Assembly: GCA_020435205.1 (NCBI GenBank)
Contig: JAGQZY010000024.1
Location: 1-34,112, forward strand
DNA from: Bdellovibrionales bacterium
GTDB lineage: Bacteria; Bdellovibrionota; Bdellovibrionia; Bdellovibrionales; JAGQZY01
Direction of reading: 5' to 3'
Length of the DNA stretch: 34,112 nucleotides
Positions within the stretch are counted from its first letter, which is position 1. Each line of letters starts with the position of its first letter. The notes under the pieces were generated by a model that was not told where the DNA came from, did not search any database, and saw only the letters and a program-made list of their open reading frames with translations. The translations under genes and the position numbers were made by a program. Positions 1 to 34,112 of the stretch are shown one piece after another.

Positions 1-177
1 TCCCGTGGAACTGGCAATAGCAAAGGCTTTGGGGACTTGTCCAAGTTTGGCCCCACTTGTTACTTACAAACTGTGTCCAGCTGTCCACGGGTCTCTATTG
101 GCCCCTTGGAGTGAGCTCCTTGGAATAGTTATTATCATAGGTAGAGGGGCCCATAAGTATTTAAATTTGGGGGGATA

Positions 178-2793
178 TCACTGCGAACCAGACTCTTCGT
201 CGGGTAGAAACTCAGGGGGGGGGCCAGGAATGATGAGGATTTTGCGAAAAAGGACCGAGGAGCCTCCAGCCTGGTAGTGGCCTTCCTGCACAGACTCGAC
301 AAACTCCCTTTGAATCAGATCATGCTCCCTGTGCGTGAGCCGAAGACCCTTTTGCCGTCCAATGATCAACTGCACTTCGCCCTCTCCAACAACTCTCGTG
401 TTCATATCAAGGCCAAACGTTAGGCGGTTGAGTTTAGCCTCACTCAGCTTCCCAGTGAGCCTTTTGCGGAGTTCTTTTTCGATGGCCTCGCCATGGGTGG
501 CAATCACCATCTGATGCGCCTTATCCACTCCTGGACCAACAAAAGACATGCGCACTCGTCGAGTGTCGGGATGGGAGGCAATGCGATTCAACAACACTTC
601 CTTTTCGCGATAACTTAAGGGTTTCTCTAGAGCTTTGACACAATCATCGCCGGTGCAAACTACATTGCCCTCAGCTAATTTTTGAAAGGCCTCTTTTCGC
701 TTGGTAAAGGTTTTGGTGACATTTTGTTCGCCAACTCGTGATAAGCGCACGGCTTGATCTAAATCTCTCTTGGAGTTGGCCAAGGCTTTTGCGGTCGCTT
801 GTAAGTTGGCTGCACCCATCCCAAGAAAATCAGCACTAAGGCCTCCTTCGGGAGAATCGAGACTCGGCAGCTCTCTTTTTGCAACGAGTATAGTGGGCGA
901 AAATTCATCAACACCATAAGCATAGTTTAAAAGGGCTCTTGCCTCTTCCTCTGAAAATGGTTTGCCATACTTATCTGTCATGGCTTGAGCGAGGCTTTGT
1001 GGAGACTTATTTTTCCTTACGAGCTCAAAGGCATCTTCCCTGGGGATCCACTGGCCATTGGCTTCTTTAGTCATAAGACTTCGTAACTTTTTTGAATGGC
1101 TGAGAGAAATTCTTGCCTCGTCGATAAGGGCGAGCTTGCTTTCGAGCTCTCCTTTGACTCGTCGAGTGTTGTAGTCAAGAACGCCGACTTGGTCTTTGAA
1201 CTGTCGAGCTTTGCGTGCAGCAAGGCTAGCCTCGTCGACATTTTCCCCAAAACCCCCACGAAACCATGTGTCTTGAGGTCCAAGCTTTTCTACTTCGACC
1301 TTGCTGGCTTTCATTTTGTCAGAAAATCGAGCATTCGCTCTTCTGAAGGCTTCGTTGATATCAGTGCGCAATTGATCGTTGACGGTCTTATCAAACGCTT
1401 TCGGAGCTTCAATCGCAATTTTAATGGATTTAAAATCGCTATAGGCGTGGAACTGAAAACCAGGGTATTTTTCCTTTAAAGTATCAATTTCCGAAAGAAG
1501 AGCTTTCTTATGATAATTTGTGAGTGCTGTCACCAGCTCTTTATCATCGGTAATCGTGTTCAATTCTTTGAGAGCAGCATTTTCTGCATCAAAATATCTA
1601 AATTTTGGATGGCTTCCTTTTTTGGCAAGATTAATGAATGCTTGGTTTTTCGCTTCGCTAACATAAACAATACTGGCGTAGTCATCCACAAGTTTTTTGT
1701 GGCCCGGGTGACTAAAAAAAGCTTTCGATTTTGATACGGCTTTTGGCAAAGGTCGATGGGGTTTTTTTCCGAGTAGAGCGCTAAACTTTCGAGAAATCTG
1801 CTTAACAGCGATTCCTGGTGTTGGGACAATATCCGAACAAATATCGACGATAAAATTATTAAAATCCTCAGGGGCTAAACAAATTCTTGCTGTAGCGATC
1901 GCTGTTGGTAGATCACGAAATCCTTGCGCAGTCCGAGCAAACCAGTTTTCAATGCCACCATATAGCTCTTTTGTTTTCTTTTGAAGGTAGTTAGCAGAGA
2001 TACTGGCCAACTCAGCGAGAGATTTCTTATTTATTGGAGGTAAATCTTTAGCGGGAACCAATTGAAGTATAGAAATGCAATGACGATTTTCCGATTCAAT
2101 TTTTTTATAAACTAAATCATAAACTTCTAGAGAAGATTTGTTTGGATAAATAGGGTAGGTGTTGCGCACCACCCTCAAGTGGAGTCTTCGACACTCTGAT
2201 TTCATCCTTTGTAAGTCGCTAAAAGCTTTACGATAGATGGTATTAAAACTGAGATCTTTTATTTCGCGGTCAACCTGTTCATTAGGGATTTGATAATGTC
2301 CTTGTTTATCATGGGCATAATAGCGAACGAAGTTTCTTGCCAAAGAGCGGCGACATTCTATGGACTGTGAACACTGGAGGCGAAACTCTTCTTGTTTTTT
2401 TGCGGATTGGCGAGCCTTTGCAATTTGGTCCCATATTGCAGCGCCAATGGCTACGGGAAAGTCCCAAAAGGCCTTCTTTGCGGCAACACCTAAGCATTTT
2501 GGGGTTTGCGTGGTTGCTCTTTGAAAAATATCTGAGGCCATTGAGAATTCTTGGTCACGTAGCTGTTCTTTTTCAAAAGCCGTCGTACAATTTTTTTGAA
2601 AATAGGAAGCAAGTCTTTCCCCATCGGGACCAGCTTGCTCTTTGCAGTAGGATTGGCAGCCTTCAATCCAACGACCAACATATTCAGAATCTTCATGAGG
2701 TGTATCTCCATGAGTGGTTTCAGCCAGAATGGGGCCGGCCAAAGACAGGCTTAAAAGGAATATGGAAAGTATGGAAAGGACCCCTTGCTGCAT
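178..2793 (-). CDS. Large exported protein of unknown function (871 aa)
   Basis: I do not recognise the family. The ATG at 2793 was chosen because it opens directly into a Sec signal peptide (a long run of L, S, I and F ending at GPILA, about residue 24); an upstream in-frame TTG at 2832 would add 13 residues in front of it. The mature protein begins with an acidic stretch and is rich in charged, apparently helical segments with scattered cysteines in the first 300 residues, which fits an oxidising periplasmic or extracellular setting. Two stretches in the first third (FWDFPVAIGAAIWDQ and FRDLPTAIATAR) look alike and may mark a duplicated module. No membrane helix is obvious after the signal peptide. 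The last codons contain a C9 run. It is divergent from the iron-type ABC operon. No convincing Shine-Dalgarno precedes the ATG. The reading frame is secure, the function is unknown. Confidence 0.8.
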   Translation of the reverse strand: MQQGVLSILSIFLLSLSLAGPILAETTHGDTPHEDSEYVGRWIEGCQSYCKEQAGPDGERLASYFQKNCTTAFEKEQLRDQEFSMASDIFQRATTQTPKCLGVAAKKAFWDFPVAIGAAIWDQIAKARQSAKKQEEFRLQCSQSIECRRSLARNFVRYYAHDKQGHYQIPNEQVDREIKDLSFNTIYRKAFSDLQRMKSECRRLHLRVVRNTYPIYPNKSSLEVYDLVYKKIESENRHCISILQLVPAKDLPPINKKSLAELASISANYLQKKTKELYGGIENWFARTAQGFRDLPTAIATARICLAPEDFNNFIVDICSDIVPTPGIAVKQISRKFSALLGKKPHRPLPKAVSKSKAFFSHPGHKKLVDDYASIVYVSEAKNQAFINLAKKGSHPKFRYFDAENAALKELNTITDDKELVTALTNYHKKALLSEIDTLKEKYPGFQFHAYSDFKSIKIAIEAPKAFDKTVNDQLRTDINEAFRRANARFSDKMKASKVEVEKLGPQDTWFRGGFGENVDEASLAARKARQFKDQVGVLDYNTRRVKGELESKLALIDEARISLSHSKKLRSLMTKEANGQWIPREDAFELVRKNKSPQSLAQAMTDKYGKPFSEEEARALLNYAYGVDEFSPTILVAKRELPSLDSPEGGLSADFLGMGAANLQATAKALANSKRDLDQAVRLSRVGEQNVTKTFTKRKEAFQKLAEGNVVCTGDDCVKALEKPLSYREKEVLLNRIASHPDTRRVRMSFVGPGVDKAHQMVIATHGEAIEKELRKRLTGKLSEAKLNRLTFGLDMNTRVVGEGEVQLIIGRQKGLRLTHREHDLIQREFVESVQEGHYQAGGSSVLFRKILIIPGPPPEFLPDEESGSQ
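215..223. repeat. G9/C9 homopolymer near the 3' end of the large exported gene
   Basis: Nine consecutive G on the plus strand, read as C9 in the gene, 11 codons before its stop. One extra C would end the protein at once at a TGA. One C fewer would replace the tail by 26 other residues ending at a TGA beyond the present stop. Such runs are prone to length change during replication. Confidence 0.8.
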
Positions 2794-2863
2794 AACTATA
2801 TTATCGGAAAAACCCGTCCCATCTTGAGACAATACTTAAATGCCTGAAAATAATGAGTTTTTT

Positions 2864-2894
2864 TTGACACTCAAGTCTGCGCCCCCGCTAGACA
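2864..2894 (+). promoter_or_regulatory. Candidate promoter of the ferric-type ABC operon
   Basis: A perfect -35 hexamer TTGACA lies at 2864-2869. The best -10 match, TAGACA at 2889-2894, follows after 19 bases, which is longer than the usual 16-18. It lies about 50 bases upstream of the GTG start of the binding-protein gene. The -35 is convincing, the -10 less so. Confidence 0.5.
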
Positions 2895-2903
2895 ACCGTC
2901 TAG
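2888..2903. promoter_or_regulatory. Perfect 16-bp palindrome overlapping the candidate -10, possible operator
   Basis: CTAGAC at 2888-2893 and GTCTAG at 2898-2903 are perfect inverted arms separated by AACC. The element covers the candidate -10 box of the ABC importer operon, where a bound repressor would block transcription. It does not resemble the AT-rich Fur consensus. Operator function is inference. Confidence 0.45.
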
Positions 2904-2941
2904 GCCTCCTTTACTGTGTGGACTCTTTGTGTGGGGATTGA

Positions 2942-3928
2942 GTGCTTCGTTATTTAGTCATTTTATTTTTTATTTTTTCAGGGTGTAAGAAAGAGGATCC
3001 CAATGCGGTTTGGATTTACACCTCTCTTTATAAAGACACCATTGCCGATATTAAGCCGAAACTAGAAAAAGAGTTTCCTGAACTCAAATTTTATTTTTTC
3101 CAAGCAGGGTCTGAAGAGATTGCTGCCAAAGTGAATGCGGAAACTTTGGCCGGTGGGAGTATGGCCGATATTTTGATCTCGTCGGATCGCTTTTGGTATG
3201 AGGAGTTAGCAACTTTTAAAAAACTTCATCCATTGAATTTCAAACGTCTCAAAGATATGCCGGAGACTCTTCGCCATCCAGACGGCCTTTATCATACCCT
3301 CAGTATTCCGGTTATGGTTATGGCCTATAATGGTGAAGTGATTTCGCCAGAGCAGGCTCCAAAAACTTTTAAAGAGATGGCTGAAGAGCGCTGGAACAAA
3401 AAGCTAAGTACGGGAAGTCCTCTGGCCTCGGGGACTAACTTCACAACAGTGGCCTTTTTATCCAAACGCTATGGTTGGGATTTTTTTGAAAAGCTTCAGC
3501 ATAATGGCACTATCAGCCAGGGTGGTAATAGTGCTGTAGTGAGGCGTATCCAGAGCTTGGAACGGCCGGTCGGCTGGGTTTTGTTAGAAAACCTTTTGCG
3601 TTTTCAAGGTAAGGATCCGCGCCTCAAAATTGTTTACCCAGCAGATGGCGTTGTTATGCAAAATAATGTTCTTGCTATCACCAAAAAGAAAAAGGGTCGC
3701 AAGAATGCAGAAAGGGTTGCTGAATGGCTTTTTTCAAAACCAGGGCAAGAGGCCATGGTGCGGTCCTATATGTATTCACCCTTTGAAGATATTGCTCCAC
3801 CCAAAGGGGCACCCCCGTTTAAAATCATAAAGGAAAAAGCTTTTCCTTGGAGCCCTGACTTTGTGAATTATGTGGTGGAAAACCGCGAAACCATCAAAGA
3901 AAAGTTTACGGAGATTATGTTTAACTGA
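2942..3928 (+). CDS. Ferric iron-type ABC transporter substrate-binding lipoprotein
   Basis: Predicted periplasmic binding protein that captures the substrate, probably ferric iron, for the permease encoded next. The GTG start gives a short signal ending in the lipobox-like FSGC, so Cys15 is probably lipidated and the protein membrane-tethered. The body starts VWIYTSLYKD and continues as a type 1 extracellular solute-binding protein of the AfuA/FbpA kind. The length (328 aa) is normal. A weak GGGG Shine-Dalgarno precedes the start. The TGA stop shares one base with the ATG of the permease gene, so the two are probably translationally coupled. The paired Tyr of classical FbpA is not obvious to me, so a phosphonate or other small-anion substrate is the alternative. 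Confidence 0.85.
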   Translation: MLRYLVILFFIFSGCKKEDPNAVWIYTSLYKDTIADIKPKLEKEFPELKFYFFQAGSEEIAAKVNAETLAGGSMADILISSDRFWYEELATFKKLHPLNFKRLKDMPETLRHPDGLYHTLSIPVMVMAYNGEVISPEQAPKTFKEMAEERWNKKLSTGSPLASGTNFTTVAFLSKRYGWDFFEKLQHNGTISQGGNSAVVRRIQSLERPVGWVLLENLLRFQGKDPRLKIVYPADGVVMQNNVLAITKKKKGRKNAERVAEWLFSKPGQEAMVRSYMYSPFEDIAPPKGAPPFKIIKEKAFPWSPDFVNYVVENRETIKEKFTEIMFN

Positions 3929-5598
3929 TGGAATCGGTAAAGCGAGTCTTTTTTTCACAAAAATTCATATTGGGCTCCGCCCTTCTGATTCTATTTGGGC
4001 TTTGTGTGTATCCCTTTGCCATATTGTTCTACACGGTGCTTTTTCCTAAAGAAGAATTTTCTTTGGAATTCTTATCAGCTGTTTTAAGTCACAAGTCAGC
4101 ATTGCGGGCCCTGAAAAATACAGTACTGACTAGTTTTGCGATTGCGACTTTGAGTGGGATCATCGCGATCCCCTTGGCTTGGCTTGTCACTCGGACCAAT
4201 TTACCATGGGCGTCGCGTTTTCGTTCATGGTTTTGTCTACCCTATGCCATTCCACCTTATATTGGTGCCATTGCCTGGATCTATCTAGCCAATCCCACTA
4301 CGGGGTATATCAATCAAATTTTTGGTGAAGGCTTTGTGAATATTTATTCCTATGGTGGGCTCATTTGGGTGCAAACCACCTTTCTATACACCTTCATTTT
4401 ACTTGCGGCCCTATCGGCCCTCGATAAAATGGATCCATCCCTTGAGGAGGCGGCAAGGCTTTCGGGCGCTGGTCCTTTTCGAGTTTTTAAAGATATCACT
4501 TTGCCCTTGATTCAACCGGCTCTGTGGAGTGGTGGCCTTTTAGTGGGTTTAGCCTCGGCGGCAAGCTTTGGTGTACCAGCCCTTATTGGAAGTCCTGCGC
4601 GAATTTTTTTAATGACCACTCAAATTTATACCTTTCAAAAAATGGGCTCCATGTCGGGGATATTTAAAGCGGGGGCTCTATCCATCTTATTATTGCTCGT
4701 TGCCTTAGCGCTTTTATTATTGAGCCAAAAAATTACTTCTAAAAAACGCTATCAAATTGTATCCGGTAAAACAGCTCGGCCGTCGTTGATTGATTTGGGG
4801 CCGTGGAAACTGCCATCAGTTTCTGTTCTTTTTGTCCTACTTTTTATTTTGTTTTTAATGCCTTTGGGTTCCATCATTTTGACTTCCCTCAGTGAAGTGC
4901 AAGGAAGCTTTGGCTCTTTAGGCTTTGCTAACTACCATCGCGTTCTTTTTGAAATGAGCGAAACTGGCAGGGCATTGTGGAACTCCTTCTCATTGGGCAT
5001 TTTGTCCGCCACCGCAGCTACGGCACTAGCGATTTTATTAGCCTACATGGGGCAAAAAACAAAAATTCCCGGGCGAGCTTGGCTCGATATTTTAGCTTCC
5101 TTGCCTTACTCTATTCCAGGAACTGTAGTGGCGCTTGCACTGATTCTTGCTTTTAGTGCTGGCTTTTTTGGTATTGGTCCTTCGCTTTATAATACTCTGG
5201 CGATGTTGTGGCTTGCCTACATGGTGAAATATCTAAGTCTTGCTATGAAGACGATTGGTGATGGTTACGGACAAATTGATGATAGCCTTGCCGAAGCGGC
5301 AAGAGTCGCTGGTGCGTCTTGGGCCGAAAGTTTAAAAAGCATTTGGCTCCCTTTGATGAAGCCGTCCATTGTAGCCGCTTGGTTTTTGATTTTTATGCCG
5401 GCTTTTAGTGAGCTAACCATGACCATCTTGTTGGCGGGGCCGGGGACTGAGACCTTGGGGACATTGATTTTTCAATTGCAAGAGTATGCCGACGCCAGTG
5501 GCGGTGGGTCGGCTGTACTGGCCGTGATCGTAGTTTTAAGCGTGCTGATTACGAACACGCTTGTGAAGATTTTTTCTAAAGGGAAGTATGGTTTATGA
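3928..5598 (+). CDS. Iron-type ABC transporter permease, two fused permease domains
   Basis: Inner-membrane channel of the importer. At 556 aa it carries two binding-protein-dependent permease domains in one chain, as in FbpB/AfuB/ThiP-type proteins, with about twelve hydrophobic segments. Each half has an EAA loop that docks on the ATPase: EEAARLSGAG in the first half (about residues 171-180) and AEAARVAGAS in the second (about residues 455-464). One gene therefore supplies both membrane halves. The start ATG overlaps the stop of the binding-protein gene by one base, and the TGA stop overlaps the start of the ATPase gene (ATGA). The fusion is usual for this subfamily. Substrate is inferred from the subfamily, not seen. 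Confidence 0.9.
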   Translation: MESVKRVFFSQKFILGSALLILFGLCVYPFAILFYTVLFPKEEFSLEFLSAVLSHKSALRALKNTVLTSFAIATLSGIIAIPLAWLVTRTNLPWASRFRSWFCLPYAIPPYIGAIAWIYLANPTTGYINQIFGEGFVNIYSYGGLIWVQTTFLYTFILLAALSALDKMDPSLEEAARLSGAGPFRVFKDITLPLIQPALWSGGLLVGLASAASFGVPALIGSPARIFLMTTQIYTFQKMGSMSGIFKAGALSILLLLVALALLLLSQKITSKKRYQIVSGKTARPSLIDLGPWKLPSVSVLFVLLFILFLMPLGSIILTSLSEVQGSFGSLGFANYHRVLFEMSETGRALWNSFSLGILSATAATALAILLAYMGQKTKIPGRAWLDILASLPYSIPGTVVALALILAFSAGFFGIGPSLYNTLAMLWLAYMVKYLSLAMKTIGDGYGQIDDSLAEAARVAGASWAESLKSIWLPLMKPSIVAAWFLIFMPAFSELTMTILLAGPGTETLGTLIFQLQEYADASGGGSAVLAVIVVLSVLITNTLVKIFSKGKYGL

Positions 5599-6320
5599 GT
5601 AAAGTCATTTTTAAAAATGTAAGAAAATCCTTTGGCGAAACCGACGTCATCAAAGGGTTTGATTTCACTATCGAAGATGGGGAGTTTATTGCTTTTTTAG
5701 GACCTTCGGGTTGTGGCAAAACCACCTGTTTAAGAATGGTAGCTGGCCTAGAGAAAAACACCAGTGGTGAAATTTATATTGGTGATCGCAAGGTTTCAGC
5801 GCCAGAAGAGGGGCTCTTTGTGGCGCCAGAAAAACGCAACATCGGTATGGTTTTCCAATCCTATGCAGTTTGGCCGCATATGAATGTTTTTGACAACGTG
5901 GCCTACCCCTTAAAAGTGGCTAAGGTTTCAAAAGATGAGATTACAAAGCGTGTGGAAAAGGTTTTGGAAACTGTTGAATTAAAGGGGCTAGAAAAGCGTA
6001 TGCCTAACCAGCTCAGCGGTGGCCAACAGCAACGGGTGGCCTTAGCTCGTGGGCTTGTTGCTGAGCCAGACGTGCTTTTGTTGGATGAACCCCTGTCGAA
6101 TTTGGATGCAAAACTGCGTGAAAAAATGCGCAAAGATATTCGCCGCATTCAAAAAGAAATGGGCATTACTGTGATTTATGTCACTCATGATCAGGTCGAA
6201 GCTATGGAAATGAGTGATCGCATGGTGATCCTCAATCGAGGCGTTGTAGAGCAGTCGGGGAAGCCAAAAGAGGTGAAGCAAAGTCCACGAACAGCCTTCG
6301 TACAAGACTTCCTATCTTAA
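5595..6320 (+). CDS. ABC transporter ATPase subunit, short form without C-terminal regulatory domain
   Basis: Cytoplasmic ATPase that powers the importer. All nucleotide-binding motifs are intact: Walker A GPSGCGKT (residues 36-43), Q-loop in VFQSYAVWPH, signature LSGGQQQR (about 139-146), Walker B DVLLLDEP with D-loop SNLDAK, and the switch histidine in THDQ. The protein is 241 aa and ends soon after the switch region. FbpC/PotA-type ATPases are usually about 340-370 aa with a C-terminal TOBE domain, so that domain is missing here. The ATG overlaps the permease stop as ATGA. A terminator hairpin follows 40 bases after the stop. Confidence 0.93.
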   Translation: MSKVIFKNVRKSFGETDVIKGFDFTIEDGEFIAFLGPSGCGKTTCLRMVAGLEKNTSGEIYIGDRKVSAPEEGLFVAPEKRNIGMVFQSYAVWPHMNVFDNVAYPLKVAKVSKDEITKRVEKVLETVELKGLEKRMPNQLSGGQQQRVALARGLVAEPDVLLLDEPLSNLDAKLREKMRKDIRRIQKEMGITVIYVTHDQVEAMEMSDRMVILNRGVVEQSGKPKEVKQSPRTAFVQDFLS

Positions 6321-6359
6321 AAAAGTGCCAGGTTCTTTTTCAGAGGCGCACGATAGCCT

Positions 6360-6384
6360 GGGACGTTTTTCACGTCCCCTTTTT
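6360..6384 (+). terminator. Rho-independent terminator of the ABC importer operon
   Basis: GGGACG at 6360-6365 pairs with CGTCCC at 6373-6378 and is followed by C and TTTTT to 6384. It lies between the convergent ATPase and PilZ genes. Read on the minus strand there is no T run, so it serves the plus strand. Confidence 0.85.
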
Positions 6385-6386
6385 GG

Positions 6387-6770
6387 TCAATGCAGTTCGC
6401 CGGGACCAGGAAGAAGATCACACAAACACTCGCGCCAGTACTCTGGGGCATCGGACGTGTAATCAATTCCAATTTCAAACTTGTGATCGCCGCAGTATTT
6501 GCTGCGTACAATGATCCCAGTGATATCTAAGTCCATAGCTGGAATAAATATGGAAACCTCAAGGCCTTCTATAGAGTCCAAAGTCAAAGTGTCTTTAAGC
6601 TTGGGATCACAAAGGTCTTTGCGAAAAATCTCCAAACGAAAGCCACTAGCTGAAGCTTCAACCATATATCCGTCGTCGGCAATGGGGGTTAAGGTACCAA
6701 TGGATATCAATCCTTGAATATGAAGGGGGTCGATATTTTTTCTATCAAAGTATCTCTTCTCCGCACTCAT
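6387..6770 (-). CDS. PilZ-domain-like protein (127 aa)
   Basis: Small cytoplasmic protein with the two hallmarks of PilZ domains, which bind cyclic di-GMP: an RxxxR-type motif (R6 to R10 in RYFDR) and, about 30 residues later, ExSxxG (E38, S40, G43), a variant of the consensus D/NxSxxG in which the first position is Glu. The following strands (FRLEI, LEVSIFI, FEIGIDYT) fit the beta-barrel. PilZ proteins act as second-messenger receptors for motility, adhesion or secretion; the target of this one is not shown. GGGAGT sits well placed upstream of the ATG. Because the first position of the second motif is not D/N, weak or altered ligand binding is possible. Confidence 0.72.
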   Translation of the reverse strand: MSAEKRYFDRKNIDPLHIQGLISIGTLTPIADDGYMVEASASGFRLEIFRKDLCDPKLKDTLTLDSIEGLEVSIFIPAMDLDITGIIVRSKYCGDHKFEIGIDYTSDAPEYWRECLCDLLPGPGELH

Positions 6771-6992
6771 AAATACTCCCTAAGTGCTGCTGAAAATATG
6801 GCCATATTTACAATGCAGTCGTTGTTGTTATCATTCCTCTTAATACTTTTGTCGGTACTTCCGGCCAAAAGTTTAGGATAAAATGCACATGGGAATGTAA
6901 GTCCGCGATCTATCCAGCAATATTCCAGTGCCGCTTAGATTTTGACCATTAATTTTGATATTAAATTGAAACTCTTTTGAACCAAGTGACAT
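6767..6992 (-). pseudogene. Possible frameshifted small gene between nadA and the PilZ gene
   Basis: The gap is covered by two overlapping open frames on the minus strand. The first runs from ATG at 6992 to TAA at 6873 (39 aa) and includes NLSGTGILL, which matches the PilZ pattern NxSxxG. The second is open from 6934 to a TGA at 6769-6767 that overlaps the ATG of the PilZ gene as ATGA. A single one-base shift within 6934-6873 would join them into a protein of roughly 73 aa coupled to the PilZ gene. It may be a decayed gene, a real frameshift, or chance. No clear RxxxR precedes the motif. Confidence 0.3.
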
Positions 6993-7033
6993 TGAAGTCG
7001 TCTCAATCTGTGACGCCCCTCTAGTTTTAGAGT

Positions 7034-8002
7034 CTATCCCTCAAACCAGGTTGGCCATATCACTGGCTTGCCATCGGTGATGTCCATCATTCTCTGTAAC
7101 GGAAGGCGGGCCTTTTCAATAAGGTTGGGATCCACTTGCACTTCATTGCTGAGGCCACTTAAGCATTTATGGATCTTTTCAAGGCTATTGAGCTTCATAT
7201 ATGGACAGTCATTGCACTGACAGCCCCCTTCAAAAGGAGCTTGTATAAGTTTAGCTTCAGGTCTTGCTTTCTGTAGCTGATAAAAAATACCAGTTTCAGT
7301 AGCCACGATAAAAGTGTCCGTACTTTTGTTGGTTTTCACTTCATTTAAGATACCAGAGGTGGAGCCAATAAAGTCCGCATAGGCAAGCACAGCATCTTCG
7401 CACTCAGGGTGAGCTAAAACTAAAGCGCCAGGGTTTTCTTCTTTCATGGTGAAAAGCTTTTTGGCTGAAAATAAAACATGAACTTCGCACTGCCCAGGCC
7501 ACTCGATCATCTCTCGACCGGTTTTACGCTCTAAAAATCGTCCTAAGTTTTTGTCAGGGCCAAACAAAATACCGCGGTCTCTTGGAATTGAATTTATAAT
7601 TTTTTCGGCATTACTCGAAGTGCATATAGCATCGGAAACCGATTTTACCGCGGCACTCGAATTAATGTATGTAACCGCAATATGCTCAGGATATTTTTGT
7701 CGCCACTTTACAAAATCTTCATAGGGGGTGCCGCTGACTAAAGAGCAGCCAGCATTGAAATCCGGCACTAACACCGTTTTAGTGGGGCTCAAAATTTTGA
7801 CACTTTCTCCCATGAAGACCACGCCAGCAAGAACGATGACAGGGGCCTCACTTTTTTGCCCCATCTGGGCTAAAAAAAGACTATCGCCACAGTAGTCGGC
7901 GATGTCTTGAATGGCGTCCTCTTGATAGTAGTGGGCTAAAATAAGGGCATTGTGCTCTTTTTTGAGAGCCTTAATATCTTCAATGAGTTTTTGTTGAGTC
8001 AT
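7034..8002 (-). CDS. nadA: Quinolinate synthase A
   Basis: Catalyses condensation of iminoaspartate with dihydroxyacetone phosphate to quinolinate, the second step of de novo NAD synthesis, using a [4Fe-4S] cluster. The three family cysteine positions are visible: Cys86 in NAGCSL, Cys172 in WPGQCEVH and the C-terminal group CQCNDCPYMK, where Cys266 before PYM is the expected ligand. HYYQ and the repeated short motifs of the three-domain fold are present, and 322 aa is normal. The ATG directly abuts the stop of mglA with no spacer, so it is most likely the distal gene of the dnaX-ybaB-recR-mglA run. No nadB or nadC lies in the window. Confidence 0.95.
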   Translation of the reverse strand: MTQQKLIEDIKALKKEHNALILAHYYQEDAIQDIADYCGDSLFLAQMGQKSEAPVIVLAGVVFMGESVKILSPTKTVLVPDFNAGCSLVSGTPYEDFVKWRQKYPEHIAVTYINSSAAVKSVSDAICTSSNAEKIINSIPRDRGILFGPDKNLGRFLERKTGREMIEWPGQCEVHVLFSAKKLFTMKEENPGALVLAHPECEDAVLAYADFIGSTSGILNEVKTNKSTDTFIVATETGIFYQLQKARPEAKLIQAPFEGGCQCNDCPYMKLNSLEKIHKCLSGLSNEVQVDPNLIEKARLPLQRMMDITDGKPVIWPTWFEG

Positions 8003-8602
8003 TTATACCTTTCCACTTTTTAGAGCTGCAATGATGGATTTGGATAATGTCTTAAGGGACTCCATCACCCCCACTCCGTCTTCAGCCTCAGCTTCAAAAT
8101 CGGGAGCATTGAATTTATTCAGTGCAGATCTAAGCTCTGCAATTGACGCAACATTTTGTAAATCGCGTTTATTGTATTGCAAAACCAGTGGAATCTTATT
8201 GATGTCGTATCCGGAGAGCTCCAGATTTTTTTCCATATTGTTTAAAGAAATAATATTTTCGTCCATACGATCCATTTGCGAATCGGCTACAAAGATAATG
8301 CCATCGAGATTTTTTAAGATCAGGCGTCGGCTGGCATCGTAAATGACCTGCCCAGGGACCGTGTACAAATGAAAGCGCACTTTGAGCCCGCGGATTTCAC
8401 CTACATCGAGTGGCAAGAAATCAAAGAAGCGAGTGCGCTCAGGAGTTCCGGTTTCAAATTCATGCATTTGGCTAGTGCTGGGGTTGGCATCGTGAGTGGT
8501 GCGATAGACCCACTTGAGGTTGGTGGTTTTCCCACCTAAGGAGGGCCCGTAGTAAACGATCTTACAATGGAGTTCTTTGGCCTCTTGATTGATTAATGCC
8601 AT
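8003..8602 (-). CDS. mglA: MglA-type small Ras-like GTPase
   Basis: Polarity GTPase. In Myxococcus, MglA sets the leading pole for gliding, and in Bdellovibrio an MglA works with RomR in prey invasion (established for those species). Here the P-loop is GPSLGGKT (residues 19-26). The G3 motif is TVPGQ (81-85), with Thr in place of the Asp of Ras proteins, a hallmark of MglA. The base-recognition motif is NKRD (144-147). SRRLILKNLDGIIFVADSQ is also typical. Length 199 aa fits. It starts three bases after recR ends and nadA begins immediately after its stop. No MglB GAP gene is adjacent. Confidence 0.95.
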   Translation of the reverse strand: MALINQEAKELHCKIVYYGPSLGGKTTNLKWVYRTTHDANPSTSQMHEFETGTPERTRFFDFLPLDVGEIRGLKVRFHLYTVPGQVIYDASRRLILKNLDGIIFVADSQMDRMDENIISLNNMEKNLELSGYDINKIPLVLQYNKRDLQNVASIAELRSALNKFNAPDFEAEAEDGVGVMESLKTLSKSIIAALKSGKV

Positions 8603-8605
8603 TTT

Positions 8606-9205
8606 TTAAACCTCAGTCCGATGAGAGAGTGCTCTATGCAGCGTCCTGTCATCAATATAATCGATATCACTTCCCATTGGAATACCTTGTGCCAATCGAG
8701 TCACGCGGATTTTTAGGGATTCGAGCTGTTGGTGGAGATAAAGCACCGTGGTGTCGCCCTCAAGATCCGAGTCGACGGCCATGATGATCTCCTGAAAGGA
8801 GCCATGGTTAAGCCGTTCCATTAAAGGGGCAATCTTTAGCTTATCGGGGGTCATTCCCTCCAGAGGAGATATGGCTCCGTGCAAAACATGGTAAAGGCCC
8901 TGGTAGGCCCCAGAGGATTCAATTTGCAAAATATCCTCAGGTTGCTCTACCACACACATGAGTTCATGGTTGCGATGGGGATTTTTGCAAATGAAACAGA
9001 GACCATCATTATTATCTGTATAGTTGTAACAGGTTTCGCAAAGCTTAATATTGTCTTCCACCATTTGTAGGCTTGAGCGAAGCTCTCTGGAAAACTCAGG
9101 GTTTTTTAGTAGGTAGTGAGTGAGGCGTTGGGCAGAACGAGGGCCAACGCCAGGGAGTCGACTCAACTCGTGTACCAGCTTGTCCAGAGAGGGAATTTTA
9201 AACAT
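8606..9205 (-). CDS. recR: Recombination mediator RecR
   Basis: Cytoplasmic ring protein of the RecFOR pathway, which loads RecA on gapped DNA. In order: helix-hairpin-helix LPGVGPRSAQRL (about residues 17-28), a zinc finger with Cys56, Cys59, Cys70 and Cys73, and a Toprim domain starting around VVEQPEDIL and running through AVDSDLEGDTT. The 199 aa length is standard. The ATG is immediately after the TAA of ybaB (no spacer), matching the widespread dnaX-ybaB-recR order. Confidence 0.97.
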   Translation of the reverse strand: MFKIPSLDKLVHELSRLPGVGPRSAQRLTHYLLKNPEFSRELRSSLQMVEDNIKLCETCYNYTDNNDGLCFICKNPHRNHELMCVVEQPEDILQIESSGAYQGLYHVLHGAISPLEGMTPDKLKIAPLMERLNHGSFQEIIMAVDSDLEGDTTVLYLHQQLESLKIRVTRLAQGIPMGSDIDYIDDRTLHRALSHRTEV

Positions 9206-9535
9206 TTACATGAGTCCTGGGATGTTCATTCCGCCCGTGACTTTCTCCATCTCAGCTTCCTGATCAGTTTTAGCGGTAGTGAGGGCTTCGTTGAGAGCGG
9301 TAATGATCATATCTTGCAACATTTCCGCATCGCCCTCCTTAAAGATCTCAGGATCAATTTGTAAGGCAGAGATATTATTTTCACCTTTTACGGTGACTTT
9401 AACAGCGCCCCCTCCGGTTTGGGCCGAATATTCTTTTTCAGCCAGTTCCTCTTGGAGCTTTTTCATCTTCGCCTGCATTTGGTTTGCCTGACGAATGAGG
9501 TTTTGCATGCTGTTGCCGCGTCCTTTTCCACGCAT
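9206..9535 (-). CDS. YbaB/EbfC family nucleoid-associated protein
   Basis: Small DNA-binding protein thought to coat the nucleoid. The N-terminus MRGKGRGNSM followed by a long amphipathic helix rich in Q, K and E (about residues 10-36) and the central AVKVTVKGENNISALQIDPE strand pair are typical of the family, and it ends with the usual glycine/methionine-rich tail. The start at 9535 is kept because E. coli YbaB also begins with a short Gly/Lys segment ahead of the helix. It lies 9 bases downstream of dnaX, whose stop overlaps a GGAG-type ribosome site, and directly before recR. Confidence 0.95.
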   Translation of the reverse strand: MRGKGRGNSMQNLIRQANQMQAKMKKLQEELAEKEYSAQTGGGAVKVTVKGENNISALQIDPEIFKEGDAEMLQDMIITALNEALTTAKTDQEAEMEKVTGGMNIPGLM

Positions 9536-9544
9536 ATGTGACTC

Positions 9545-11212
9545 CTAGTGATTTTCCATATTGGTTGGGTTGGTAACTTTGACTCTGGTGAGTTGATCCC
9601 CAAAGGCTTCTTCAGCAGCCTTCACCAAGGGATGGGCTTCGATGGTCTCGGCCTCTTTTTGGTGTTTGGTTTTGCGAGCCTGTTCTTCTTGAGCCTTTGG
9701 GCTGAGATTATCACCAAGCTGTTTGGTTGAGATCACTTCGATCTCAATCGTGCGACTGTCATTCCAAAAGTTTTTCAAGAAAGTTTGAGTTCGTTCGATA
9801 TTTTTTGCCTCTTGCAGCTTATCGAGCAAAAAGCTCATTTTTTCCGGTAGGCCCAGCTGCACAACCTTGTCGTCTTCTTTGTGGATAAAGGTGTGCTCGA
9901 GCAAAGCTCCTAAAAATCCGTTGGCCTCTTTCACCAAGTGTACAAACTGAACCCAAGTCTTTTCTACTGGCTCATTGGGAACGGGGATAGGCGCTGAAGC
10001 TATATTATCATCAACTTTTTGTGTTGGAGGTCTTGTTGCTGTTTTTTTTTGAGGAACAGTTGTCGCTCGTGCTGCTGTTGGCTTAGCAACGGGTGCTGTT
10101 GCTATGGGGAGGCCTTGCTGCAAGCGAGGCATGGAAAGAAGTTTAAATAGAAGCATTTCTAAAGCGAGCATAGGGTCATGGCTGTAACCCAAGCGCTGCA
10201 GGCCTGAAAGTGTGACATCAAAAAGCAGGTGGATGTCCTCTTCTCCCATATTACTAACGATTGTTTGCAGCTCTTCAATTTCATTATCGCCAATGTCCAT
10301 GGGGCCCTGTTTATGACAGTCCATTTTGACCATGAGAGCATTTCGCCAAAGCTCCAAAAGCTCTTCCGCAAAAAGGGTGGGGTCATAGCCACTGCTTTTA
10401 AAACTTTCTGTAGCTTCAAACATTTGGCTTTTGTCTTTGTTAGCGATGGCCTTAATTGTACTTAACAAAAGATGGCGATCGGTCAGCCCCAAAATATCCA
10501 TCACTGCTTGCAGGGTGATATTTTTACCACTGAAAGAAATGATTTGCTCAAGCAAGGTCAAAGAGTCGCGAATGGATCCCTTGGCCTGTTTGGCAATCAA
10601 AAATAAAGCGGCGTCTTCGCTATTGATGCCTTCTTGTTTACAAATATTTTTTAAGTGATCGGCGATGTCATTGAGAGTGTGGTTGCGAAAATCAAAACGC
10701 TGACAGCGCGACAAAATCGTCGCCGGGATTTTTTGCACCTCGGTGGTGGCAAACATAAAGATCACATGTTCAGGTGGTTCTTCCAAAGTTTTTAAAAGCG
10801 CATTGAAAGCACTGGTAGAAAGCATATGAACTTCGTCGATGATATAAACTTTGTATTTGCCAGAGCTGGGCATATAGCCCACGGTTTCGCGCAACTCGCG
10901 AATTTGATCCACACCATTGTTGGAGGCTCCATCGATCTCAATGACATCAAGATGGCGACCTTCAGCCACATCCAAACAAGATTGGCACTTGTTGCAAGGG
11001 TTGTTATTTTGTGGGTTTTCACAAAGTAAAGTTTTAGCGACAATGCGGGCGGTGGTGGTTTTACCTGTACCACGCGGACCGGTGAATAAAATGGCGTGGG
11101 GAAAGCGGTCCGAAGACATGGCGTTGAGTAAGGTTTGCTTAACGTGAGCTTGCCCAACGAACTCGTCAAAAGAGCGTGGTCTGAATTTTCGAGCAATCAC
11201 TTGGTAAGCCAT
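9545..11212 (-). CDS. dnaX: DNA polymerase III subunits tau/gamma
   Basis: Clamp-loader ATPase and organiser of the replisome. Start chosen at 11212 (MAYQVIARKFRP), the conserved N-terminus, preceded by GGGGAAAT; an in-frame start at 11251 would run into the SRP RNA. Domains: Walker A GPRGTGKTTT (about 45-54), zinc module with four Cys (CENP...CNKCQSC, about 64-79), Walker B VYIIDEVHML, sensor 1 FMFATTE, SRC arginine finger motif (about 168-170), then the collar domain to about residue 365. A Pro/Ala/Thr-rich linker contains an A9 tract at codons 388-391, followed by the tau-specific part to residue 555. Shifted reading at the tract would give about 400 aa, gamma-sized. Confidence 0.97.
   Translation of the reverse strand: MAYQVIARKFRPRSFDEFVGQAHVKQTLLNAMSSDRFPHAILFTGPRGTGKTTTARIVAKTLLCENPQNNNPCNKCQSCLDVAEGRHLDVIEIDGASNNGVDQIRELRETVGYMPSSGKYKVYIIDEVHMLSTSAFNALLKTLEEPPEHVIFMFATTEVQKIPATILSRCQRFDFRNHTLNDIADHLKNICKQEGINSEDAALFLIAKQAKGSIRDSLTLLEQIISFSGKNITLQAVMDILGLTDRHLLLSTIKAIANKDKSQMFEATESFKSSGYDPTLFAEELLELWRNALMVKMDCHKQGPMDIGDNEIEELQTIVSNMGEEDIHLLFDVTLSGLQRLGYSHDPMLALEMLLFKLLSMPRLQQGLPIATAPVAKPTAARATTVPQKKTATRPPTQKVDDNIASAPIPVPNEPVEKTWVQFVHLVKEANGFLGALLEHTFIHKEDDKVVQLGLPEKMSFLLDKLQEAKNIERTQTFLKNFWNDSRTIEIEVISTKQLGDNLSPKAQEEQARKTKHQKEAETIEAHPLVKAAEEAFGDQLTRVKVTNPTNMENH
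10042..10050 (-). promoter_or_regulatory. A9 slippery tract within dnaX, candidate gamma-producing slippage site
   Basis: The frame reads CAA AAA AAA ACA across nine consecutive A. It lies in the linker between the ATPase/collar region and the tau-only region. Addition of one A leads to a TGA after ten more codons; loss of one A leads to a TAG after thirteen. Thermus thermophilus dnaX makes gamma by transcriptional slippage at an A9 run, and E. coli by ribosomal frameshift at an A-rich heptamer (established). Function here is inference. Confidence 0.6.
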
Positions 11213-11229
11213 ATTTCCCCAAAATAAGT

Positions 11230-11327
11230 GGCCGAGCACCCCGTAGCACATAGGGTTCCTGCTACCGTTGCTTCCTTCCGGACCTGGCGGGGTTCACAAG
11301 GCCGCTATTGTACGGGACTCAGCCGCC
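11230..11327 (-). ncRNA. ffs: Signal recognition particle RNA, small bacterial (4.5S) type
   Basis: RNA core of the signal recognition particle that binds Ffh and targets membrane and exported proteins. The strand contains the near-invariant apical sequence CCAGGTCCGGAAGGAAGCA (about 11267-11286). The ends pair as expected for a single long hairpin: GGCTGAG plus CCCGTA near the 5' end with TACGGG plus GTGCTCGGCC at the 3' end. About 98 nt, no Alu domain. It lies just upstream of dnaX, as in Bacillus where the SRP RNA gene precedes dnaX-yaaK-recR. Ends are estimated from pairing and may be off by a few bases. Confidence 0.93.
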
Positions 11328-11330
11328 CAC

Positions 11331-11359
11331 AATCTAACGTAGGGCAGCGAGGAGGGCAA
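11331..11359 (-). promoter_or_regulatory. Promoter of the SRP RNA gene
   Basis: On the minus strand TTGCCC (11354-11359) is followed by exactly 17 bases and TAGATT (11331-11336), placing the start 3-8 bases before the first paired bases of the SRP RNA. It may also feed the dnaX operon, as no terminator is seen between. Confidence 0.7.
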
Positions 11360-11456
11360 CGGAAGGGGGGCGAATACCGCATTGCTTTCAAGAATAATCC
11401 CCAGAAACCATTGCTCTCTAGGCTGAGAGAGGAATAATAGGCTCTAGAGGGGGCCA

Positions 11457-12218
11457 ATGACTGAGCATATCGACTTTGCAGGCTACAAAATTGAAATTCG
11501 TAGGCGTCCCTACCAAAATCGTCTGGGGTTAGCTGTCTACCCCAATGGGGTCATTCGCATCTCCGCCAATAAGACATTGTCGCAAAAACACATCATAAAA
11601 TTTTTAGAAGAAAAGCGATCATGGATTGAAGCCTCCCTCAAAGAGGTTGAGGAGTTTCGCAAAAATTATCCCCCCAAACGTTTTGTTGAAGGAGAGGTTT
11701 ACCCATTTCTTGGTAGAGATTATACCTTAAAATTTTCACCAGAACTTGGCGCGCCACTTCAGTTTGATGGCCATCTTTTACGGGTGCGGGTGCCAATGGA
11801 AAACCTCGAGCATCATCATCGCCAGAGGCATTTTGAAACCCTCAAAAAGAGTTATAAGCAAACTGCAAAAAAACTCATGTTGCAAAGGGTAGATATCTAT
11901 AGCCAAAAAATGGATTTGGCTCCAACGGGAATACAGTTTCGTTGCCAAAGATCGATTTGGGGCAGCTGTTCGGCAAAAAATAAAATCAGTCTCAATTGGA
12001 AGCTGATCATCGCTCCTTTAGAGATTATTGATTACGTCATCGTACACGAGATCGCGCACATAAAGCATAAAAATCACTCGCGAAGATTTTGGGACCTTGT
12101 GGAAAAGTATGTGGACAATTTAGAGGCCCATAAAGCTTGGTTAAAAACTCATCACTACAAAGGGGATTTTTTATCTCCCCAATCGGAATTGTGGCCCGAT
12201 ATCCCAACCAGTTTATAA
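11457..12218 (+). CDS. YgjP/SprT-type zinc metallopeptidase (M48-related, DUF45)
   Basis: Predicted cytoplasmic zinc metallopeptidase of the YgjP family, whose physiological substrate is not established. The metal site is HEIAH (His197, Glu198, His201) with a third ligand in KHKNHS (His204 or His207), followed by the typical RRFWDLVEKY. Upstream is the family block WGSCSAKNKISLNWKLI (about residues 168-184). There is no signal peptide. 253 aa is normal. It is divergent from the SRP RNA/dnaX unit; GAGGGGG precedes the ATG by four bases. Confidence 0.88.
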   Translation: MTEHIDFAGYKIEIRRRPYQNRLGLAVYPNGVIRISANKTLSQKHIIKFLEEKRSWIEASLKEVEEFRKNYPPKRFVEGEVYPFLGRDYTLKFSPELGAPLQFDGHLLRVRVPMENLEHHHRQRHFETLKKSYKQTAKKLMLQRVDIYSQKMDLAPTGIQFRCQRSIWGSCSAKNKISLNWKLIIAPLEIIDYVIVHEIAHIKHKNHSRRFWDLVEKYVDNLEAHKAWLKTHHYKGDFLSPQSELWPDIPTSL

Positions 12219-12328
12219 GAAGTGACCAGTTTTCAATCATTTGCATCTCGTCATCGCAGGATTCAAGCTAGACATTCTCCAAGGATTTTGGAAGCCTATT
12301 AAAGAGCCGGGAAGGCCAAGGAGAGTGC

Positions 12329-13258
12329 ATGGAAAAGCCTATATTGTCTCAGTACGTTGATTATCGAAAATTCTTGGCTGACTATTATGCCCATCGTGTT
12401 GAAGAGACTTCCCACCAATTGCGCCCTTACTCCTATTCTGACTTTTCGGCAGCGGCGAATATTAAATCACCCAACTATCTAAAACTTATCATTGAAGGAA
12501 AGCGCAACCTTTCCAAAGAAATGTGTGGCAAATTTGCTCGTGCTCTTAAGCTCACTCGATCGGAAACCAGTGAGTTTGAATTGCTGGTTTCTTACTGTCA
12601 GGAAAAGGACCCCTTGCAAAGAAACCGCTGCCTGAAAGAGCTTTCTGAGTTTCGCGCCAAAAAATCTTTAGCTTCAGGTGAGATCGATGCCGAGGCTTGG
12701 GATCAGGTTTCCAATTGGTTGGTGTGGGTCCTTTACGCCATGGTCGATCAAGAGGGGGTCACTTTTGAGCCTGCAAAGCTTCGTAAACTGATGCGCGGTC
12801 AGGTGAATGAAGGGCAAATTCAACAGGCGCTGAGCAAATTACAAAATTCAAAAGACATCGAAGTGGATTCTAAAACCAAAGTTGCCCGCAAGACCCACGC
12901 TATGATGAGTGATGCGGATAAAATTCCGCCGGAGCTCGTGCGAAAGATCCAATCCGAGCTCATCTATTTGGGCCTTGAGGCATTGCACAAGTACGGACCC
13001 AAAGAGCGCGAGGTGAGCGGCTTCACTATGGCTATGACCGAAAAAGAATACGAGTGGGTCCGCTTTGAATTAAGAAAGCTGAGAAAGCATATCCAAAAGG
13101 AAATCCTCACCAATCGCGAAATGAGCCCTGGAGAGCGAGTCTATCAGGTAAATATTCAATTATTTCCGGTGACTGATAAAGTGGTTGAAGAAAAATCCCA
13201 GGAATCTGGGGAGGAGAAAAAATCCGCTGAAGACCTTAGCAAGCCAATATGTTTTTAA
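12329..13258 (+). CDS. TIGR02147 family protein
   Basis: Family abundant in Bdellovibrio and Fibrobacter, of unproven function but usually regarded as a DNA-binding regulator. The N-terminus has the characteristic opening (YVDYRKFLADYY, about residues 9-20) and a helix-turn-helix-like segment, FSAAANIKSPNYLKLIIEGKR (about 45-65), then the conserved helical body to about residue 270. The C-terminus (after about 285) is Lys/Glu/Ser-rich and looks disordered. AAGGAGAG is ideally placed before the ATG. It stands alone on its strand; the neighbour downstream is convergent. No signal peptide or membrane helix. Confidence 0.85.
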   Translation: MEKPILSQYVDYRKFLADYYAHRVEETSHQLRPYSYSDFSAAANIKSPNYLKLIIEGKRNLSKEMCGKFARALKLTRSETSEFELLVSYCQEKDPLQRNRCLKELSEFRAKKSLASGEIDAEAWDQVSNWLVWVLYAMVDQEGVTFEPAKLRKLMRGQVNEGQIQQALSKLQNSKDIEVDSKTKVARKTHAMMSDADKIPPELVRKIQSELIYLGLEALHKYGPKEREVSGFTMAMTEKEYEWVRFELRKLRKHIQKEILTNREMSPGERVYQVNIQLFPVTDKVVEEKSQESGEEKKSAEDLSKPICF

Positions 13259-13264
13259 ATTTTT

Positions 13265-13272
13265 GGGGGGGG
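13265..13272. repeat. G8 homopolymer just after the TIGR02147 gene
   Basis: Eight G begin six bases after the TAA stop and are preceded by TTTTT. The tract is outside the coding frame, so length changes would not alter the protein; it could affect the mRNA end. No terminator stem is seen here. Confidence 0.7.
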
Positions 13273-13315
13273 AGATAAATTTAAAGACTCGGCTAACTAA
13301 GGCTTCAGGGACCAG

Positions 13316-13349
13316 CAAACGTACAACATCCGCTAACGTACAACGCACA
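13316..13349. repeat. Two tandem 17-bp near-repeats
   Basis: 13316-13332 and 13333-13349 share GC, one variable base, then AACGTACAAC, and match at 13 of 17 positions. They lie in the 217-bp space between two convergent genes. They could be protein-binding sites or chance; the rest of this space shows no gene or clear terminator. Confidence 0.5.
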
Positions 13350-13475
13350 CCTATAGAGCAAAGGATGTGCCAGCTTTCTGAGCTCTCACTAGGGGCTCGC
13401 TCACCTCTAAATGTAAAAATGACAATTTGCGGTTTCACCCTGGAACCGAATTAGACGCTCGTGGAGATGTGCGGT

Positions 13476-14816
13476 TCAGTCCTTCTCGAACTTGTATTCT
13501 TCAAGCTCCACCCAATCCAGACTCTCTGGGTTTCGGAGGACCCGCTCCATTTGGATGACGTGGACGTTCAACATGAACCAGCCGTTCTTTGGTTCCATGG
13601 ATAGGAACTGCTTTAACAAGGCGAGCTTCATATGGGCCACCACAGGATGGGAGGAGTTCCAGTAAATGGGCGACTTATAAAGGTGGTAGAGATCCTGTAC
13701 CAGCATGTAGTAGGCCCGATTGCCGGTGGGGCTTCCGGGGGCACTATTGATATAATAGTGAGAGTAATAATTCACAATGTGGTCCCAGGCCTGCCAGAAC
13801 TCCTCCATGCTGCGGATATCAAGTGGGGGGCGGAGTTCAACCTCTCGGTTCTCAAGCTGGCGTTGGCGATCGATCGGTCCGAGCAGGTAAGCGTCTTCCT
13901 TGCCATCTATGGAAGGAAAGAGTTTTTTGTCCATATGGCGTTTTAAAAAGTCCACGCCCGACACCTTTAATAAATGCATCCCGTTTTTAAAAACAACGGG
14001 TTCCATGGCCCCCGTCGGCCCTTTTTGCAGGACGGGTTCGTAGCCAAAAGGGCGATAGTGGTCCACCAGTTGTGGCCTGGCACTGCCGTAAACTTGCAGG
14101 TTTCGCGAGGCAATTAAAGACAGGTCTCTAAAGGCTAAATAATTTCCATTATTGTAGGTGGAGTCTATAAACTGGGCCACGCTATGAAAAATGGCATCGA
14201 CGCCATTGATAAAAGTTTTGGGGTTCCCCAAAAGCCCCAATTCAACAATAAAAGGTGAAGGGCTTTGGTCCCGTTCGGGAAAGCGATAGTTGTAGAGCCT
14301 TTCAATGGGGGAGCGCGCTGCCTCTCCACCGGGCACGCGAAACCAAGGTATGGGGCCCATTTGCACGTTTTCCGAGCCATCAAAAATGCGTACAGTGGCC
14401 GTTTCTTCTTTATAGCGAATTTCAATGTAATGAGTGCGGATAGGCGGTAATGACTTATCCAACTCTCGTAAGTTTTGAATGTCGCTTTCCTTATAATGAC
14501 CGGATTGTTGCCAAAAGCGAAGGGCGCGCTCCACTAACCCATGGACCTCGAAGGGTTGATATTCGGCGGGCATCCAGCGCTGCTCACCGGAAAAGGCCCC
14601 ACTGTCCGTGACGTTAAATATTTTCACTCCGTAGCGAAGACTGGCAAAAATTTGCTTACATTGAACCCTTTGTCCCGGAGGGGGGGCATCGAAATCTTCA
14701 ATAGCGAAACTTTTTTGGTGAGAAGTGATGCGCATTTGTGAAGGATGAAAGTGGATCGCAAGTGCTTTGCCTGTTAAGAAAACCAAAATGAGGAAGCAAG
14801 AGAGCGCTTTCATCAT
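13476..14816 (-). CDS. Exported protein, GNAT-like family, paralogue 1
   Basis: One of three related exported proteins in the window. A signal peptide (about residues 1-20, ending GKALA) precedes a Cys-containing motif CKQIF (Cys53) and RYG, then RIFDGSE (143-149), PWFRVPGG, PIERLYN, PER, ELGLLG (192-197), YNNGN and YGSARPQLVDHYRPFGYEP (243-261). The last part resembles the GNAT motif where a helix before a Phe/Tyr-Gly pair is followed by a strand; this is inference. The C-terminal 180 residues are shared only weakly with the paralogue at 20008-21333. It begins three bases after the oligopeptide-binding gene and is surely co-transcribed. A C7 run lies at codons 44-46. Function unknown; cytoplasmic acyl-CoA would not be available outside the inner membrane. 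Confidence 0.82.
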   Translation of the reverse strand: MMKALSCFLILVFLTGKALAIHFHPSQMRITSHQKSFAIEDFDAPPPGQRVQCKQIFASLRYGVKIFNVTDSGAFSGEQRWMPAEYQPFEVHGLVERALRFWQQSGHYKESDIQNLRELDKSLPPIRTHYIEIRYKEETATVRIFDGSENVQMGPIPWFRVPGGEAARSPIERLYNYRFPERDQSPSPFIVELGLLGNPKTFINGVDAIFHSVAQFIDSTYNNGNYLAFRDLSLIASRNLQVYGSARPQLVDHYRPFGYEPVLQKGPTGAMEPVVFKNGMHLLKVSGVDFLKRHMDKKLFPSIDGKEDAYLLGPIDRQRQLENREVELRPPLDIRSMEEFWQAWDHIVNYYSHYYINSAPGSPTGNRAYYMLVQDLYHLYKSPIYWNSSHPVVAHMKLALLKQFLSMEPKNGWFMLNVHVIQMERVLRNPESLDWVELEEYKFEKD

Positions 14817-14819
14817 TGC

Positions 14820-16412
14820 CTATCGAAACAGGGAAAAGTCTAGCCGTTGAGAAAAGTGCAAAGCTGCATTCTTGATTTTTTTCGAAACCAAATAGTGGGC
14901 TATTGGATAATAAAGTGGGATGACAACCTGGTCCTTATCAATAAGTTGCTTTTGCGCAAGAGCGCAAGCTGAGGCTCGTTGGGCTTGGTCTGGGCCATGG
15001 GTCACGCCTTGTAACAGAGTTTCAAAACTTTCATTTTCATAATGAGCATAATTGTTTTTAGAATATTTAGAAAACAGGCTTAGGTAGGCTGCAGGTTGTA
15101 GGTAATCAGGCGCCCAGGTCAATCGGTAGATTTCAAAATCAGTGCGATCAAACAGCTGGGAAAAATAAGCAGCATTGGGTCGCAACTGAATTTCAAAATG
15201 AACTCCAGAAATCTGACTCCACTGGGACTGCAAAGCTTCCAAGAGAACTTTATTTTCAGGACTGTTGTTGCTCGTGATGGTTATTTTCATGGGGTCATTG
15301 CTACCAAATTCTTTGCGGAACCGGTAAAATGACTCTTCAAAGCTTTTTGCCGGCAGCGCTTCAAAAGAGCTGCAATCGACAAAGCTCGGCACTAAAGAAT
15401 GGGCCACCTTCAAATCTTTGTGGAGGACCTTCACCAGCGCCTCTTTGTTAATCGCTGCTCGCAGTAGCTCTCTAAATGCTAATGACTGGGCCATTTTTGA
15501 TTTTAATTGGAAGGCCAAAAATGTGATTCCCGCACCCGGTTTGGATTGGACAAATCCTTTTAACTCAGAACTGGATAAAGTCTCACTTGGTGGTGATACG
15601 ATAAAGTCCAGCTCCTTCTTTTTAAACAAGCGAACGGCAACCTGTGGATCTTCGAGCCAAGGGATAAGGATGTGTTGATAAAATGGCTTTTTGCTAAAGT
15701 AATGGGGGTTGGATTTTAAAACCAAGTGATTGCCGCGCACAACTTCACCGATTTGATAGGGCCCAATACCCACAAATGATTCGTCCATAACTTGGCGAGA
15801 ACCCTTCAATAGATCCACACGCATGGGGTAGGCGTGTGCACCGATGAGAAGCTCTGGGAAATACGAGTTTGGTTTTTCCAGTTCTACTGAAAAACTATAA
15901 GGGCTGAGTTTACGCATCCCTACCTTTGAAAAATCAAGTTCACCACGATGAAACTTCTCTGCGTTCTTAATCGCAAAGAGTTTGTAGGCCGTGGGAGATG
16001 CTGTTTGTGGTGATAGAAGGTGTTTCCAAGCATCGACGTAATGTTGGGCCAGCAGGATTTGGCCATCAGACCAGTGAATGTTTTTGCGAATCTTAAAAAA
16101 CCAAGTTTTAAAATCCCGGCTGTGCGACCAGTGATCAATGATCAGAGGTTTCACTTTGGCTTTGCTTGACTGGGGGTCATAGATAAAAAGGCCCGACATC
16201 AGTTGGTTAGCAATATGAAAGGAGGTGGACTGTCGACTTTGCGTCCAATCCAGGCTGTCAGGCTCGGCCCCCAAATAAACCTTTAAGCTGGTGTCCTTTT
16301 TTGAAACCCGGTGAAAAAGGTTGCTCCCCGCAGGGGTGCAGCCCAGGTGAGGCAGGCAAAGCATCATTGTTAGACCAAGGAGACCTGAGGGGTGCGCCAG
16401 AAAGATAAGCAT
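14820..16412 (-). CDS. Oligopeptide-binding lipoprotein (solute-binding family 5)
   Basis: Periplasmic peptide-binding protein of the OppA/DppA type. Start chosen at 16412, which gives a signal peptide ending in HLGC (Cys25) and so a lipoprotein; upstream in-frame codons add an implausible charged leader. The family opening is visible (AEPDSLDWTQS), as are GLFIYDP, the W..S.D...W.F.IR.NI.WSDG block and VDAWKHLLSP. At 530 aa the length is normal. No permease or ATPase genes of a peptide importer are nearby, so it is an orphan binding protein here. It is followed after three bases by the GNAT-like paralogue 1 and is divergent from paralogue 2. Confidence 0.88.
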   Translation of the reverse strand: MLIFLAHPSGLLGLTMMLCLPHLGCTPAGSNLFHRVSKKDTSLKVYLGAEPDSLDWTQSRQSTSFHIANQLMSGLFIYDPQSSKAKVKPLIIDHWSHSRDFKTWFFKIRKNIHWSDGQILLAQHYVDAWKHLLSPQTASPTAYKLFAIKNAEKFHRGELDFSKVGMRKLSPYSFSVELEKPNSYFPELLIGAHAYPMRVDLLKGSRQVMDESFVGIGPYQIGEVVRGNHLVLKSNPHYFSKKPFYQHILIPWLEDPQVAVRLFKKKELDFIVSPPSETLSSSELKGFVQSKPGAGITFLAFQLKSKMAQSLAFRELLRAAINKEALVKVLHKDLKVAHSLVPSFVDCSSFEALPAKSFEESFYRFRKEFGSNDPMKITITSNNSPENKVLLEALQSQWSQISGVHFEIQLRPNAAYFSQLFDRTDFEIYRLTWAPDYLQPAAYLSLFSKYSKNNYAHYENESFETLLQGVTHGPDQAQRASACALAQKQLIDKDQVVIPLYYPIAHYLVSKKIKNAALHFSQRLDFSLFR

Positions 16413-16503
16413 TTTTAATAGCTTGAGTGTGATGGCCTTTTTACAATTTGTTATTTTTTCTAGCTCTTTTGGGTGCATTGCGTTAGAAGGGATAACAAAC
16501 TTT

Positions 16504-17769
16504 ATGACCCGAGCCAAATGGATTCTTCAGTTCTTACTTTTATGGATGGTGCCTCCGCCCAGTGGAGCGGTAGAGCCCACTCCTTACACTCTGTTCATGG
16601 TGCAAAATAATGGGCCCAGCACAATTTTTGGTCGACCTAGCTGCCGCCATATTTTTTCAAGCCCTAGGGGTCAAATGATAGAGTTTGAAGTTTCGGACAG
16701 TTTAAGTAGTGAACTCAGTGTGAGGCCTGGCGCCCATCGCCCTATAGAGTCCACAGCTGTACAAAGAGTGTCTCGATTTTTTTCTGTTAGTTTTAAAAGC
16801 TATTCTGGATATTGGCATTGGCGGCCTTTGGATTTTGCAGAACCCCAGCCCGGTCCCTCGCGCATGGTGGAAAGAACCAACCATTTTTTTGATCGCTGGG
16901 TGAGCGATTTTGGTCGCAATCCTGTGGCTGTTGAAAATTTAAAACAAATTGCCAGTCAAACCGAACCTTTGCGCAAAATCCAAATCGGAATCAAAATGGG
17001 TGAGACCCCCTGGGGAGGCGTTGTCCTTTTTGATGGTTCCACGCGTATGTTCAATTTTCATTCTATGGGAAAGATGGTGGAAAATTCATTCGAGACCAGC
17101 TCTCGATCGGATCTGGAGCTGCGCTATCCCGATTTAAAGCTGCCAGAGAGAAGGCTCGAGGAGCGGGGCGAGGAGGTGCAAATCTTTTTCCTCGGGCAGT
17201 TAACGTCTCTCCATGAAATCCAAAAAGCCATTCCTTACCTTTATCATAGAGTGGCGTTGATGCTTTTAATGAAAACCAATCCCGAGCTGGTGCAGACTCG
17301 TGTCCCCGAAAATAAGTTGAAAGATGACCCACAGTTAGAAAATCAACTGCAAATGCACAAACATTTTTCAACATCATGGATGACCCCCATCAATGTTGCC
17401 GAAGCCGCCTACCTTAAGGCTTTTATACCCCAAGAAAAGTGGCCCGAAGCCGTGTTTAACGCCCGCAATGTCAGAATGTACGGCTCTACCCATGTGGATC
17501 TTCTCCCTTTTTATGAAAAGCAGGGATGGAAGGTCCTTGAAACTCAGCCTCGCGATGGAGTGGATCCCGATATCAGAATTTTATATTTTGAGGTTGCCAA
17601 TTTTATTGGAAGGTATTTTTGGTCTCAGGAAACTAGGGACATACTCGCAAAAGCAACCAAGGTGGGGGAAGACAGTGAGGCCTATAAGGCGGAGCGGGAA
17701 AAAGAGATGGAGCGTTTTCGAAAATATTGGTATCAATTTAAAGAGAATCGTAGGAGTTTTGCCGAATGA
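16504..17769 (+). CDS. Exported protein, GNAT-like family, paralogue 2 (divergent member)
   Basis: Start at 16504 gives a normal signal peptide (MTRAKW, hydrophobic run, PPPSGA); an earlier start would reach into the divergent gene. It shares the layout of the other two paralogues: CRHIF (Cys47), an aromatic stretch, VLFDGS, LPERR, FFLGQL and, near residue 325-350, ARNVRMYGSTHVDLLPFY followed by EKQGWKV, the part closest to a GNAT acyltransferase core. It is 421 aa with a charged, Glu/Arg-rich C-terminus. Identity to the other two is low, so it diverged earlier. It ends in ATGA with the TetR gene, so the regulator is co-translated. Function unknown. Confidence 0.78.
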   Translation: MTRAKWILQFLLLWMVPPPSGAVEPTPYTLFMVQNNGPSTIFGRPSCRHIFSSPRGQMIEFEVSDSLSSELSVRPGAHRPIESTAVQRVSRFFSVSFKSYSGYWHWRPLDFAEPQPGPSRMVERTNHFFDRWVSDFGRNPVAVENLKQIASQTEPLRKIQIGIKMGETPWGGVVLFDGSTRMFNFHSMGKMVENSFETSSRSDLELRYPDLKLPERRLEERGEEVQIFFLGQLTSLHEIQKAIPYLYHRVALMLLMKTNPELVQTRVPENKLKDDPQLENQLQMHKHFSTSWMTPINVAEAAYLKAFIPQEKWPEAVFNARNVRMYGSTHVDLLPFYEKQGWKVLETQPRDGVDPDIRILYFEVANFIGRYFWSQETRDILAKATKVGEDSEAYKAEREKEMERFRKYWYQFKENRRSFAE

Positions 17770-18410
17770 GCATACAACAGGATTACAGTTGGATTGGCAA
17801 TATCCAGCACACCAAAGGACAGGCCACCAAGCTACGAATCATAGAGTCAGCGATTCGTTTGTTTAGTGAAAAAGGTTTTGCCAATGTGACTTTGCAAATG
17901 ATTGGCGAAGATTCTGGGACGTCCCATCCTCTTATCCTCAAACACTTTGGCACCAAAAATAATCTCCTTCTTGGAGTTCGAAAATTTGTAACCTTTAGCA
18001 ATCACAAGTGGGTGGACGCTAAAATCAAACCAACTCAGACCGCTCGTGAAAAACTTTTTTGTCATTGCATTGAAAACTTAAGATGGGCTATCGCCAATCG
18101 CAGTGAAGGAAAGATTATTTTACTCACCTATTACCATGAATCTTTAGACCAATCTCCAACCCAAAGTGCGGGCGTTCAAGCACTGAGCTTAGGAACCCAG
18201 CGTATTGAAGCTTACCTTCAACAAATGCAGCGCGAGGGTTTCCAGTTTGGTAAAAGGGATTCCAGGATGTTGGCAGAAATGGTTCATGAATACCTCTTGG
18301 GAGTCTACAGCTATATGCTCACCACCACCCCGGCTTCTACCAAACGCCTACCCAAATCCTATCAAGATAAGCTGGAGACCTTCTTTAGCCTCCTTTTTGA
18401 CCCGAAGTGA
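17766..18410 (+). CDS. TetR/AcrR family transcriptional regulator
   Basis: Cytoplasmic one-component regulator. The N-terminal DNA-binding domain is typical: ATKLRIIESAIRLFSEKGFA (about residues 20-39), then VTLQMIGEDSGTSHPLILKHFGTKNNLL carrying the recognition helix (about 41-68). The C-terminal ligand/dimer domain shows no recognisable specificity. It overlaps the exported paralogue 2 gene by four bases (ATGA), implying a single transcript. Likely targets are its own operon or the lipoprotein pair downstream; an imperfect palindrome lies at 18503-18516. 214 aa is normal. Confidence 0.93.
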   Translation: MSIQQDYSWIGNIQHTKGQATKLRIIESAIRLFSEKGFANVTLQMIGEDSGTSHPLILKHFGTKNNLLLGVRKFVTFSNHKWVDAKIKPTQTAREKLFCHCIENLRWAIANRSEGKIILLTYYHESLDQSPTQSAGVQALSLGTQRIEAYLQQMQREGFQFGKRDSRMLAEMVHEYLLGVYSYMLTTTPASTKRLPKSYQDKLETFFSLLFDPK

Positions 18411-18460
18411 CATAAAAATTCAAATACCTGTAATTACACATTTTTGGCCACAAAAAGTTA

Positions 18461-18547
18461 TATAATGTAAATTAAAATTGATAATTTGTATATTTGGTGC
18501 GAGACAGGGCCCCGTCAAGCAATGGCAAAAATAACGGCATTATTTTT
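18461..18547 (+). promoter_or_regulatory. Leader region of the lipoprotein pair: -10 box, palindrome and hairpin
   Basis: TATAAT at 18461-18466 is a perfect -10, without a good -35 at normal distance. Downstream, GACAGGG/CCCCGTC (18503-18516) forms a palindrome with one mismatch. AAAAATAA (18527-18534) and TTATTTTT (18540-18547) are perfect arms of an AT-only hairpin just before the AAAAAGGAG ribosome site. Roles are inference. Confidence 0.4.
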
Positions 18548-18564
18548 TCAAAAAGGAGTAAAAA

Positions 18565-19188
18565 ATGAAGAAGCTATTGGTTCTATTGGGGGCATCCCTA
18601 CTTTTGTGTAACTGCGCGAGTATATCCACTTTGCAAACAGCTCGTACTTTAGAAAAGGGCGACTCTGAACACTCGTTTGGTCTCAGTATGTATAGCAGTG
18701 ACGACTTTCTTGGAGGGGATGACATCAGTCTTCCTGTTCTTGAGTACACCTACCGTCGTGGCTTAATGGATAAGCTCGATTTTGGTGTGAAGCTCGCGAT
18801 TATTGGCAGTACCGTCGCCGACATTAAATACAATCTCATCAACGGAGAAAAGTTTGCCCTCGCTACCGGTCTTGGCATCGGCTATCTTTCCTTCACCTCT
18901 ACGGTTGGAACTGTTGAAGAAAAATCCACCATTCTCGACTTCATCGTTCCTCTTTATTTGAGTTATGACGTGGGCGAAATCACCAGTCTTTATGGAGCGG
19001 CTAAATATTTTTATCGTAGTATTAGCACAGACTCGAGCGTTGCAGGTGACGGATCAATGGCATCCGGGACATTTGGAGTCAAGGTGGGTAAGACCTCTGG
19101 CGTCTATCTTGAGGGTAGTTTAATCACAGGCCTTGATAATGATTTTTCTGGAACTCAGTTTAACACCTCTTACTTCTTTAAATTCTAG
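18565..19188 (+). CDS. Outer-membrane beta-barrel-like lipoprotein
   Basis: No family recognised by name. The signal peptide ends in LLLCNCAS, with two cysteines (15 and 17) that could be lipidated; Asn before Cys17 is unusual. The body alternates short hydrophobic strands with Gly-rich turns (YRRGLMDKLDFGVKL, GLGIGYLSF, LYGAAKYFYR, FGVKVGKTSGVYLEGSLI) and the chain ends in Phe, all suggestive of a small outer-membrane barrel. GGAG is well placed before the ATG. The next lipoprotein gene starts nine bases after its stop. Its position after the TetR gene suggests possible control by that regulator. Confidence 0.7.
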   Translation: MKKLLVLLGASLLLCNCASISTLQTARTLEKGDSEHSFGLSMYSSDDFLGGDDISLPVLEYTYRRGLMDKLDFGVKLAIIGSTVADIKYNLINGEKFALATGLGIGYLSFTSTVGTVEEKSTILDFIVPLYLSYDVGEITSLYGAAKYFYRSISTDSSVAGDGSMASGTFGVKVGKTSGVYLEGSLITGLDNDFSGTQFNTSYFFKF

Positions 19189-19197
19189 GAGGGGAGC

Positions 19198-19962
19198 ATG
19201 AGATCAGTAAAATTACCTAAAAATATTTTAATGAGTTCAGCCCTTGTGTTTCTTTGTTCATGTGCCGCTTTTGCTCCTAAACTTGATAAAGAGCGTGCCA
19301 AACAAGTGAGAAAAGTAGCCATTCTCTCTTTTGAAATTATACAGGCGCAACCCAAAGACGCTTTGGGTTTAAGTCAAATCGGCAGCATGGAAAGACGATC
19401 TGACTCTAAACCATTCAAGGATATGGCCGAAGCCATTTATAAGGATCTTTCTAAGGCGATTCAGACCTCAACCGGCTGGGAGGCTATTGGTTTAAGTCAG
19501 CTGAGAAATAGTGATAGATATGCAAAGCTGTATCAGCAAAAAATGACAGGCCTGCGCATGACATCTATTGTGCCTGAAAACTCAGAGATTGTTTTTGTGA
19601 ATGGTGTTTTAGACAATGCAAACTTTAGGCGCTTAGATTTTAAAGATAAGGTGGCGCTCGCAAAGTCTGTGGGTGCCGATGCCTTCGCTGAATATGTAGG
19701 CTTTCAAAGGATTGATCAGGGTTTTTCTATAGGTAACCTTGTTGGCGAGGCAGAGTTCTCTTTTATCACTCGTTCCAATTTAATGGTCTACGGGTTTGAT
19801 TCTGAGGAGCCTGTCTGGCGCATTCAAAATATCGATGGCCCCAGTAGTGAAAAGTCTGGAACCCTCCCCAAGGAAGTCAAAATCTTGGGCCGACTCTCTA
19901 CGCTGGGTCGCGAGTCAGCAAAAAATTCGATTGAAAAACTCGTTAAGAACTACTCTTTGTAG
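19198..19962 (+). CDS. Lipoprotein of unknown function (254 aa)
   Basis: The signal peptide ends in FLCSCAAF; Cys22 with LCSC fits a lipobox. The body opens with VRKVAILSFEI and later has LAKSVGADAFAEY and SFITRSNLMVYGFDSEEPVWR, a pattern resembling periplasmic lipoproteins of CsgG/LpoB-like alpha/beta fold, but I cannot assign it firmly. A strong AGGAGGGGAG ribosome site precedes the ATG by a few bases. The LC-x-C pattern is shared with the protein encoded upstream, and both genes form a two-gene unit closed by a strong terminator. Confidence 0.75.
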   Translation: MRSVKLPKNILMSSALVFLCSCAAFAPKLDKERAKQVRKVAILSFEIIQAQPKDALGLSQIGSMERRSDSKPFKDMAEAIYKDLSKAIQTSTGWEAIGLSQLRNSDRYAKLYQQKMTGLRMTSIVPENSEIVFVNGVLDNANFRRLDFKDKVALAKSVGADAFAEYVGFQRIDQGFSIGNLVGEAEFSFITRSNLMVYGFDSEEPVWRIQNIDGPSSEKSGTLPKEVKILGRLSTLGRESAKNSIEKLVKNYSL

Positions 19963-19982
19963 TGAACCCATTAACGATGCCG

Positions 19983-20009
19983 GGCGAGGGGATCTCCCCT
20001 CGCCTTTTT
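19983..20009 (+). terminator. Rho-independent terminator after the lipoprotein pair
   Basis: GGCGAGGGG (19983-19991) pairs perfectly with CCCCTCGCC (19996-20004) around ATCT, followed by TTTTT. The T run contains the stop codon of the convergent gene. Read on the minus strand no T run follows. Confidence 0.92.
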
Positions 20010-21333
20010 AATCAACCTGTGGATTTTCAAAAGAAAAGTGGCTGGGGCCATAGTCAAAAGGAGAGGTGGAGCTACCACGGCCTCCAAAGAAGCTGTGCCT
20101 CAGTACAGCCCAACCGTATTCGGGTCCTTCAACGAGGAGCTCTTTAATGAGTGCTCTCTTTACGGGAGCATTACTATCAAAGCTATCCACCAATGGGTCT
20201 TTCAGCATAATGTGAAGAAGGCGAACCAGTTGAAAGTAGTTTTGCTCACGTAAGACAGAGCCTACTGGGGCCGCCTCAATTTCACGACCATAGGTGGAAA
20301 GTAAGCTTTGCCAAGTTCTCATAAAATGTTCTGGTTGCTGAAAAGGAGTTTCGGGTCTTTGTTTGTCCACCTCGCGGTTGATTTTTTGTAAAGCCGCCAT
20401 GATCGACTTGATTTTCTCAACATCTTCTTTAGCATAACCATCGCGAGTGTCTGGATGCGAGGGTTTGTAGAAATGCTCTTTGATAAAATCAGCACCGGAC
20501 ATTTTAACAAGGACCATACCATCAGGAAACCGGTAAGGTTGGACCACGCCATTGGAAGATGCTAGCCAAACGGGTTCTAGGCCGTATTCGCGAAACTTTC
20601 CCAGCAAGGACTCCCGTACAATAGCATAAATCTGCATATTGTTTTCTTTTATGGTGTCTAAGGTTCCCATAACTCTAAAATTCATATTGTTATAGTGGGC
20701 ATCTAGTAGAAAAGCCACATTGGAAAATGTTGAGTCCGCACCTTTGATAAAATGCTTCGGGGCGCCGTGCAGCCCCAGCTCCCAAATGAATGCTGGCGGC
20801 CTCATTAAGCGCTCTGGCAATTGAATATTGTAGATCCTTTCGATGGGAGTCAGTGCTTCTTTGCCTCCGGGAATATGGAACCACGGCATACCCTGGTTCG
20901 TCGGGAGCTCAGAACCATCAAAAATACGAATTCCTGAGACTTGCCCTTGATGCTCAATGGAAACATATTTGGTACGAATAGCAGGGAGACTTTGATCCCT
21001 GGCCCGAAGCATTTTTATATTGTCTGTTGTATAGAAACCAGACTCTAGCCACCCATCTAAGATTCGGTCGACCAGCTTTAAAGTCTCTGGAGGGCGGTGG
21101 TCAGCCCAGTGAAAGGAGGTATCCGAGCTGCGCAAACCTTCGGGCGTGGCTTGCAGGACGCGAGCCCCATATCGAGCCATAGTAAAAATATTTTTGCAAG
21201 AGCCACGTTTTTTTTCGAACTGAAAGGGATCCAGTTGCTTATCAAAGACAGTGATGTTCATCGAAGCTTGTCCACAGAGTCCGTAGAAAAAAATAACTAG
21301 AAAAAGGAAGGACATTAAAGATTTTTGTTTCAT
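20008..21333 (-). CDS. Exported protein, GNAT-like family, paralogue 3
   Basis: Closest relative of the gene at 13476-14816. After a signal peptide (residues 1-24, GQASM) it has CKNIF (Cys46), RYG, QSLPAIRTKY, RIFDGSE, PWFHIPGG, PIERIYN, PER, ELGLHGAPKHFIKGAD, YNNMN and a Y...REYGLEPV segment, in the same order and spacing as paralogue 1. The GNAT-like reading rests on this core; the YGSAR motif is degenerate here (YAIVRESLLGKFREYG). The ATG overlaps the stop of the trypsin-like lipoprotein gene as ATGA, so the two are translationally coupled. The C-terminal half differs from paralogue 1, with a Gly/Ser-rich tail. Function unknown. Confidence 0.82.
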   Translation of the reverse strand: MKQKSLMSFLFLVIFFYGLCGQASMNITVFDKQLDPFQFEKKRGSCKNIFTMARYGARVLQATPEGLRSSDTSFHWADHRPPETLKLVDRILDGWLESGFYTTDNIKMLRARDQSLPAIRTKYVSIEHQGQVSGIRIFDGSELPTNQGMPWFHIPGGKEALTPIERIYNIQLPERLMRPPAFIWELGLHGAPKHFIKGADSTFSNVAFLLDAHYNNMNFRVMGTLDTIKENNMQIYAIVRESLLGKFREYGLEPVWLASSNGVVQPYRFPDGMVLVKMSGADFIKEHFYKPSHPDTRDGYAKEDVEKIKSIMAALQKINREVDKQRPETPFQQPEHFMRTWQSLLSTYGREIEAAPVGSVLREQNYFQLVRLLHIMLKDPLVDSFDSNAPVKRALIKELLVEGPEYGWAVLRHSFFGGRGSSTSPFDYGPSHFSFENPQVD

Positions 21334-22784
21334 GGAGAGGGTTCACATTCAGGGAGATCAACTTTTATAGATTGAACGTTTTCTCGAGTGAGCCAGTCAA
21401 AACCCATGGAGTATTGTTTTTTATCCTTTTGTGCACTGGCAACGAAATTTCCATTCTCGACGGATAAAGGGAGATTAAATATATCCGTGTCAAAAGTTAA
21501 TGCCAAATCTCCGTCAGGGTCCACCGTGACCTGAATGTAATCATAGTTGACAACAAGTAGAGGCACCTCCTGAACTTGCTTACTTGAATGATGGGTGCAT
21601 TTTGGCAGTGTCGGAAGCATAATTTTTTGTTTATTCTCCAGAATAAGCTGGTCAACAAAGGTGGCAGAGGGGTCTTCAGAGGCCCACGACATGGAAACAG
21701 TGTCTGCGCGTTCAATAAAGTTGTCCCATTCAAAAGGTAAATCACTTTTCATATCTTTAAAACGATTCACTCGGTTGATCATCAAGTCTGAATGGAGAAA
21801 TGTGTTTTGAACCATCAACTCTGTTGCTTCGGGCGTACTTTCAAAAGATGGATCTAAATCACAGAAAAGGGAGCGTTCTTGATTCAGAGCCTCAATGCAA
21901 TGGAGATTAGTGGCTCCCATGACATGGTTACTTAGATCCACACGAGTGCCAAAAACGTCTTTAATAGTACGAGGATCGCGCATTCCAAAGCTGCCAACAG
22001 CAACCAGCTCCCCATTTTGGTTGTGAAAGCCTGAGCCCGATGTGCCAGGAACAAGGCCTTCACTACAGTGGGCAGCAGTCACAATCGGGGCTTGGGAATG
22101 GAAGTACATTTTACTTAAAACATGAAGCATAGATGACTGGCATTCTACTTTGCGAATTTCACCAAAAAATCCCAGCTTCTCAGGGTATTCAGTATAAAAA
22201 ACAGGATATAAATGTAAGCTTTGCTTATGATCAACGCCCCTTAAGTTCAAATGAACTGGGGAGCGAACACTCTCTGTCTTGAGCTTAATAATGGCCCAAT
22301 CGGGGTGGCTTGGATCTGTTTTGTTGTAGTGGCTAGAGAGAGCGACCACTTGAGAACAGTCGATCTCTTCAGTTTCAAATTTATTTGTTTTTGGAAATTT
22401 AACTTTGATTTTTCCTTCACATTGGGCGCCCACTTCTTGAATTTCGAGAGGGATACAGTGGCGATTGGTGAGGACTTTATCTTTAGCAATGAGCTGCATA
22501 GAGCAAACCTCGATGCGGTAGGATTTTACTAATGGTTCGCCCTTATCAATCACCGATAGGCTCACAAGGCCGCCAATATGATCGGGGCAAGACTGATTTT
22601 CTATACCGCAGTTTACCTGTGTATTTGTTAAAGCTTTCTCTGCGTCGCTGACATTGTGGTAAACCTGCTGCTTATCCTTCTTTAAACCGAGAATTTTTTG
22701 AAAGTCAGAGCAACCAGTCTGAGTGCATAGGAACCCCGCGCACAAACAGGTATGTAGCCAAAATGATAAACGTTTTCCCAACAT
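21330..22784 (-). CDS. Trypsin-like serine protease, exported, probable lipoprotein
   Basis: Predicted envelope or surface protease of the chymotrypsin fold. The signal peptide ends near TGC (Cys25), a possible lipidation site although the -3 residue is not hydrophobic. The catalytic triad is readable: His109 in LTNRHC, Asp162 in HPDWAIIKL, and Ser249 in GTSGSGFHNQNGEL, which resembles V8-type glutamyl endopeptidases (GNSGSP) more than trypsin (GDSGGP). A second TAAHC motif at 236-240 is part of the C-terminal lobe and not the active His. About 230 residues follow the protease core and form an unassigned C-terminal region rich in beta strands. Coupled to the GNAT-like paralogue 3 gene by ATGA. 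Confidence 0.85.
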   Translation of the reverse strand: MLGKRLSFWLHTCLCAGFLCTQTGCSDFQKILGLKKDKQQVYHNVSDAEKALTNTQVNCGIENQSCPDHIGGLVSLSVIDKGEPLVKSYRIEVCSMQLIAKDKVLTNRHCIPLEIQEVGAQCEGKIKVKFPKTNKFETEEIDCSQVVALSSHYNKTDPSHPDWAIIKLKTESVRSPVHLNLRGVDHKQSLHLYPVFYTEYPEKLGFFGEIRKVECQSSMLHVLSKMYFHSQAPIVTAAHCSEGLVPGTSGSGFHNQNGELVAVGSFGMRDPRTIKDVFGTRVDLSNHVMGATNLHCIEALNQERSLFCDLDPSFESTPEATELMVQNTFLHSDLMINRVNRFKDMKSDLPFEWDNFIERADTVSMSWASEDPSATFVDQLILENKQKIMLPTLPKCTHHSSKQVQEVPLLVVNYDYIQVTVDPDGDLALTFDTDIFNLPLSVENGNFVASAQKDKKQYSMGFDWLTRENVQSIKVDLPECEPSP

Positions 22785-22956
22785 TGACGATCCCGCGAAA
22801 GTTTAGTGTCTATCTATATTTCAAGAAATATGCCGGAGGAGATAAGTGGAGGGGCATCGGTAAGTGATTAAGATTATTGAACCAGATGGGAGGTCATGCT
22901 TAGGGAGGGCTTGCTTTGGCCGTTTAAATTTTAGGGAATTCTGTAATCTTTTCAGG

Positions 22957-22986
22957 AGGAAAAGCCCATCTGGTGAGATGGGCTTT
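22957..22986 (-). terminator. Rho-independent terminator of the beta-barrel gene
   Basis: On the minus strand AAAGCCCATCT and AGATGGGCTTT form a perfect 11-bp stem around CACC, ending in TTTTCC. It lies 20 bases after the stop of the gene at 23007. Confidence 0.85.
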
Positions 22987-23006
22987 GGATGCTTTGCAAA
23001 GGATGT

Positions 23007-23873
23007 TTAGAAAATATACTGACCACGAACCATAAAGCCATCGAGGTCGATTTCATCGATATTGGATGTCTTGAAGTTGATCCAGCGGTAAATACCATCG
23101 ATTCCTAATTGAGAAGTTAGCTTAACCGTGGCACCTATTTGATAGCCAATTCCAGATTTAGCTTTGTCATCTCCAAAGTTTTTTTCCAGTGGGATGGCAT
23201 AGTTCAGGCCACCAAAAGCGGCGAGTCTTTCCATGACGTTCAATTGAACGTTTCCGTAGAAATCCCAAAAAGCAAGGCTTGGTTTGGTCGCTAAATTTTG
23301 AGTCTGATTATTAATTTTAAGTTTTGAGATTTCACGACTCAATTCATAAGTTAAACCACCAACAATAGAAATAGGTAGTCCTTGCACTACGGAGTCTCCT
23401 AAAGAGTAGTCATACTGAGCACCAAAGCCAAAGGCTGACTCAGCAATATAGGTACCTGACTCGGCTCCCGCTTTTGCAGGGAACTCATCAGCCATGCTGT
23501 AAAAGGCAATGAGGCTCACACCTTTGAGTTGTTCACGAACATTATCCCAATTGTTAGCCGATGAGGTCACGCGGCCGGCAGAACTTGATGAGCTTGAAAA
23601 AAGACTTTTTTCAATTTTTTGGCCCACGCGAAGTTGACTGAGATTAGCGCAACCAGAAGCATTGAGAATGGCAACGCCGGCCATTTTATCAACGACTTTC
23701 ATTGTGCATTGGCTCCCTTTTTTATCAGTGGCAACCCATTCACTGCCAATGGCAGTGGCTGATGTCGCTTTGACGGCAACTCTTTTTTTGTTGCTGTCGA
23801 TTTGCTTAATGGTCGGAGCAGCATATGCGGCTGAAACCATGCCCAAGCTAAGGACGAATACTAGAAACTTCAT
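23007..23873 (-). CDS. Outer-membrane beta-barrel protein with N-terminal periplasmic domain
   Basis: Start set at 23873, which gives MKFLVFVLSLGMVSAAYAA, a clean signal peptide, preceded by AAGGGGAAGG. After a small domain with two Cys (about residues 25-90) there is a Ser run (SSSSSS, about 94-99), then alternating aromatic beta strands (SLIAFYSMADEF, SAFGFGAQYDYSL, AFWDFYGNVQLNV, YQIGATVKL) ending in IF, the usual C-terminal signature of outer-membrane barrels. It is a single-gene unit with its own terminator. The specific role is not recognisable; the barrel resembles small OmpA/OmpW-sized proteins. Confidence 0.8.
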   Translation of the reverse strand: MKFLVFVLSLGMVSAAYAAPTIKQIDSNKKRVAVKATSATAIGSEWVATDKKGSQCTMKVVDKMAGVAILNASGCANLSQLRVGQKIEKSLFSSSSSSAGRVTSSANNWDNVREQLKGVSLIAFYSMADEFPAKAGAESGTYIAESAFGFGAQYDYSLGDSVVQGLPISIVGGLTYELSREISKLKINNQTQNLATKPSLAFWDFYGNVQLNVMERLAAFGGLNYAIPLEKNFGDDKAKSGIGYQIGATVKLTSQLGIDGIYRWINFKTSNIDEIDLDGFMVRGQYIF

Positions 23874-24101
23874 AAACCTTCCCCTTTGTTTGATTGAGGA
23901 CTCAAAAGAGAGCCACAAATTCATTATTAAATGGTTGGGAGTAGATAGAATAGAATGCCTTAAGTGTTAACAGCTTCCCTTTAAATAATGCGGAGCAATA
24001 GTGCGGGTGGGGGGAGAGGGATTTGTGGCGTCCGTTTTAAGTCTTTTATTTTGTTAATGTAATGCAATTGGCGCGGGCCCAATAAAAAAATAGCCGACGA
24101 T

Positions 24102-24473
24102 TTATTTGCATTTTGGCAAGGGGTGATACTCTTTTCGCTTTTTCATGCAATAGCCACGGGAATCTTGAGGATCGTAATCCACGAGCATCAATTCAATTTT
24201 ATCCCCCTGTACAGAGACGGCATCAACGCCACAGTATTTTAGCTCTTTGATGGCAGTGATCTTCTTTTTGCTGCCTGGGCACTGTAGTTCAACGGTGAGC
24301 TTATTGGGGAGCTGCACGGGCTCTGCCACATAGGTATTGGTAATAATGAGCTGACCTAACTTTCCAGCATCCACTGTCCAAGTTCGGTCCTTAAAATAAT
24401 TGTTAGGGTCGGCCTCTTTAGCCAGGGAGAGGGTAGAAACAAAAAATAGGGCGAGAATGAATAATAGTTTCAT
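24102..24473 (-). CDS. Small exported protein of unknown function (123 aa)
   Basis: Clear signal peptide (MKLLFILALFFVSTLSLA). The mature part of about 105 residues has four Cys, enough for two disulfides, and a basic C-terminus with CMKKRKEYHPLPKC. No family recognised. A GAGGAA ribosome site lies before the ATG, and the start is only 11 bases after the stop of the M15-like peptidase gene, so the two are probably co-transcribed. Confidence 0.75.
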   Translation of the reverse strand: MKLLFILALFFVSTLSLAKEADPNNYFKDRTWTVDAGKLGQLIITNTYVAEPVQLPNKLTVELQCPGSKKKITAIKELKYCGVDAVSVQGDKIELMLVDYDPQDSRGYCMKKRKEYHPLPKCK

Positions 24474-24484
24474 CGTAGATTCCT

Positions 24485-25225
24485 CTAGGTGTTAGAAATC
24501 GGTTCTTTTCTTATGATGGGTGCGGAAATATGAATATGGTCATTGTGCCCATCATTGTTCTTCCCGGGAGATCCTGTACAGCCGATACATCCACCGTTGT
24601 TGGCTTTGTACTTATTTGGCTCTCGTTTGACAGCCTCCTGAACTTGCTCATCCCAGCATTTTTTAAAATCGTCATAGGCTTGCGATTTATTGTTGCGTCC
24701 GTTTTTGGTGAACTCCACAATTTTTTTTCCGTTACACATCAATGAGCCACTCACATCCATAGCATCGCCCGTGGAGTGACGGCTAGGGACTCCGGTGTCA
24801 CCATTTTTCCGGGCATTTCTTTTAGCATGACCACCGATTCCACAAAAGGCGGCGCGACCACCACAGTTGTGTTTTTGCTGCATCATTGCAACGCACTTAT
24901 AGCCGTAGTTTTCTATGAACTCAGCGTATTCTGCAGAAATGTGAACGCCTTTGTTGTCTTTACCGCCACCATTTTGGCAATTTTTATTGGAGCAAAAACC
25001 AATTTTCCCATCAGCATCTTGGCTGCATTCCAGCTCCACACCTTTGATGTTTCCCTGGAAACTATCCAAATCGACATGCTTGGTAACACCAATATATCTA
25101 AAACTTTGCATTTGATCTTTAGAGCGAATGTCACCGGACGTGGTTTCATATCCCGAAGCCCAAGCAAGGTTGAAGAATATCCCTATCAGTACGGTTCCCA
25201 TCATGGGAAAAGGTAAATTTGTCAT
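24485..25225 (-). CDS. Exported M15/extensin-like zinc peptidase, Cys-rich
   Basis: Predicted to cut D-amino-acid-containing peptide links in peptidoglycan, as D-Ala-D-Ala carboxypeptidases and relatives of this fold do. Start set at 25225 for the signal peptide (ends NLAWAS); an earlier start would overlap tadA. The family motif SxHxxGxAxD is SRHSTGDAMD (148-157, zinc ligands His150 and Asp157), and the second site HNDHIH (227-232) supplies the remaining His. At least eight Cys in the mature protein suggest disulfide stabilisation. It lies 58 bases after tadA and directly before a small exported protein gene. Substrate is inferred. Confidence 0.8.
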   Translation of the reverse strand: MTNLPFPMMGTVLIGIFFNLAWASGYETTSGDIRSKDQMQSFRYIGVTKHVDLDSFQGNIKGVELECSQDADGKIGFCSNKNCQNGGGKDNKGVHISAEYAEFIENYGYKCVAMMQQKHNCGGRAAFCGIGGHAKRNARKNGDTGVPSRHSTGDAMDVSGSLMCNGKKIVEFTKNGRNNKSQAYDDFKKCWDEQVQEAVKREPNKYKANNGGCIGCTGSPGKNNDGHNDHIHISAPIIRKEPISNT

Positions 25226-25283
25226 GCTTTCATTGTATTTCAAATTGAGGCGCTTCGCGAGAAATTGTCTCAAGGCCAGTGGA

Positions 25284-25760
25284 CTATTGGTCGGGCTTTT
25301 TGCGTCTTTCTTTAAAAAAGTCCTGCAAAAGTGTGCGGTTATCTGCCTCAAAGGAGCCCTTTTGCCAATTCACCCTGTGGTTCAATTTGAGACTATCAAA
25401 AAGTTGAAAAAGACTTTGGCCGCCCCCTTTAGTATCGGTGGCTGAATAGACGACCCGATCAATTCGGCTTTGGATAATGGCACCCGAACACATAACGCAT
25501 GGCTCCAGGCTGGAATACAGCGTGTGTCCTGTCAAACGCCAGGTTCCCAATTTCTTGCAAGCCTTGTGAATGGCCAAAATTTCAGCGTGTCCAATAGGAG
25601 TATTCAGAGATTCCCTGAGATTATAGGCGCTTGCCACCACCTCGCCGGTTTGGTTGTTGACCACCATGGCCCCAACGGGAACCTCGTTCTTGCTCCCTGC
25701 CCTCCGGGCCAGATCCAAGCATTGGGCTAGATAAGTTTGATCAAATGTTTGTTGATCCAT
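25284..25760 (-). CDS. tadA: tRNA-specific adenosine deaminase
   Basis: Converts the wobble adenosine of tRNA-Arg(ACG) to inosine. The zinc/catalytic motif is complete: HAE (His58, Glu60) and PCVMC (Cys88, Cys91). NEVPVGAMVV, GTWRLTGHTLYSSLEPC and the family core are typical, and 158 aa is normal. GGAAACCTT precedes the ATG. It is divergent from rpsU. Confidence 0.95.
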   Translation of the reverse strand: MDQQTFDQTYLAQCLDLARRAGSKNEVPVGAMVVNNQTGEVVASAYNLRESLNTPIGHAEILAIHKACKKLGTWRLTGHTLYSSLEPCVMCSGAIIQSRIDRVVYSATDTKGGGQSLFQLFDSLKLNHRVNWQKGSFEADNRTLLQDFFKERRKKPDQ

Positions 25761-25774
25761 AAGGTTTCCTCTAG

Positions 25775-25803
25775 TTGTAAACCCCTATTTTCCCTGCTAT
25801 ACC
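25775..25803 (+). promoter_or_regulatory. Promoter of the rpsU-yqeY-dnaG-rpoD operon
   Basis: TTGTAA (25775-25780), 17 bases, TATACC (25798-25803), about 30 bases before the rpsU start. Good housekeeping-sigma match. Confidence 0.65.
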
Positions 25804-25820
25804 CAGGAGCTTATCAGAAA

Positions 25821-25826
25821 GGAAGG
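25821..25826 (+). promoter_or_regulatory. Ribosome binding site that fixes the rpsU start
   Basis: GGAAGG lies eight bases before the TTG at 25835. The in-frame GTG at 25826 overlaps this site itself, so it cannot be the start. Confidence 0.75.
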
Positions 25827-25834
25827 TGATTTTC

Positions 25835-26032
25835 TTGTCATTTGTAAAGCTCCGCGAAGGTGAGGGTTTTGAGCAGGCCTTTCGTCGATTTAAAAAGTCC
25901 TGTGAAAAGTCTGGAGTCCTCTCAGAAATTAAAAAAAGAGAGCATTTCGAAAAGCCCAGCGTACGTCTAAAGAAAAAGTCTTTGGCGGCTCGTAAGCGCC
26001 TCATGAAAAAACAACGCAAAGGTTACGAATAA
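25835..26032 (+). CDS. rpsU: 30S ribosomal protein S21
   Basis: Small basic protein of the 30S subunit platform needed for initiation on natural mRNAs. The family core is plain: [19 protein letters not shown] followed by [17 protein letters not shown] and a Lys/Arg-rich tail. Start set at the TTG (25835), 65 aa, because GGAAGG is correctly spaced and the resulting [10 protein letters not shown] aligns with the usual MPVIKVRENE opening. It heads the macromolecular synthesis operon; yqeY begins two bases after its stop. Confidence 0.93.
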
Positions 26033-26034
26033 GA

Positions 26035-26481
26035 ATGTCATTAAAAGAGACTTTAAACGAAGCTGTAAAAATTGCAATGAAGGCCCGGGACATGGAACGC
26101 GTCTCGGCTCTTCGTATGGTGACAGCGGCGGTTAAAAACAAAGAGATCGAGGTGCGTCCCAACGATTTAACCGATGAGGACGTCCTCGGTGTCTTAAAAA
26201 AGCTGTGTAAACAGAGAAAAGACTCCATAGAACAATACCAAAATGCTGGCCGCACCGACTTAGTGGAGAAAGAGCAAAAGGAGTTGCATGTGATTGAAGA
26301 ATATCTCCCAGAGCAAATGTCGGAAGATCAAGTGAAGGGCTTTGTTGAAGAAGCCATCAAAGAGACAGGTGCAAGTTCCATGAAAGACATGGGTAAAGTG
26401 ATGCAAGCTGTTTTGGCCAAAACCCAAGGGGCTGCCGACAACAAACTTGTCAGTCAGATCGTCAAAAACATACTTCAATAG
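26035..26481 (+). CDS. GatB/YqeY domain protein
   Basis: Stand-alone YqeY-type protein related to the tail domain of the amidotransferase subunit GatB; thought to aid tRNA-dependent processes, exact role unproven. The typical helical sequence is visible: MKARDMERVSALRMVTAAVKN (about 15-35), QRKDSIEQYQNAGRTDLVEKE, LPEQMSEDQ, and MGKVMQAV near the end. 148 aa is the normal size. Located between rpsU and dnaG, an arrangement common outside gammaproteobacteria. Confidence 0.93.
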   Translation: MSLKETLNEAVKIAMKARDMERVSALRMVTAAVKNKEIEVRPNDLTDEDVLGVLKKLCKQRKDSIEQYQNAGRTDLVEKEQKELHVIEEYLPEQMSEDQVKGFVEEAIKETGASSMKDMGKVMQAVLAKTQGAADNKLVSQIVKNILQ

Positions 26482-26492
26482 GTGGTAGTGCC

Positions 26493-28310
26493 TTGAGGTA
26501 TAATCAGGATTTCATCGAAAAAGTTCGCGACGCCAATAATCTCGTAGAGATTATTGGCCAGTACACTGAGCTTAAAGGTCGTGGCGATCAGTACATGGGG
26601 ATTTGCCCCTTTCCCGATCACAGCGAAAAAACGGGGAGCTTTTCAGTCAGCGAGGGCAAGCAACTTTATCACTGCTTTGGTTGCGGTAAGGGTGGGAATA
26701 TTTTTAGTTTCTTGGAAACTTATAATGGATTTTCTTTTGTTGAGGCTATTGAGTATCTGGCGGCTCGAGCCCATATTCCTCTGCCAGATCCTGAAGACAG
26801 TAAAAGTGCAAAGCCGCGGGTGAGCAAAGACCAAAAGTCGCAGTTTTTTCGAGCCAATAAGTTTGCCGCTGTTTTTTATCATCAAAAATTAAAGTCACTG
26901 CCGGCAAGCCATAAAGCCCATAGGTATTTACAAAAGCGAAATTTGTCGACTGAGATGATTGAAGAGTTTCGCATTGGTTATGCCTCAGAGAACTGGGACG
27001 ATCTTTTAAAATACTTTGAAAGCAAAAAAATTCCTATAGCGGTTGGCGAAAAGCTGGGTCTTCTTCGCCGCAATAAAAAGGGTGGTTTTTTTGACCTCTA
27101 TCGCGATCGAATCATGTACCCCATTTTTTCTCTAGATGGTGAGGTTGTCGGTTTTGGTGGCCGGATCATCGATCAAGGTCAGCCTAAATATATTAACAGC
27201 CATGAGTCGGAGATTTTTAAAAAAGGAAACACCTTTTACGGACTTGATAAGGCGGCTAAATTTATCCGTGGTGAAGATAAAGTTTTTATCGTTGAAGGCT
27301 ATATGGATCTATTGGCCCTATACTCAAGAGGGGTCAATAATGTTGTAGCGACCCTGGGTACAGCGCTCACTGAAAATCATGTGAAGCGATTGAAACGTTG
27401 GACCAAAAATGTCGTTTTGGTTTTTGATGGAGATTCTGCGGGGCAAACGGCTGCCGAGCGAAGCTTGCCTCATTTCTTTGCCCACGATATGTCGCCACTT
27501 ATTTTTGTTTTACCAGAGGGCAAGGACCCTGACGATTTTATCTCTGAAAAAGGTCGTGAAGCCTTTATTGAGCAGTCCAATTCTTCTCAGGATTTGTTTC
27601 TTCACCTGCTGCAAGTTTGGATGAAGAACTACAAAGGGCAACCAAAGGACAAAATTGAAATCGTGGACAAGGCAGCCCCCTTATTGCGTCAGCTTCAGGA
27701 TACTCGTCTCAAGCAGATCTACCTGGAGGAGTTAGCTCGTCACCTTGGTGAGCCTATGCAAAGAGTCGCGGGTTGGATTAAGACCACAAAAGGCACTGAG
27801 CGGGTCGTTCAGGCAGACTCAGTTCCTGCTGTGAGCAGCGAATCGGGGAAAATGGCCCTAAAAAATGTGGGCAAGGACGAGCTGGCTGTGCTTGGGTTAT
27901 CGCTTAAGTCACCGAAATTTATGGACTTTTTTGTAAGGCAAGAGGGCCTTTCTGCGCTAGAGGCCCCGGAGATTAAGGAACTCTTTACCCAGATCGTGGC
28001 CAAATATAGACAACAACCCGAGAATTTTGATAAGCTGGCCCACTTAGTGGTTTCCAGGGTGGAAAACCCTGAAAAAATTGTCAACGTGTTCAATATTTCG
28101 TCAGCATCCGATAGCGATGAAAGCGACGAGAAGCTCATGAAGGAGTGTCTTTACCGGGTCAAAGATCGATTTCTACAACGTCAGATTAAGCACTTAACTG
28201 CCGAAGTGAAAAAAGATCCAGCTCCGGAGAAGTTGGAACGAATTATGAATATACAAAAAGAACGAATCACTCTGAAAAATTTAAAAATTAGCCCTTTAGG
28301 AGAATCATAG
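26493..28310 (+). CDS. dnaG: DNA primase
   Basis: Synthesises RNA primers for replication with DnaB. Uses a TTG start (26493) with AGGTGG upstream. Order: CHC2-type zinc domain (Cys38, His43, Cys61, Cys64), RNA polymerase core, Toprim with VEGYMDLLAL and FDGDSAG (about 310), then the DnaB-binding C-terminal domain. The zinc motif reads CPFPDHSEKTGSF; the usual spacing is CPFHxEKTPSF, so two residues are inserted between the Phe and the His, and Gly replaces the Pro. 605 aa is normal. Its TAG stop directly abuts the rpoD ATG. Confidence 0.97.
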   Translation: MRYNQDFIEKVRDANNLVEIIGQYTELKGRGDQYMGICPFPDHSEKTGSFSVSEGKQLYHCFGCGKGGNIFSFLETYNGFSFVEAIEYLAARAHIPLPDPEDSKSAKPRVSKDQKSQFFRANKFAAVFYHQKLKSLPASHKAHRYLQKRNLSTEMIEEFRIGYASENWDDLLKYFESKKIPIAVGEKLGLLRRNKKGGFFDLYRDRIMYPIFSLDGEVVGFGGRIIDQGQPKYINSHESEIFKKGNTFYGLDKAAKFIRGEDKVFIVEGYMDLLALYSRGVNNVVATLGTALTENHVKRLKRWTKNVVLVFDGDSAGQTAAERSLPHFFAHDMSPLIFVLPEGKDPDDFISEKGREAFIEQSNSSQDLFLHLLQVWMKNYKGQPKDKIEIVDKAAPLLRQLQDTRLKQIYLEELARHLGEPMQRVAGWIKTTKGTERVVQADSVPAVSSESGKMALKNVGKDELAVLGLSLKSPKFMDFFVRQEGLSALEAPEIKELFTQIVAKYRQQPENFDKLAHLVVSRVENPEKIVNVFNISSASDSDESDEKLMKECLYRVKDRFLQRQIKHLTAEVKKDPAPEKLERIMNIQKERITLKNLKISPLGES

Positions 28311-30098
28311 ATGGCAAAAGGGAAGTCGGATAAAACACTGACCGTGGCCCAACAGCAGAAAATTGCCGTAGATGAGGCGGAACGCCTCATCCAAGCAGCC
28401 AAAAAGAGTGGTGAGGATCTCACCGTCGAGGAGATCGACGAGGCCCTCCCCAAGGAGCTGGTGGCCCCAGAGGCACTTGATATCGTCCTTCAATCCATTG
28501 AAGCCCACGGTATCACCATTGTTGAACACCAAATCGAAGATGGCAGTGATGCTGCGTCTTTCTTGGAAAGCGCGGACGATGACAAAGAGGACGAGGCCGC
28601 AGAGGGCGACACGCGCTCTAACGACCCCGTTCGTCTATACCTGCGCAAGATGGGAAGCGTTTCCCTTCTTACCCGTGAAGGTGAAGTACAGATCGCGCAA
28701 AGAATTGAATCTGGAGAAAGACAAATTGTTCGTGCGATTTTAACTTCTCCTATTGGAACTCGCGAAATCATCCAGCTGGGTGATCGTGTGGATCAGGGCC
28801 GCCTCAAAGTGAAGTCAATTTTCCGTGGCCTTGAGGACGAAGAGACTCAATACGATGAGCAAGAGTATATTGAAAAAATTCATGAACTCATTGGTGAAGT
28901 AAGAGCTTATGAGAAAAAAGTAGGCAAGCACTTTAAAGCCCTTTCGAGCACGACTCTAAAAAAAGAAGAGCGCGAGAAAATCATGGAGGTTCTAGAAAAG
29001 GATCTCGATATTCTCATGGTGACTTTCGAAAAGATTAACTTCAATCGTAAGACCATCAACCGCATTGTGATTAAGTTTAAAAATCTTGTGGGTCGCATGA
29101 CCACTCTTCGTCGCCGTATTAAAGAAGGTGTTACAAAAACCTTTGCCAAAGATATGGAAGATTTGAAGGTAAGACTTAAAAAAGTCGAAGAGTCTGAAAA
29201 AGAACTCTTGAAAATGACCCAAGATACAGGCCTCTCTTTTGCTAAGTTTCGCACTTACTGCGTGCAAGCTGTGGATGCTGAAAAGCGCCTCGGGCAATTG
29301 GTTAAAGACACTCAGATGCACTATGAGTGGATCCGCGATACCCATACCGAAATCTGGAAAGGGGAGCGTGAGGCCGATCTTGCTAAGTCTGAATTAGTGG
29401 AAGCTAACTTGCGTCTTGTGGTTTCTATTGCAAAGAAATACACCAACCGTGGCTTACAATTTCTAGATTTGATTCAAGAAGGCAACATTGGCTTGATGAA
29501 GGCTGTTGATAAGTTTGAATATCGTCGTGGCTATAAGTTTTCGACTTATGCTACTTGGTGGATTCGTCAGGCCATCACTCGTGCGATTGCTGACCAAGCT
29601 CGTACGATCCGTATTCCTGTGCACATGATTGAAACGATCAACAAGCTAGTCAGAACTTCCCGCTATCTCGTGCAAGAGTTGGGGCGTGAACCACAACCTG
29701 AAGAGATTGCAGTAAAGATGGACATGCCGGTAGATAAGGTGCGCAAAGTTTTGAAAATTGCCAAAGAGCCCATCAGTCTTGAAACCCCAGTGGGTGAGGA
29801 GGAAGACTCACATCTTGGCGACTTTATCGAGGATAAGAAGGTTATCAATCCTTCTGAAGCCATCGTGAATCTAAACCTCGCTGAGCAAACTCGTAAAGTC
29901 CTTTCCACGCTGACTCCACGTGAAGAAAAGGTTCTTCGCATGCGTTTTGGTATCGGTGAAGAAAGCGACCACACTCTTGAAGAGGTGGGGCAAGACTTTA
30001 ACGTGACTCGTGAGCGGATTCGTCAGATTGAGGCCAAGGCTCTGCGCAAGCTTCGTCATCCTTCGCGGTCAGGTAAGCTCAAGACTTTTATTGAGTAG
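28311..30098 (+). CDS. rpoD: RNA polymerase primary sigma factor
   Basis: Housekeeping sigma-70. Region 1.1 occupies about the first 75 residues, followed by an acidic linker, region 1.2 ([21 protein letters not shown]), a long non-conserved region (about 150-340), region 2 with [37 protein letters not shown] and ATWWIRQAI, region 3, and region 4 with the helix-turn-helix [20 protein letters not shown]. 595 aa is normal. It begins immediately after dnaG with no spacer, and the operon closes with a strong terminator. An internal promoter is possible but I cannot point to one. Confidence 0.98.
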
Positions 30099-30123
30099 TT
30101 CTTCGAAGCATAAATGATCTTTT

Positions 30124-30156
30124 AAAAAGGCCAGTCGATCGACTTGCCTTTTTTTT
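30124..30156. terminator. Bidirectional terminator after rpoD
   Basis: AAAAAGGC and GCCTTTTT flank AGTC-GATC-GACT with one internal C/T mismatch, giving a long stem ending in eight T on the plus strand. Read on the minus strand it ends in TTTTT, so it also serves the convergent gene at 30176. Confidence 0.9.
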
Positions 30157-30175
30157 AAAGCCGTTTGCTATCAGC

Positions 30176-30514
30176 TTAGAAGTTTTGGATACAGGACATA
30201 TAACCATTCTTGTTAGAATAGTAACGGCAGTCCCCTTGTGGCTTCGTGTTGTGGCATTCCTGAATAGCTTGCTCCTTGGCCTGTTCCTCAGTGGCCCCTT
30301 CGCCTTTGTAAGGGCCGCCACCAAAAGGATAGCCATAGGTACAAGACCATGCTGCCTGGTCATAAAGTTGATCTTCAATGATTTGGCGAGCCTCCCCAAT
30401 GCGAAGCTCAGCTCGTTCGATTTTGCGAAGAGCTTTCTCTAGCTCGACCTTGTCCACAGCCCAAGCCGTATTCAATCCAGCCATGGTGACCAAAACGCAT
30501 AATAATGATTTCAT
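30176..30514 (-). CDS. Small exported protein with N-terminal coiled coil
   Basis: Start at 30514 gives MKSLLCVLVTMAGLNTAWA, a signal peptide, preceded by AAGGGG; a longer upstream frame lacks both. The mature chain begins with a 30-residue charged helix (KVELEKALRKIERAELRIGE), then a Gly/Tyr/Cys-rich part with four Cys and GATEEQAKEQAIQECH. No family recognised with confidence. 112 aa. It is convergent with rpoD and shares its terminator. Confidence 0.75.
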   Translation of the reverse strand: MKSLLCVLVTMAGLNTAWAVDKVELEKALRKIERAELRIGEARQIIEDQLYDQAAWSCTYGYPFGGGPYKGEGATEEQAKEQAIQECHNTKPQGDCRYYSNKNGYMSCIQNF

Positions 30515-30635
30515 GATTATTCCCCTTGTCTGTTGTCCTTGGGGGCAAGATAGAAGCTTTGCTGCGGAATGGAAAGGATCAAGCTTTGGTGGTGTAAAAA
30601 TCACAGGGCTGGTAAGATGGACGTCAATCCTGTGA

Positions 30636-30712
30636 GGGGGCTTAGCTTAGTTGGTTAAAGCATCCGGCTCATAACCGGAGGATCGAAGGTTCGAGTCCTT
30701 CAGCCCCTACCA
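30636..30712 (+). tRNA. tRNA with CAT anticodon (elongator Met, or Ile2 if modified)
   Basis: 77 nt including encoded CCA. Acceptor GGGGGCT pairs with AGCCCCT (first pair G-T). D arm contains AGTTGGTT; anticodon stem TCCGG/CCGGA encloses CTCATAA; T arm GAAGG/CCTTC with GTTCGAGTC (TTCGAGT). It is not the initiator because the first pair is formed and the anticodon stem lacks the three GC pairs of tRNA-fMet. Sequence alone does not decide between elongator Met and the lysidine-modified Ile2. Confidence 0.95.
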
Positions 30713-30713
30713 A

Positions 30714-30738
30714 AATAAAAAAGCCACCTTATGGTGGC
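30714..30738 (-). terminator. Rho-independent terminator of the gene at 30744
   Basis: On the minus strand GCCACC-ATAA-GGTGGC is followed by TTTTTTATTTT. It ends two bases from the tRNA 3' end, so it insulates the tRNA from the opposing transcript. Confidence 0.85.
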
Positions 30739-30743
30739 CTACC

Positions 30744-31340
30744 TTAAGGCTCAACCCGTTCTTTGCCTTTCACTTCTAAAGAGTGAATATAATCTTCGTC
30801 ACATAAATTGTCGCGAGCGATAGTGATATCATTTGCAGATAACACTTTTCCATCTCGAACCACCTGCAATTCAGAAAAACGTCCGCGAGCAATATTTATA
30901 AGAGATACACTTGAATGCTGGTAAGCACCTGAACCAGATATTCCAATTTTAGCGGTCATTTTATATCGTCGACCACTATCTGAGCGAAGAATTGTTTCTA
31001 ATCCGACAGCTTCCACGGTAAATCTGTACCCTTTATTGGCTTTAAAAATAATTTCTCGATGTTGTGAAAGCTCACCCTCTTGCAATTTCAAGCTGTAGCG
31101 CAGACTACTTTTGCCAAAATGGCCTGGGCTAAAGAAGTCTCGACTTCCATGTGGTGATAGATATTTTTCTTCATTGTACTGTATAATGATTCTGTCACCG
31201 GGGGATAGCTTAGCCTCCATATTGTTAAATCCCTGAACCTTTAAGGTGGGATCAATAACATATTTATCACAAAGGCTGCCGGCAAAAGTTTGAAATGAAA
31301 ATAAGAAACTCAAAGAAAAGATTGCAATAAAAATGCGCAT
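30744..31340 (-). CDS. Exported protein of unknown function (198 aa)
   Basis: Start set at 31340: GGAG precedes the ATG and MRIFIAIFSLSFLFSFQTFAG is a good signal peptide; the same frame is open for 129 codons upstream but that stretch shows no protein character. The mature protein has two Cys (LCDKY near the N-terminus and NLCDEDY near the C-terminus) and many predicted beta strands (RIIIQYNEEKY, YRFTVEAVGL, YKMTAKIGISG). No family recognised. Single-gene unit with its own terminator. Confidence 0.75.
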   Translation of the reverse strand: MRIFIAIFSLSFLFSFQTFAGSLCDKYVIDPTLKVQGFNNMEAKLSPGDRIIIQYNEEKYLSPHGSRDFFSPGHFGKSSLRYSLKLQEGELSQHREIIFKANKGYRFTVEAVGLETILRSDSGRRYKMTAKIGISGSGAYQHSSVSLINIARGRFSELQVVRDGKVLSANDITIARDNLCDEDYIHSLEVKGKERVEP

Positions 31341-31635
31341 AACATCTCCTAGCTTATTATTTTCAAAAGCAACGAATGTGCCATGGAGAAGTTGATAAAA
31401 TGGACATGACTGTAGTGAAGATCGGGATGCCTCACAATTTTCGTCAAGATTAATACAACTGTCTCGTTTTGTGACAGTGGCTCGGGTTGATGAGGGCCAG
31501 GTTGTTACCTTGATCATCGCTAGAACCGCATAGAAGGGGCTGCAGGGGGCTATGACCCGGCCTTCAGCCCTTATTTGGGCCAGGTTTTCTGATAAAATTG
31601 GGACCGCAGAAGAGTTCAGGCATAAACTAGGGGAT

Positions 31636-32127
31636 ATGAAGCTTAAAGCCGCATTATTTCTACTTATATTTTGTATTCCAACAATGCTCTTTGCTGGTCC
31701 TTGGAGTCGAGCCTTCACTGAGGTCACAGGTCCTCAGGCCAACGAGAATGTCATCAAAGTTGGCGGTTGCAATAGTTGGAATTGTGCTTCTAGTTGTAAA
31801 AAGATTTACCCTACCGTAAAAAAGCTATTAGGGAGTAAGGCCGACTGTATGATGAAGCTCTTTTTTAAGGAGACTACATGTCGCTCGGGGACGCGAGAAG
31901 CAGCCCGTAAAAAAAATGGTGGTAATAATCCCAATGCGGGCTTTGGCCTCTGCACGATTGAAGCCAGTGCAGCACTGAGAGCAAAGAGAGGGCCTAACTG
32001 TAGAAAGGCCAGCACAAGCAATGTTTCAGCACAGATTTTATGCTGTCGCGACTTGATGAAAAGCACAACAAAGTCCAAATCCTATTTTGGACCGGTAAGA
32101 AGAGGGCAGGTGCCAAAATGTTTTTAA
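31636..32127 (+). CDS. Exported Cys-rich lysozyme/transglycosylase-like protein
   Basis: Start set at 31636 for the signal peptide MKLKAALFLLIFCIPTMLFAG. At 164 aa with eleven Cys (nine after the signal peptide) it is likely disulfide-bonded. The order FKETTC (Glu79), then NPNAGFGLCTIE (98-109), then NVSAQILCCRDLM resembles the lysozyme-like (SLT/GH23) layout of a catalytic Glu, a GLxQI strand motif and a distal N...I helix, which would mean cleavage of peptidoglycan glycan strands. This is inference from motif order; Gln of GLxQI is Thr here. The next gene starts inside its last codons. Confidence 0.68.
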   Translation: MKLKAALFLLIFCIPTMLFAGPWSRAFTEVTGPQANENVIKVGGCNSWNCASSCKKIYPTVKKLLGSKADCMMKLFFKETTCRSGTREAARKKNGGNNPNAGFGLCTIEASAALRAKRGPNCRKASTSNVSAQILCCRDLMKSTTKSKSYFGPVRRGQVPKCF

Positions 32128-32600
32128 GATTTTTCATTTTTAGTTTGGTGTTTTTTAACCTCTCCCTGGCTTACTCTGATTATAAGTTAAAAAACTTTAC
32201 TCCTGGGGAGTACATTAGAAACTCAGGAACTGATGACCAGTGCGGTGGAGAAGGATATTTTTCCATTACTGAAGACTTTGGTTATCCTCAACTCAATTTA
32301 GGGGTTCATGTTCTTGATATTCGCAATCGCACAGAAGAAATTGAGGACAACTTAAAAGAGGGTTGTGTTTATAAATCACAAGACAAAGTAGAAGTGGTTG
32401 GAGATACGACTGTATTAACCTTTAAAAGTGAGCACCGCTGTCAGGGTAAATATGTTAGCACGCTCACAAAAAAAATGACAATCGTCAAAGACAACCTTTC
32501 CCTTCATGTTGCTCAGCTAGGTGAGGATAAATTTGATTTTCGTTGTACTTGGATCATCCCTAAACGAAAAATAGATTCTAAAAACCGCCCTGGCAAATAA
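32118..32600 (+). CDS. Small exported protein of unknown function (160 aa)
   Basis: Begins ten bases before the end of the lysozyme-like gene, in another frame, with AGAGGGCAGGT upstream; start chosen for MFLRFFIFSLVFFNLSLAYS, a signal peptide. The mature chain has four Cys in the order DQC, GC, RC, RC and short beta strands (YFSITEDF, VEVVGDTTVLTFKSE, SLHVAQLGEDKFDF), perhaps a small barrel or lipocalin-like fold, not assignable. Overlap with the upstream gene indicates a shared transcript and likely shared role. Confidence 0.72.
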   Translation: MFLRFFIFSLVFFNLSLAYSDYKLKNFTPGEYIRNSGTDDQCGGEGYFSITEDFGYPQLNLGVHVLDIRNRTEEIEDNLKEGCVYKSQDKVEVVGDTTVLTFKSEHRCQGKYVSTLTKKMTIVKDNLSLHVAQLGEDKFDFRCTWIIPKRKIDSKNRPGK

Positions 32601-32624
32601 CTCAATATTTAAAATATAAGACAA

Positions 32625-33416
32625 TTAAAAGGGATCTTTACCCCTTATGGTATTCCACATGGATTTGATGCTATCCCAGTTTTGTTGAATCGGGCTGCGG
32701 ATAGCGTGGATTTCGGCATTGCTAAAATCGAAGCCTTTGCTTGATAAATAATCTTTGGCCCACTCGATTCGTTCTCCAGGGGTCATGTAGTGACCACTTT
32801 GATTGTCAAAGTGTAGGACCTTTCCCTGGGGGGTGACGGAAATGTAGCCCGCGAATAGGACCGGAAGGCCGGCAAAGAAACTGCTATGTCGGAAGAATCC
32901 CTTCTTGTTGGGTTCGAACCATTTAATGTAAAGGTCTCCTCTGAGTGAGATGACAAAAATTCCAGAAACATCCTTTTCAAAGGGTTCTAAAGTTTCTGCT
33001 TTTAAAAGTTGGCCTCTTTTTAAAACCACCTGAAGGGGGCGGCGCTCAATCTCATTGAGGTATTTAACATTGTGGCGCATCCCACCCCCCTTTAATGGGG
33101 TGGAACTCCAATAGGCTTCACCCGTATAATAGGGTTGCAGAACGAGGGGGAGGGGTGCATTGGGGTTTTGTTCTTGCCAGAGCTTAGCCATATTCCGGTA
33201 GTTTTTAGAAATGGCCTTGCCATATCGGTAGCGACTGAGTCCCTGGCTGTTCAAGAAGAGACTGTAAAGATGGGCATTTTCATTCTCAAGCTTTTGGAAG
33301 GCGGAATTATTATAAGCTTGGGCCCTTTGTACAAAAAGGCGCTCGCACCGCCAATTTTGGGCATATGTGGAGGCTGACATCAAAATAATGATGAGTATAG
33401 TGAGGGCCCTTTGCAT
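32625..33416 (-). CDS. Exported protein with HSSF and SGHY motifs
   Basis: Signal peptide MQRALTILIIILMSASTYAQ, mature start NWRCERLF. The C-terminal 110 residues contain FRHSSFFAGLPVLFAGYISV (about 175-194), LHFDNQSGHYMTPGERIEWA and a final GFDFSNAEIHAI. I have the impression of similar HSSF...SGHY modules in predicted secreted effector or toxin-type proteins, but cannot name the family. No Shine-Dalgarno is visible before the ATG. A TTGAGC-16-TATCTT pair sits at 33421-33448, so close that the transcript might be leaderless. It is convergent with the small exported protein gene at 32118. Confidence 0.75.
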   Translation of the reverse strand: MQRALTILIIILMSASTYAQNWRCERLFVQRAQAYNNSAFQKLENENAHLYSLFLNSQGLSRYRYGKAISKNYRNMAKLWQEQNPNAPLPLVLQPYYTGEAYWSSTPLKGGGMRHNVKYLNEIERRPLQVVLKRGQLLKAETLEPFEKDVSGIFVISLRGDLYIKWFEPNKKGFFRHSSFFAGLPVLFAGYISVTPQGKVLHFDNQSGHYMTPGERIEWAKDYLSSKGFDFSNAEIHAIRSPIQQNWDSIKSMWNTIRGKDPF

Positions 33417-33476
33417 ATATAAGATATATCTGCAATTTTCGCGCTCAAAAAAAGCTTAGAATTTTTGGTTGAATAT

Positions 33477-33502
33477 TAAACATCAAAAAAAAATGGCGAT
33501 AA
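33477..33502 (+). promoter_or_regulatory. Candidate sigma-28 (FliA)-type promoter
   Basis: TAAACATC (33477-33484), ten bases, GGCGATAA (33495-33502). The E. coli FliA consensus is TAAAGTTT-N11-GCCGATAA, so the -10 matches seven of eight and the TAAA core is complete, with one base less spacing. Transcription would begin about 105 bases before the lipoprotein gene at 33615. Confidence 0.4.
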
Positions 33503-33614
33503 ACTTAAGCAAAATATGAAACTTTCCGGCCTCGCTATTGTGGCTCGCACTTTGAGACGGTATGGAGAAAGGCCAGTCCCTTAAGTTCAGCTATAGCAGC
33601 CCCGAACAGAGGGT

Positions 33615-34112
33615 ATGCGCAAAATATTAATACTCATCCCCCTATTTTTAATGGCCTGTAGTGACCGCCCCCTGGGGCTAGATCAACTTGGGAAATACTC
33701 TAATTTTTCCGATGCTGAAATTCCCGAGGACTTCTCTGATCCGGCCGAGGATAGTGAACCCGATAACAGTTCTAACTCTGAAGATAGCGGAGAGGTGGTT
33801 GAAATCGTAGATCCGACCAATACTTTTTACCTTGAAGATCAACTTTTTAGTTTGGCCCACGGTAAGGCACAGCGCTGGGATGGTTGCCGAAAGGATTATG
33901 TGTCTCAAGGTGGATACAATAGTGATACCCAATGCGGAAGGGCCTTTTTTCATCCTAACTTTGCCTCTCAGCTTAATGAGTTCTTTTTTCGTTGTATTAT
34001 GGATGCTGCACAGGTGGCCGGTTACGCTCAACCCATGAAGATCTTTATTCGGCATCTTGGTAGCTATGTCGACCGCAACGCCCGCAATTCGACGCGCTTG
34101 AGTAACCATGCC
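33615..34112 (+). CDS. Extensin-like/M15-type lipoprotein, cut by the window end
   Basis: Open from ATG 33615 through the last base (166 codons seen). MRKILILIPLFLMAC is a textbook lipoprotein signal with lipobox LMAC (Cys15). A Ser/Asp/Glu-rich linker follows (about residues 30-70), then a Cys-containing domain and, at the window edge, RNARNSTRLSNHA. RLSNHA fits the first half of the SxHxxGxAxD zinc motif of extensin-like C-terminal and M15 peptidases; the exported peptidase at 24485-25225 also has RNAR before its SRHSTGDAMD. The rest of the active site lies outside the window. Likely a surface-anchored peptidoglycan-acting enzyme. Confidence 0.8.
   Translation, partial: MRKILILIPLFLMACSDRPLGLDQLGKYSNFSDAEIPEDFSDPAEDSEPDNSSNSEDSGEVVEIVDPTNTFYLEDQLFSLAHGKAQRWDGCRKDYVSQGGYNSDTQCGRAFFHPNFASQLNEFFFRCIMDAAQVAGYAQPMKIFIRHLGSYVDRNARNSTRLSNHA

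Follow-up and report, generated by a model that had tools for sequence, protein, structure and literature searches.

Enzymes of the FeeM and LuxI type are, to our knowledge, cytosolic and dependent on acyl-ACP or acyl-CoA. Three genes in a contig of a Bdellovibrionales bacterium (34,112 nucleotides in length and referred to here as the window) encode proteins, named A, B and C, that appear to combine a core of this kind with an export signal, and the question raised by the locus is what such a fold may be doing beyond the cytoplasm. We consider the three proteins to be members of an exported FeeM/GNAT branch that is controlled by a TetR-family regulator, with A and C probably catalytic and B probably not, and assign this reading a probability of roughly 0.55. 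It draws directly on homology, the GNAT/FeeM fold of A, the export signal, a lone cysteine, the conservation of an active-site glutamate and linkage to TetR genes.

The three genes are arranged in three tight pairs, SBP_bac_5/A, B/TetR and protease/C (Table 1). The SBP_bac_5 lipoprotein gene lies directly upstream of A with a stop-to-start gap of 3 nt, and overlaps of 4 nt join the end of B to the start of the TetR gene and the protease gene to the start of C; the SBP_bac_5 and protease genes are each likely to form one operon with A and C, respectively. An SBP_bac_5-like gene, judged by sequence, also adjoins TetR in the congener G001 (L033), and the genome of the window carries one further A-type copy outside the stretch.

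Table 1. Genes of the stretch containing A, B and C in the window, and kinase-type neighbours at two other loci
Feature	Coordinates	Strand	Length	Remarks
Protein A	13476..14816	-	446 aa	Exported FeeM-like GNAT protein; modelled GNAT core ~60-295 and C-terminal helical domain ~305-430; catalytic-Glu equivalent E192; single mature Cys C53
SBP_bac_5 (oligopeptide-binding-type) lipoprotein	14820..16517	-		Pfam E 3.5e-51
Protein B	16504..17769	+	421 aa (from ATG)	Remote exported member
TetR-family regulator	17766..18410	+		TetR_N E 8.4e-12
Outer-membrane-type lipoprotein (predicted)	18565..19188	+		Homologue syntenic with family gene and TetR in G001 and G058
Predicted lipoprotein	19198..19962	+		No family match
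Protein C	20008..21333	-	441 aa	Exported paralogue of A; Glu kept (IWELGL)
Trypsin-like serine protease, lipoprotein-type start	21330..22784	-		Trypsin E 9.1e-7
Exported FeeM-like gene and adjacent GAF/histidine-kinase gene, L114	1165-2370 and 2367-3777			4-nt overlap
Exported FeeM-like gene and adjacent GAF/histidine-kinase gene, L105	1480-2706 and 1-1310			

A and C share 38% identity over 425 aa (E 7e-82), and B is connected to A by BLASTP with an E-value of only 4e-4. When B and its homologue (alignment A3) were compared by hhalign with an A-type alignment that excluded B (A1), the match had a probability of 98 and an E-value of 2.3e-13, with the R/FDGS/LE/PER elements and the Y-G-S...Y..xG end in register; a TetR profile used as a negative control gave a probability of 0.2 and an E-value of 0.3. 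Given this profile match, the motifs in register (FDGS and PER being common to all three) and the negative outcome of the control, A, B and C are genuine relatives, B being far more distant than the pair A/C. The initial annotation had described the genes as three exported paralogues and had named a failure of the three to align over the shared motifs as grounds for rejecting this; the frames lie where it had placed them, and the mutual alignment holds even for the remote B.

It had also suspected a GNAT core with FeeM and LuxI as the direction of comparison, and structure prediction bears this out. An AlphaFold2 model of A built on a 20-sequence family alignment reached a mean pLDDT of 84 and a pTM of 0.84, and residues ~60-295 of the model follow the GNAT order of strands and helices before passing into a helical domain. 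In a Foldseek search of this model against the PDB, ranks 1-6 were FeeM (2g0b; E 2.8e-4 to 1.9e-3, probability 1.00), GNATs accounted for almost all of the best 50 matches, and the CoA-dependent AHL synthases BjaI, RpaI and MesI appeared from rank 17. The model of B was poor (pLDDT 61), with a core showing the same order of elements, and its Foldseek matches were mostly GNATs including FeeM, all with E-values of 0.05 or worse, so the membership of B rests on the profile match.

At sequence level, FeeM (PF21926) was the only Pfam model that recurred among the divergent members (2.8e-5, 4.9e-5, 5.4e-5, 3.7e-4 and 0.009), the best of which scored 23-24 bits against a cut-off of 27; it gave no match in A, B or C themselves. 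No Pfam or NCBIfam model reached its cut-off for the exported family, no match to LuxI AHL synthases was found in either collection, and family profiles searched against PDB sequences returned chance-level matches only. Comparison by hhalign of the exported alignments with local canonical FeeM alignments gave probabilities of 8-23, too weak to stand alone. The classical Q/R-x-x-G-x-G/A pyrophosphate loop is degenerate, reading PKTFING in A and PKHFIKG in C with the last glycine alone conserved; this loop is poorly conserved in LuxI-type members too.

Searches with core profiles recovered the family in 18 and then in 27 of 369 Bdellovibrionota genomes, in a scattered and patchy distribution. 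Searches with a single protein reached less far: A found its own genome, G001, G058 and two weak, partial and chance-like matches, and B found its own genome and G058 only. At least eight members are present in G058 (L005, L009, L011, L012, L014, L073, L129), among them a tandem pair near a TetR gene (L129:3558-4979 and 5277-6617). Independent sub-alignments of the long A type and of a short TetR-linked type matched each other with a probability of 96 (E 1.3e-9), and by this sequence criterion the two are one family. One carrier is Bdellovibrio sp. UBA4095, and most genomes of its genus were negative; in a genome of that genus (G057) a short and apparently decayed remnant of a family gene was seen at L115:1411-1791. 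A wider contig search gave no match with A alone and four loci only with alignment A7, all in Bdellovibrionota-type or unclassified Deltaproteobacteria records. One hit, L063, was discarded as a false positive (a response regulator). Searches of PHROGs and PADLOC for the family gave nothing convincing, so no link to phage or to a known defence system is indicated; viral contigs gave nothing either. A description of an exported FeeM-like family was not found in our literature search.

A, B and C each begin with a basic n-region followed by a hydrophobic stretch and then an A-x-A-like site, with putative cleavage at ALA|IHF, SGA|VEP and GQA|SM, respectively; these signal peptides were judged by eye, and those of the relatives by eye or with a crude hydropathy rule. 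The export signal proposed for the three proteins recurs in nearly all relatives across the phylum, and was seen in members with a readable start (that of L061 is cut off by the contig end); several relatives looked cytosolic at first because of their GTG or TTG start codons. Such signal peptides argue against action in the cytosol as in FeeM.

A C-x-x-I-F motif is present in all three proteins (C53 in A, C47 in B and C46 in C) and supplies the sole cysteine of each mature protein. Most mature family members likewise have a single cysteine in a C-x-x-hydrophobic-F/L motif (C-x-x-I/L-F), situated a few to ~30 residues past the predicted cleavage site and preceded by VQ, GS, PS, NQ, FQ and similar pairs. 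A lipoprotein reading of the family was rejected, there being no lipobox and the cysteine not directly following the signal peptide. Nor is C-x-x-I-F supported as a general sorting motif, as few unrelated exported proteins carry it; two with comparable mature starts, NWRCERLF and GSCIGIF, are encoded at 32625-33416 of the window and at L073:2745-3660. Three longer exported proteins of 610-650 aa (L119:58-1986, L122:97-2052 and L121:1501-3330) have seven cysteines and, at the C-terminus, a domain resembling FeeM that matches the Pfam model at 2.8e-5 in L119; no TetR gene lies nearby.

In Nas354, replacement of Glu103 by alanine abolishes the phenotype, this residue being needed for activity (PMC4897644), and Glu94 is among the site residues of FeeM (PMC9654057). 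The column of FeeM Glu94/95 (Nas354 Glu103) holds glutamate in A (E192), in C, in 33 of the 40 exported members and in all four canonical FeeMs aligned. B (F229) and its G058 relative have phenylalanine here, and the remaining members have aspartate (one) or histidine, threonine, serine or glutamine (four). Since the glutamate is kept in A and C and replaced by phenylalanine in B, the sequences suggest that A and C are probably catalytic acyltransferases and that B is probably non-catalytic or altered; the initial annotation was right on the kinship of B and had overlooked this loss.

The same column bears on the possibility that the whole family consists of exported binding proteins, for example for acyl chains, peptides or the envelope, on a retained but non-catalytic GNAT scaffold. 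The degenerate CoA loop, the loss of the glutamate in B and a handful of others including its G058 relative, the large lineage-specific C-terminal regions, and the company of lipoproteins, an oligopeptide-binding protein and a protease would all fit such a role. We nevertheless regard it as unlikely for the family at large, as the glutamate, the arginine and aspartate of R-[IVL]-F-D-G-S and the PIE/PER motifs are all conserved in most members, beyond the needs of a bare scaffold.

The most consistent neighbour of the family is a TetR-family gene, which the initial annotation, correct as to the paralogues, had overlooked. Of 37 distinct loci, 19 have such a gene within ~5 kb, about one being the expectation, and in ~13 of the 19 it is adjacent to the family gene. 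The count was made by hand on the same loci on which the linkage was noticed, and it includes a few TetR genes with a short or truncated frame (L023, L118). With 2-11 TetR genes per genome the chance rate is ~2% (2.2%) per locus, at which the binomial P is ~4e-22. The pair is convergent at eight loci, with ends that overlap or lie no more than 15 nt apart (a 4-nt overlap in L055 and L056), and an OMP-type lipoprotein accompanies TetR and a family gene in G000 (the genome of the window), G001 and G058, genomes that span two families. Distances in the TetR and family alignments are correlated (Mantel r 0.32, reached in 1 of 5000 permutations), a result that shared descent alone could produce. 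In G276, a perfect palindrome, CTGAGTATTACTCAG, lies operator-like in the promoter region of the family gene (L043:10424-10438), with imperfect copies just upstream of the TetR gene (L043:8738-8762); three matches were found against 0.27 expected, the palindrome having been spotted before the test. A search for an operator within the window gave no clear palindrome. In G014 and G267, a gene judged by sequence to encode a GAF/histidine-kinase protein adjoins the exported FeeM-like gene in place of TetR (Table 1).

By analogy with LuxI/LuxR, a synthase-like gene near a regulator of ligand-binding type at 19 of 37 loci could be a signalling pair, in which the FeeM-like protein would synthesize, outside the cell, a diffusible N-acyl compound to be sensed by the TetR protein encoded next to it. 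The fold matches to FeeM and the AHL synthases, together with the kinase-type neighbour in two genomes (L114, L105), are in keeping with this proposal, which we still think distinctly improbable: the synthases known to have this fold work in the cytosol, a set of four to eight or more paralogues in a genome is unlike a single signal system, and B, the TetR-coupled copy in the window, is without the catalytic glutamate.

Returning to the exported FeeM/GNAT branch, we infer catalysis by A and C, control by TetR and a place of action beyond the cytoplasm. The preproteins would leave the cytoplasm through Sec, giving mature forms with a FeeM-like GNAT domain and one conserved cysteine; A and C would then probably act as acyltransferases, whether in the periplasm, extracellularly or inside prey. 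B, having lost the glutamate, is probably a degenerate, binding or regulatory paralogue, and the linked TetR-family regulator would control expression. We know of no thioester donor outside the cytoplasm, which counts against this reading; the difficulty had been raised at the outset, as the absence of acyl-CoA there, and is a real one. The GNAT core, export and the FeeM/LuxI direction of the first interpretation stand; an envelope modification system and catalysis outside the cell are conjecture.

In a predator lineage, the simplest donor for such an exported enzyme would be the acyl-ACP or acyl-CoA of the prey cytoplasm. A sharper form of our reading would have the proteins secreted into prey as predation effectors that acylate prey molecules with these donors. 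The phylum is that of Bdellovibrio, and one carrier bears this genus name (Bdellovibrio sp.); the gene for C is paired with one for an exported protease, and secreted two-gene effector systems that include acyltransferases have been proposed for Bdellovibrionota (PMC12419801). Predatory life of the carriers and delivery to prey are conjecture here, however, and most genomes of the genus containing the named Bdellovibrio lack the family, so that this version appears doubtful to us. A GNAT acyltransferase that dispenses with CoA and ACP, its lone N-terminal cysteine serving as an acyl-thioester carrier that would be loaded from envelope lipids and feed the FeeM-like site, is a highly speculative proposal to which we attach very little weight.

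The recurrence across the phylum of export, one cysteine, the glutamate and a TetR partner leaves three options, namely an unknown extracytoplasmic acyl donor, delivery to a site where a donor is present (prey), or a fold put to a new use. Whichever holds would matter for the physiology of predators, for lipid signalling or for the chemistry of the envelope in Bdellovibrionota.

Among known systems, the secreted acyltransferases proposed as CapCone-2 partners in the accessible part of PMC12419801 resemble the present family in being secreted, in belonging to two-gene systems and in occurring in Bdellovibrionota. Compared by that description only, which does not specify the family of these acyltransferases, they differ in their Lipocone partner, none of which was identified at the loci here.

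The LuxI-type AHL synthases (BjaI, RpaI, MesI) are similar in fold (E ~0.02-0.06) and in having a neighbouring regulator, but are cytosolic, are partnered by LuxR rather than TetR and have no sequence-level match to the exported family, which gives no indication of lactone chemistry.

The closest relatives are the FeeM/Nas N-acyl amino acid synthases (PF21926, PDB 2g0b), which are of the same GNAT subtype, provide the best structural match and the sub-threshold Pfam matches of several members, and have a glutamate at the equivalent position. FeeM itself works inside cells, where it couples fatty acids to amino acids. Canonical FeeMs, which lack a signal peptide, are frequent in the genomes that carry the exported family, two of them in that of the window; they have 3-7 scattered cysteines and in many cases appear by eye to be fusions with PilZ-like regions, and no TetR gene was seen within ~1.5 kb of those looked at. 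In the genome of the window, one such cytosolic domain follows PilZ-like regions, again by eye, at G000:C144:5977-6414 (L091:1291-2736), and G003, G025 and G026 have a similar architecture. The exported proteins differ from FeeM in their Sec signal, single cysteine, extra N- and C-terminal regions and degenerate donor loop. The exported family is homologous to FeeM yet outside it by Pfam's own cut-off, and what is new relative to FeeM is its export, its one cysteine and its pairing with TetR.
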